In this document: in pieces, positions 1 to 64,000 of the stretch
Position numbering within the stretch: the first letter of the stretch is position 1
Layout of the letters: each line of letters opens with the position of its first letter
DNA from: Gentiana macrophylla
Taxonomy: Eukaryota > Streptophyta > Magnoliopsida > Gentianales > Gentianaceae
DNA: 64,000 nt
Reading direction: 5' to 3'
NCBI GenBank assembly: GCA_026214975.1
Contig: CM047815.1
Span: 59,713,852-59,777,851 of the forward strand
Translations under genes and position numbers: made by a program
The notes under the pieces: generated by a model
The model's input: only the letters and a program-made list of their open reading frames with translations
What the model was told of the DNA's origin: nothing
Database searches by the model: none

Positions 1-330
1 ATATATATATTATATTAGTATTTATTTACTTATTTTACTATTTGTATTTATTTACTGTTTTACTAACATCTAACTCTAACAATCTAACTACTAACATAAT
101 CTAACCCAGGAAAATGATAAAACTGCGACTTAGATCGAGTTAATAATAGCTTCTTGGTGTTTAACCCCACTTAAAAGAATTACCATGTTTTCCCTGAGGA
201 ATACGACCTGACTCACCACACTAGCACTACAATTTGACCCGGTACACTGCCGGTTAGGATCTGTATAGCCTAGGTAATGTCCGTCAGCTTTCTGGCGCCG
301 TTTCCAAGGTTAGGTTTAGGTCTGTCAGCA
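1..330 (+). repeat. Gy1 5' LTR, terminal part
   Basis: This stretch matches the last 330 bases of the 3' LTR nearly base for base, with a few small differences. It ends TCAGCA, four bases before the primer binding site. It contains a degenerate copy of the primer-site sequence at 283-305. Confidence 0.85.
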
Positions 331-333
331 TTT

Positions 334-351
334 TGGCGCCGTTGCCGGGGA
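334..351 (+). other. Gy1 primer binding site (tRNA-Asp type)
   Basis: TGGCGCCGTTGCCGGGGA is complementary to the 3' end of plant tRNA-Asp, the usual primer of Athila elements. It lies just after the 5' LTR. Element E has the same 18 bases on the opposite strand at 51278-51295. Confidence 0.9.
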
Positions 352-652
352 AAACGTCGCTAATTTCTTTCTTTGTGTCTAGGGTTACTACTTGTATTAG
401 CTCAAAATTCTCGAGGATAAGTCAACACTCTTCTTATCACATTTCTATTTTTATTTTCCGTTGGTATCTACCTTCTTTTAGTTACCAATTTTCTTCTTCT
501 ACCAAATTCGAGTTATTTTCTATTTTCGATAGTAGAAAGTAAACGTGGTCATAACAGCCGAGGATAAATCAACATTTTTCTCAATCTCATTTGTATTTTT
601 ATTTTCATTGGTACCTACCTATTTGGTAAGATATCAATTTTTTTTTATAAAA

Positions 653-765
653 ATACTCGATAAATACCGAGTGGCTTCGGTAATTACCGAGAGAGAGAAA
701 AAAAAAAACGAAAAAAAAAAAAAACTACTCGGTAAATATCGAGTGGATTCGGTAATTACCGAGGA
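653..765 (+). repeat. Leader tandem duplication with palindrome TCGGTAATTACCGA
   Basis: In the untranslated leader of Gy1 a unit of about 72 bp occurs twice. Each copy has an ACTCG(A/G)TAAATA(C/T)CGAGTGG segment followed by the perfect 14-bp palindrome TCGGTAATTACCGA (677-690 and 749-762) and a purine run. It may be an RNA structure or a binding site; function unknown. Confidence 0.7.
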
Positions 766-855
766 GAAAAAAAAATGTGGTTTTTTTATCGATTTCGTGT
801 TATTTTCTATTTGATATTTTCGATTCCACAAGAATTGTCAAATCGAGTTACGAAA

Positions 856-3153
856 ATGGCCGAAACCGTTGGTGAAACACCTGAACAAGGGAGTGCTCAT
901 GCTCAAGGGTATGGCCAAAACCTTAATCAGAATTTACCTCAACCTAATAAACAGAATCAGAATAATAGAAATAATCAGAATCGGAATAAGCATAATCGTA
1001 ATAATCGAAACCAGCCTAACCCGAGACCTATATGTGATCAGACCGTAAGAAGGTACCAGATTAATAATCCAATTCGTTTACCCAATAAAGGAGCAAATAA
1101 TTTCGAAATAAAATCTCATCTTTTTGGTTTAATTGACACAAGAGCCCAATTTCTAGGAGAGGATGATGAGGATCCACATCATCACCTCTATCTTTCAAGA
1201 ATTGTGTAATACAACCAAAAGTCATGGTGCTCATCGGGAATTAACGAGGATGTCTATGTTTCCTTTTTTTTTTAAAAGGAAGAGCACGAGATTGGTTTTG
1301 TCACTTCCACATCATTCATTGACTAGTTGGGAGGAGATTCAATCCGAGTTCTTAAAGCAGTATTTTACTCCTGGTAGAAAATTGGAATTAATAGTCGAAA
1401 TTGCCAACTTTAAACAAGGATCTGAAGAAATGCTTGGGAATGCTTGGGAAAGGTTTAAAAAGTTATTAAGAGCTTGTCCCGATCATGGTTATTCCTTAGA
1501 TATGCAAATCCAACTTTTCTGTCGTAAATTAAGGAAAGACTCACGTGCAGATGTAGATCATGCATGTGGTGGTTCGTTAATGATGAGTGAAGCCCAAATA
1601 GTTTACGATGCTATAGAAAAGATTTCCAAAAACAACAGAATGTGGGAAACCGGTTCTAGCACAAGAAAAGTAGCATTTGCAGGAGAATACACATCGAATG
1701 CAGAAGTTCTTGCACACTTGGAGAATTTGAGTAGGAAATTTGACGGCTTATTAGCCAGTAAAAATGTAAACTCAGAAAATATCTTACCAAATAAATACTC
1801 AAGTCATGATAATGTGTCATTAGGGATGGAAGAACCAGAAGGCTATTCAAGGGAAAAGGTGAGTTTTTTAAAACAACATAGGAATTTGAACGATGCGTAT
1901 TCAAACTCGTTTGATGCTATTAAAAGAGATCACCCTACTTTTCGTTGGTCTGAAACCCCTAGTAAGCCAGGACAACCACCGTATTCAGTTCAATATAAGA
2001 ATCCATATAATAATAGAGTTATCAAGGAAATACCACGAATCGGAATCTACAATCATTACCTAAACCGTATCCACAACATACCACTCAAAGCATACCAGTC
2101 ACCCAAAGTTCAACTCAACCTGAAGGAGTTGATAAATGGGAGAAATTAATCGAAAATCTGATGGGTATGATATCAACTCAAGCTCAAAATATGGAAACCA
2201 TGATGACTTCTATAGGTACAGTCACTAAGGATATGAGTACGTTGAAAACATCTATGAGTAGACATGATACCAGAATGAGAATTATAGAAGCTTCATTGAG
2301 GAATCTGGAATATCACTTGAGTAGAGAAGTAGAACGTAAAAACAGTAAACCCTCAGAAGGATTGCCAAGTAATATCGAAAGAAATCTGAGTGGGGTAAAT
2401 GCTGTTATTACCAGAAGTGGAAGGATCTGTGGAAGTAATGGATTAGAAAAATTCGGGAATAATGAAGTAGAGAATGATTTAGATGGTAAATATGAGAAAA
2501 ACATGGAATCTAAAGAGGAAGAGGACATTATTGAAGATTTCCTAAGACAGAACAGATATATTGAACCTGGAAGTGAGAATGAGGAATGGGTCAAGGTTCC
2601 TAGAATATTGAAAAATCCAAGAATGAGTAGGACCTTGACCAATGATCATGTTGAGAATGAATCAAGTTTGGAAGGGCCAATTCAAACCAAACCTTATCCG
2701 GCTCAATCCAAATTCATCTCGGTTCAACCAGATAGGACAGCACCATATCCACTGCATATTTTGAAGAAAAAGGTACTGAATGATGACACACTATGTCTTC
2801 AAAAGGCACAATCATTCAAGGAAGCTTTACCATCTTCATCTAACGACAAGGGTAAGGGAGGTATTCATTCTAACCCTACTGATCTTGAATTACTTCCCCA
2901 TTCCCCGAGAAATGAAATGAAAAAGATGAAGTTGGATAATAAGTATGCATATTTTCTCGACACTTTTCGGTGCTTAAATATTAATATCCCTTTCATCGAT
3001 GTTTGTAAGGGAGAGTTTAGTTTGGGAGTTAATCATGAGAGCGTTGTCTTCAACATTTACATTTCATTGAAATATCCATGCATTACACTAGAATCTAGTT
3101 CTTGTGTAGACACTTTGTGTCCCCTTGTTGTGGATTGTACTAACACGCGGTAA
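856..3153 (+). pseudogene. gag: Gy1 gag, frameshifted, fused to a protease remnant
   Basis: The chosen start at 856 opens MAETVGETPE after the leader. The polar Asn/Gln-rich N-terminus is followed by a retrotransposon gag domain (about 1290-1600; AWERFKKLLRACPDHGYS is the family signature), a second coiled region from 2161 (MISTQAQNMETMM) and a linker with LPSNIERN. The frame changes near 1190, around the T-run at 1262-1275, and near 2130, so at least three shifts are needed. At about 2990 the gag C-terminal text LNINIPF runs straight into IDVCKGEFSLGV, which in full Athila proteins lies at the end of the protease. The catalytic part of the protease is therefore deleted. No zinc knuckle is visible. 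It ends at TAA 3151-3153. Confidence 0.8.
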
Positions 3154-3516
3154 TTGAAGAAGATGACTTCAAGAATAATGTGAAAGCTCGCAAACCAAAG
3201 CTCGAAAATCAAAGGAAAAGTTCAAGAATCGTGTGGATTGGTGGAAATTGTCTAACCTCTGTTGGAAACCAGATATTGAAGAAGGATGCAAAGCGCGAGA
3301 GATGACCCACCACCAAAGGCTTTAAAATCAAGCACGGTAAAGTCCAAGCTATAGACTATAAATGTAGTCAATGACGGGTACTATCCTTCCTTTTTACTCC
3401 TTAAGCATTTATTTCTAGTTGATTCGTGTGCTTATTTGTTACATGCTTTGGTGAGTAATTGTTAGAAGTATCCCGTTTTGTTTAGTATATTATATTAGTT
3501 AATCCTTATCATTTTG

Positions 3517-3561
3517 GTCGAGCAAACGACGTTAACCAAAAGCGCTACTGGGAGGCAGCCC
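3517..3561 (+). promoter_or_regulatory. Conserved post-pol block, Gy1 copy
   Basis: GTCGAGCAAACGACG at its start and AGCGCTACTGGGAGGCAGCC at its end match the reverse strand of element E at 44464-44511. In full Athila elements the same kind of block follows the integrase stop codon. Gy1 keeps it although pol is gone. Confidence 0.65.
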
Positions 3562-4021
3562 GTAAAAATGTTAAATATAATAATTACTCATACTTTGGAT
3601 GATACTTTGGTAATACTTCGGATTGATTTTCATTTTGTTTCACCAAGTCTCAGGATGAATGTTTGAATGTCATTAAAAAGGGAATGATTAGGTGGTTATC
3701 CGAAAATCCTGATGGAGAAAAAAGAGAAAAATTCAAATGTATCATTTCTTGGACTTAGGTTGTTAGAACGATTTGAAATAACCCTTGAGGATCTGGGTAT
3801 AAAAGACTCAGAGTTAATACTTTGTCATACGTTACATTTCATGATCTAGTCTGTTTTAAATTTCAAATAACGTGTGACATGTATTAGTTCAAATACTATG
3901 GAATTGAGGAGGTCATAACTTTAACCCACCCACCCACCCACCCTTTCATATAATCCGAGTTTTTGTTTTGACTTGTTTTAGTGCACCATTGCTTTCCCAA
4001 CAACTTATTTACACTCACTTT

Positions 4022-4058
4022 ACATTGAGGACAATGTAAGTTCGTAAGTGGGGAGTGG
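4022..4058 (+). other. Gy1 internal polypurine-tract-like block
   Basis: ACATTGAGGACAATGT is followed by AAGTGGGGAGTGGAG, about 1 kb upstream of the 3' LTR. The same arrangement (a GAGGACA core followed by a G-rich purine run) is present in E at about 44090-44131 on the minus strand. It resembles an internal polypurine tract; I infer this from base content and position only. Confidence 0.55.
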
Positions 4059-4644
4059 AGTCGTTGGTCTAGCAATGGCGTTAATGTTTATTTTGTATCA
4101 ATAAATCCCTTAGTTTTTTATTTTTTTTCGAGCATTATTTAGTTGATTAAAATAAATTGTACAAGGCATATATTTCATGGATTTGAAGATGTAATGATCA
4201 ATTTGGATGTGTATAACCAATGTGAACCGTAAGTGCATTGTAATTCCAAATATAGTTGTGTAACATGAATTCCTTCACGTAAGCCTTTGATATTGAAGCA
4301 AAAATTTTAAACTGTATCCATTCAAGATCTAGTGGTTATTCTAGATAATAACAATGAAACTTAGTACCTAACTTTTGAACGTGTACTGTGAATATCTGAA
4401 GGTTTGAATGTGATAGAGAGGATATAAGTTAAGTTTATGAAAAAAAAAAAAAATAAATAAAGATGAACTATCTATATGTTGGTTGTAGCTACCAATGATT
4501 TGAGTGCGATGAGGCGTTATCACGAAACGCCCTATATCACTATGAGGTTTAAAAGCTCCCGATCGCTGATGATAGAAGTCCAAATAGGGTGTTATCACGA
4601 AACGTCCCTATTGCTTTGGGAATGAGGGCATATGCTACAAATGT

Positions 4645-4645
4645 G

Positions 4646-4676
<31 letters not shown>
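4645..4676 (+). repeat. Poly(A) tract in Gy1 3' region
   Basis: An uninterrupted run of about 31 A bases after TGTG. A shorter A run occurs at about 4440-4452. Both lie in untranslated sequence. Confidence 0.9.
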
Positions 4677-4677
<1 letters not shown>

Positions 4678-5044
4678 CGTGGTTGAAAACTTAGTTATCT
4701 TCGACTATCCCCAAAGATAAAGCCGAATGATATGCTTTAGGGATTATCCTAATAAGTACTCGGAAGAACTTTGTGTGGAATCATTCATCGCTTATACCTA
4801 GGAAAGTCATTAGGACTGCCTCTGAATGGATATTTGTACGCTTGCTTGAATTATTCAAGAGATGATAGTGGAAATTGAAAAGGCTTGTCACACACACTCT
4901 GTTATACATTTATATTAAGGTTAACGCTGGTTGTAATTCTATACACGGTTGCAACATCTCGGTTGTTTCTTATACCTTCTATCTTCATGAATTTATCTCT
5001 TATTCATTTTGTTTTATCGCTTGTTTTGATCGAGGACGACCAAA

Positions 5045-5059
5045 AGCTAAGTAGGGGGT
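5045..5059 (+). other. Gy1 3' polypurine tract
   Basis: AGCTAAGTAGGGGG directly precedes the TG that opens the 3' LTR. This is the expected plus-strand primer site. Confidence 0.7.
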
Positions 5060-5477
5060 TGTGATGAGAGATAAATTTATGATCATTATTACGACATTTT
5101 ACCCCAATATTGATACCATTTTGAGCATTATTGTATCAAATCAAGTCAAAATTACTAAGTTTTATTCAAATGTATAAGTAGTAGTTATTATATAAATTAT
5201 CGTATTTTTATAAGTTTTTTATTAGTTTTTGTACCGGTTTAGTAACCGGAGTGTCGTGTCGGATTTACGTTTGGTATTTTGGTGGTTCATTGCAGGATTA
5301 TACATTGACCAAAATCCTACGTAACGACGTGTTTTGAGCCTTAAAGGAGGTATGTTAAGGTTAGAAGAAGGTGCCACAAGTTTATAAGTTCAACGGAGCA
5401 AATTTTCCTACGTACTTAAACCGTAATTTATTTTCGATGGAGATTTGACCCAGCTTAGAGGCATTTTCAGGGGATGA

Positions 5478-5925
5478 CTTCTTAATAAAAGTTGTAGATC
5501 TTCACATAAGCTTTCAAACGCACTTTGAATTACGTCAATTGGAGGTCTACAACTCAAGTTATGGTCAATTGACTAATCGACTCGGATTAGTAAAAATCCC
5601 GAAAACGACACGAAATACGAATGGCTCATCAAAACGACATTTTCTGAAGAAGTTTCCTTCATAAAAGTTGTATATCTTCAAGAAAGCTTTCCAATGGATT
5701 TTGAATCAAGTCAATCGGACTTCTACAACTTAAATGGTGGTCAAGTGGCTAATTGATTCAATTTCGTAAAAATCCCGCAAAACGTTCGGAGTATGAATTT
5801 GCTTATCAAGACGGCGTTTTCTGGAGAAGAGTCCTTCATGAAAGTTGAAGAGTTTTCCGAGATCTTAATTTTGACGTTTGAATCATAATTTTTGGAGGTC
5901 TACAACTTAAGATATGAATTTTAAG
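5478..5925 (+). repeat. Tandem array of a ~177-bp unit in U3 of Gy1
   Basis: Three diverged copies begin with CTT(A/C)AT(A/G)AAAGTTG at 5481, 5658 and 5834, giving periods of 177 and 176 bp. Each copy also has AAGCTTTC or a relative and GGTCTACAACT-like text. The third copy is incomplete. Confidence 0.75.
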
Positions 5926-6040
5926 TTTAATATATAATTATATACATACGCACGTTCAAGCACATGCATTCGAAATGATTAGCAATGATGATTCCGACCG
6001 GTCCGGCTCATTCAAGGACCGTCCGGCCCTCAAATTTGCC

Positions 6041-6048
6041 TATATAAG
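6041..6048 (+). promoter_or_regulatory. TATA box of the Gy1 LTR
   Basis: TATATAAG follows a GC-richer stretch containing the duplicated GTCCGGC motif (about 6000-6030) and precedes a pyrimidine-rich segment. This fits an LTR core promoter at the U3/R transition. Confidence 0.55.
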
Positions 6049-6145
6049 CACAGCTTCAGGATCAAAATAAAATGCCCCTCTTTTCTTTTCCTCTTTCTCT
6101 GTTCTCGTCCATCCTCTTCTTCTTCTTTTTTTTTTTTTTGTAGAT

Positions 6146-6149
<4 letters not shown>

Positions 6150-6224
<75 letters not shown>
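6150..6224. repeat. (AT)n microsatellite in Gy1 LTR
   Basis: About 36 AT units, followed by interrupted TATATATG repeats to about 6305. It lies just downstream of the TATA box. Confidence 0.95.
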
Positions 6225-6226
<2 letters not shown>

Positions 6227-7450
6227 ATATATGTATATATATGTTAGATCTTTTTCATCTCTTTTCTTTTATTTTTATTTCGGGGCCCGTATATACATAT
6301 ATATGTCGATGTATGTATGTATATATGTTTTTCACATATATAAATAAAATGGTTATAGTATCGTTGTAATAGCGGAATAATTATCGAAGATTGTTGATTT
6401 CAAGCTTTGGCATGTTAGATCCGTGGAAACGAATTCCCGATTCGATAGTCATCACCGTAATATATTCTAAAATTGTTATGTTTATTATTTCTATTTCTAT
6501 TTATATATGATATTAAACTAAAAATATATCTAGCCAAGATATGAATCAAATTAGTTAATCTTTTGGTAAAATGAATGATCGACTCTGCAATAATGATTAA
6601 AATCAATTATGATGAATCTCTTTCTTTCTGCGCTTAATGAAACGTTAAAATTGAAAGACCGAGGGTAAAATTGGCCGTGTGAATAACGTGATAACGAATC
6701 CGATTTCCTACCCGGGGTAGATTTGTTTTGGGAGAAATGAATCTTATTATAATTTGTACTCGAGATCGTAATAATGTTAAATCATCGCTTTAATTGAAAC
6801 TTAAACCGAAAGTTGAATCGTCCGGCTTTGACAACCGGAGCCTTTTAAATAAAATTGACCGCTTGATGAACGGAATGACTCCTTTTATCTAAAGGTAGAT
6901 TTGTACTCGGGACTGCTCGTAAAACCGTAATAGCTTGTGGACCTTGGGTGATGCAATGGACATATGACAATTTCATACGCTCGTGTGAGGAGGAGTTGTC
7001 TAGCTTAGAAGTACACCGATTCATATATAATTTACACCTTGAATAAAGGAAGATCTGTCTCATTTATTTCTACTAAAAGAGATTGTAATTCAAGAACGTA
7101 TTCTTGGCTAGATTCCAAAATATATATATTATATTAGTATTTATTTACTTATTTTACTATTTGTATTTATTTACTTGTTTTACTAACATCTAACTCTAAC
7201 AATCTAACTACTAACATAATCTAACCCAGAAAATGATAAAACTGCGACTTAGATCGAGTTAATAATAATAGCTTCTTGGTGTTTAACCCCACTTAAAAGA
7301 ATTACCATGTTTTCCTGAGGAATACGACTTGACTCACCGCACTAGCACTACAATTTGACCGGTACACACGCCGTTAGGATCAGATAGCCTAGGTAATGTC
7401 CGTCAGCTTTCTGGCGCCGTTTCCAAGGTTAGGTTTAGGTCTGTTAGGCA

Positions 7451-8535
7451 CCAACCACTTTTACTTCTATGTTTTATAATTGGTCGTAGACCGTATTTGT
7501 GATAGCTCAATCTAGATTAAAACATATTTTTACGAGTCTCTGTGGGATTCGACCTTGACTCACCAGTACTCTGCTACGATAGATCTAGTCCTATTTCTAG
7601 TAGTCTGTGCTTACACCACGGAGTGATCAGCTGCCTACATTCCTGCTAAATCTTTGGCTGTATCTTTGCTATCTGAAATCACAATTTGTTATTGGTGATC
7701 CTGTGTATCCTAAGTTCTGAGCCTGTTGATGTCTACTCTTGCTGAAACAAAGTATAATAGACTAGAATAGGCCTTCTTGCTGATCTGCAGAACCTGTTGT
7801 TTTCAGACAGACCCTCAGCCTTGATAATCGAAATCTCTGATTCTGATTATCACTTCTGAAGGGTAGCTGAAAGTTCGACCTATTCCTGATCAGTTTATCT
7901 GCTGTTATTCATTTACTGTATTTGAAGGACTGATGTAATCTATTTACTGAACCTGAATAACTCTACATACTGCTGCTGTGTATCAGAATTGCCTTGATCA
8001 AATTAGTTTTATACTTTATATATATTATGTATAAGCCTTAATTTGCTGTATATCTTGAATCTGTTTGAATACAGAAAGTGGTGTAGTTGTGTTTATCTGC
8101 TTAGAATCTGTTCAGCAACCTTTGTGAAATTTAGTAAACGCCACTATAAGTTCAAGATTGAATTGATATCAATCTGCTATTTGATTAACTATACAGCATA
8201 TATTTGTTCTGTCTTGCAACCTGTTTGAAATAACCTGCAACGTGGCTCTTTAGTTTTATCACATTAAAATTAATCACACTTAGTCTCAATCAAGTTGCAT
8301 CCAACCTGCTTCTAGTTTTTAATCCATACTTGTTACGCTCATTTTGATCACACACAAGATTATTGTCGTTGATCACTGAGGTTTTTATAAGACAAACGAA
8401 TAGCTAATTCAGTGAGATTCCGCACTTAATTACTAGTACTTGTGTTAAATTCAAAAAAGAGTCTAAAACGGTCAACACTCTATTCACCCCCGGGCTCGCC
8501 TCTAGAGTGTTTATTTGCGCCATATCGATCCAACA
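7451..8535 (+). other. LTR-like relic, copia style end
   Basis: No gene is supported here. The stretch ends with a segment like the ends of the copia LTRs in this window: TTCACCCCCGGG, a CTCTAGAG core and a terminal CCAACA near 8535. No primer site follows, so it may be a solo or truncated LTR. The left boundary is not clear. Confidence 0.35.
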
Positions 8536-9321
8536 AACACTTCACTAATAGTCGTTCATTCTAATTTACGATGGCATGTAAATAGTTGATCAGGCTACAA
8601 TCATGTAAATTAAATATGTCAATCAGACGTAGCTGGCGCCGATTATCATGAAACATGATTTACTAGGTATCTCGATTCGACAATATAGATCGTCGTTGAA
8701 TCAAGAGAACGCAACCTCTATTTCATGATATCTTCACCAATGATTCAGATCTATACACATACGGGGTAAAATAAACTAACTGCTACATAGCAGAGCTAAT
8801 ATAAACAATCAAGCCATACTAATCACACAACAAAATAACGACAAATCTACATCTAGAAAGCCGGAAAATCATAACTTTGAAGACGAGCGCATATCCTCCG
8901 TAGATCGCTCCCTAGAAGGAGAATCTGTCGTGAATAGAACTCATAGAAAATAAAAAGAACAAAAGAACTTCTATTGCATATAATGTATTTGTCTTGTAGA
9001 AAATTGTACTCAAGTGTACTTTACAGCTAAGACTGGTGCCTCTTATTTATAGTGCTAAAACCGACTTAGCTAACCCTAAAAACTACTCCTCGTCCATTAA
9101 ATTGCATTCTCGAAGCTTCTTGGAAGCTCGATTAGGCGGCATGCTTCGACTAAGCGAGGGAATTTTTGTCTCTTTTTCTCCGCCGACTTAACTTGGAAGG
9201 TTCTAGAATGCCCTAGGCTCGATTCTTCTATCAATGCGCTCCATAATCCGTCCTTAACTCTTGGCCCAAATTTAGTCACCTGAAAATAGTCCAATAAACA
9301 CGAAATATTACCAATTCGGGA

Positions 9322-9399
<78 letters not shown>

Positions 9400-9520
9400 T
9401 ACCAAATACTCACCCCGTGAACCTGACATATCGCATTCAACACAAATGACGCACATTTAGGGGTCGAAACAACTATTTTTACCTCATAATGGGTAGAATT
9501 TTGATGCCGTAGGACATACT
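8536..9520 (-). other. Possible minus-strand LTR relic
   Basis: No gene is supported. Read on the minus strand, the segment has a TATAAATA box (9044-9051) preceded by AAGTCGGTTTTAG, and begins with TGACAGTTAAATTAG near 9520. The plus-strand relic that follows has the same TCGGTTTTA-TATAAATA arrangement. I infer two related, oppositely oriented LTRs; this is weak. Confidence 0.3.
9322..9395. repeat. (AAT)n microsatellite
   Basis: About 24 AAT units. The long isoleucine frame across it on the minus strand is produced by the repeat and is not a gene. Confidence 0.95.
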
Positions 9521-10740
9521 AATTTAACTGTCATCAGTAGGTCCGCAGTAGTTGGAATAAAACCCAACTAAAGCTCGAATTATGCTCAATTGCTAAGTGA
9601 CAGTTGGATTATTGTATGAAATACGGGTCAATTTCCTAATGTCGGTTCCTTGGTCGTCAATTCTACATTTATATATTTTACCCTGTCAATATGGTACTGT
9701 TTCGTCTCGTTTTGCATACTTTTTAGATATACCTTGTGTGGAGCTGAATAGGAGATGATCCGAGCTGGAAGATGTGATTGGGCTGAAGTCAATAAAGTCT
9801 GTGAGGAGTCTGCTGGGCCAGAAAATGAGGCATTTGGGCCTGTAACTTCGGGAGCCCTAGCCGCAACTGCGTGACTTGGGAGCACGAAATTGAAGCTGCC
9901 GTGATTTGTATTAAGTCGGCTAGGTTAGGAGTTTAAGTCGGTTTTATGGCTTATAAATAGCATGTGTCAAATTTATTATACAATGTACCACCACTATTAT
10001 TTACTTTTATGAAATAAATTGTTCTTGCCTATATTTTGAGTTTGTTGCTTTGTTATATTCTCCGATCCATCAAATAGCTTGAGTTGATCGGGCTAGATCC
10101 ACCATTGTTAAAGGTATGAAGTTTTGAATGTTCCTTTATGTCTTTACCAAGGTAGATTAGTTAGATTGACGCGATGTAATTAATCTGCATGTCTAAGCGA
10201 ACCGTAATTAACCAGAATGAATCAGAATAGAATGATGATATTCCAGAAGTAGGAACCACCGCTCCCGCAATTGTGGCGGTCTTTACCGCAATTGCGAAGC
10301 AACCTTTAGGTCACCCTAAGTCTGGATATTCAGCGTCAACTACGTTGATTGACAGGTTTAATTCACAGTAGGTTAGATCTGGCCAATTTCTTATTGTACA
10401 TCGTAAATTAACATGAAGGACGATAAAGTGAAGTGTTAGTTTGGACATAGTCTGGATCAATCCATAGGAATGTGCTAGTCAATGTACGATAGCTGCTTAG
10501 GGAGGTTATCTGTCTTGACCCGGCACTTTCTAGAACTTATTGCGTGTGGGTTAATACAACCAACGAAGGAGGTTAACAACACATAGACGTCTATTGTCCT
10601 TTCAATAGAAGTAAATAAGGTTAGGAGACTGCATCCGTAACTAAAACTGAATTAAAACACACGTTCTGGTTGAGTCGGGGATTTATAGTATAACCTTGAT
10701 AAATGAATACCCTCAGGACCAAAAAAAAAAATATTCGTTT
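9521..10740 (+). other. Possible plus-strand LTR relic with CCGCAATTGCGG-like motifs
   Basis: No gene is supported. A TATAAATA box lies at 9952-9959 after AAGTCGGTTTTAT. Short palindrome-like motifs built on CCGCAA(T/C)TG(C/T)G recur near 9859, 10265 and 10289. The rest resembles gypsy R-U5 sequence in style only; the ends were not found. Confidence 0.3.
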
Positions 10741-10888
10741 AGCAAGGTTATTTATTTATCGATAAATCAATATATTATTCATTTATCAATAAATGAATAT
10801 TTATTCATTTAGATAGTATTTTTACATTTTTTTAAAAATTTAATTCTCTCATAATTAGTATTTTTACATTTAATGAACAATTGTACAA
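10741..10888. other. AT-rich stretch with short palindromes
   Basis: No gene. It contains nested ATAAATGAATA/TATTCATTTAT inverted repeats around 10750-10825, which could form a cruciform, and a T-rich run. Nothing else is recognisable. Confidence 0.5.
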
Positions 10889-11056
10889 ATGTACCTTGAG
10901 GAACCAGCCAAAACGAAGAGGGAAGCAGAGGCAAACTTAAAGGATTATGAAAGCTTCCGCCGAGGTAAGTCTCATGTTCTTGTTATAGATGTACCTTCTC
11001 CTAATTCTGATCCTGAGGAGGATCTTGACACTATGCTCTCTGAGCCAGAGTGTTAG
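10889..11056 (+). pseudogene. 55-codon open fragment of unknown origin, cut by copia A
   Basis: From ATG 10889 an open frame of 55 codons reads MYLEEPAKTKREAEANL and later SHVLVIDVPSPNSD, ending in an acidic stretch. It runs into the first bases of copia A's LTR, where the stop at 11054-11056 lies. Composition is charged and coding-like (Lys/Glu, then Pro/Ser/Asp). I do not recognise the family; it may be retrotransposon gag linker or an exon piece. A possible splice donor GGTAAGTC at about 10967-10974 lies inside it. Confidence 0.3.
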
Positions 11057-12446
11057 GAACATTTTATGTGTTTTGATGATGGTCATACCAGCTGTTATAG
11101 CAAGCCTGAAATAAGTTAGAAATATATGTATAAGTCTTTACTTAGAGTCTGACATGTTGTATAAGTTCAGTCAGACAAGTATTGTACTAGTTGGGAGGAT
11201 GGCTAAGTAAAACAGAAAATCGGCAGAGTAAAGATAGCCATGTACCAGCAGAGAAGCATGAAGACTTATAAATTGACTTATAACCAAGGAAGTCTGTGAT
11301 GACCTTGGATAAGTGTAAGTTGCACTACAAGTGATTAAATCTAATGATTTAAATATGGTGTACAATGATCTCACACAAATCAAGGATCAATGAAGTACAA
11401 GTACTCTTGGAAAATCAAAGAAAGAAAGGAAGCAGTGAACCGGCGAAGTAAACATTCTCCCGGTTGAGTAAGGAATAGCTGTGATCAACAACTAAGTAAG
11501 AAGATTCACTGAACCGATCAAGCAACGGTCAAGTGAAGGAACAACAGAGTAAGGTATACCATCTATACTTATTCAGAACGTGGAAAACAAAGAGATCAAG
11601 CAATTAATGCAGAATCAATCAAGGACGGATTTTATGATAGACGTTTGAAGAAAATCCGGATCACTAAAATCAAGGAGAATTAAATCAGGAGGAATCAAGT
11701 ATTACATCAAGGATTATTCTCCACATTAAATAGCCAATGGACGGATTTTCAAATCAAGGATTATCAAAGCTATAAATAGAAGGCGTTGACAGACAGAAAG
11801 AATAACGATTTGGATATATAAGAACAAGCAGAAACTCTGTCAATTTCTTAAGCCTTCTATCTGAACTTAAAAGAACACATCTAGAGATCAACTCAACATT
11901 CAGAGCTACAATTCTACATCAAGCACTGAGTTTGATCAACCTTTTTGTGAATTCAATTCACACCCCAGTCAAGCAACTGAATTAGAGTCATCTGAGAAGG
12001 AGTTGTGTTTGTGATAGTTGCTGAAGGATTTGTTCCCAATGAGCAGTGTTGAAGACTAAGTCACTGAATCTTTTGAAGCCAAGAAGTGATAGTCTTGGAG
12101 ATTGTAAAGCTTGTGTAGCCAAGGACAATCACACTATTGTATTGGTGAAAGTCAATAGTGAATTCGTCAAATCATCACATGAGAAGAGTGGATTAAGGGA
12201 TTACACCACCCTGAACCACTATAAACCTTTGTGTTCATTTACTTACAGCACTTTACTTTAAAGCATTTACTTATTGCATTTTGTTCATACTCTGTGTGTG
12301 CATAACCTACTTTGAAACAACTTTTAAGAAGGGACTTATCCGCAGCCCAAAAGATTTTAACTATAAGAAAAGTTTTTGAAACTCCAATATAGTCATTCAC
12401 CCCCCATCCCCTCTAACTATACTTTTACCCTTCTCTAGGACCAATA
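11051..12446 (+). repeat. Copia A 5' LTR
   Basis: It starts TGTTAGGAAC and ends GGACCAATA (CA decayed to TA) just before the primer site. It has TATAAATA at 11771-11778 and, near the start, GCTGTTATAGC and the inverted repeat TCTGAC...GTCAGA (11148-11175) that is seen in varied form in B, C and D. Confidence 0.8.
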
Positions 12447-12462
12447 ATTCGTATCGGAGCAG
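12447..12462 (+). other. Copia A primer binding site (decayed)
   Basis: ATTCGTATCGGAGCAG corresponds to the initiator-Met tRNA complement TGGTATCAGAGC with two changes. A second copy-like TAGTATCAGAGCC follows at about 12471. Confidence 0.65.
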
Positions 12463-12570
12463 CGTTCCTAGTATCAGAGCCTGTTCAGATCTGATTTCTG
12501 GTAACAAGGAGATCACATATTTTCTAAGTAGTTTTCAAATCTTTGCTTTCTATAAATATACCTTCTATCT

Positions 12571-14610
12571 ATGATTATGGATTCTTCAAATTTCATGACT
12601 AAAGTACCTGTATTCAATGTTAACAATTTTGATGAATATAAAATAAGGATGTTATCTCATCTTGCAGGCATGCATTAGGAGATGCTGGATGCTATCAATG
12701 ATGGACCAATCAAGATCATGACTGTGGTAACCACAGGAGCATATCAAAGAAAGGAAATAGAGAAACCGAAGAAAGATTGGACCAAAGATGATAGAAGAAG
12801 AGAAAATATCAACTTTGTTGCAAGAGACCTGATCTTGAAGACTCTGGACAGTAACATCTTCATGAGGATCAAAGACAGCAAAACAGCAAAAGAGATGTGG
12901 GACAAATTAGCACTTATCAATGAAGGATCAGAGGCAGTAAAAGTAAACAAACTGTCTGTTGCAAAACAGAAATTTGAGAATTTCAAGATGAAGACTGGTG
13001 AATCCATTGATGAAATGGATAACAGATTCTCAAGCATTATCAGCGAACTACAGCAACTTGGACATACATACCCACAGAAAGAAGTTTGTCTGTAAATCTT
13101 GAGAGGTCTACCTGAAAGATGGAAGATTGTCACATCAGCACTCAGAGGCACAATAAATCTTGCAAATACTAATACCTTGACTCTGATGTCTCAATTAAAG
13201 GCTCATGAATTTGAGTTAAACAGTGAAGACAGTGTACCAGCAGAGGCACACAAGGCCAATGCACTGGTAGCTCCCCAACAAAGCAAAGGGGCTGACATAA
13301 GCAGCAAAGAGACACAAGAGCTAAAAGAACAAATAGCCTTACTAATCAAATGCTTTGATAGGTTTAGTAAGAAGAAAAAATTCAAGGGAAGTTCATCATC
13401 AAATAAGAAGTCAAACTCAAGCAAAGACATGAAGAAAAAAATGATGAATACATATGCTTCAATTGCAATAAGAAAGGACACTTCAAGGTAGATTGTCCTG
13501 AATAAAAAGACAAAGATGAGGAATAGAAGAAATATAAATCATCATATAAGAGAAAAAGCAAGAAGGCACTGAAGGCTGAAACCAATAGTGAAAAGGATGA
13601 AGAATCATCTGATAATGATTCAGATGATGGTGAATCCAATAGCTCAGACAAGAAGAAATAGAGGTAATATCTGGTGCATATTCCTCAAATGCATCTACAT
13701 CTGACACTGCACAATCTTCTATTTTCCCATTAGATTCTGCAAACCTGATTCAAAATCTCATTAGTAAATTTGAAGAAATTCAAATAAATCATGAAATTCT
13801 AGAACAAGAATGTGAGAATCCGAGAGAGGAAATAAAAGCTTAAAGAAAGAACTGGATGAACTGAAAGCGGAATCAATTAGTAAGGAAGTACAATCAACTG
13901 ATCAACAAGCAGCAGATGATCACTCATCTGATGTTGACAGAACAGCTGAGAAAGCCTCCCTACCAGTTAAGACTACCACTGCACCACTTGATGCACCAGC
14001 TTACAAACCCCCAAAAAAAAGATTTGGATCCAGATCTGGTCTTTGCTACAATAATCAAGATGAGAAAGGAAAGAATGGACAACACAATTCTGAATCAAGG
14101 ACAAAAACTTGACCTAAATTCAGAAAGGGACAAACCATAGTTTCAACTACTCATCCTGCAACAGTGAAGTCAAAACCCAGTGCAGTTGGATAGCAGAGTA
14201 AATCATTACACCAGCCTAGTAAAGGTAAAAGCTTACTGAAAGGTAAGGGCAGACTTTAACCTTCAGAAGATGATTGGAATGTTGCACCCCCAAAATACAA
14301 GAAGAAACCATTTCATGCTATGCAACACGTGTTTAGGAAAATCCAACTCAGGCATGTTCTTGGATACAATAAGCAATATGAAAATAGGGTTCTTTCTGCA
14401 TTTTGGAAGGTGAAAAATGATGCAAATGCACCTAAAGGTAAAGAAATGTTTCAGAATACCTTCAAATCTATTAGAAGCAATTCTGCCATGCCTTATACAT
14501 ATGAAGTTGATGATGTCATCTATCCGAGAAGAAGATCTTTTGGATTTACACTTGGAGTAAGAGGCATGACTGCTAACAGGTATGGACCCAAACAGTGTTG
14601 GGGTACCTAA
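12571..14610 (+). pseudogene. gag: Copia A gag (broken)
   Basis: Start ATG 12571 (MIMDSSNF). An in-frame TAG at 12676 interrupts the early part, a TAA at 13093 the middle, and a frameshift near 13440 puts the zinc knuckle in another frame. The gag capsid-like domain covers about 12600-13330 (NNFDEYKIRM, TAKEMWDKL, FENFKMKTGESIDEM). The CCHC knuckle CFNCNKKGHFKVDC is intact at 13455-13496. A Ser/Lys-rich linker follows with more breaks, ending with a YGPKQCWG tail that all four copia elements share in some form. It would bind and package element RNA. Confidence 0.75.
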
Positions 14611-14632
14611 ACTTGGTTAATTTGTTTTGTAG
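14603..14632 (+). promoter_or_regulatory. Gag-pol boundary segment of copia A (GT...AG, 30 nt)
   Basis: GTACCTAAAC starts and TTTGTTTTGTAG ends a 30-nt segment between the gag tail and the protease start DVWYIDSG. It holds an in-frame TAA. Same layout in B (58639-58668), C (28807-28836) and D (40214-40244). Confidence 0.5.
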
Positions 14633-16392
14633 GATGTCTGGTACATAGACAGTGGATGTTCCAGACACATGACAGGAAAAAAAGGATGGTTGACTGACTT
14701 TAAAGCTTTTGATGGACCCAAAGTTACCTTTGGAGGCAAGGAAAATCCCAGTAAAATTAAGGGGAAGGCATCATGCTGAAGAACAATCTGAAGATTCAGA
14801 ATATGGCTTATGTAAAAAGATTGAATTTCAATCTTCTAAGCATTAGTCAATTCTGTGACAAAGGCTAAAATGTGCACTTCAGCAAAGAAGGATGCAAGGT
14901 GATTCACAATCAAACCAGCATAGTTGTTCTTGCAGGGAAAAGAGAAGACAACATGTACATTGTATAATGGAAGTCAGCAAAAAGTAGAAACATGTCTGCT
15001 TGTCAAGAATAAGCAATCAACCAGTTGGATTTGGCACATAAGATTAAATCATCTTAACTTCAAGACTATCAAAAAGTTGTCAAATTAAAGAACAAGCTTG
15101 TAGAAGGCCTACCTGACATTACTTTCAAAAAGGAAAGTCTCTGTGATGCATGTCAGAAAGGAAAACAGATTAAAAGCTCTTTCAAGTCAAAACCACAATA
15201 ATCAACAAACATGATTTTACATCTCTTGCATATGGATCTTTTTGGACCAGTTACACTAGTTTGTGTAAGTGGAAATAAGTTCACTCTAGTAGTGGTTTAT
15301 GACTTTTCCAGATTCACTTGGACCATTTTCATGAACAAGAAAAGAGAGACACTCAAGAAGCTACCTGATTTACTGAGAAGAATTCAAAATGAAAAGGAGT
15401 TATAGATCATCATGAAAAGATCAGACAGAGGCACATAACTCTTAAATGAAGTGATCAGAACATACTGTGAAGAAAATGGAGTTCTACATCAATTATCAGC
15501 GGACTCCATAGCAAAATGGTGTAGCAGAAAGAAGAAATAGAACTCTGAAAACCCTGATTGCAGAAGCATGCCTACCAAAAAGATTTTGGGCTAAAGCAGC
15601 AAACACAACATGCTATACTCAAAACAGATCTATCATCAACAAACATCATGGAAAAACACCATATGAAATTTGGAATTGAAGAAAACCTAACATTTCATAT
15701 TTGAATATGTTTGGATCTAAATGTTTTGTTTTGAACAGGAATCAGCTACATACTTTTGATGAAAAATATGATGTAGCAATCTTCATGGGACACTCAGACA
15801 CTAGCAAAGCAAAAGAGCGCTCAACAAAAGAACCTTGGTGATTGAAGAATCAATTCATGTAGTTTTTGATGAACCAAACACCAACGGTGAAAGCCTACAC
15901 AACTTTGAAGAAGAAGCTGCACAAGGACAAGTTTACATGAATACAACAGTACCAGCTACCATTCTGGACCACACTTTTGGCAATCAAGATGAAGTACCAG
16001 TCAATGCAACAGCAGAAACACCAACACAAGATCATGAAGTTGATGCACAAGAAGGGGCTGTGGAAGAACCAGATCAAGAGAAACTCCAGCCTGATTTAAA
16101 CTGGTTAAGAGATCATCCTGAAGAACAAGTCATTAGAGATGTTCATACAGGAGTGAGAACCAGAAGACAACTTGAGAGCAAGCTAACTTGTTTTCTGTCA
16201 CAGGTGAAACCCAAAACAATATATGATGTAATTCAAGATGCTGACTGGATTACAGCCATGCAAGAAGAGCTCAATGAATTTGAGAGAAATGAGGTCTGGG
16301 AACTTGTTGATAGACCTGACATGGCAAACATCATTGGAACAAAATGGGTATTCAGAAACAAGAGGGATGAACTAGGAACTGTTGTCAGAAAC
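14633..16392 (+). pseudogene. pol: Copia A pol (protease, integrase, start of RT; broken)
   Basis: The protease motif DVWYIDSGCSRHMTG opens at 14633 with the catalytic DSG intact. Many stops and shifts follow. The integrase core is seen at 15211-15405 (LHMDLFGPVT, first catalytic Asp) and at about 15415-15550 (RSDRGT, then GVAERRNRT with the catalytic Glu). An open frame at 15835-16392 carries ESIHVVFDEP and the RT N-terminus [18 protein letters not shown] and KWVFRNKRDE. After GTVVRN the sequence is cut by the LTR of copia B. Confidence 0.75.
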
Positions 16393-18195
16393 TGTTGGGA
16401 ATAAAATTTAGTTTTGATGATGATTCATCGTATTCAAGAACATGCTTATTTACACCCCATTGATGAAGGGCTAAAAACTAACTGTTATAGTGGAAAGCTA
16501 AAAGATGTCTAGAACTGAATGTATAGGTTTTACTAGAGTCTGATAATTGTATAGGTTATATCAGACAGGCACTGTAATAGATAGAAGTGTCGTAGAACTA
16601 AAATTGGAAATCATCTAAGAAACTGGAAAACACTTAGACAACTGGAACTGAACTTATGACTGAAGATGTACACCCAAGAACTGAAGTTCACTCAGAAACT
16701 GAAGAAGGTAAGTTCGCTGAGAGACACAGACTCGGTTGGCATATTTATAACTGAAGGCTGAGGGAACATACTTAGTATTTAAAGAACTGAGGGACGCATA
16801 CTCAGTTAAGGAAGATTGAAGAACTGAGGGTTCAAACTCAGTTATGAAGATTTTAAGCCGAGATTGTAAAGTTAGAATTCAGGTAAGTCTGTGATGGCCT
16901 GAACTTACTTTAAGGACAATGATATCTTAGAATATCTTTATAAGGAATGGTGTAATCTGATTCAGTCACATATAATCAGATGACTAGAGTACTGAAGTTT
17001 TTGAAGAAGAGTAAAAACTCAGTTAGTGCTCTAAGTCAGTTAGCAAACTGAAAAATGACATACTCAGTATAAAACTGATCAGGAAATTCAGTTTTATAAG
17101 TCAGTCATCAAAAAAACTGAAATTACATTCGAACGTTGAAAATGAAGCAACCCTATTGGATGAAATACTGACAAGTCAGAATGGTCACTAAATATAGCCG
17201 TTGCAAGATAGACGTTGATACAATTCGAATTCAAACGAAATGAACGTTGGACCTCACACTATAAATAGATGACTTTGTACCAAGGATCAAACACCACGGA
17301 TTAACAAGATTACAAGCATTTTTGTTCACAAGTCTCGTTCATTCGAATTATTATTTGCGCTCAACAAGATCTTATCTAGTATTCTTCAAGTGTTCAAGCT
17401 ACATCGATATTATCCAGATTTCTACACTTTGAAGAACCACAAGCAAGAATCAATTTATTGATTCTCAGCCCAACTTTGATCTTAATCAAAGGCTTAGACT
17501 GTGAAGCAATCCGGTCAAGGAGTTGCCAAGGACAGTTGTGACATTTACAGTCGGGTAGACTGTGTTTGTGGTGGTAGCTGGTGAAGAGGCAATACAAACC
17601 TCTAAGGACCAGTGGTTCAAGCAGTTGAAGAGCAGCCATTCAACCTATTCTTTAGTTGTTTAGATAGTGACACTAGGGATTGGTCAAGGACTATCAATTA
17701 GGACTTTTTGTAACTCCGTAACTCATGGAGTTCTAGTAGAATTTTCCTCCTACATCACAGGGGAAGAGTTGACAGACATGATTACACCACCTGGAACCAC
17801 TATAATTCTTGCTCTATTTACTTTACGCATTTACATTCATTATTTACTTTAAAGCACTTATATTTGTCATACAAAGATCTGGAATCGAAATTGATTGTTA
17901 TAAGCACACACGATTCTGGCCGACATTCACGAATTCGCTTTTGCATACAACTTTTCTTATAGAATAACAAGATCCGAGATAAAGGCTAAAATCTATATCC
18001 ATTGCCCGGTTGACTCGATTTTGTATAAGTCGCTTTGACTTAAACTCACTTTGTCGGCTCAACTCCATACAAGTTATAACTGAACCTTAATTGTTAATCA
18101 ATCTACACTAGACTCAGTTTTCAGTTAGGTTTTTGGTGACAAGTTTATTCACCCCCCCCCTCTAAACTTGTGTTAGCCTTTCTAAGGGACCAACA
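16393..18195 (+). repeat. Copia B 5' LTR (1.8 kb)
   Basis: It starts TGTTGGGAATAAAATTTAG and ends GGGACCAACA before the primer site. It has AACTGTTATAGTGGAAAGC near the start, the inverted repeat TCTGATA...TATCAGA (16539-16565), a core promoter TATAAATA (17260-17267) preceded by CCTCACAC, and a terminal C-run TTCACCCCCCCCCTCTAAAC. Confidence 0.9.
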
Positions 18196-18197
18196 AT

Positions 18198-18209
18198 TGG
18201 TATTGGAGC
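18198..18209 (+). other. Copia B primer binding site
   Basis: TGGTATTGGAGC lies two bases after the LTR and matches the initiator-Met tRNA complement TGGTATCAGAGC at ten of twelve bases. Confidence 0.75.
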
Positions 18210-18336
18210 AGTGTTATTTGACAAGCTATTGTTGAAAACTCACCTGCTCTAATTATCTCCTTTAGTTGTTCTCTTGAAAAAGCTTAGTGTTTCAGATTCC
18301 AGTCTTTGCATAATACAATTCTCATTCACTCACACA

Positions 18337-19441
18337 ATGGATAACAATCAGTATGCCAGACAAATGCTAATGTGCAACATGGATAGATTTGATGAATATA
18401 AACATCGTTTCCAGGGCTTTTTAGCAGCTTCTCATGATGAGATGATAGACGTACTCACTGATGGACCTATTCAGATCACGTACATGCAAACTTTCAATGG
18501 TGAACAAGTTAGAGTTCCCAAGCCTAAAGCTGATTGGACCAGTGATGATCGGAAGAGAAACAACTTGAACAATGTCACCATGGATATCATACTCAGGACT
18601 CTTGATAGCAACATGTACCTAAAAGTCAAGGATTGCACTACTGCAAAAAAGATGTGGGAAAAACTTCAGTTAGTTTGTGAAGGAACTGATTCAATTAAAG
18701 AGAATAAGATCTCTGTAGCAAAGCAGAATTTTGAGAACTTCATGATGAAGTCATGCGAAAATATTGATCAGATGGAAACAAGACTCAGCACTATCATGAA
18801 TGAATTGGCTCTACTCAAGATTGATTACACCAAGAAGGAAATCAACACTAGAATTTTGAAGGCTTTACCAATGTGCTGGAAGATGAAGGTCACAGCAATG
18901 GAAGAATCAAGAAGACTTGACATAGAAGATTCCTTCAAGATCTTCTCAGATCTCAAAGCTTATGAATTCAGTGAAGATTTCACCATGACAATAGCTCTAA
19001 TCAAAGCCATGGAGGAACCCAAAACAATAGCTCTTTAAGTAGCAGCCTCAAATGATAATCAAGAAACCTCATCTAGCAATCTTCTGCAATTGGATGAGAT
19101 GGAGGAGCAGATGGCTCTAATGATGAATAGAATTTGAAGAATGAAGAGTGGACACCCGGTCACTTAGAAGTTCATCAAGAGGACTCCTGGAATGAAGAAA
19201 GACGATGAATATCTTTGCTTCAACTCTAAGAAGCCTGGACACTACAAAGCTGAATGTCCAGAGCTGACTGGTAAAAAGACTCAGCAATGAAGAACTGGTA
19301 GAAGAGAACTCTTAGCCGGAGATGAGTCAGACTATGAAGCTGGTACTGAAAGATTATCAAATGACACAGCTTTAATGGCTCATATGGAGAATCCAAATGA
19401 GGTATGTGAATCTAACTCTATATATTCCTCAGCTCAGATTT
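18337..19441 (+). pseudogene. gag: Copia B gag, N-terminal part
   Basis: ATG 18337 opens MDNNQYARQMLMC, the same start as in copia D. The first frame is open for 233 codons to TAA at 19036 and holds the gag domain (MDRFDEYKHRF, DGPIQITYM, TAKKMWEKL, FENFMMKSCENIDQM). Further in-frame stops follow at about 19135 and 19165. The knuckle at 19216-19257 reads CFNSKKPGHYKAEC: the second Cys is Ser, so zinc binding should be lost. A frame downstream of it ends at SSAQI, where copia C is inserted. Confidence 0.8.
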
Positions 19442-21191
19442 TGTTGGTCCCTTGGAAAGGCTAACACAAGTTTAGGGGGGGTGGTGAATAAACTTGTCCC
19501 TAAAATTGGATTTTAAGCAAATTAAGGTTCAGTTAAAACTTGTGTGGAGTTAAGCTGACTGAGCTGAGTTTAAGTCAAACTGACTTAAGCAAAAACTGAG
19601 CCAACCGGCAGCGGATATAATTCTAGCCTTTTTCTTGATCTTGTTATTCTATGTGAAAGCTGAGTGTGTTAAACTGAATTCTGGTGAATGTCAGTCTGTG
19701 AGCTGTGAGTTGTATAACAATCAATTCTCATAATGCTATAGATAAATGCTAAGTAAATAAATAAATGCGTAAAGTAAATGATGCAAATATTATAGGGGTT
19801 CCAGGTGGTGTAATCCTGTCAGTCCTCTCTTCCCCTGTGGTGTAGGAGGAAAATTCCACTAGAACTTCTTGAGGTGCTGTTACAAAAAGTCCTAAACAAT
19901 AGTCCTTGGCCAATCCCTAGCTTCACTATCTAAACAATTGTAGAACATGTAGAATTGCTGCTCTTCAATTGCTTGAACACTGGTCCTTGAAGGGTTACGT
20001 ATGCCTCTTCACCAGCTACCACCACAAACACAGTCTACCCGACTGCTGTGACAACTGTCCTTGGCAAAACCTTCCTGGTTTGCTTCCCAGTCTAAACCTT
20101 TGATGTTGAATCAAAGTTGGGCTGAGAATCAATAAATTGATTCTTGTTTGTGGTTCTTCAAAGTGTCTGAATCTGGGTAAATTATGTGTAGCTTGAACAC
20201 TTGAAGAAATTCTTGATATGATCTTGTTATAGCGCAGAGATGATAGCAATTCGAATAACTAAGACTAGTGCACAAAAATGCTTGTTGATCTTAATAATTC
20301 TTGTTAAATCTTCATATTTGATCCTTGGTGCAAAGTCCTCTATTTATAGTGTGAGGTCCAACGTTCATCTTGTATGAATTCGAATTGTATCAACGTCTAT
20401 CTTGTAACGGCTATATTTTCTGACCGTTCTGATGTGTCAGTAGTTCATCCAATAAAATTGCTTCTTTTAAAACGTTCGACTGTACTATCATTTTGTTGGA
20501 TGGCTGACATACAATACTGAGTTTCCTGATCAGTTTTATACTGTGTTCATCAGTTGTCAGTTTCTTGACTGATTTGGAGCATTAACTGAGATTTTACTCT
20601 TCTTCAAATATCAGTACTCCAGTTTACATCTGATTATAATTGACTTAATCAGAGTACACCATAAACAATTATCTTCTAAGATCTCATTGCCCTTATGATT
20701 CTTAGGTCTTCATACAAGATCCATAAAGTCAGTTCAGGTCACCACAAACTTGCCTGAAGTCTAACTTTATAGTCTCGACTTGTAATCTTCATAACTGAGT
20801 TTGAACCCTCAGTTCTTCAATCTTCTATAACTGAGTCTGTGACCCTCAGTTCTTCTATCTTCCAGATAAGCCAACTGAGTATGTGTCCCTCAGCGAACTT
20901 ATCTTCTTCAGTTTCATATTGGTGTATTATGAGTCAGTTTGTTTATCTTAACGATTTCCAGTTTTCTAAATGACTTCCAGTTTTCAGTTTCATGACACAC
21001 TAACTATTACAGTGCTTGTCTGATGTAACCTATACAAATATCAGACTCTAGTAAAATCTATACATTCAATTCTAGACATCTTTTAGCTTTTCACTATAAC
21101 AGCTAGCTTCAGCACTTCATCAATGAGGTTAAGATAATATTCTGAGTAAATATGATGAATTATCATCAAAACATAAATTTTATTTCCAACA
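19442..21191 (-). repeat. Copia C 3' LTR
   Basis: On the plus strand it runs from TGTTGGTCCC to TTTCCAACA. TATAAATA on the minus strand lies at 20341-20348. The U3 inverted repeat TCTGAT...ATCAGA lies at 21019-21045. It is closely similar to the truncated copy at 56024-57569. Confidence 0.9.
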
Positions 21192-21205
21192 ATTTCCCCC
21201 TTTTT
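21192..21205 (-). other. Copia C polypurine tract
   Basis: On the minus strand AAAAAGGGGGAAAT abuts the start of the 3' LTR, the expected plus-strand primer. Copia D has the same tract at 32288-32301. Confidence 0.8.
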
Positions 21206-21345
21206 GATGATGCCAAAACTCTCCCTAAAAGAAAATCTTAAAGATCAAAACAATGTAAAACACTGTAAAACTGGAAAACTGGATTTCATTAGAATACGCA
21301 AAAACTGGAATAGTTATACTTTGTTCAAATAAATTTGACAAAAGA

Positions 21346-23833
21346 TTAAACTGCTTTATGTGCTTTTTGTTTAACTGAGATATACTTCATCTCTTTGTCA
21401 TGTAGACGATAATCATGTTCTAGTTTTGAGTCTTCCTTAGAAAAAGTCGTGTTATAGTCTACTTGACTTCCTTCTTTCCATTTTCTCCATAAAATTAACT
21501 TTGGTAAAGCTGATTCATTCAAGTAGTATTTTTCAAATTCTGCTACATCAGCTTTCATTTGTTCAGTTTTGTCTTTAATCTTCAGTTTGTCTTCAATCTT
21601 CTTGATCTTATTATATTGTGCCATTTTCTGATTGTAGAGTTCATCAGATAAGAAGTAGTTCAAGGATTCTTCAATAGTCTTATCCTTGTACTTGGCTTTG
21701 ATAGGATTATGATATTTGACAAACTTTAACCGCAGATCCTTTGTAAGAGTAGCTCTCCGATCTTCAGGTTGACTATATTTCTCAATGAGCTGCTCGCCAG
21801 TTAACTCTTTCTTTAAGAACTTTGGATCTGATTTATATTTTTCCATTTCGTCTTCAAGTTGCTTCTTTTCTTTGAGTAATTTCAGCTTTTCTTCTTCAGC
21901 TTCCCCCTTTTTGGCATCATACAATTGATCTACCAAAGCATAGGCTGCCTTTTGATCGGCTGAGATACGTTGCTGAGAAGCAAGTATGTCTTTGAGCTGA
22001 TTCTCTAACCCGTAGATGTGTTGATTCATATGCCAGTGAGTCTGAGCATGTGTTTCCCTATCTACTGCGGTTGAGTCTTCAAGTTTCTGTTTAAGTGACA
22101 AAATTTCTGAAGCAGAACTTGAACTTGACTTATGGATCATTTCTAGTCTTGCATGAACTACGATATCTGTTTTAGTTCTATAATCTAGATATCCAGATAT
22201 ATTTGATGAAGGTCATTGTGTGCATCCTTTTGACTGAGCACAATTTTCTAGTTCTCATGAACTTCGGCCAATTCCTCCTTTGTCAAGATATCTAAAGGAT
22301 CATATGTTGCTTCTGTTTGAGCATTCAACTGAGCGATATCTTCAATGATCATAAGTTGCTGATTATTAATTCCATATCTTTGCTTGTCGATTGTCGCTTG
22401 TTATCGATTTTCAACCGCAAACCTTCTTGCCGAAAGTTCTGCTTTGCGTAGCTAGAGGTTGAGGTTGAGTGTCTGTCTGCAAAACTGTTGTCATATCACC
22501 TTCTTTCCTTGAATTATCATCTTCATCATCATGCTTTTTCTTTGAAATATCTTCAGGAATAGATGATGTGGCTAATTCTCTTCGTTGAGCTAGTTCAATG
22601 AATCTATTGAAACAATTTGCAAGAAACTCTGATATAGGAAACAGAGTGTATAGATCTCTAATTTCCAATTCCTTCAAGAGTAACTTTTCTTCAGATTGTA
22701 AGATAGCATCACGAGAATCTTCTGGTTTGAGTTTCATCTTCATCAGCTTCATAATTCTGTCAGCTTCAAAAACTGAGACTGATTGGTTTTGTAACTGAGA
22801 AGTATAATCAGCAGTGATATTTTCATTTGTAACTTCAGTTGTCAGTTGTTGTTCCCCCTCAGTTGGTGCTTTCTTACTTGAAGTTCCTGGGTACAAACAT
22901 TTGACAACCGATCTTTCTTTTCTTGAGTCGACTTTCCGCTTGATTCCTTTGTGTTCGACTTCCCGCCGAGGCACGTTTCTGTCACAGCTTCAGGTTGAGA
23001 AGTTGTTCTTCTTCGCTGCGATTTCCTCTGTAGCTGCAGCTTTGTCTTGCTTTCTTCCCTCGCCTTGAGTTTCTCCAAATAAAATTGAATGATTCCCCAG
23101 TGTTTTTTCTTGATGGAATCTACCAATAGTTGTTTGTCCTTCAGCTTGAGCTCTTTGTACACTTTCTAATTCAACTAAGTGTTGCTTCTTTATCTGATTG
23201 ATGACATAACCGGCCCAATTGAATTCTATTTCGTCCCAAATTATGTTCATCAGATAAACATTGTCATCGGATAATGTACTAATTCCTTTGGATTTTCCAA
23301 TAACATGTTTGCTGAGCCATCGGCTGAGATATCCAAACTCTGGCTTGAGTAATACCAACTTCTAATGGTTCTTTAGATAAAGTAATTTGCTTAAGAAAGG
23401 CATCCCTTTTCAATGGTAGAGAAGTCAAATCTATTGATGTCACAGGTGAATTTGTGAGACCAAATATTGACTTCATGACTCGTTCATTGATAATAATACG
23501 ATCTCCATGAACTGTAGTGATTAGAGAGTCTCTTACCAAACGCATATTCTCCCAGAACTGCAAAATACCTTCCACATCCCGTTTTTCGTTGAAAGTAACT
23601 TCCAGAATGTTTCTTAATCCTGGTTGTTTCTGGATCTTCTCACAGATATAACTTGCTAACAGAGTGTTGTTGCACATAGTTTCATATATTTCAAAAGTAT
23701 ACACATCTAACTCTGTGATCAATCTTTCTTCTTGTGATTTCTTTGAGGTTGTCTTTTTTTTATATTTGTTTTCAAGAAAAAAGATTGAGTTTGAAAGAAT
23801 TTTGAAACGTCTGATTAAGGAGGTTGTGAACAA
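21346..23833 (-). pseudogene. Extra ORF of copia C, downstream of pol (broken)
   Basis: Open pieces at 23833-23279, 23358-22990, 23162-22842, 22974-22411 and 22140-21346 join through frameshifts into one gene of about 830 codons on the minus strand. The N-terminal part has a globular look (FEIYETMCNNTLL, GDRIIINERVMKSIFGL, then LSRWLSKHVIGK and EIEFNWAGYVINQIKKQ). The middle is Lys/Glu-rich and the last 264 codons are mostly predicted coiled coil (LKLLKEKKQLEDEMEKYK), ending with a Trp-rich patch (LILWRKWKEGSQ). The same order and several motifs occur in copia D's extra ORF. No membrane segment or signal peptide is evident. Position matches the env-like ORF of Sireviruses, but the N-terminal half reminds me more of the putative plant transposon domain found in many plant repeats. 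Function unknown. Confidence 0.7.
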
Positions 23834-24132
23834 GGGTTGGATATATAGAGATGATGTACCGGCAGTTGATTAGTACAACTTTTTAAATTCCATGATGGTT
23901 TGTATAACCAAGAGATGTATTGTTCTGACAGTAATGGGGTGTACACGCAATATATCCTGACAAAAGAACTGTGTTATAACCGATGTCGGTCTTATCAGCC
24001 TTTGACTTAAGTTGACTGGAATAAAAACTATTTCTGGGTTCAGTTTTTCAGTTCCGATAAATCTTTCAGTCTTAGTTACTCAGTTTGAGATTGTTGATGT
24101 CAATGACTAATCTGTTAAGTGAGCGCACCCAT
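23834..24132 (-). promoter_or_regulatory. Spacer upstream of copia C's extra ORF, with TATA-like box
   Basis: No gene. On the minus strand CTCTATATAT (23841-23850) lies just upstream of the extra ORF. At 24097-24132 is the left part of the spacer repeat that copia D carries twice (CAATGACTAATCTGTTAAG); it is interrupted here by solo LTR F. Confidence 0.4.
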
Positions 24133-25596
24133 TGTTAAGGGTGATTTTATACGTTTTATAAGGATATATTTTATGTCAATTTCCCCCATATGTGGATGTT
24201 TTTCATAGAAATCGAGCTTTATATTGAAGTATTGAGCAAGTGATGTTTTTAATGGGTTAGTTGCAAAATTGTATGATTTATGTGTAAAATTGATGGTTTT
24301 ATATTGATTTGGAAGATACTACATTTTGCAATGTTTTGATGTGTTGTAGGTACATGTTTGATGCTCAAATGATGATCAAAAAGAGATAAGAGTCGGATTT
24401 AATTGATGAGAAAGAGATAGGGATGAGAAGGAAAGGATAAAGATAAAGAAATCAGCTTCCAGGCATGATGGACGTTCGTTCATGTCCCGTCCACTATGGA
24501 CGGGCGTCCATTAAATCAAACTGGCGTCCAGGAGAAGAAATCAGAACAGAGAGTTTGGACGTTGTATGGACGAGCGTCTGCCCTAGCGTCCAAAGCAGCT
24601 GGACTGGCGTCCATAAGGAATGGACGGGCGTCCAACACCGACTTCAACACAGCCGACTTACGTTCCCTATAAATAGCAGCGGGATTTCAACCCTAAGACA
24701 TACATTATTGAGACCTATTGATACACAATCATTAGGAGAAAACCTTAGCGCCCCCTTCTTAGGGAGGCTTGGGGTTGCGATTTTTCTTGTTTTTTCCGCT
24801 TTCTATTTCAAGCTTCGCTTCTGCTTTTTTGAATGCTTGAAATTTGAGCAATTGTTCAAACTATGTGAATCCGTTTGATGGGTTCTTTATTTTCAATCTA
24901 GATTTGTTTTGTGAATTTGATTAAAGTTGTATCTTTTCTATGCTTATGTGTTATGCAATCGATATCGAGAGATGTATTGCTCATTGATGTTTACCGTATG
25001 ACGAGAGTCGGTGTAAACCTTAGATCACCATAGGAAAGATGGGATTTTTAACCTTGACATAACGAGAGTTGATAGGTTAGATTTCTAGGTTGCTAGATTG
25101 AGAGATCTTACACCTTGTTTTGAAAGCGTCAAGCTTATAGATCGAGAGATGAGAGATTGATAGGCGAATTATCTACGAGAGTAGGAATTCATACCTCCGT
25201 TAGGTGAACCACATCTTTAATTAAATCATCACAAGATAACTTTAGAGAGGAAATAGAGGGTTGCGGGAACGGTGGATTATTGTTTGTTCGTTGTTTAATC
25301 ACCATGATCATCGTTGTTTAAATTCATAGTTGTTTATTGTTTTCTTTTTAGTTTATATTTTAGATTTAAGTTCACAATTATCTTTCCTGGCTTTGGACTG
25401 ACAATCCTCTGTCCAGTTTATCTTTTCATTTTGTTATTTTAGGTTTTAATAATAATAGTATCAATCTTAGGAAAATTAATGAACTAGATACCCCGATTCC
25501 CTGAGATCGACTCCGGTATTAATCGCTATACTACGATCCCTACACTTGGGGAATACCGGATTATAAATTTATTACTTGTTAATAAAATCCGAGACA
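24133..25596 (+). repeat. F: gypsy-type solo LTR inserted in copia C
   Basis: It starts TGTTAAGGGTG and ends TCCGAGACA, flanked by CCCAT at 24128-24132 and 25597-25601. Its end (CTTGGGGAATACCGGATTAT) is alike to the end of element E's LTR, so it belongs to a related gypsy family. A TATAAATA box is at 24668-24675. Upstream of it lies a cluster of TGGACGGGCGTCCA-like motifs (24467-24634). The reading frame across 24465-24878 is made of this cluster and is not a gene. Confidence 0.9.
24467..24634 (+). repeat. Cluster of TGGACGGGCGTCCA-like motifs in solo LTR F
   Basis: Exact 14-mers occur at 24497-24510 and 24621-24634, each with 6-bp complementary arms around GG. Relatives or half copies lie at about 24468, 24484, 24521, 24556, 24567, 24584 and 24600. 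They sit just upstream of the TATA box. Confidence 0.8.
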
Positions 25597-25601
25597 CCCA
25601 T

Positions 25602-27229
25602 CATAACAAAGATTAATCCCCTTGACGAATCTCTGGCTTAACTGACTTAACTAACTTTAATTATCCCTAATTCAGTTCTTAGTTTGGCAAATCTTTCTTT
25701 GTCCAAAGGTTTTGTAAAGATATCAGCCAACTGATCTTCAGTAGGTACATAAAGAACTGTAATATCCTTTTTCTATGCATGATCTTTTATAAAGTGGTGA
25801 CGCACATCAATGTGTTTTGTCCTTGAGTGCAAAACTGGATTGTCAGTTATTGCAATTTCACTTGTGTTATCACACATTATGGGAATCGTTCCTTCTTCTA
25901 TCCCATAATCTCTTAATTGCTGTCTAATCCATAAAACTTGAGCACAACAACTTCCAGCTGCTATATACTCTGCTTCAGCTGTTGAAGTTGAGATAGAGTT
26001 TTGCTTTTTGCTAAACCAAGACACAAGTCTATTTCCTAGTAGCTGACATGTGCCTGAGGTGCTCTTTTTGTCCACTTTGCATCCTGCATAATCTGAGTCT
26101 GAGTAAGATATCAGCTTGAATTCTCCTTCTCTTGAATACCAAATTCCAACTCCATCTGTATCTTTCAGATACTTCAAGGTCCTTTTTACAACTGTGAGAT
26201 GGCTTTCCCTTTGGTTTTGACTGAAATCTTGCACATACACCAACAGTAAAAGATATATCTGGCCTACTTGCTGTAAGATAGAGTAAGCTTCCAATCATTC
26301 TTTTGTAATGTGTTTGATCAACATCTTTGCCTTCTTTGTCTTCATCTAGCCTGATGTTGGTCCCCATTGGTGTAGAAATTCCAGCTGATTTTTCCATACC
26401 AAACTTTTTGATAAGTTCTCTTGTATACTTGGTTTGGTGAATGAAAATTCCATCATCTAATTGTTTAACTTGTAATCCAAGAAAATAATTCAATTCTCCC
26501 ATCATGCTCATCTGAAATTTGCTCCTCATTAAACTTGCAAATTTCTCACATAACTGTTCATTTTCTGATCCAAAAATGATGTCATCAACATAGACCTGAA
26601 CAAGTAGAGTGTTCTCTTCATTTTTCATTCTGAATAATGTTTTGTCGATAGTTCCTTTGATGAATCCATTATCCACTAGAAACTGAGATAGAGTTTCATA
26701 CCAAGCTCTTGGTGCTTGGTTAAGTCCATAAAGAGCTTTCCTTAGTCTGAAAGCTTTATCAGCTTGATCTTTGATCTCGAATCTAGGTGGTTGTTGAACA
26801 TACACTTCTTCTTCAAGTATTCCATTTAAAAATGCACTTTTAACGTCCATCTGGTATACTTTGAACTTTTGTGTGAGTCAAAAAGGCGAGTAATAGCCTG
26901 ATTGCTTCCAATCTTGCAACTCGTGCATAAGTCTCATCAAAGTCTATGCCTTACCTTGAGAATATCCTTTAGCTACAAGTCTAGCTTTGTTTCTGATGAT
27001 ATTCCCATCTTCATCAAGTTTGTTTCTGAAAACCCATTTGGTTCCAATGATATTCACATGAGCTGGTCTTTCTACCAATTCCCATACTTGATTTCTTTCA
27101 AATTCATTCAGTTCTTCTTGCATAGCTAGTATCCAGTCTGGATCTTTCAAAGCTTCTTCTATTTTCTTAGGTTCAGATTGAGATAGAAAACATGCAATCA
27201 TTGCATCTAGTTGATGTCTTGTTCAAACG
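25602..27229 (-). pseudogene. pol: Copia C reverse transcriptase-RNase H (broken)
   Basis: Open pieces at 27201-26944, 26850-26029 and 26294-25773 give the RT N-terminus ([29 protein letters not shown]), the palm with [10 protein letters not shown] and YVDDIIFG, and the RNase H (TSTAEAEYIAAG and DNTSEIAITDNP). The frame shifts near 26900 and near 26220. A further RNase H C-terminus (IFTKPLD-like) reaches about 25650. The first bases, 25602-25628, belong to the spacer block after pol. It would copy element RNA into DNA if intact. Confidence 0.8.
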
Positions 27230-28812
27230 CCAGCTTGAGTGTCACCAATAACTTGTTCTTTAGGGTGATCTCTCATCCATTGATAAGCAGGTGTTTGCAT
27301 CAAGGGATCTATATTTTGTTCGACTGGTTCTTCAAGAACTGGTTCTTGAATTTCTTCAACTGAGTCAGAATCATGTTGTTCAGGAGTGGGTTGTTGAGTG
27401 GTTGGAAACTGAGACTGATCTGGATCTGAACATTCTGAAATCCGTAGTCTTCCAATGTCAACAAAAACTATTCTGGCAATACTGGTAATTGAGACTGAGA
27501 AATTGGTTCTGGTCTATCTGCAGTTGTTTCACCAGGAAAGTTTTGTTCATCAAACACTACATGTATAGATTCCTCATGCTTGAGTGTCCTTTTATTTAGT
27601 ACTCTAAAAGCTTTCCTGACACTTGAATATCCTAGAAAATTTCCTTCATCAGCTTTGGGCTGGAAAACATGAAGTTGATCTTTCCCATTATTGTGTATGA
27701 AACATTTGCTTCCAAAAGCATGAAAGTTAGAAACATTTGGTTTCCTTCTATTCCAAATTTCATAAGGAGTTTTCTCATGCCTTTTATTCATGAGAGCTCT
27801 GCATTCACGTATATCGCAAGCGTGTTAATCGCTACGCCCAATATCTTTCGAGTAGTTTTGCTTCACGGATCATCGTTCTTCCCGCTCTTTGAGTGTTCTG
27901 TTTCTTCATTCAATACACCATTCTCATTAAGGTGTTCTTTGTGCAAATGAGTTGGTGTAAAACACCATTTTCTTCATAATATTCAATAATCACATTGTTG
28001 AGGAATTCAGTTCCTTTGTCTGATCTTATCTTCACAACAGATACTCCTTTCTGATTCTGAAGTCTCTTGAGTAGTTCAGTAAGTCTTTGCTTGGTTTCAC
28101 TTTTCTTGGTTAAAAAGATAACCCAAGTGTATCTTGAAAAATCGTCTACTACCACCAATGTATATTTCTTTCCACTGATATTAATTGGTGTTCTAGGTCC
28201 AAATAAGTCCATATGTAGTAGTTCTAGAACTCTAGTTGTTGAATGCTGAGATTTAGTCTTGAAACTTGCTTTAGTTTGCTTTCCTTGTTGACAAGAATCA
28301 CATAAGCTATCCTTCTTATATGAGATTTCTGGTAGTCCAATGACTAGCTGTTTCTTGACAAGAGTGTTGATATCATCAAAGTTTAGATGACTCAGTTTGT
28401 TGTGCCACAACCAACTAATTTCTGATTTGGTATGCACAAGCAAACAGGTTTCGGCAACGGCTATTGTCCAATCTACAACATACATATTCTCTTTTCTTCT
28501 TCCGGCTAAAACAACTTGAAATGTTGTTTCACTGACGACAATGCAGAAGTGTTTATCAAAAGTAACTTTGTATCCCATATCATAGAATTGACTGGTGCTG
28601 AGCAGATTGTAATGTAATCCTTCTACATAAGATAAATTCTTGATTGTGAGTCCATTTCTAATTAAGGTACCATATCCTTTGGTGTATCCAGGTTTGTCTT
28701 TACTTCCAATATTAACTTTTGGTCCATCCTTTGCAATAAAGTTACTGAGACAGTCCTTGTTCTTTGTCATGTTCCTAGAGCAATCACTTTCAAAGTACCA
28801 TACATCCTGCAA
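27230..28812 (-). pseudogene. pol: Copia C protease-integrase (broken)
   Basis: The frame 28812-27910 (300 codons) holds the protease site, the pre-integrase zinc region (WLWHNKLSHLNFDD and CDSCQQGKQ) and the integrase core with LHMDLFGP and RSDKGTEF. The protease motif reads FESDCSRNMT instead of FDSGCSRHMT, so the catalytic Asp is Glu and the flanking Gly is Asp: protease is expected to be dead. The frame is lost just before the catalytic Glu region. The piece 27791-27468 is the integrase C-terminal part (TPYEIWNRRKP, ESIHVVFDEQ). Confidence 0.8.
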
Positions 28813-28836
28813 TAAAAATTAAACATTTTTAGGTAC
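28807..28836 (-). promoter_or_regulatory. Gag-pol boundary segment of copia C (GT...AG, 30 nt)
   Basis: On the minus strand it starts GTACCTAAAAATG and ends TTTTTATTGCAG, just before the protease codons. It holds TAA at 28819-28821 in the gag frame; gag and pol are in the same frame. Confidence 0.5.
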
Positions 28837-30569
28837 CCAACTCTGTTTGGGTCCATAGGGGGTCAGTTGTTATTACAACTCTAGGAATATATCCTTTAGG
28901 TATTCTTTGGATATTGTTGCACTTGTTTTCATATATGTAAGCCACACTTCCATAGTATCTATGCTTGGACTGTGTCTTATTTATATGACCTCTCAGATAT
29001 TTTGACTGAAACTTATTTCCATGATGATTTCTATTATTGAAACATGAATAATAACCATCATTTCTTTTGTACTGAGGTCTATGTTGAGGATTGTAGCGAG
29101 TCCTTTGCTGACCTTTGGGCTGAAACTTGTAATAAGTTTTTTGCCTGAAATGATTGTTTTCATCAGTTTGAATATTACAGTCAGAGATATTCCAGTCATT
29201 TTCAGTTGGAAATAATCTGCCTTTCCCCCTAATTTTGTGAATCTTTGAATACTTAATATTCTTGGATTTACTATGACTGAAGTTTCTCTGGTTCTTGGCC
29301 TGATCAGCTTTAGTAGATTCAGCAATAGATCTACTTTTTCTATTTTCATGATGTTCAGCTGATTTACCTTTTTAGTTGAACCTGTTGTTGTTTACAACTG
29401 AACTTTTTGAAAATTGACGCTGAGGTTGACTTGATTCACGTTGAACTTGTTTCACTGGTTCAACATGCTTCTTAATCTGAGGACATTGTTCAGCTATGAA
29501 CTTAACACCAGTTTTGGTATTAGGTTCAGTTGCCTTACTCGTTCCTCTTTTCGAAGTTTGTTGTGTATCAAATCCTAAGCCACTTCTATCTCCATATGGC
29601 TTACCAGATTTGAATCTAGTTCTTTGAACTAGGTCGAGCAAAAGATTCGATTCTTCTTTTCTTTGATGCAAAGTGATGGTAAATCTTGATTCTTTCATTT
29701 GTCAGTTCTGCTTAGTTTTAACATGTTCAGTTCAACATTTAATCTTTTGACTTCTAGAATTAGAGATTCTTTCTCAGCTTTGATTGATTCATAACTAGCT
29801 TGTATGGTGACAAGCTGACTCATCAAATCGTCAAGAGTTTCTTCTAATTCTGATTTTCTTGGATTTGAATCGGATGTTGAAGAACATGCATTTTTCATGG
29901 AAATCTGAGCTGAGCAATAGTTACTTGTAGCAGGTGTTCTATTAGGTGTCCTATATCTAAAATAGAAATAGAAAACAAAAAACTGGTCAAAATATGATCT
30001 ACAGCAGATGGGCTATACCTAAAAATATTTAGGTATGGTGAATAGTGTTGTTCTATATATAGAACAACACTATTCACCATACCTAAATATTTTAGTATAA
30101 CCCATCTAACTGTAATAGATCATATTTGTACCAGTTTTTTTGTTTTCTATTTCTATTTTAGATATAGAACACCTAAAGGGCACTTGTAGTAGATGTTCTT
30201 TTAGGTGTTTTATATCTAAAATAAATATTTTAATGTTATAGATAAATGGATAGAAATGCTGGTGTGGAGTGTTTTGAATTGAGATGTTGTATAATAGAAA
30301 TATGTATTATTTTATATTATTTTGGTGGTGTAAATTAGACCATCTGGTACAAGTGCCTTAGAATTTGATTCACATACCTCATTAGGATCTTCCATGTGTG
30401 CCATTAAGGTTGTGTCATCTGATAGTCTTTCAAGATCACCGGCTTATAGTCTGACTCATCTCCAGCAAGGAATGCTCTTCTGCCAATTCTTCTTTGCTGA
30501 GTTTTCTTGGTCAGTTCTGGACATTCGGCTTTGTAGTGTCCAGGCTTCTTACAGTTGAAACAAAGATAA
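28819..30569 (-). pseudogene. gag: Copia C gag, C-terminal part
   Basis: On the minus strand the knuckle CFNCKKPGHYKAEC is intact at 30521-30562, next to the insertion site of copia D. It is followed by a stretch interrupted by the MITE-like insert (29924-30357), a leucine/lysine coiled-coil segment (29898-29695, SIKAEKESLILEVKRL) and a polar linker in several frames (29698-29372 and 29349-28993). It ends with the shared YGPKQ tail and TAA. The coiled coil may help Gag self-association (inference). The remaining piece is at 55762-56023. Confidence 0.75.
29924..30357. mobile_element. MITE-like insert with long hairpin in copia C gag
   Basis: TTA flanks both sides (29921-29923 and 30358-30360). 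The ends share an inverted ACTTGTA(G/C)CAG-like terminus. Inside, 29933-30057 and 30058-30182 form a near-perfect inverted repeat centred in TTCTATATATAGAA. The segment right of the hairpin starts as a direct copy of the left arm, so two copies may have fused. TTA duplications suggest PIF/Harbinger type; this is tentative. Removing it restores gag text like that of B. Confidence 0.65.
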
Positions 30570-32287
30570 TGTTGGTCCCTTGAAAAGGCTTTGGTTAAGT
30601 TTAGAGGGGGGTGAATAAACTTAACACTTAAAACTTTTGGAGTTAACAAACTCAAAGAACTTCAAAGCCGACTTCTTGATACTTGATGAGTCTGCTTGAT
30701 ACCTCGATAACTCTCTTGATACACAGTAGTCTACTGATGGTTGAGTTTACTGATTTTGTGCAGCGGATATATATCAAAAATAAAGCCTTAAAACTTGTTG
30801 TTAAATATGATACTAAGTTTTAGATACTCAGTAGTGTATATGTGTGAGTTCAGTTGCTAGATTTAGTAGGTTGATGTGTATAATAAACTAAATGCAGAAT
30901 ATAAGTGTAGAAAGTAAGTAGGCAGATTTTATAGTGGTTCCAGGTGGTGTAATCCTGTCAGTCCACTCTTCTCCTGTGATGTTGGAGGTAATTCATTAGA
31001 GATCTTTGATGTATCTGTTACAAAGATTTCTAAGATTGTTTGTCCTTCACCAATGACAATGGCTTCACAAACTGAAAACTAGGAACATGTAGGATTGCTG
31101 CTTCAAAGTCTTTCACTGGTCCTTGAAGGGTAGGATTGCCTCTTCACCAGCTCCACCACAAACAACAGTCTTTCACACCCAACAGATGCTTCACTGTCTT
31201 CAGCAGATTCTTTATAAAGATAAAGATTGAATCAAGTAAATGATTCAGTTGCAACAGCTTGACTAGGATGAAATAATCAGCAGCTTGCAGTCTTCAAGTG
31301 TGTAAACTTGATGCAGCTTGAATACAGAATACACTTGAAGAATTTCTCTAGATCAGTAAGGTTAAGCTCAGTAGGTTCAGCAGGGTGCTTTTTCAGCTCA
31401 GGAATATCTCTTATATTTTTCTCTTAAGGTTCATCAATCATCATCTTTTTCTGAGTTGAAAGTCCTATATTTATAGGTAGGAATGCATGTGACTTGTATT
31501 TGAAATTCAAATATAACCGTTCCTGTTTTTTGTCCCATTTGACTTGCTTTCTGCCACTATTCATAGGGTCGACATCGCTCGAATTCCTTTTTGACAGTGC
31601 AGTCTGTCCACCCTTTGACTTATAACCATTGGATAAAGTTCTGAATCATCCCAACGTTCTTTTAATCTCAGCCCTTGATTTGTTTGATAAATCAGAGGTA
31701 GTTGGCTGTCCTTATCCATGTAATCTTCCAATGTAATCTTGAATTAACCGAGGTATTATATCAGCAGGTTCATCAGTCTGCTGTAATATCAATCAGTCTG
31801 CTGAACAGCAATTTTCTGTGTGTCAAATACAATGCAGCTGATTTCTTTTATCTAACTTTTAATTGTGAAGTTAGATTACACCTTTTTAATTATAACCAAG
31901 TTCCAATTAACATCCAACTTATGGAACTTAGACCTTCTACACAAGGTATATGTAATCAGTTTAGGTCATCACAGACTTGCCTAAATTCTGATTACATATC
32001 CTTGACTTTAATCACTAAGTTTGATCCATTAGCCTTCATTAACTGAGTTTGTGCCTCGGCCTTGATCTTCAAGAGGTTCTAGAAAAGTCTACTGACCTAA
32101 CTACCCTACTGATATTGACCGATCTGGCACGATATAAATCACCGACCATTACACTGCTTGTTTGATCAAACCTATTCAAAAATCAAACTCTAATAAACCT
32201 ATACATTTGATTTAGACATCTTTTTGCCTTTGCACTATAACAGCTAGTCTGGCACTCATCATCAAAACATAGAAATAAGTCCAACAA
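30570..32287 (-). repeat. Copia D 3' LTR
   Basis: Plus-strand ends are TGTTGGTCCC and AAGTCCAACA. The minus-strand TATAAATA box lies at 31468-31475. The U3 inverted repeat GTTTGAT...ATCAAAC is at 32160-32188. It matches 54049-55761 with few changes. Confidence 0.9.
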
Positions 32288-32301
32288 TTTCCCCCTTTTT
32301 G
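32288..32301 (-). other. Copia D polypurine tract
   Basis: Minus-strand AAAAAGGGGGAAAT abuts the 3' LTR, as in copia C. Confidence 0.8.
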
Positions 32302-32450
32302 GTGATGATGCCACTACCCTCACCTAACAGCAAAGCAAAAATATTAAAACAAAAACAGAAAAAATTATCAGTCAATTCTCATTATAAATATTTGTTCACA
32401 GTTATTACAGTCTAGATGCAACAAAGATAGAATATAATAATTATGCTGAT

Positions 32451-33869
32451 CTACTGTCTTCTTTCTCTTTCCTGTCTAGCCTTCTCCACTTGTTCTTGGT
32501 AGGCTCTGATTTCTTCTATCATATCCCTCATCCATTCATTTTCAATCAGGGTAAAATCAATGTAGGGATTTACTTCTTTCCACCACTTCCATGCTTCAGG
32601 CAGGAGGAGATTGATTTGATTCACTCTGAATCCAAACTTCATGTACAGTTCCTTGAATTCATCAATTGAGTCCTTTGCTTTTGTGATAGGCAAACTCCTA
32701 TCACCTCTGCCACTTCTTCCACCTCTGTAAGATGCCTTTAAGGCTTTAACCCTTGTTTCCCAAAACTTCAATCCCAAGAAAGAGTCTAAACCTTCATGAA
32801 ATCCCTTGTCATGATAAGGTTTCCTTCTGTTATAGTATTCCTTCTTGTATTGTCTGAGGAGATCATCAGTAAGTTGAACTCTGCCAGGTGCATCATTCTC
32901 CCATCTTTTCTGTGCAAAGAGTCTGGCAGCCTCCTTTGCTACTGCTGTTTGGCCTTTTTCCCCCTTAGTGACATCATCAACAAAATGGGACAAAAGACCA
33001 TGAACACTCTCCAGTGTGATAATCAGATTACTCAGTTGTCCTTCCATAATCTCAGTTCTTGTATCAACTGCAGTAATCCTTGATTGCAAAGTCTGCTCCA
33101 GTAGATTGATCCTCTCAGTGAGGTTAGGATCCAATCCAGCAGGTTGAGATGTTCCAGCAGCCTCACCAGGCTTGGGTGTTTCAGCAAGTTTGTCAAGTTT
33201 CTGATGGATGGATATGAATTGGTTTTTCAAAAACCCGTCTTTCAGTGAATTCCCTTGCTTGATTCCTTTCACTTTCATTGCAAGATCAGCAAGATCATAC
33301 TGATTTGAGGTAATATTGGAGGCAACTGTTTCTGTAGTCCTCCCTCTATTTTCCACCAAATTGATCAAATCATCAAACCTCTGCTCTTGCCTGTCTAGTT
33401 GAGTTCTTAGATTTGCAATATCATTTCTGACAGTCCTCAACTCTTCCAGGACATGTGCTGGTACTCCACTAGCCATTTCTCCAGCAGCTCCATCAGCAGG
33501 CTCCTCAACATTATATTGTTGCCTCTGATTGCTCACAACCATTGCCCAACTCCTATCTAGTCCAGCAGGGTTAGGTCCTTGATATTCTTCCAAGATAGGA
33601 TCAAGAGTTGGTTCTTCAAAAATAGGTACAAATGCCTGTGGGGGATCAATATCAACATCTTCTTCTTCAGGCATTTGGAACTCCTCATCACTAAAGTCAT
33701 AGTCCAGCAGCTGCTCATTCTCATTAACAGCAGTCTGCTGACCATCTTTCCCTATAGTGGTCTTGACTCCAGTAGGCTCCACTAAAGCAGCCTCTTCAAC
33801 AACAGGGGTTTCCTCCAAACCCAAAGTTTGTTCCAACCTTTGTCCAGTCTTTGTTTGAGACTCAAGCAC
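32451..33869 (-). CDS. Extra ORF of copia D, C-terminal part (472 codons open)
   Basis: This is the longest open piece of D's extra gene. It starts with an acidic, Gln/Glu-rich segment, has coiled-coil heptads at about residues 140-200 (VLEELRTVRNDIANLR) and 220-300 (LTERINLLEQTLQSR), a Gly/Arg patch (YRGGRSGRGDR, about residue 385), and ends in a Trp-rich then Arg/Glu-rich tail (LLPEAWKWWKEVNPY, then VEKARQERERRQ). The Trp-rich part aligns with the end of copia C's extra ORF. The initial Met is only where the frame opens; upstream pieces continue in other frames. No known enzyme motif is seen. Confidence 0.65.
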   Translation of the reverse strand: MLESQTKTGQRLEQTLGLEETPVVEEAALVEPTGVKTTIGKDGQQTAVNENEQLLDYDFSDEEFQMPEEEDVDIDPPQAFVPIFEEPTLDPILEEYQGPNPAGLDRSWAMVVSNQRQQYNVEEPADGAAGEMASGVPAHVLEELRTVRNDIANLRTQLDRQEQRFDDLINLVENRGRTTETVASNITSNQYDLADLAMKVKGIKQGNSLKDGFLKNQFISIHQKLDKLAETPKPGEAAGTSQPAGLDPNLTERINLLEQTLQSRITAVDTRTEIMEGQLSNLIITLESVHGLLSHFVDDVTKGEKGQTAVAKEAARLFAQKRWENDAPGRVQLTDDLLRQYKKEYYNRRKPYHDKGFHEGLDSFLGLKFWETRVKALKASYRGGRSGRGDRSLPITKAKDSIDEFKELYMKFGFRVNQINLLLPEAWKWWKEVNPYIDFTLIENEWMRDMIEEIRAYQEQVEKARQERERRQ

Positions 33870-34873
33870 TGTACCTCTGTTCCAACCTTTGTGCGAGTCT
33901 TTGTTTGTAGCCCAGCAACATGTACCTCCTCTTCAACTGTTGGATCTGGTGCAATGAATGCCACAACAACTTGAACAGGGAATATGTCCATGTTTTCCTA
34001 TTGAAATTCTCCCATATCCCCAAACCTTCTTAGTAGATTTACAGTGTTGGTACGGGTGCCATCAGTGTCAACCCAGTTTTGATATTGAATGGAGTCCTCA
34101 GAACTGACACTTGGCTCATCATGATCAGTGACTCTTTCTTCACTCAAATCTTCAGCTTGCTGATCCTCAGGTTGATCAGTAGGTTCAACCACAAATAAAT
34201 CATCAATCTCACCAACCATTCTGTTTGCACCACCATCTATTCCCTCATTGATTTGTGCCTCAATATCATCTATGGTGAGATTGTCCTCATCCTCATTCAT
34301 CTGTCCAGTTTGCTCTCTCTCGGTGGGTATCATCCCACGATGGCACCAGTAGACTGCTCTACTCTTGGTTCAATAAACATGGCACTTCCACTGACTTCTC
34401 CTGGACCAGAGGGGTGATTATCATCAGAATCAGATGATGAAGAATCACCATCATCACCTCTTGGATTCCTGAACTTGATACCCTCCTCTTTCTGTTGATC
34501 ATCAAACAGATCCATCAGCCTTGATTGTAACAAAGAGGTATCAATCAGATCCAGCAGACTCTCCACTCCTAATTTCTCAAAAACCCATTCTTCAAAGTCT
34601 GTCATAGGTTCTGCAGCAGGTTTTTGCTTCTTATAGAATCCAAACTTCCACTGGAAGTAATCACCACCACAGCAGCTTTGGATCAACATACCCCTCTTTC
34701 CTCTTCTTCTCATGTTTTTCATAGGCGGGAATGATCCTCAGAGTCACAGTTGCGATGCCTTCTCGACCTCCAAAGGTCTCAACAAGTAGATTCAATGTTT
34801 CTTCCACAGATGCTTCAAGGCTAGTAGGTTGCTCAGGTTGGATATTACTTCCTACTACCTCCATCTGTACCAC
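33782..34873 (-). pseudogene. Extra ORF of copia D, middle part (frameshifted)
   Basis: Open pieces 34873-34661, 34722-34330, 34333-33998 and 33991-33782 overlap in alternating frames and link the N- and C-terminal parts. They encode an acidic, low-complexity linker (SSSSDSDDNHPSGPGE; NLTIDDIEAQINEG). One piece holds ETFGGREGIATVTLR and DFEEWVFEKLGVESLLD, which look folded. I infer one gene broken by at least three shifts. The stretch 34874-35110 between this and the N-terminal part has stops in all frames. Confidence 0.55.
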
Positions 34874-35110
34874 ACTTGGTTCCTCCTGACTTATATGCTC
34901 ATCAGCAGGGTTAGCAGCAGACTACTCTTCCCCCTGAACTATTGCAGGAATTGCAGGGTCTTGAACCAATGTTTCACTCACCACAAAGTGTGTAGATTCA
35001 AGTGGTTTGTTTGTGGTTCTTCAATGCATTCCTCATGAGTCTCTCGGCGTGAGAGATCATGTTCCTTCAACAGATTCCTCAAAGAACAACCTGTTCACTT
35101 TCAAGTGGGC

Positions 35111-36442
35111 TCAAGCGACCTTAGTAGGTGGGGATTCAACAACATCAACAGCAGGTTCAATCTCAGTAGTCTGCTGTGACTCTTCAGTAGGTTGCTCAAT
35201 AACAACCTCTGTTTCCTCATTAGGCTTAATAATAGTCAAGGGCTCAGCCTCAATAGCCTCTTCTTCTTCTACCTCTCCTTCTTCTTCTTGTGCCCTTTGA
35301 GCCTCTAAGATTTTCAATTGTTTCCCTTTTCCATGTTTCTTTTTGTGGATAATCTCCTTCATCCTCTTGGAAAGTGGCTCATCTTCAATTTCAATCACAA
35401 TAGACTTCCTCTTTCTACTGTCTTCTTTCTGTTGTTCCCTCAAAATTTCAACAACAGTTTTTCTAGCAGCTACAGCAGGGTCAGTACTCTCATCTTCAGC
35501 TGGACCCTCAGCAGACTTAGCAGTCTGTGCTGTTTGCTTCTTTGTTCTTTTAGGCTTTAAGATTTCTGTTGTTTTTCTAGTGTCAGCAGCCTTTCTTTTC
35601 TCAGTGGTCTTATTTGGTGCAGCAGCCTTAACAGATTTCTTAATCCGCTCACCACCAGCATCACCATCATCTCCATCAGTAGCCTCTGCAACACCTTCTT
35701 CATCATCATCCAGACCAGGGATAGCATAATCAATCTCTTTATTGTATCTGGACTGCTTGATCTTCTCAGGTGCAACATCTGGGATCTCCAAATGATTCAG
35801 CAGGGTCTGAACCATTAATCCTAAGGGTAAGGCATTGGATTTCCATTTCCCTTCTCTTTCCTCCTTGGCTACTTTCTTCATGTAGTGGATAAAGTAGCCA
35901 GCCCAATCAAATTCCATACTCCTGCAGATAATCATCATCAGCTCTATCTTGGGTCCTGATAAAGTATCAATACTCCCAACCAGCCCTAAAATATTCTTTG
36001 CAATGAGTTTGCTCAGCAGGTTGTACTCATTCCTAATATGTCTACAATTGATGCCTGGAATTGATTTGGTGTCTTTATTCGTCTTGATTTTATCAACAAA
36101 CTCCATCTTGGACAATCCCATTGCCTCAGGATTTGTTGGACCATCTAATGTTTCTTCAAAACCAAAGACTTCCCTCAGCAGACTTGAGGAAACTTCTATT
36201 TCTTGTGCATTCACAACTGTTTTGAATGCTTCAGTACCTTCCTTTATCTAAATATTCTTCCAAAAACTGACAACGTTTGTATATGAGATTGTTTCCAATC
36301 TTATGTTCAGTACATTCTCCAATCCTGCATATCTTCGTATTCTTCGACCAATGTTGATAGCTAATTCTGTTTTATTAGCATCAACAACAAAGCCTCTCAC
36401 ACTTTGGCTTGATTCGATTTGAACATCAATATTTTCCGCCAT
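35111..36442 (-). pseudogene. Extra ORF of copia D, N-terminal part
   Basis: ATG 36442 opens MAENIDVQIESSQS. A single in-frame TAG at 36248-36250 splits it from the open 367-codon piece 36214-35111. The first 200 codons look like a folded domain shared with copia C (VNAQEIEVSSSLLREVFGF; LSKLIAKNILGL; MEFDWAGYFIHYMKK). Then come Lys/Arg clusters that could be nuclear localisation signals (KPKRTKKQT, DSRKRKS, KKKHGKGK) and an acidic tail, ending at TGA. Fold and position recall the putative plant transposon domain seen in repeat-derived plant proteins; I could not test this. Confidence 0.65.
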
Positions 36443-36880
36443 TGTTATAAGAAAAAGATGAAGAAGAAAGCTTTTGTAAATTTGTGTTCACACAGTGTAA
36501 AAACAGAGTGTATAAGTCTGAGATTTTGTAAGTAGAGTGAATCTGCTGTGATAGGCCTGTATAAATAGACAGTGAGTGGTTGTAACTGTCAGTGCACGTA
36601 CATCCACATTGACCATGATTAATCTGAGTGAATGTCAGCTTGACATGTGGCCCATTACTTTCCAAAACGTATTGAAACCGTTAGATCGTGTAACCATGGT
36701 CATAAAGGATAAAATAAATATCCCGCCAATTGCTTTTTGACTTTAATAAAGTTTGACTATGAAACGTTCCATTCAAAGAGGTTGTTCTCGGCGAGGTTGG
36801 CTCGACCTGGCGACAAAGTGACTTTGCTGATCCTTGAATTCTTCTTGTTTTGTTCAATTGATAATACAAGATGAAGTTTA
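36443..36880 (-). promoter_or_regulatory. Leader upstream of copia D's extra ORF, promoter-like
   Basis: No gene is supported in this 438-bp stretch. On the minus strand it carries CTATTTATAC about 115 bases before the ATG, then a C/T-rich leader (CTTTCTTCTTCATCTTTTTC) immediately before ATGGCGG. Together they resemble a core promoter and 5' leader. TATTTATA is a variant box, so this is only suggestive. Confidence 0.35.
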
Positions 36881-37047
36881 ATACCAATGACTGATCGGTC
36901 AAGTGAGCTCACCCAACATGACAAAGACCAATCCCCTTGGCAACCTCATTTTCTCAATTGTCCAAACATTAGTACATGGAATTGTTGATACCAATGACTA
37001 ATCTACTAAGTGAGCTCACCCAACATAGCAAAGACTAATCCCCTTGG
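36881..37047 (-). repeat. 60-bp direct repeat in the pol/extra-ORF spacer of copia D
   Basis: 36881-36940 and 36988-37047 are two copies, 107 bp apart, starting ATACCAATGACT and ending CAATCCCCTTGG or CTAATCCCCTTGG. Copia C has one copy at the same place, split by F (24097-24132 and 25602-25628). On the coding strand the unit begins CCAAGGGGATT, a short purine run. Confidence 0.8.
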
Positions 37048-37071
37048 TGAATTCCAGTACACTGCTGATTA

Positions 37072-37664
37072 TCATTCAACTCTAATAATTCCAAGTTCAG
37101 TCCTTAATTTGGAAAATCTTTCACTATCAAGTGGTTTAGTGAAAATGTCAAGTTGATCTTTAGTAGGGATGTATAGAACCACCACATCTTTCTTTTCAAC
37201 ATGATCTCTTATACAGTGATGTCTTATATCAATGTGCTTGGTTCTTGAGTGCAAACCAGGATTTTCAGTTATTGCAATTGCACTTGTGTTGTCACACATG
37301 ATTGGAATTCCCTTTTCTTCAATTCCATAATCCCTTAACTGTTGTCTTAACCACAATACTTGTGCACAAAGAACTTCCAAAGAAGAATATACTGCTTGTT
37401 TGTGAAGTGGAAGGCGATATAGAGTTCTGTTTCTTCTTTGAACCAGAAACTAGTCTATTTCCCATTAACCGATGGTGTTCCTGAGGTGCTTTTTCTATCA
37501 ATCTTGCATCCAAAGATAATCGAATCTGAGTAGGATATAACTTTGAAGCTTCCATCCTTGAGTACCATATCCCTACTCCCGAGTCTCTTTTAGGTACTTG
37601 AGAACTCTCTTAATCGCACCTAAGTGACTTTCTTTAGGTTTAGATTGAAATCTTGCACAAACAC
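37072..37664 (-). pseudogene. pol: Copia D RNase H (broken)
   Basis: The piece 37380-37072 is open for 102 codons with LRDYGIEEKGIPIMCDNTSA, HSRTKHIDIRHH and DIFTKPLDSERF, the usual end of a copia polyprotein. The preceding part (37381-37664) holds RNase H text in shifted frames (SISPSTS instead of the usual STAEAEY region). The frame is lost relative to the RT at about 37680. Confidence 0.75.
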
Positions 37665-38756
37665 CTACAAAGAAAGGATATATAAGGTCGCTAGCGATAG
37701 GTACAACAAACTGCCTATCATCATTCTGTATAAGGTCTGATCAACATCTTTGCCTTCTTTATCTTCATCCAATCTGATGTTTGTACTCATAGGAGTTGAT
37801 ATCTTGGTGCTGTTTTCCATACCAAACTTCTTCAGCAGCTCCTTAGTGTACTTGGTTTGATCAATGAAGATTCCATCTTTCAATTGTTTGACTTGCAGTC
37901 CCAAGAAGTAGTTCATTTCTCCCATCATACTCATTTGGAACTTGCTCTTCATTAGATTTGCAAAATTTTCACATAGAAATTCATTTTCAGAACCAATGAT
38001 TATGTCATCAACATAAATCTGTACCAGCAGGGTGCTGTCCCCTTCACTGATTTTGAAAAGAGTCTTATTAATGGCGTCTTTTGTAAAACCATTGTCCACC
38101 AAGAATTGAGATAGAGTCTCATACCATGCTCTTGGTGCTTGTTTCAGTCCATAAAGTGCTTTGTTGAGTCTATAAACTTTATCTTCTTGATCTTTAACTT
38201 CAAATCCAGGAGGTTGCTGAACATACACTTCCTTCTCTAGAATGCGATTCAAAAATGCACTTTTGACATCCATTTGATATACCTTGAAGTTCTTATATGC
38301 AGCATGTGCTAGGAATAATCTGATAGCTTCCAATCTTGCAACAGGTGCATAAGTTTCATCAAAATCTATTCCTTCAGCTTGAGAATAGCCTTTTGCAACT
38401 AGTCTGGCCTTATTCCTCACAATGGTACCAGATTCATCAAGTTTATCTCTGTATACCCATTTAGTACCAATGATATTTGCATGACTAGGCCTTTCAACTA
38501 GTGTCCAAACATGATTTCTTTCAAATTCATTTAACTCTTCTTGCATAGAAATTATCCAATCTGGATCTAAAATTGCTTCTTCAACAACTTTAGGTTCGAC
38601 TTGAGATAGAAAACAAGTGAACATAGCTTCTAATTGTCTTATAGTCCTTACACCTTGCTGAATGTTGCCAATGACTTGTTCAGCAGGATGATCCCTTAAC
38701 CATTGTGGATTTTGGTTAGATTGATTCTCAGGGACCTCGGCTTGGTAGGGTCTCAT
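37665..38756 (-). CDS. pol: Copia D reverse transcriptase (open fragment, 363 codons)
   Basis: Open frame covering nearly the whole RT domain: [20 protein letters not shown] (about residue 72), [22 protein letters not shown], the catalytic MDVKSAFLN (about 163) and [11 protein letters not shown] (about 250), and the thumb region [11 protein letters not shown]. It copies element RNA into DNA within the virus-like particle. The last residues leave the family pattern because of a frameshift at about 37690. The first Met is arbitrary; it is part of a polyprotein. Confidence 0.8.
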
Positions 38757-38855
38757 TGTATCTTCAATAGGGGCTCAAGCAGATCCTTGAACTGCCTGAT
38801 TTGTTGCATAAGTAGTATCATCACAGGGGTGTTCACGAGGCGATGTCGAAAACTT

Positions 38856-39917
38856 TTAAGTCATTAACCCTTTCCAAGACTTCAACACAACTGGATCGGT
38901 GACTTGTAGATTCTCAAAGAGTTCACAAACTTCATCATTCATTCCAGTGAACTTAGGTTCATCAAAGACAACATGGATGGTTTCTTCATGTTTCAGTGAC
39001 CTCTTGTTCAGTACCCTAAATGCCTTGCTGACTGAAGAATATCCCAAGAAAATTCCTTCATCTGATTTAGGTTGGAATGTCTTTAAATGCTCCTTATGAT
39101 TCAAGATAAAACATTTACTTCCAAATGGATGGAAATAGGATATATTTGGTTTCCTTCCATTCCAGATCTCATAAGGTGTCTTCAGCAGCTTCTTGTTCAT
39201 TGAGGTTCTGTTTTGTGTATAGCATGCTGTATTAACTGCTTCAGCCCAATACCTCTCAGGTAGTAAAGCTTCACAAATCATTGTCCTTCCTGCTTCTTTT
39301 AAGGTCCTGTTTCTTCTTTCAGCAACCCCATTTTGCTGAGGTGTGCCAGCAGCAGCAAGTTGATGCAGTACAACATTCTGTTCACAGTGTTCTCTTATAA
39401 CTTTATTGAGAAACTCAGTACCCTTATCTGATCTTATTTTTACTACTGTCAAACTTTTCTCATTTTGTAGTCTCTTCAAAAGATCAGGCATCATCTTGAG
39501 TGTTTCACTTTTCTTGTTCATAAAAACCACCCAAGTATACCTTGAATAATCATCCACAACAACTAAAGTGTACTTCTTTCCAGTTATACTAGTTGGAGTG
39601 ACAGGTCCAAATAAATCCACGTGCATAAGTTCTAGCACTCTCTTAGATGAAAGTTTAGTTTTTGACTTGAAGCTTGATTTTATTTGTTTACCTTGCTGAC
39701 AGGCATCACAAATTGCATCCTTCTTGAATGTGATCTCAGGCAAGCCAATTACCATTTTCTTCATTACTAGCTGATTGATATCATCAAAATTTAGATGATT
39801 CAACTTCTTGTGCCATAACCAATTGAGTTCTGATTTAGTATGCACAATCAGCGGTGTTTCTAGAACTGCGAGAGACCAATCCACAACATACATGTTTTGT
39901 TGTCTTCTACCGACCAA
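38856..39917 (-). CDS. pol: Copia D integrase (open fragment, 353 codons)
   Basis: The frame opens in the pre-integrase part (NMYVVDWSLAV), then the zinc-binding region (LWHKKLNHLNFDD, CDACQQGKQ), the core with catalytic Asp in LMHVDLFGPVT, Asp in IRSDKGTEFLN and Glu in QNGVAERRNRT, and the C-terminal TPYEIWNGRKPN and FLGYSSVSKAF. All three catalytic residues are present, so this is the best preserved integrase here. It is cut off from the RT by a break near 38850. Confidence 0.85.
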   Translation of the reverse strand: MVGRRQQNMYVVDWSLAVLETPLIVHTKSELNWLWHKKLNHLNFDDINQLVMKKMVIGLPEITFKKDAICDACQQGKQIKSSFKSKTKLSSKRVLELMHVDLFGPVTPTSITGKKYTLVVVDDYSRYTWVVFMNKKSETLKMMPDLLKRLQNEKSLTVVKIRSDKGTEFLNKVIREHCEQNVVLHQLAAAGTPQQNGVAERRNRTLKEAGRTMICEALLPERYWAEAVNTACYTQNRTSMNKKLLKTPYEIWNGRKPNISYFHPFGSKCFILNHKEHLKTFQPKSDEGIFLGYSSVSKAFRVLNKRSLKHEETIHVVFDEPKFTGMNDEVCELFENLQVTDPVVLKSWKGLMT

Positions 39918-40213
39918 TACAACTTGATCACCTTTTTACTAATGACAATACGCTTGTTTTTGTCAAAAGTGACCTTGTATCCCATGTCACGAATTGTCCA
40001 TTAACTCGGCAAGTTGTAGTCCAGTCCTTCCACATAAGCAACATTCTTGATGGTTAGTCCATTCCTCACAAGTGTGCCATATCCTCTTGTATAACCATGT
40101 GTGTTTTTGTTGCCAAAATTCACCCTTGGACCATCCTTTGCTATGTAGTTTGTCAAACAGTGCTTATTCTTTGTCATATGTCTGGAACATCCACTGTCAA
40201 AGTACCAGACACC
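39918..40213 (-). pseudogene. pol: Copia D protease (frameshifted)
   Basis: Minus-strand codons from 40213 give GVWYFDSGCSRHMTKNK, with the catalytic DSG intact, then KDGPRVNFGNKN and RNGLTIKNVAYVEG. A stop and a shift near 40010 and 39930 separate it from the integrase frame. Confidence 0.75.
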
Positions 40214-40244
40214 CTACAAAACAAAATCAATGCATTTTAGGTAC
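40214..40244 (-). promoter_or_regulatory. Gag-pol boundary segment of copia D (GT...AG, 31 nt)
   Basis: Minus-strand GTACCTAAAATG to TTTTGTTTTGTAG, holding TGA at 40227-40229 in the gag frame. It is one base longer than in A, B and C, which shifts pol by one frame. Confidence 0.5.
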
Positions 40245-41503
40245 CCAAATCTGTTTGGGTCCATAATGGTCAGTGGTAAGCATGACCCCTGGTAAATTTC
40301 CATAAGGTCTTCTTTTGAAGGTGTCATACTTAGGTTCATACATGTATTCCACACATCCATAAGATATAACAGATGGTTGTGTAGGATTCACATATGTTTT
40401 CTGGCTTTTTGCTATATATTGCTGTTTCAAGTGATTTTTCTTGTTAGAAGCAAAGAAGATAACCATTAGTTTGTTTGTCTGTTAGAATGCAGATACTTCG
40501 TAGTATGGAGTCTCGCCGAGGTCTTGTGTAAGTCCTCTGCTGATCCCATTGCTTAGGTTTTACCACTAGCAACATGGTTATTCTTACTGTTTCTAGCATT
40601 AGATACATGAATATTCCAATCATCATCAGTAGGGAACAGTCTACCTTTCCCCATGAGATAAGTATCCCTTGAATGATTAACATTTTTGGGTTTAGGATTC
40701 TTATCTTTGGAATATTTCTGCTTCTTACCCTTCGTGGTCTAGCGGACTTGGTAGCGTGTGTCGCTATCGGCCAGAGCTTAGAAGGCACAAAGAATTCTAT
40801 TTTTGGATTTGTTCCTTTTATTAGGAGTCATTGACTTCCGTGACTTCTCGATTTTGCTTCTTTGAAGCACTCTCGAGGTTTTATTGCCTCGGCAAGAACC
40901 TTTGGGAGTTGGATCTTGTGCAGTACAAACTTAGGACCACCGGCACTAGGTTCATGAGCTTTCTTCGGATCCACTCTTTTTGGATTGTTGAGTTCCAAAT
41001 CCAAGCCCTGTTCTATCACCATAAGGCTTTCCAGATTTGTATGCAAAGGAGGAACAAGATGGATCAAAGAGATTCGAGAGGCTCTTGAATGTTCAAAGAG
41101 GCTTATCTTGATTCTCATCCAACATCCTTTTCTTTACCTTTGAGAACCCTTAATTCAAGATTCAATCTTCCAACTTCTACTTGAAGAGCTTCTTTTCACC
41201 CTTCATAATCTCATAACCAGATTGTATTTTCCTCGCTTGATTGAGGATGGCATCCAAAGTTTCTTCATTGTAAGAGTTTCTAGGATTTGAACCACAAGTT
41301 GATTCACAATCACTTTCAAAGAGAGTGTTAACAGATCAGATTGTATACCTCCTCTGTTTCATCCATATTAGCCATTAATGCAAAGTCTTCCATATTAGCA
41401 ACCGATGCTGTGTCATCTGATTCATTTCCCTTTTCAGATTCTACTTCATAACCAGATTCATCTTCAGCAACCATAGCCTTCTTGCCATGTCTTCTTTGTT
41501 GAC
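40227..41503 (-). pseudogene. gag: Copia D gag, C-terminal linker
   Basis: Several open pieces in alternating frames on the minus strand (41118-40828, 40788-40444, 40466-40227). They encode the polar linker after the knuckles, ending TTDHYGPKQIWVPK before the stop. The region 41119-41503 corresponds to the Leu/Lys coiled-coil segment and ends at the insertion site of element E. Confidence 0.65.
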
Positions 41504-43111
41504 TGTTCGGTAAAAACTAGTTTTAAATTTATAATTACCGGAACACCCCAAGTGCAAGGCTCGTAGTAAAGGTGTTACCGGGTCGTCCTAAGAGAATCGA
41601 ACGTCTATCGGATTAAGTACAGTTATTGTATCGATTATGTCACAAATTATTATCTAAAACTAAGGTATATATTAATTATAATCTAGAAACTATGACTAGA
41701 AACAGAAAATAGCAGAAAATAGAACAAAAACGACACTGGACGGGCGTTCACTGATGTGGACGGGCGTCCAATTATGATCTAAAAACAGAAAATATGCAGA
41801 AAACAACAGGTAAAAGCTAGGGTTTTTAAAATAACTAAACGCAGCAATAAAAGTTGATATGAACGAATCGGTTTATCAAATAATTAAAAGAACGGCAAGG
41901 CAACAAGAATCCACCAATCAACCAACCAACCCCAACTAGATTGTGCACTAAAGATACGATTTTTAGTAATGATCAAATCACGAATTCGATTAAATCTCTT
42001 TAATCAATTTCTAGGGTTTCGTTTTCTTTCTCAAGCAAAACTAAACTAGCATGCATAACAAGATCATGAGATTGTCTCCAATACTCTACTCAATTAATCA
42101 TAAACAATCTCTTGAATTACAATTAATTGCATCAATTGAAAAGATCAAAGCTTGAACAATACTCTCATATAAATTCAATCAAAACGGTAGTTTCATCGAC
42201 CTCTCGATTCAATAAAACATAAACGATAAATCACAACGTTCAATTGATGAAAAACCATAAATTTAACTCACTAAAGATGTAGCTAAAAATCCTCTAGTTG
42301 GTGTAGTTGTTGATTGGTTTCCTCTGTTGTCCCACCGCGAATTGCTTAGCCAACAATCATATTGGTGATCATGATTGTTGGGATGGATGAATTCATCTCC
42401 TTGTTTGCTCTGAATGTGATGTGCGGCCGCTGTGTGTTTTTTTGGTGTGTAAAAATCTGCTTTTAGGGTTTAGAATGCGCTGCTATTTATAGATTTTTAA
42501 GGCGGCTAGGGTTAGGTCGGCTACTGGACGCCCGTCCAGAAAGGTAGACGCCCGTCCAGGCTTCACAAAATTCATCGAGTCGGGCCGAGTCTTCTTGGAC
42601 GCCCGTCCTATACAAAAATGGACGCTCGTCTGTTGAAATTTCCACAACTCTGAATCAAATATCTCCTCCTGGACGCCAGTCTGGAATAGTGGACGCTCGT
42701 CCACCTAGGACCTTTCTTCTTTGAATCGAATAAGCCTTCGGGCGCCCGTCGATCTCTTCAAACGCCCGTCCACTGGACGGATGCAATGGACGCCAGTTCA
42801 GCCATATAAACCTTCATGCCAATCTCAAACTTGCATCTTTCTCTTTCCTTTAATCTTCAATCAAACACCGTTCTAGCTCCTTTCACAACATGCAAGCATA
42901 CCTACAAGGCGATAGAAACGAGCAAAGTGTAAAATCGTACAAAAACACATAAAAACTACGTAAACAACTCGATTCTTCACTTTTAAACATTTCAAACTCC
43001 ATTCTCTCAATTTATCCTTTTAGCAAGTGATTTTCTATAAAAAAAACACTAAAACACGGAAGATATTGTTATGAAGTAACTCGATATAAACCACAAAATT
43101 AGTCGTAAACA
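41504..43111 (-). repeat. Element E 3' LTR (1608 bp)
   Basis: Plus-strand ends TGTTCGGTAAAAAC and AGTCGTAAACA. TATAAATA on the minus strand at 42484-42491. Motif cluster TGGACGCCCGTCCA and relatives at 42525-42800, and two more at 41737 and 41757. The short frame 42483-42704 is made of the motif cluster and is not a gene. Confidence 0.92.
42525..42802 (-). repeat. Cluster of TGGACGCCCGTCCA-like motifs, E 3' LTR
   Basis: Copies at 42525-42538 (exact), 42545, 42596, 42619, 42670 and 42689, plus weaker ones near 42740, 42760 and 42787. They lie just upstream of the TATA box on the minus strand, as in solo LTR F. The 5' LTR has the same set at 52320-52595. Confidence 0.8.
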
Positions 43112-43126
43112 ACTCCCCCACACTTA
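43112..43126 (-). other. Element E polypurine tract
   Basis: Minus-strand TAAGTGTGGGGGAGT abuts the 3' LTR. Confidence 0.85.
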
Positions 43127-44463
43127 GACTTTTGTTCGTCCCGAACAAAACAATCAAAACTAGCTCACTTTCATGAAATCCACATAGATCCCTAACTCAC
43201 GGGACAAAAGATACAACTATAGCAAGTGATACCAACATAGAGATAGATTTTGTGCGTGTGTGACAAGCCCTTCTCAATCTCCACAATCCTCTCAAACAAA
43301 TATCCTCTCAAATAATTTTAATGACTATCCTAGGTATAGGCAGTAATCGTTCCACACAAAGTCTTCCCGCGCACTCAGTAGGATAATCCCTACAGCGTGT
43401 CATTCGGTTTATACTGGGTATAAGTTCAACGATAACAAAGTCTTTAATTTTTTTCTTCACTTTCTTTTTTCTTCTTTGACGCACATCAAAATGAGCTCTT
43501 ACCCGTCATAGTAGAATATGATGTTTCGGGATAACACCCTACCTTACTCAAATCATAGGGTAGCTTTTCCTGACTGTCGTGAGCTTTTGGTCATCATAGT
43601 GGAATAGGACATACGTGGTATACCCTATCGCACTCAAATCATTGACTAGCTTTCGACACACACAATTAATACATTTTGAATTCAACTTTTTCATTTGAGA
43701 ATAAGCTACGTGTTACTTATCACATTCAAACCTTAGATATTCACAGTATACGTTCTGAACTTAGGTGTTACTTCACTGTTACTATTAAGACCAAATCTCT
43801 CTAAGATGAATCACTAAAATAGTGAAAGGATACAGTTCAAAATTTTTGCTTCAATATCAAAGGCTTTCGTGAGTGTGAAATGAATACTATCTCAAATCAG
43901 TAAAAGCATGCTATAATTATCTCTCAAAGTCACATAAAATTATTGTCAGGAAACTACAACTAGCAAGCCATTTGTTTCAATTACATGCTCAAGATTCACA
44001 ATTATCCAAGTTTACTTTGAAAATTTTTAAAATTTTCGATAAAATCACATTTACTCATTTTCAGAAGGTATAGCATGATTACTCCCGATGTAGACACCCC
44101 CCCACACTTAAATCACATTATGTCCTCAGAATGTGCAAATAAAAGAAAAGAATACTTAGCTGGTTTTAAAGTGGTTGTCGGGCTATCGGTTGACAGTGGT
44201 CAGGCCGTAACATGAATGAACCGCTGCAGCTCGTATCACGAACAGACAACACTAAAAGTGATAACTGGCAAAAACCGCGCAACAATATCTGCAACACTCG
44301 ACATAGCATATAATCTCGGGGGACAAGGGGTATATGAATAAACATGAATGCACACAGAAGTGGGCAAATAAAGCATTCACAAATAGGACAGGGATAACCA
44401 ACACACAAATCACCACAGTTTTATTCCTACTGCCCTAAAAACTTAACTTAAAAAGTAACTTAA
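43127..44463 (-). other. Element E 3' untranslated region
   Basis: No gene is supported. It shares several blocks with Gy1's 3' region: TAGGGTGTTATCCCGAAAC (minus strand, near 43515-43550), the GGATTATCC/CATTCGG stretch near 43380-43415, and AAGCCC/TTCTCAATCTCCAC near 43265. A second polypurine-like block lies at 44093-44131. In full Athila relatives an env-like frame can sit here; none is visible. Confidence 0.6.
44093..44131 (-). other. Element E internal polypurine-like block
   Basis: Minus strand reads CATTCTGAGGACATAATG, then AAGTGTGGGGGGGTGTC. Compare Gy1 at 4022-4058. It lies about 1 kb from the terminal tract. Confidence 0.6.
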
Positions 44464-44511
44464 ACGACTAGGCTGCCTCCTAGTAGCGCTTCTTTTATGT
44501 CATTAGCTTGA
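44464..44511 (-). promoter_or_regulatory. Conserved post-pol block, element E copy
   Basis: Minus strand CAAGCTAATGACATAAAAG followed by AGCGCTACTAGGAGGCAGCC, close to Gy1 3517-3561. It lies just after the end of pol. Confidence 0.65.
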
Positions 44512-44525
44512 CAGAGTAAACCAAG

Positions 44526-45156
44526 TCAACCTGGATCAGGCCACTTGGGTATGAGGCTAACCACTTCTCTGTCAGAATTAAAATGACTAGGACGGAAATG
44601 GTTTTCGCCACAACAGCAAGTCAAGTGCGCAAGAAGATCATGAAATTTTTCTCTCCAGACAACACTGACTCTTTTCTTCTTGTTCTTGTTTCTCGGATTC
44701 GGCTGAGGTATGCTAACAGGCTCAGGAACATTGACAGAAGGATCTGCAAGGATAGGGGTAATAATGTCATCATCCACTCCAAAGAAGTCGGATGGAATCT
44801 CTTCACAAATAAATGACTCAACCGTTTCATTTTTCTTTTGAAAGTATAGTACTTCCGGCTTCTCCTTGGGTTGCCCAAAGTACTTCTTAATCCTGTGACC
44901 ATTGACTTTGAACGGTTGATCGCCCTACCACTTTCAACGTAATGGCTCCACCAGATGAACATCAAGAATCTCAAAGGGCGGACCATCTAGATTTAAGCTT
45001 ACCAAAGAAAAAGATGGAGCCTGGTGTTATACAAACAAAGCCATGTCTCCCACTTTGAATTCCCAATCTTTATTCTTAGCATCGTGGAGTGCCTTCGTTC
45101 TTTCCTTACTGATTCTCGAATTCTCGTGAGCACGGATTCGAACTCATCGAGCTCGT
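44526..45156 (-). pseudogene. pol: Element E integrase C-terminal part (broken)
   Basis: Pieces in alternating frames give the end of the polyprotein: KNKDWEFKVGDMAL, then FKVNGHRIKKYFGQ (typical of the integrase tail), and an acidic end (GVDDDIITPILADPSV) closed near 44526. The frame breaks at about 45030 and 44930. Confidence 0.7.
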
Positions 45157-46638
45157 TCAATTGCAATAATCTCTTTTCCCACAAAGATGGTCATCGAAAT
45201 TCAAGAATTTAATAGCCCAGTAAGCTCTGTGCTCAAGCTCGACTGGTAAATGACAAGCTTTGCCATAAACCATTTGGAAGGGTGACGTACCCATAGGGGT
45301 GTTAAACGCAGTGCGATAAGCCCAAAGTGCGTCATCCAACTTCAGACTCCAGTTGTATCTATTGGAATTCACAGTTTTCTCCAAAATCCGCTTAAGGCTC
45401 CGGTTGCTCACCTCGACTTGGCCACTTGTTTGGGGATGATATGGTGTACCGATTTTATGTTTGACACCATATTTCTCAAGAATTTTATCAAGCGGCGCGT
45501 TACAGAAATGCGAACCTTCATCACTGATAAGGGCTCTAGGACAGCCAAATCTAGTAAAGATATTCTTTTGCAAGAATTTCTTTACAACTTTGTGATCATT
45601 GGTTTGGGTGGCTATGGCCTCTACCCACTTGGAAACATAGTCCACACAGACCAGAATATATTTGTTAGAGCATGATGATGGGAACGGTCCCATAAAAGCA
45701 ATGCCCCAGACGTCAAAAACTTCACATTCCAAGATAGGTCTCAAAGGCATCTCCATCCTATTACTGAGTCTCCCTACTCTTTGGCATCTATCACAGTCTT
45801 TGCAAAAGGCTTCAGCATCTTTAAACAAAGTAGGCCAGTAAAAACCAGCTTGAAGGATTTTTGTGACTGTCTTAGGTGCTCCGTAGTGCCCACCAGCGGG
45901 ACCACTATGACATTGCTCCAGAATATCCAATTGTTTATGCTCCGGAACGCACCTTCTAAGCAACCCATCCTTGCAGACTTTAAACAGATATGGATCATCC
46001 CATACGAGATACTTTAAGTCGCTGAAAAATTTCTTCTTTTCCTGATACGTCATCTCTTCTAAATGCCCACCTGCTAAGTAGTTGACATAATCAGCATACC
46101 ACGGCCTCACAGTCTCTATCTTCATTAATTGCTCGGTTGGAAAATCAGTGCCTATGTCCTTGGAAATTTTGCCACCCTCATTTACTAGGCGAGACAGGTG
46201 ATCAGCCACAATATTTTCACTACCCTTCTTATCTTTGATCTCCAGGTCAAACTCTAGAAAAATTAGAATCCATCTGAGTAACCTTGGTTTTGCATCTGCT
46301 TTGTCTATAAGGTAGCGTAGGGCTGCATGGTCTGTCCAAACCACAACTTGAGACCCTAGAAGGTAACTTCTAAACTTGTCGATAGCAAAAACGACGGCTA
46401 AGAATTCCTTCTCAGTCGTGGTGTAATTGCATTGAGCCGGGTTCAAGGTGCGGCTCGCATAGTAAATGGGCCTGAACTTTTTATCAATTCTCTGGCCTAA
46501 AACTGCACCCACTGTGTAATTAGAGGCATCGCACATTAATTCAAAAGGCTTAGTCCAGTCAGGTGCGATTAAGGTAGGGGCACTTATGAGCTTATCATTT
46601 AGGCAATTGAAAGCTTCCTTGCATTTCTCATCAAACAA
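45157..46638 (-). CDS. pol: Element E RNase H-integrase (open, 493 codons)
   Basis: RNase [16 protein letters not shown] (Asp), [14 protein letters not shown] (Glu), [12 protein letters not shown] (Asp) and IVADHLSRL. Integrase: zinc domain H-H-C-C ([14 protein letters not shown]...CKDCDRCQ), then the core. The first catalytic Asp is replaced: the family GI-D-FMGPFP position reads GIAFMGPFP, codon GCT at 45699-45697. The second Asp (LISDEGSHF) and the Glu ([11 protein letters not shown]) are present. Strand transfer by this copy should be abolished. The Met used is internal; the frame is joined to the RT upstream through a frameshift at about 46660. It ends by frame loss at 45157. Confidence 0.85.
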
Positions 46639-47707
46639 GAACTCAACATCATCTTTCGAAGGTTAGATAAGGGCTTGGCGATGGTAGAAAAGTCCTGAAT
46701 AAACCGCTGTAGAAAGCCAACATGACCTAGAAAACCTCATACCTCTTTCACTTTGCTTTCGGTACGCTATCTTTCAATGGCCTCTACTTTAGCCTTATCA
46801 ACTCGAATACAATCTCGGACACCTTGTGTCCCGAACAATCCTTTCATCTACTAGAAAATGGCATTTCTCCCGCTTAAGCACTAAATTCTTTTCAACACAA
46901 ATAGTTGAAGTACCATATCTAGATTTTCCAAGATCTCATCAAAGCTATCGCCATAGACTGAGAAGTCATCCATGAAGACTTCCATACATTTCTCCACAAG
47001 TCCGTCGAAGATGGCCAACATGCACCGTTGGAATGTCGCTGGTGCATTGCATAACCCGAAGGCATTCTCGCAAAAGCAAAAGTGCCGATGGACACGTGAA
47101 CGTAGTCTTCTCTCAGTCATTAGGTCGATGGCTATCCGGAAGTAACCTGAATATCCATCGAGGAAACAATAATACTTATGACCACTCGGTCTTTCAAGAA
47201 GTCGGGTCAATGAAAGGTAAGGGAAATGGTCTTTGGCGGTGACTTCATTCAATCTGCGATAATCAATGCAGACTTCAGAGCTATCACAAGGCGTAAAGCT
47301 ACTTCTTCCCCCTTTTCATTCTTTTCCACGGTAATACCTCCCTTCTTTGGCACAACTTGGGTGGGGCTAACCCACTCACTGTCGGCGATTGCATAGATGA
47401 TTCCCATATCTAACCATTTTATGACTTCTTTCTTGACAACCTCCTGCATGTGCGGATTCAGCCTTCGCTGAGGTTGTCTGACTTTCTTAGCTCCTTCCTC
47501 CGTTCGGATTTTATGCATGCACACATCGGGGCTGATTCCTCGGATATCACCCACTTGCCATCCGAACGCGAGGATGTTCTTTTCAAGCACTTTTATCAGC
47601 AGTGCTTCTTGCTCGGGCTCGAGTTTTGAAGAGATGATCAAGGGTAACTTATCACCATCCTTAAGAAAAATGTACTTAAGGTGTTGCGGAAGCGGTTTAA
47701 GCTCCAA
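46639..47707 (-). pseudogene. pol: Element E reverse transcriptase (broken)
   Basis: The piece 47707-47249 has the RT N-terminus (ILAFGWQVGDIRGISPDVC; VRQPQRRLNPHMQEVVKKE; WVSPTQVVPKKGG). The piece 47252-46881 carries HKYYCFLDGYSGYFRI, GLCNAPATFQRCM and the catalytic FMDDFSVYGDSF (about 46951-46985). Between and after them are frame breaks at about 47250 and 46660-46880; the thumb text (FYRRFIQDFSTIAKPL) is visible in another frame near 46700. FMDD in place of YMDD is usual for Athila-type RTs. Confidence 0.8.
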
Positions 47708-49196
47708 GTCGGTAGGTGGTTGCTCAATCTTTGGATTTTAAGGGGCCACCTTTTTCCTTATGGGCTTGAAGTGGTTGATCAAGAATACCTCATCTTCCCG
47801 AGTATAACCCTGAAAAGGTCTTGGATCACATCATCCATAGGGATCCTTCTGTCAGCACCCGCTTCCTCCTTCTTATGCTTGATCATCTTTCTCAACTCTT
47901 CTTCTTCTAGCTCCTCTGCTAGCTGTTCCCAATCATCAACCTCCCAATGAGTAGTCTCTCTCCAGAAATCCACTTCATCCCAACTACCCATCAGGGCTTC
48001 CTCTTCTACAGGGTTAAATTCTTCCTGTTGCAGCTCTTTGAAATCATCGTTAATTGCTGGGAATCTCCATGTTCCTTGTACATTGACAGGCTCAGTGTGA
48101 GCAAGTTGTGAAGATGATTCGTCAGTGACTACGGCCTGTGATGAGACAGAAGATGGTCCACAGTCAGCTTGATCTTCAATTTTTATAGCTTCGAAAACAC
48201 CTATCTCGGTTAGCTCTGGCGCTTCTTCAGAGTTGGCATCTTCTTTGTCCTCATAAATTGCTTCAACGAACGAGATTTATTCAATCAAGGTTTCCTCAGG
48301 ACTTTTCCCTCATGTGAAGGTAACAGATGTATCATCGACTCTAAGCGTAATCTGACCCTTACAGAAATCGATGAGGGCGGCAGAGGTGTCCAAAAAGGTC
48401 CGGCCTAGAATTAAGGGCATCTCTTTGTCGTGTGGATAGTCTAAGATAACCCGATCAAGAGGTAAAACCAAATGTTCAACACGGAGAAGAACATTAGCAA
48501 CACAACCGGTCGCGAGCGGCTAGATCGGTCTACCATCCAAGAGAAATAGGCGTTCCCGCATTCTTTTATCTAAACCGATCTTTTGCGCACGTTCAATGGC
48601 ATCACATTTATGGAGGCCCCTGAGTCGCATAAGACATTTTGGAACATGTGGCCTTCAATCTCATAAGAGATTGAAGGTCTCCCGGGGTCACCTCGCTTAG
48701 TAGCAACTTTTTGTGAAACCATAGAGCAATCTTCTCTTAAAACTTCTTCTGCCATCCCTTGAAGCTTCTTCTTGCTTCCACAAACTTCCTTAAGATACTT
48801 AGAGCACTTGGGCATTTCAGTCAATACCTCAGCTAGGGGTATACTCACTTTGGTATCTCTAAGCATCCTCCTCACACCGTCATATTGTTTGTCATGACTA
48901 AGGGTATTCTCTTTCTTCTTCGGTGGATAAGGAAGGGCTTTATCGTTGTTCATGGCTTGATTTTTTATGGCTTCGTCTTCCTTATCCTTCCATCTGACAA
49001 ACTTTTCCTCCTCTTCTTCGTCGAAGTACAACCACTGACTTTTCCTCATTTCTCTATCGTAATCATTTTCATCACCCGAAGAGTCATCATTAAGCTCCTC
49101 CTCACTGCTTTCTTCTTGGTATTTAACTTCGATTGCCCCTTCCAACTTATGGCGTCGAGGAGGGGCTACTGCGTTCCGACATCTTTCGGGTCCCAC
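47708..49196 (-). pseudogene. pol: Element E protease and linker (broken)
   Basis: The open piece 49196-48570 ends with the aspartic protease site CDSGASINVMP (DSG at about 48619-48630) after an acidic/Lys stretch and EVLTEMPKCSKYL. Downstream the protease continues in shifted frames to about 48300 (LGRTFLDTSAAL-type text on the minus strand). The rest, 47708-48300, is an acidic linker (47991-47779: DDWEQLAEELEEEELRK) before the RT. Confidence 0.7.
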
Positions 49197-50777
49197 ACGC
49201 TACCACTTCTTAAAGTAACCTCATTCAGCTCTTCGCCTCCATACTCCCATTGAGGTGTGATGGCAAGGTGCAAACATTGACATCTCGCTTTAGGATTTCT
49301 TTCGATATAACTTGGAAGTTTACCGTGGGTCTCTGTTTGCTTGTTGGTCCGCCATCCGCCCAACTTTGTCTCTATTGTTTTGACACTAGTAGCCGTGGTC
49401 TTCACCATGTCTACTAGCTCATCAAACTTATGTTGGGGAACACAAGAGGTGGTTTGGTTATGATGTTGGTTTTGATTCCAACCACCTTGAGGTCTTTGGG
49501 AGTTAGGATTATGAGATTGATTAACCATCCCAGGTGGTGGTCTTTGATAACTTGAGTTGAAAGAAGGTTTTGAATTGGATGGGCCAGGTGGTGCATTGGC
49601 TTGATTAAAATTGGGACGTTGAAATCCGGAATGATTCTGGTCCTGATTGAAGTTCCTGAAGGTTTGATTATGATTCTCCATTAAATTCACTTCCTCATTC
49701 ATCTCATTCCCGCTTTGCATTCCCAGGTAATTCACATCTGACGGCCCTTGTTGCTGCTGCATTTGTAAATTGGCTAGCTGCTTGCTTATTACTTCTATTT
49801 GAGCAACTAACACCTTAGTCTCGTAATTGCTCGCAAAGCATTCCTTCTTATTCCCACTAACATTGGTCTTCCTTGGAGTTGACCACATGTTATTCTTTGC
49901 TATAGTTTCAGCTACCCTATAAGCAGCATCATCACCTCTCCCTAGGAAGGAACCATGAGCAGTCGAATCAAGGAAATCTCTATTTGGTTGAGAGACACCT
50001 CTGTAGAATAACTCTAGTAGCTAATGTCTACTGTATCCATGGTTGGGGCACTTCCTCATCAACAGATTTAGTCTCTCCCATGCTTTCCCCACACTCTCAC
50101 CATCAAGTTGTTCAAATGTGGCTATCTCCATTTTCATGTCCATGATTGTCCCAGGTGAGACAAACGTCAGAGCAAAGGCTCTTTTGACATCATTCCAGGT
50201 ACGGAGAGAATGATGGGCTAAAGATTTAAACCAACGGTTTGCTTCACCCTTTAGAGCAAACGGGAAGAGTTTTAATTTGACAATCTCAGAATCAACACCA
50301 GGATAGTGGCACGCTTCGCAGATTTGAACGAAGGTGGACAAGAAGTCATGAGGATCTTCATCGCCAGCGCCATGAAAAGAACTATTCTCGGACCACCCTA
50401 CCACTCCATTTTTTAGATCAAAGTTCGCTTGCCCTATGTCCGAAGCGCGAATAAGTCTCATGCCCTTCCGAAGTCTTGGTCAAGATAGGGAGCATAGGGT
50501 CTTGATTTAATTGGTTTAGCCGGTTCTCGACAGTGAATCATGAAAATTGATTATTTATCCCACTTTGTTGATTCTGTTGTTGTTGTATTGCTTGCATCTG
50601 TTGAAGGATCGATTCATCCGGGCTTGAGGGTCTGCATTCGAACTTCGTTAGCCTTGATGTATGGATTAGGGAAGATCTTTCTCCTGATAATAGATCGCTC
50701 AGGTTCGGGATTAAAGACAAGAGGTCCTTTCTTACTCCTGGTTTGCATAAACCGAAGAGCGAAACAGGAGAAATCAA
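49166..50777 (-). pseudogene. gag: Element E gag (broken)
   Basis: Minus-strand start near 50777. The piece 50777-50538 is the N-terminal region with a Gln run (QAIQQQQNQQSG). The piece 50461-50021 is the gag domain (DFLSTFVQICEACHYPG; LFPFALKGEANRWF; FVSPGTIMDMKMEI; AWERLNLLMRKCPNHGYS). After a break the piece 49888-49166 is Asn/Gln/Pro-rich and then has LPSYIERNPKA and EVTLRSG. It is close in layout to Gy1 gag. No zinc knuckle is visible. Confidence 0.8.
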
Positions 50778-51277
50778 CCTTAGGGTTGATGAGAACGAAT
50801 GTAGAGAAGATTAGAGGTTTAGAGGTTTAGAAGAGAGAGAGAGAGAAGAGGATTACGGAGGTGAACGCTGTTTCAGTCACCGAACTAGCGTTCGAAAGAC
50901 AAGTTGAAGCGGACGGGCGTTCAGTATGGGTGAACGCTCATTCAGAAAGTTTTTATTATTATTTTTTTTTAATTTTTTTTAAATTTATTTAGAAAAGATA
51001 AAGAAATGGAAACAGGAAAAGAAACCTACCTACGAAAAAACTAAAACAGGAAAAACACTAAGACGGTGAAAAAAACGTGTTGAAATCTTCTAGGGCTAAA
51101 ATGGAAGGGAAAACAGTGGATTTTGACAAACGGACACTCGAGCCGAAAGTCGGCGTCGGAATGAGCTTTCCGAATTGGGGTCCTGCGCGCCAAACGGACA
51201 CTCGATCCGAAAGTTATGGCCAAAATACTGCCGACACAGAAAACTGCACAACGAAGAATCCGACAACCGTTACCGAC
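50778..51277 (-). other. Element E leader between primer site and gag
   Basis: No gene. It contains GA-rich runs, an A/T stretch near 50960-50990, and motif relatives GGACGGGCGTTCAG (50911-50924) and GTGAACGCT copies (50861, 50930), so the LTR motif family extends into the leader. Confidence 0.55.
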
Positions 51278-51295
51278 TCCCCGGCAACGGCGCCA
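51278..51295 (-). other. Element E primer binding site (tRNA-Asp type)
   Basis: Minus-strand TGGCGCCGTTGCCGGGGA, identical to Gy1's site at 334-351, six bases from the 5' LTR. Confidence 0.92.
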
Positions 51296-51301
51296 AAAAC
51301 T

Positions 51302-52907
51302 TGTTCGGTAAAAGCTAGTTTTAAATTTATAATTACCGAACACCCCAAGTGCAAGGCTCGTAGTAAAGGTGTTACCGGTCGCCCTAAGGGAATCGAACGC
51401 TCATCGGATTAAGTACGCTTATTGTATCGATTATGTCACAAATTATTATCTAAAACTAAGGTATATATTAATTATAATCTAGAAACTATGACTAGAAACA
51501 GAAAATAGCAGAAAATAGAACAAAAACGACACTGGACGGGCGTTCACTGATGTGGACGGGCGTCCGATTACGATCTAAAAACAGAAAATATGCAGAAAAC
51601 AGCAGGTAAAAGCTAGGGTTTTTAAAATAACTAAACGCAGCAATAAAAGTTGATATGAACGAATCGGTTTATCAAATAATTAAAAGAACGGCAAGGCAAC
51701 AAGAATCCACCAATCAACCAACCAACCCCAACTAGATTGTGCACTAAAGATACGATTTTTAGTAATGATCAAATCACGAATTCGATTAAATCTCTTTAAT
51801 CAATTTCTAGGGTTTCGTTTTCTTTCTTAAGCAAAACTAAACTAGCATACATAACAAGATCATGAGATTGTCTCCAATACTCTACTCAATTAATCATAAA
51901 CAATCTCTTGAATTACAATTAATTGCATCAATTGAAAAGATCAAAGCTTGAACAATACTCTCATATAAATTCAATCAAAACGGTAGTTTCATCGACCTCT
52001 CGATTCAATAAAACATAAACGATAAATCACAACGTTCAATTGATGAAAAACCATAAATTTAACACACTAAAGATGTAGCTAAAAATCCTCTAGTTGGTGT
52101 AGTTGTTGATTGGTTTCTCTGTTGTCCCACCGCTGATTATGCTTAGCCAACAATCATATTGGTGATCATGATTGTTGGGATGGAAGAATTCATCTCCTTG
52201 TTTGCTCAATGTGATGTCGCGGCCGCCAGTGTGTTTTTTGTGTGTAAAAATCTGCTTTTAGGGTTTAGAATGCGCTGCTATTTATAGATTTTTAAGGCGG
52301 CTAGGGTTAGGTCGGCTACTGGACGCCCGTCCAGAAAGGTAGACGCCCGTCCAGGCTTCACAAAATTCATTGAGTCGGGCCGAGTCTTCTTGGACGCCCG
52401 TCCTATACAAAAATGGACGCTCGTCTGCTGAAATTTCCACAACTCTGAATCAAATATCTCCTCCTGGACGCCAGTCTGGAATAGTGGACGCTCGTCCACC
52501 TAGGACCTTTCTTCTTTGAATCGAATAAGCCTTCTGGACGCCCGTCTGATCCTTCAAACGCCCGTCCACTGGACGGATGCAATGGACGCCAGTTCAGCCA
52601 TATAAACCTTCATGCCAATCTTAAACTTGCATCTTTCTCTTTCCTTTAATCTTCAATCAAACACCGTTCTAGATCCTTTCACAACATGCAAGCATACCTA
52701 CAAGGCGATAGAAACGAGCAAAGTGTAAAATCGTACAAAAACACATAAAAACTACGTAAACAACTCGATTCTTCACTTTTAAACATTTCAAACTCCATTC
52801 TCTCAATTTATCCTTTTAGCAAGTGATTTTCTATAAAAAAAACACTAAAACACGGAAGATATTGTTACGAAGTAACTCGATATAAACCACAAAATTAGTC
52901 ATAAACA
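51302..52907 (-). repeat. Element E 5' LTR (1606 bp)
   Basis: Plus-strand ends TGTTCGGTAAAAGC and AGTCATAAACA. It matches 41504-43111 throughout with scattered substitutions and tiny indels. TATAAATA on the minus strand at 52279-52286; motif cluster at 52320-52595. Confidence 0.92.
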
Positions 52908-52912
52908 TTGAC

Positions 52913-53941
52913 TCTTGTTCTTTTGAAGATCTGGACAATTTGATCTGAAATGTCCAGGTTTCTTGCAGTTAAAGCAAAGATAATCTGGTTCCTCTTTCTA
53001 TTTTAATTCAGGACAGTCACTTCTGAAGTGTCCTGGTTTCTTGCAATTGAAACACAAGAAATCATTGTCTTTCTTTGTTTCTTCCTTTATCTTTTTAGTG
53101 AATTTCTTTGTGAAATTCCTAGGTGAGCTTTTCCCACCTTTCATCATCCTGGATCTTCTTGCTTAGCAATGCTATTTGTTCTTGCATTTCATCCATAAAT
53201 TCATCTTAAGCTTCGATCCTTCTTCTTGATGTGAAGCAATGGTCTTTGTGGTTTTTGGCTCTTCTTTTCAAAGTGGTAGGTGACAACTTCTTTTTGAATT
53301 CATATGCCTTGAGATCTCGAGAACAACTTGAATGTATCTTCTTCATGCAGTTTCTCATTTCTTCTATGGGTCATCACCTTCATCTTCCATTCATCTGTAG
53401 CAGGTAAAGCTTCCAAGATTTTTGTGTTGATTTCTTCTTTTGAGTAATTAACACACAACAGGGTGAGTTCATCCATAATTGCATTGAACCTAGATTCCAT
53501 TTGTTCAATGGTTTCATTTGGTTTCATTTCAAACTTTTGGAACTTCTTCTTTGCCACACTGATTTTATTCTTCTTTATTTCATCATGGTGCCTTCACGCA
53601 GATCAACTCGTAGTTTGTCCCAAAGTTCTTTTCTTTGTTTTACAATCTTTCACTTTCATGTACATATTGCTATCCAGAGTTCTGTAGATAATATCAATAG
53701 CAATGTTGTTCAGATTTGCTCTCTTTCTATCTTCAGCAGTCCATTCCTTTTTAGGCTTTGGAATGTACTGTGTCTCTTCACCCACTGTTACTGACTTTGT
53801 AATCTCCAGTGGTCCATCTGTGAGCACATCCATCATTTCATCATGAGTTGCAGCAAGATAAGCCTGCATACGACGTTTATATTCATCAAAACGATCTGCA
53901 GAACACATCAACATTGTTCTAGCATACTGGTTGTTATCCAT
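52913..53941 (-). pseudogene. gag: Copia D gag, N-terminal part with two zinc knuckles
   Basis: ATG 53941 (MDNNQYARTMLMC) is 94 bases inside the primer site, and the start matches copia B. The piece 53941-53603 is open; after a shift the piece 53557-53300 continues the gag domain (KFEMKPNETIEQMESRF). Two CCHC knuckles follow: CFNCKKPGHFRSDC at 53013-53054 and CFNCKKPGHFRSNC at 52935-52976, separated by a short Glu/Lys stretch with a TAG. Copia B and C show one knuckle at this place. The gene is cut by element E at 52912. Confidence 0.8.
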
Positions 53942-54034
53942 GATGCAAGTCTTTGAAAATCAGTGATTTGAAAAAGGTTTTTCAAAGTATTTTCACAAGC
54001 ACAACAAGTAGGATTACTTCAGAACAGAAGCACT

Positions 54035-54046
54035 GCTCTGATACCA
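54035..54046 (-). other. Copia D primer binding site
   Basis: Minus-strand TGGTATCAGAGC, a perfect 12-base complement of initiator-Met tRNA, two bases from the 5' LTR. Confidence 0.92.
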
Positions 54047-54048
54047 AT

Positions 54049-55761
54049 TGTTGGTCCCTTGAAAAGGCTTTGGTTAAGTTTAGAGGGGGGTGAATAAACT
54101 TAACACTTAAAACTTTTTGGAGTTAACAAACTCAAAGAAACTCAAAGTTTCTTGTGATACTTGATGAGTCTGCTTTGATACCTCAAGAGCTCTCTTGATA
54201 CACGATGAGTCTACTTGATGGTTGAGTTTACTGAATTTGTGCAGCGGATATATATCAAAAATAAAGCCTTAAAAATTGTTGTTAAATGTGATACTAAGTA
54301 TTAGATACTCAGTAGTGTATATGTGTGAGTTCAGTTGCTAGATTTAGTAGGTTGATGTGTATAATATACTAAATGTAGAATATAAGTGTAGAAAGTAAGT
54401 AGGTAGATTTTATAGTGCTTCCAGGTGGTGTAATCCTGTCAGTCCAGTCTTCTCTTGTGATGTTGGAGGTAATTCACTAGAGATCTTTGATTTATCTGTT
54501 ACAAAGATTCCTAAGATTGTTTGTCCTTCACCAATGACAATGGCTTCACAAACTGAAAACTAGGAACAAGTAGGATTGCTGCTCCAAAGTCTTTCACTGG
54601 TCCTTGAAGGGTAGGATTGCCTCTTCACCAGCTCCACCACAAACAATAGTCTTTCACACCCAACAGATGCTTCACTGTCTTCAGCAGATTCTTTATAAAG
54701 ATAAAGATTGAATCAAGTAAATGATTCAGTTGTAGCAGCTTGACTAGGATGAAATAATCAAAGAGACTTGCGCCTTCAAATGTAAAACTTGATGTAGCTT
54801 GAATACGTAATACACTTGAAGATTTTCTCTGGATCGATAAGGTTAAGCTCATGAGGTTCAAAGAGGGTGCTTTTTCAAATCGAATATCTCTTATATTTTT
54901 CTCTTAAGGTTCATCAATCATCATCTTTTTCTGAGTTGAAAGTCTTCTATTTATAGGTAGGAATGCATGTGACTTGTATTTTAAATTCAAATATAACCGT
55001 TCCTGGTTTTTGTCCCATTTGACTTGCTTTCATCACTATTCATAGGATCGACAATCGCCGTAATTCCTTTGACAAAGCGATCTATCCACCTTTGACTTAT
55101 AACCATTGGATAAAGTTCTCAATCATCCCAACGTTCTTTTAATCTCACTATTGATTTTTTGATAAATCGAGGTAGTTGGTTGTCCTTATCCATGTAATCT
55201 TCCAATGTAATCTTGAATTAACCGAGGTATTATATCAGCAGGTTCATCAGTCTGCTGTAATATCAATCAGTCTGCTGAACATCAATTTTCTGTGTGTCAA
55301 ATACAATGCAGCTGATTTCTTTTATCTAACTTTTAATTATGAAGTTAGATTACACCTTTTTAATTATAACCAAGTTCCAATTAACATCCAACTTACGGAA
55401 CTTAGACATTCTACACAAGGTATATGTAATCAGTTTAGGTCATCACAGACTTGCCTAAATTCTGATTACATATCCTTGACTTTAATCACTAAGTTTGATC
55501 CCTTAGCCTTCATTAACTGAGTTTGTGCCCTCAGCCTTCAGTCTTCAGCAGGTTCCAGAAAAGTCTACTGACCTAACTACCCTACTGATATTGACCAGTC
55601 TGCTGATATAAATCAGCTGACCATTACACTGCTTGTTTGATCAAACCTATTCAAAAATCAAACTCTAATAAACCTATACATTTGATCTAGACATCTTTTT
55701 GCCTTTGCACTATAACAACAAGTCTGGCACTCATCATCAAAACATAGAAATAAGTCCAACA
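54049..55761 (-). repeat. Copia D 5' LTR
   Basis: Plus-strand ends TGTTGGTCCC and AAGTCCAACA. TATAAATA (minus) at 54948-54955. U3 inverted repeat at 55635-55663. The open frame 55176-55520 occurs in both LTR copies but has no family support. Confidence 0.92.
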
Positions 55762-56023
55762 GATACTCATCATCTTTTCTTTTCTCAGGAGTCTTCTTGA
55801 TGAACTTCTGGGTTACAGGATGACCATTCTTCATCCTTCTGATTCTACTCATCATAAGAGCCATTTGTTCCTTCATTTCATCCAACTGTTGAAGACTGTT
55901 TGTGGATGTTTCTTGGGAATCATTTGATGCTGCTGCAAGTGCTGTGGTTTTTGGTTCTTCCAGAGCTTTGATTATTGCAGCTATGCTTGTAAAATTTTCA
56001 CTAAATTCGTAAGCTTTCAAATC
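55762..56023 (-). pseudogene. gag: Copia C gag fragment right of D
   Basis: Minus-strand text SDLKAYEFSENFTS to KKTPEKRKDDEY, which matches copia B gag and continues at 30569. Everything upstream of SDLKAYEF is missing: the sequence passes directly into LTR at 56024-56026. Confidence 0.85.
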
Positions 56024-57569
56024 TGATCGTGTTATTCTATATGAAAGCTGAGTGTGTTAAACTGAATTCTGGTGAATGTAAGTCTGTGAGCTGTGAGTTG
56101 TATAACAATCAATTCTCAGAATGCTGTAGATAAATGCTAAGTAAATAAATAAATGCGTAAAGTAAATGATTCAATTATTATAGAGGTTCCCGGTGGTGTA
56201 ATCCTGTCAGTCCTCTCTTCCCCTGTGGTGTAGGAGGAAAATTCCACTAGAACTTCTTGAGGTGAGTCATTAAAAAGTCCTAAACAATAGTCCTTGGCTA
56301 ATCCCTAGCTTCACTATCTAAACAGGTTGTAGAAACAGGTAGAAGTGTTTGCTCTTCAATTGCTTGAACACTTTGGTCCTTGAAGGGTTACGTATGCCTC
56401 TTCACCACTACCACCACAAACACAGTCTACCCATTCTTTGTGACAATGCCCTTGGCAAAACCTTCCCGGTTTGCTTCACGATCTAAACCTTTGATGTTGA
56501 ATCAAAGTTGGGCTGAGAATCAATAAACTGATTCTTGTTTGTGGTTCTTCAAAGTGTCTGAATTTGGGTAAATTATGTGTAGCTTGAACACTTGAAGAAA
56601 TTCTTGATATGATCTTGTTATAGCGCAGAGATGATAGCAATTCGAATAACTAAGACTAGTGCACAAAAATGCTTGTTGATCTTAATAATTCTTGTTAAAT
56701 CTTTGTATTTCGTCCTTGGTGCAAAGTCCTCTATTTATAGTGTGAGGTCCAACGTTCATCTTGTAAGAATTTGAATTGTATCAACGTCTATCTTGTAACG
56801 GCTATATTGATGTGTCAGTAGTTCATCCAATAAAATTGCTTCCTTTAAAACGTTCGACTGTACTGTCAGTTTGTTGGATGGCTGACATTCAAAACTGAGT
56901 TTCCTGATCAGTTTTATACCGTGTTCATTAGTTGTCAGTTTCTTGACAGATTTGGAGCATTAACTGAGATTTTACTCTTCTTCAAATATCAGTACTCCAG
57001 TATACATCTGATTATAATTGACTTAATCAGACTACACCATAAACAATTATCTTCGAAGAACTCATTGTCCTTATGATTCTTAGGTCTTCATACAAGTTCC
57101 ATAAAGTCAGGTCAAGTCGCCACAAACTTGCCTGAAGTCTAACTTTATAGTCTCGACTTGTAATCTTCATAACTGAGTTTGAACCCATAGTTCTTCAATC
57201 ATCTATAACTGAGTCTGTGACCCTCATTTCTTCTATCTTCTAGATAAGCCAATTGAGTATGTGTACCTCAGCGAACTTATCTTCTTCATTTTCATATTGG
57301 TGTATTCTGAGTCAGTTTGTTTATCTTAACGATTTCCAGTTTCCTAAATGACTTCCAGTTTTCAGTTTCACGACACACTAACTATTACAGTGCTTGTCTG
57401 ATGTAACCTATACAAATATCAGACTCTAGTAAAACCTATACATTCAATTCTAGACATCTTTTATCTTTTCACTATAACAGCTAGCTTCAGCACTTCATCA
57501 ATGAGGTTAAGATAATATTCTGAGTAAATATGATGAATTATCATCAAAACATAAATTTTATTTCCAACA
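56024..57569 (-). repeat. Copia C 5' LTR, lacking its last ~200 bp
   Basis: It matches 19442-21191 from about 19647 onward. TATAAATA (minus) at 56732-56739; U3 inverted repeat at 57397-57423; end TTTCCAACA at 57569. The missing piece includes U5, the primer site and the gag start. Confidence 0.85.
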
Positions 57570-58656
57570 GATTTCCATACAAAATGCATGTTCTTCGACT
57601 GCTGACTCCAATCTAAATAATCTAGAATTAGAAGAGACACTTGAAGAATTGATTAATCAGCTAGTAACTATTCAAGCTGGTTGTGAATCAATTAAAGCTG
57701 AGAAAGAAGTTCTAATTCTTGAAGTTGAAAGATTAAAGTCCGAACTAAACATGATGAAACTGACTAGAACTGATAAAGGAAAGAATCAGTATCAACCTAC
57801 TGCATCAACGCGGCAACTGAATCTTTTGCTCAATCAAGTTTAGCTACTAGATTAAAATCAGGAAAGCCATATGGAGACAAAACTGGCTTAGGATTTGATA
57901 CACAGCAATCTTCTAAGGAAGGAACTAGCAAAACTGCTGAACCTAGTATCAAAACTGGTATTAAGTTTGTAGCTGAGCAACTTCCACAAACTGAGAAAAT
58001 TGCTAAACCAGTAAAGTTAGCCTCACATAAGACAATTCAGTTTTCTAAAAAGACAACTGTACCTACCAACAAAGGTAAACCAAATGGTAGATCAGCTGTA
58101 CCTCAAGGAAACCTAAATGTTATATCAACTGCTAGATCTACAAAAAATGTCAAGTCAAGAACCAAAAAAATTATAATCAAAGTAAATCTAAGAATGTCAA
58201 GCATTCGAAGATTCACACATCCAGGGGAAAGACAGACTGTACCCCACTGATGATGATTGGAATTTTACTGAACCTATTATTAAAACTGATAAGAACAATC
58301 ATTCCAGACAGATAACTTATCACAAGTTTCAACCCAAGACTCAGTAGAGAGCTTATCCCAGTTCTCAGCAAAAGTCCCAGTACAAAGGTCAGTTTAGACC
58401 TCAGTACAAAAGGAATGATGGTTATTATTCAATTTTTAATAATAGAAGACATTTTGGAAATCGGTCTAAACTAGAAGACCTGAGAAACCATATAAATGAG
58501 ACACAATCCAGTTTAAGATATTATGGAAATGTGGCTTATATATATGAAAACTAGTGCAACAATTTATAGAGAAGACCTTATGGAAATATACCCAGAGTTC
58601 TACTGACAACTGACCACTATGGACCCAAACAGAGTTGGGTACCTAAAGCATTTTAA
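57570..58656 (+). pseudogene. gag: Copia B gag, C-terminal part
   Basis: Resumes B after copia C: the text continues SIQNACSSTADSN. A coiled-coil stretch (LVTIQAGCESIKAEKEVLIL) is open at 57649-57843. The polar linker continues in shifted frames with Gln/Tyr/Arg-rich repeats (about 58310-58440) to the tail DHYGPKQSWVPK and TAA 58654-58656. No enzyme motif. Confidence 0.75.
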
Positions 58657-58668
58657 TTTTTTTTGCAG
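58639..58668 (+). promoter_or_regulatory. Gag-pol boundary segment of copia B (GT...AG, 30 nt)
   Basis: GTACCTAAAGC to TTTTTTTTGCAG, with an eight-T run before GCAG. Gag and pol are in the same frame, separated by the TAA inside. Confidence 0.55.
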
Positions 58669-59634
58669 GATATTTGGTACTTTGACAGTGGATGCTCGAG
58701 GCACATGACAAAGAGCAAGGACTGTCTCACTGATTTTTTAGCCAAAGATGGACCCAGAGTCAATTTTGAAAGTAAAGACAAACCTGGTTACACAAAAGGT
58801 TATGGAAACTTAATCAGAAATGGACTCACAATCAAGAATATATCTTACGTGGAAGGAATACACTACAATCTACTCAGCACAAGTCAATTCTGCGATATGG
58901 GATACAAAGTTAACTTTGATAAGGAGTATTGCATTGTCGTCAGCGAAACAGCTTTCCAAGTAGTTCTTGCTGGAAGAAGAGAAGAGAATATGTACGTTGT
59001 AGATTGGTCTACAGCAGTTATAGAAACTTGTTTGATCGTGCATACCAAGTCAGAACTCAGTTGGCTGTGCCACAAGAAACCGAGTCTCCTAAACTTTGAT
59101 GATATCAACCTGTTAGTCAAAAAGAACTTAGTGATTGGACTACCAGAGATGACATACAAGAAAGACAGTCTGTGTGATGCATGTCAACAAGGAAAACAAA
59201 CAAAAGCAAGTTTCAGGACTAAGTCTCAGCATTCAACAAACAGAGTTTTAGAACTGGTACATATGGACTTGTTTGGACCAGTTACACCAATCAGTGTTAG
59301 TGGAAAGAAATACACTTTGGTGGTGGTTGATGACTTTTCTAGATACACTTGGGTTATTTTCATGACCAAGAAAAGTGAGACCAAGCAGCAACTGACCGAA
59401 CTTCTCAATAGACTTCAAAATCAGAAGAGTGTTACAGTAATCAAGATCAGATCAGATAAAGGAACAGAATTTCTCAACAACATAATCATTGAATATTGTG
59501 GAGAAAATGGAGTTCTACACCATCTTGCAGCTACGGAAACACCTCAACAGAATGGAGTAGCTGAAAGGAGAAATAGAACACTCAAAGAAGCTGGAAGAAC
59601 AATGATCTGTGAATCTAAACTGCCAGAAAGATAA
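58669..59634 (+). CDS. pol: Copia B protease-integrase (open fragment)
   Basis: Protease DIWYFDSGCSRHMTKSK with intact DSG, then KDGPRVNFESKDKPGY; pre-integrase region (NMYVVDWSTAV, CDACQQGKQ; the His of the usual LWHKKLSHLN reads LCHKKPSLLN, so the zinc site is damaged); integrase core with VHMDLFGPVT, IRSDKGTEFLN and QNGVAERRNRT, so all three catalytic residues remain. It is closed by a TAA at 59632-59634 where a Trp codon context (ERYWAEA) is expected one codon later. Confidence 0.85.
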   Translation, partial: DIWYFDSGCSRHMTKSKDCLTDFLAKDGPRVNFESKDKPGYTKGYGNLIRNGLTIKNISYVEGIHYNLLSTSQFCDMGYKVNFDKEYCIVVSETAFQVVLAGRREENMYVVDWSTAVIETCLIVHTKSELSWLCHKKPSLLNFDDINLLVKKNLVIGLPEMTYKKDSLCDACQQGKQTKASFRTKSQHSTNRVLELVHMDLFGPVTPISVSGKKYTLVVVDDFSRYTWVIFMTKKSETKQQLTELLNRLQNQKSVTVIKIRSDKGTEFLNNIIIEYCGENGVLHHLAATETPQQNGVAERRNRTLKEAGRTMICESKLPER

Positions 59635-60291
59635 TGGGCAGAAGCTGTGAATACTGCCTGTTATACACATAATCGAGCTCTCATGAACAAGAGACATGAA
59701 AAGACACCTTATGAGATTTGGAATGGAAGAAAACCAAATGTCTCATACTTTCACGCCTTTGGAAGCAAATGTTTTGTTCACAATAATGGCAAAGATCAGC
59801 TCAAATTTTTTCAACCCAAAACTGATGAATGAATATTTCTGGGATACTTGAGTGTCAGTAAATCTTTTAGAGTATTAAATAAATGGACACTCAAGCATGA
59901 AGAATCGATACATGTGGTTTTTGATGAACCAAAGTTTACTGGAGACACAATTGAAGACAAGGATGAAACAGTTTGTCAGCCTCGGTCAAACAAGACTCCA
60001 GAACCAGTTTTCATTGATATTGGAAGATTAAATATCTCAGACTCTTTAGATCAAGATCAACCTCAGATACCAGTGACTGAACCAGTAACTGAACCAGCAA
60101 CTGAACAACAACAAGAAGAAACTGATCCAGTTGATAATAATCATAATAAAGAAGAACCAGCTCAACAAAATGAAGACCCGTTGATGCAACCCCCAGTACA
60201 TCAATGGATGAGAAATCACCCTGAAGAACAAGTGATAGGTGATTTTCAAGCTGGAGTTCATACAAGACACCAATTAGATGCTACCACATAA
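59635..60291 (+). pseudogene. pol: Copia B integrase C-terminus and linker to RT
   Basis: Open pieces 59647-59832 (TPYEIWNGRKPNVSYFH) and 59848-60291 (ESIHVVFDEPKFTG, a repeated PVTEP linker, EEQVIGDFQAGVHTRHQ), separated by a TGA at 59830. It is cut at 60291 by LTR H inside the codons that lead to the RT. Confidence 0.8.
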
Positions 60292-60596
60292 AGGATGTAG
60301 TTTCTTTGCGCAGCAGATGGATCACTATTTACAAATTACAATACATAAATAAAGGATCTAAATTCCTACAAGGGGGTTTAGTATGTCTTACCAATAGCAG
60401 GAAGAGAAGCCAAGATCTTCCAATGTGTTCTCCAAACGGTGGTTGGTGGACACCAATTATTGGTACTAGAACCTCCTTGATATGCTTCCAAGAAAAAACT
60501 ACAAGTTTTTCTTCAACCAGAAACCCAAGACAAGAAAAAGTTTTTCTCTCTATTTTTGTGTGTGTATGTCGAAAAAAACCTTTCACATATGTCTTG

Positions 60597-60630
60597 TGAT
60601 GTGAAATTGCGCGGATCTATATTTACATCA
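60597..60630 (-). repeat. Element S LTR (3' copy)
   Basis: 34 bp; minus strand begins TGATGTAAATATAGATCC and ends TTTCACATCA. Ends are mirrored (TGATGT/ACATCA). Confidence 0.85.
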
Positions 60631-60655
60631 TTCCCTCCCGGTTGTGAGGATTCGT
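60631..60655 (-). other. Element S polypurine tract and gypsy-like pol end
   Basis: Minus-strand CCGGGAGGGAA touches the 3' LTR. Just upstream is TCGAGGACGAATCC (to about 60660). Confidence 0.65.
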
Positions 60656-60797
60656 CCTCGAATCAAAAGAATGTCGTATAGTTCAGAATCAAACACCATT
60701 CTTAAATAAATCCAAAATATCACCCAACAAACACCGGGATCAAATATAAGCCGAATACACAACTTCAAAATTGCATGCTGATGTCGAGATCCCCACT

Positions 60798-61463
60798 TCA
60801 CAAAAGCAACGTGAGAAGTGTATCTTGGTTTGATATAAACGTTGATGGCCCTCGGAATAGCGGAAACATATTCATAGAAACTCGGTGTCGGATAACCATC
60901 AAAACATTTAGCAAAAGGATCAATATATATATGTGCGCCGGTTTTCCACCAAGGTGTCCTCGTTTAAAAACCTTTGTATCTAATAAGCTTTCCACAACGG
61001 GGTAATGATCATGTTCAATACATTCCTCCAACATCCCTTCTTCTGTAATCACAAATTCAGAACTTTGCCCGTCTTCAATTGTTTCGGTAATTTGAACTTC
61101 ATCGTCAACAATTAATCCCTCATCATGTATTACTACTTCTTCCACAATATCCTCTAAATTCTCTTGAGATATCTCTACTTTCTCATCAACGAATTCAGAT
61201 TCACATTCTTTCTCAATCTCCACAACTTTCTCACATTCCTCCGCTTTCAACTCCACCTTACTATTGTTCTTCGCTTTATCCTCTTCAATCCATTTATTTA
61301 TCATTTCCTCCACGGTTCGAATAATATCATCCTTAAGACTTCTTATAAATTGTTCATAATAAGCAATATCATGATTCTTTGACTTTTTGTGCCCTACAAT
61401 TTCAGCCTTTACCTTTCCTTTTTCCAACTTCCTCCGTACCTGAGATTCCTCAGAAAGTAACAT
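60798..61463 (-). pseudogene. Acidic coding region of element S (221 codons open, likely frameshifted)
   Basis: It starts MLLSEESQVRRKLEKGK, has a helical Lys/Glu part (YYEQFIRSLKDDIIRTVEEM; about residues 35-60), then a very acidic stretch (residues 70-150) and HDHYPVVESLLDTKVF. After AHIYI (about 60925) the frame changes character at a TATATATA run; a neighbouring frame reads DPFAKCFDGYPTPSFYEYV and continues without a stop to about 60775, so a 2-base slip is likely. It is in the sense of the element. No gag, protease or RT motif is seen. It may be a captured host gene piece or a remnant of a larger element. Type and function unknown. Confidence 0.5.
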
Positions 61464-61891
61464 AGTGTAGTTATAAATAAATGAAAAGATCTTGGAATTC
61501 GAACAGAGCGTTGGGGTGCTGTTTTGAACACGTTATGTTTCGAATTTTGAGATGAAGTCAAGATAGAAAAGATAGATAAATTGATGGTTTAGATGTGGTA
61601 AAAATTTGAGGTCGTTTGGAGATGTATAGGTTGGCCAAACAATCAGATTTCTGAAACCGGTGCAATCTGTCAGAATAATTTCCAGAATTACAACAGTGAC
61701 TTACGTCCCAGATTGTTGCCAAACGGTTGAGAATTTAGAAAAACTCAAAGAACAAAAGTTGTATAACACGAAATTTTATATGAGATTACCAAAATTGAAG
61801 AGTTTTGGACAGAATTACCGTAGTCAAAATAAAGTTGGAATACAAACTGTCACTGCAGATAATGATATAATACCGTCGATTCCGCCTTGTT

Positions 61892-61904
61892 CTCTGATAC
61901 CAAC
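61892..61904 (-). other. Element S primer binding site
   Basis: Minus-strand GTTGGTATCAGAG follows the 34-bp LTR directly; eleven bases match the initiator-Met tRNA complement. Confidence 0.75.
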
Positions 61905-61938
61905 TGATGTGAAATTGCGCGGATATATATTTACATCA
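61905..61938 (-). repeat. Element S LTR (5' copy)
   Basis: 34 bp, one base different from 60597-60630. The AAATATATAT core could serve as a minimal TATA box. Confidence 0.85.
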
Positions 61939-63319
61939 TCTTGGAAGAACTCTCTTTATATAGGAGAGTAAATCCTTGGCCTCCAAGTTTCTAATTAATT
62001 AAATAAATAATTAAAAAGAAATCACAATAAAAGATAATTCCATTTATAAAAGATTGTGATTAATCAATCAATCAATTACAAATCAATTATCTTTTATTAA
62101 TTAATTATTTAACTAGTAAATAATTAATCACACAAGAAAATCAATTCTTGCACTTTGTGACATGGGAGGCGCCACACCTAGTGTTTTAGGCCCACAGAAA
62201 ATGTATTTTCTGTGTATTATATTATTTAGCCCAACTAAATAATATTTCACATATCAATTAATTGGCCCAGCCAATTAATTATCACTGAGTCCCAATAACA
62301 AGAAAAATACCCGAATTACAGGAGCCACATTGGGGACCATGGACCTATAACCAATAGCTCCAATAATTAAGTAAAATATTCATCGAACAGAATATTCATA
62401 CTTAAATTATTAATTCCAGGATTACGCCACCATAAACCCGAAACTGGACTCTACCAATTATAGATATATACTTACACTCAACCCTATGAGTAAATAAGTG
62501 TCCACTGATATAATCACTACATACGGACGAACCCTCCATAGACTATCCATTCTGAGTGGGAAGTCTCCGTGAACCCGACTCAGAATATTTTATCCTTATT
62601 TACCATTAACCCCTAGTGATCAATTAGTTCACATATCGGACTAGTAGCTAATTAGTGTAATATGAACTGGGCCCATCGATCATTTTCTTAGGGCTAACAA
62701 ATAAGCGGACTGTCTCTCTACTTCCCGCATGAAGGAATTGATTCCATGTCTGTGAAAAATAGAACTACTCACTCATCAGGGAATAGTACCAACGAGAAGT
62801 GACTTGGATCACAAATCAAAGTGATCCGTACCTAACACATCAAACACTACCCCGAGACAAGTAGCATCCTGTGATCACCTCAGGATTAAGGTCAATCCGT
62901 ATATGATCATCTAATGATTTAATAAGATTTCCTGATTACAGAATTATATCAAGAAATTGAGATTAAATCGGTGCATCCCTATATGAATGCCATCATATAT
63001 AAATTCCCCACTTAGGTACCTTCTACCGAAAGTCCGGATAAGACTATCACACCCTAAGGTGTTCTGGTCGCATTATTGGTGTTTTAATCATGAGACCCTA
63101 AACTCTGATTAAGTTCACCACGGACTAACAGTTCAAGTATATCACCACTAACTCAATCCTCACGTGCATGCCGTACACTGAGTTAAGTGGTTACATACTG
63201 ATATACTTAGGGTTTGAAGAATGTATACTTTATAAGCACATAGCAAATAATAAGATGAATAATAAAATATGTCATAAAAATCAATTACATAAATTGTCTT
63301 TCGGGCACTACATCTAACA

Positions 63320-64000
63320 ATGATAGCATGCCTTTTGTCTCAGTCTGAACCCAAAGAGATTGAAGAAGCCTTAAAAGATTCAGATTGGATTTTGGCTATG
63401 CAAGAAGAACTCAACGAATTTGAGAGAAATCAAGTTTGGGATTTAGTTCACAAGCCAGATCATGTCAACATAATCAGAACTAAATGGGTTTTCAGAAACA
63501 AGCTTTATGAAGATGGGAATATTATCAGAAACAAAGCCAGAATTGTAGCAAAAGGTTACTCACAAGCTGTAGAGATAGAATTTGATGAAACTTATGCCCC
63601 AGTTGCAAGGTTGGAGGCAATCAGACTATTTCTTGCCTTTGCAGCTCATAAGAAATTCAAAGTGTACTAGATGGATGTTAAAAGTGTATTTTTGAAGAAG
63701 AAGAAGAAGAAGAAGAAGAAGTCTATGTTCCGCAACCACCAGGATTTGAAATTAAAGATCAAGCTGATAAAGTCTTTAAACTGAGAAAAGCTCTTTATGG
63801 ACTCAAAAGAGCTTGGTATGAAACTATATCTCAGTTTCTGGTGGACAATGGTTTTACAAAAGGAACCATTGATAAAACCTTATTCAGAATGAAAGTTGAA
63901 GAAAGTACTCTCCTAGTTCAAATCTATGTGGATGACATCATTTTTGGATCAGAAAATGAACAACTCTGTGAGAAATTTGCAAGTTTAATGAAGAGCAAAT
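63320..64000 (+). pseudogene. pol: Copia B reverse transcriptase, N-terminal part (broken, runs off window)
   Basis: The open piece 63320-63670 has [61 protein letters not shown] and KKFKVY. TAG at 63668 replaces the usual Gln before MDVKS. A (GAA)n expansion at 63692-63721 shifts the frame. Downstream text in other frames has QPPGFEIKDQ, LYGLK joined to RAWYET with the usual QAP missing, and YVDDIIFGSE near 63930-63960. The RT continues past the window. Confidence 0.8.
63692..63721. repeat. (GAA)n microsatellite in copia B RT
   Basis: About ten GAA/AGA units where the relatives encode LEEEVYV; it has grown out of the Glu codons. Confidence 0.85.

What the first reader, a model, noticed from the sequence alone, without database searches (positions are those of the whole stretch)
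60597..61938. An LTR retrotransposon with 34-bp LTRs
Direct terminal repeats of 34 bp, TG...CA ends, a 5-bp duplication (TCTTG), a primer site beside one repeat and a polypurine tract beside the other are all seen in order. This rules out truncation of normal LTRs because both repeats touch the duplication. Such short LTRs must hold promoter and RNA-end signals in 34 bases, or the element must borrow transcription from a neighbour. The ends TGATGT/ACATCA are themselves inverted.
Basis: partly seen in the sequence, partly recalled or inferred. Interest (0 to 1): 0.88.

Follow-up and report, generated by a model that had tools for sequence, protein, structure and literature searches.

The report
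Retrotransposon copy with collapsed terminal repeats
This retrotransposon copy has terminal repeats of only 34 bases because both lack the same 763-base middle that its closest relative found carries, likely through a single slip of reverse transcription before it inserted; no second copy with these short repeats was found in its genome, so it looks like a one-off and not a new kind of element.

Summary
Window 60597-61938 is one insertion with 34-bp direct repeats (33/34 identical), TG...CA ends, a TCTTG duplication, primer site and polypurine tract; it reads on the minus strand. Thirty of 30 fetched copies of the resident LTR show the site empty.

Relatives in the same genome have long LTRs, mostly 719-803 bp. 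The 34-mer is the first 11-15 plus last 23-19 bases of a 797-bp LTR, joined at a 4-base TAGA match; 763 bp are missing from both LTRs, TATA box included. The 34-mer occurs nowhere else in 1.79 Gb at up to 3 mismatches.

Best explanation: an aberrant first-strand transfer, with TAGA standing in for the R region, shortened both LTRs in one round of reverse transcription before integration. The shared deletion and intact duplication are shown; the strand transfer is inferred. A duplicated relative (L016/L021) gives the contrast: loss after insertion hit one LTR only. Gag and protease in LTR-sharing relatives point to Ty3/gypsy. A neat molecular fossil of modest interest.

The parts
60597..61938 (-). 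whole element, 1342 bp
61905..61938 (-). 5' LTR, 34 bp (one substitution at the join, TATA for TAGA)
60597..60630 (-). 3' LTR, 34 bp, exactly LTR797 bases 1-15 plus 779-797 (join TAGA)
61892..61903 (-). primer binding site TTGGTATCAGAG (initiator tRNA-Met type, recalled)
60632..60639 (-). polypurine tract GGGAGGGA
60592..60596 (.). target duplication TCTTG
61939..61943 (.). target duplication TCTTG
60798..61463 (-). 221-aa open frame; relatives carry 277-311 aa frames at the same start; no Pfam family above cut-off
61955..61962 (-). TATATAAA of the resident LTR, starting 24 bases before the element, same direction
   Evidence: function inferred
60291..63319 (-). resident LTR copy (limits approximate, element excluded) into which the element inserted

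Best explanation
The element is a one-off derivative of a retrotransposon family with LTRs of about 800 bases, and its two 34-base LTRs likely arose together in one faulty round of reverse transcription, when the growing first DNA strand would have jumped from the end of U5 to the start of U3 across four matching bases (TAGA) and so skipped 763 bases of LTR. Shown: the 34-mer is the two ends of the 797-bp LTR of L002; both LTRs have the same join (one base differs in the 5' LTR); both touch one 5-bp duplication; the site is empty in other copies of the resident LTR; no other copy of the 34-mer was found in this assembly. Inferred: both LTRs of a new copy are made from the single U3-R-U5 assembled at first-strand transfer (textbook retroviral scheme, also described in PMC1950507), so one aberrant transfer shortens both; an RNA with cryptic ends whose only terminal repeat was TAGA would give the same product. 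Integrase would then have accepted ends with at most 15 bases of U3 and 23 of U5. Having lost the TATA box and all between, the product is predicted not to start its own transcription, which fits its being single.
For: Relatives with long LTRs, 92.9-96.4% identical inside. The 3' LTR is reproduced exactly by LTR797 ends at five equivalent cuts, i.e. a 4-base match; 4,988 of 242,556 breakpoint pairs (2.06%) give 4 or more. TATA box at 455. Only this element's two LTRs match the 34-mer. Exact gap patterns for LTRs of 18-48 bp before the primer site gave this element and one unrelated match, for 49-79 bp none, with the reversed control giving 1 and 1. Among 87 primer-site junctions, all looked at (61 in 434-base stretches, 26 in larger loci), this is the only 34-bp LTR; 59 of the 61 have at least 150 bp of family LTR upstream, L096 has 68 bp then an inverted junction, L089 matches neither reference LTR. 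Contrast: L016 and L021 share flanks and the TAAGG duplication, and only the 5' LTR of L016 is short, 155 against 723 bp. Gene conversion would have only 15- and 19-base arms of homology (sequence).
Against: No cDNA intermediate was seen; the strand transfer is inferred from the product. There is one such element, so recurrence is not shown. A 4-base match is also typical of DNA end joining. A donor with one short LTR may be lost or absent from this assembly, and pattern searches allow few mismatches. The 5' LTR departs from the exact join by one base, at the join. The U5 end shows no unusual fold that would stall reverse transcriptase (z 0.99).
Confidence: 0.72

Rival explanations
1. Two steps: a microhomology deletion first shortened one LTR of a donor copy; its RNA was then reverse transcribed and the short LTR copied to both ends.
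For: One-sided LTR deletions occur in this family (L016); 4-base match.
Against: No donor with this join in the genome at up to 3 mismatches. A donor that lost R in one LTR would still need an unusual strand transfer (inference).
Confidence: 0.13
2. Loss after insertion: full LTRs were inserted, then both lost the same middle, either independently or by conversion of one LTR from the other.
For: DNA deletions in single LTRs exist here (L016).
Against: The LTR has 912 distinct deletion products of at least 100 bp with a 4-base or longer match, and 178,072 in all, so two independent identical losses are unlikely if they are anything like evenly spread; conversion would have to work with 15- and 19-base arms.
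Confidence: 0.08
3. One reading: a working family with 34-bp LTRs that hold their own signals or borrow a neighbour's promoter.
For: LTRs, duplication, primer site and purine tract are all in order. A TATA box of the resident LTR starts 24 bases upstream in the same direction.
Against: No second copy; long LTRs in relatives; promoter in the missing part.
Confidence: 0.04
4. RNA splicing removed the middle of the LTR before reverse transcription.
For: GT follows base 15 of LTR797 and CCTAG ends at base 777 (read from the sequence).
Against: Splicing there would leave TATAGAATCC, one base longer than the observed TATAGATCC; a line printed under that name did not test this. One LTR of a single RNA would also not be whole between these sites at both ends.
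Confidence: 0.01

Closest known systems
Family members with 794-803-bp LTRs in the same genome (L002, L013, L019, L022)
   Same: Internal region 94.9-96.4% identical, same primer site, LTR start TGATGTAAATATAGAG, same LTR end
   Different: LTRs about 800 bp; all but L002 carry a further 91-96 bp inside that the window copy lacks
TRIM elements (Gao et al. 2016, PMC4717578; passages read)
   Same: Non-autonomous with very short LTRs; the smallest there is CcaRetroS9, 233 bp with 52-bp LTRs
   Different: CcaRetroS9 has 10 complete copies; this is a 1342-bp singleton derived from a long-LTR family
SMART / FRetro129 (Gao et al. 2012, PMC3281118; passages read)
   Same: Small non-autonomous element, 85-bp repeats, 5-bp duplication
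   Different: 292 bp, many copies, with a TATA motif in the LTR
Template-switch LTR-retrotransposon complexes in Triticeae (Sabot and Schulman 2007, PMC1950507; text read)
   Same: Aberrant strand transfer inferred from target duplications and matching outer LTRs
   Different: There two RNAs are joined and an LTR is added; here most of U3-R-U5 would be skipped and both LTRs shortened
Self-inactivating retroviral vectors (recalled, no call)
   Same: A deletion in one LTR template appears in both LTRs after reverse transcription
   Different: Engineered, R kept; here R is gone

Membership tests
LTR retrotransposon insertion | Direct terminal repeats with TG...CA ends | tested here: met
   34 bp, 33/34 identical
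LTR retrotransposon insertion | Target-site duplication and empty site | tested here: met
   TCTTG on both sides; 30 of 30 fetched resident-LTR loci empty; 40 of 40 scored places span the joined site
LTR retrotransposon insertion | Primer site and polypurine tract | tested here: met
   the identity of the tRNA is recalled
Ty3/gypsy superfamily | gag and protease of that type in the family | tested here: met
   LTR-sharing relatives: L122 Retrotrans_gag 8.6e-14, L123 Retrotrans_gag 6.4e-11 and Asp_protease_2 1.3e-05; Ty3_capsid below its cut-off. Not in the window copy itself
Ty3/gypsy superfamily | Reverse transcriptase and RNase H before integrase | tested here: inconclusive
   Four frames of the three larger relatives read gave no RT or integrase; no autonomous partner was identified
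TRIM / SMART | Several copies sharing the short LTR | tested here: not met
   Only this element carries the 34-mer
TRIM / SMART | Very small element (77% of TRIMs under 1,000 bp) | tested here: not met
   1342 bp with a 221-aa frame
Product of aberrant first-strand transfer | Same internal LTR deletion in both LTRs with intact duplication | tested here: met
Product of aberrant first-strand transfer | cDNA intermediate with the join | not testable with these tools
   needs cDNA or extrachromosomal DNA reads

The most novel reading that the evidence does not exclude
Ultra-short-LTR retroelements can be born in one step: a 4-base chance match replaces the R region in first-strand transfer, both LTRs collapse to 34 bases, and integrase still inserts the product, so 15 bases of U3 and 23 of U5 are enough for integration in this genome. 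The new copy also lies 24 bases below a resident TATA box, so the 34-mer could act as a new R region under a borrowed promoter.
Probability: 0.3. Interest if true: 0.62.

Novelty: new variant of a known kind. Interest (0 to 1): 0.4.

Why it matters
How families with very short LTRs (TRIM, SMART) arise is not settled in the passages read. This copy would be a natural snapshot of one route: a single strand-transfer error that strips almost the whole LTR from both ends and yet yields an insertion. It also puts an upper bound on how much LTR end integration needs in this family. It warns annotators that a tidy short-LTR structure with a duplication need not be a family: the check is whether relatives carry the same LTR.

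Tried and rejected
A working short-LTR family: rejected for lack of a second copy and because relatives have long LTRs. Splicing: rejected because the join is one base short of a GT-AG product. A stalling hairpin at the U5 breakpoint: not supported. Naming the internal frame: no Pfam family above cut-off, no homologue at E 0.001 among 1040 word-sharing candidates. Paper searches for earlier cases of both LTRs collapsed by first-strand transfer showed none in the titles and abstract starts listed; most listed papers were not opened, so this is weak. Dating by LTR divergence was not attempted: 1 difference in 34 bases says little.

Full report
Observation. The element reads on the minus strand. 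In the window's own genome (G000, 1.79 Gb, window at C11:59713852) the joined flanks without the insert match 40 of 40 scored places (of 1887 candidates, 40 scored) at 96-97%. Thirty of these were fetched: in 30 of 30 the left flank aligns up to 60596, in 28 of 30 the right flank resumes at 61939. So this is a clean insertion into a resident LTR copy (about 60291-63319, minus strand), which itself interrupts a copia-type pol: rve and gag_pre-integrs at 58663-59634, RVT_2 at 63320-63670.

Relatives. A DNA search with the element scored 40 of 2112 candidates and gave 81 matches. The best matches stop inside the 34-mers, because there the relatives' LTRs go on. Complete relatives have internal regions 92.9-96.4% identical to the window copy. 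Their LTRs are mostly 719-803 bp; one variant has 475-480 bp (L003, L005, L011), and L016 has one LTR of 155 bp. The nearest among those compared, L002, is 96.35% identical over 1261 bases and has two 797-bp LTRs with the duplication CCGAT.

The join. LTR797 begins TGATGTAAATATAGAG and ends CCTAGATCCGCGCAATTTCACATCA. The 3' LTR of the window copy equals its first 11-15 plus last 23-19 bases at five equivalent cuts, a 4-base TAGA match; the 5' LTR has one substitution at the join. Missing are 763 of 797 bases, including the TATAAATA at 455. A match of 4 or more bases is expected at 2.06% of random breakpoint pairs in this LTR.

Singleton. At up to 3 mismatches the 34-mer occurs only at this element's two ends. 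Exact gap patterns for LTRs of 18-48 bp gave this element and one unrelated place; for 49-79 bp none, while the reversed control gave two. A 34-base pattern over LTR end and primer site gave 87 places. I looked at 87 of 87: 60 plus 1 as 434-base stretches and 26 in larger loci. Of the 61, 59 have at least 150 bp of family LTR upstream; L096 has 68 bp followed by an inverted family junction; L089 matches neither reference LTR, so its LTR length is unknown, but no LTR-start motif lies within 300 bases. Of the 26, only the window copy has 34 bp and only L016 has 155 bp.

Mechanism. A single event must explain the same loss in both LTRs of one insertion. In reverse transcription both LTRs are copied from one U3-R-U5 made at first-strand transfer (recalled; also stated in PMC1950507). 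If the first strand, having copied only the last 19-23 bases of U5, pairs through TAGA with the start of U3, both LTRs become 34 bp at once. An RNA whose ends happen to share only TAGA would do the same. This is inference. Loss after insertion looks different here: L016 and L021 carry the same TAAGG duplication, and only the 5' LTR of L016 is short. Conversion between LTRs would have 15- and 19-base arms. Two independent identical losses would have to hit one of 912 products with a 4-base or longer match. A donor with the join in one LTR is not in this assembly, but cannot be excluded elsewhere.

Target duplications of relatives. Of 11 non-array relatives with readable ends, counting repeated fetches once and leaving out the window copy, 9 have an exact 5-bp duplication, L006 has 4 of 5, L017 none (its left flank is a purine tract, as in an array); L016/L021 and L004/L006 are duplicated loci. 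Three L010 array units have none and were left out of the 11.

Family. Relatives that share the 797-type LTR carry gag and protease (L122, L123: Retrotrans_gag, Asp_protease_2), so Ty3/gypsy is likely; no reverse transcriptase or integrase was seen in the three relatives read. The window copy holds only a 221-aa frame without a Pfam family; relatives have up to 311 aa, with no homologue found.

Comparison. The shortest LTRs I met in print are 52 bp (CcaRetroS9, 10 copies; PMC4717578, passages) and 85 bp (FRetro129; PMC3281118, passages). Those are families; this is a singleton. Strand-transfer errors as a source of odd insertions are known (PMC1950507); collapse of both LTRs would be a new form of that. 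Paper searches were few and seen mostly as listings.

Present state. The resident LTR's TATATAAA starts 24 bases before the element in the same direction. Whether it drives transcription through the 34-mer is unknown. Without further copies there is no sign that it has moved again.

Noticed in passing
L010 (C8:20.15 Mb) and L011 (C9:47.09 Mb): Tandem arrays of the family, LTR-internal-LTR-internal, with unit lengths of about 2144 and 1690 bp.
   Followed up: partly
L096 with L125 (C5:76284000-76285077): An inverted leader, primer site and LTR end joined to a direct LTR end with a shared TAG, close to the U5 position where the window copy's join lies.
   Followed up: partly
L003, L005, L011: LTRs of about 475-480 bp at both ends in several places: a shorter LTR variant that has multiplied (L003 and L005 may be one duplicated locus).
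   Followed up: partly
L016 and L021 (C5:59.37 and 59.53 Mb): Same flanks and TAAGG duplication, so one insertion later duplicated; the 5' LTR of L016 has since lost about 568 bp.
   Followed up: yes
window 42787-42890 and 52583-52686: A 104-bp TG...CA repeat pair with a TGCAA duplication, 9.8 kb apart; perhaps part of a longer-LTR element.
   Followed up: no
window 54047-54036, minus strand: A second primer-site-like TTGGTATCAGAG followed by gag-like sequence with CCHC-type motifs (seen by eye).
   Followed up: no
G000:C12:237253-237295: The only other match to the short-LTR pattern; looks unrelated to the family.
   Followed up: no
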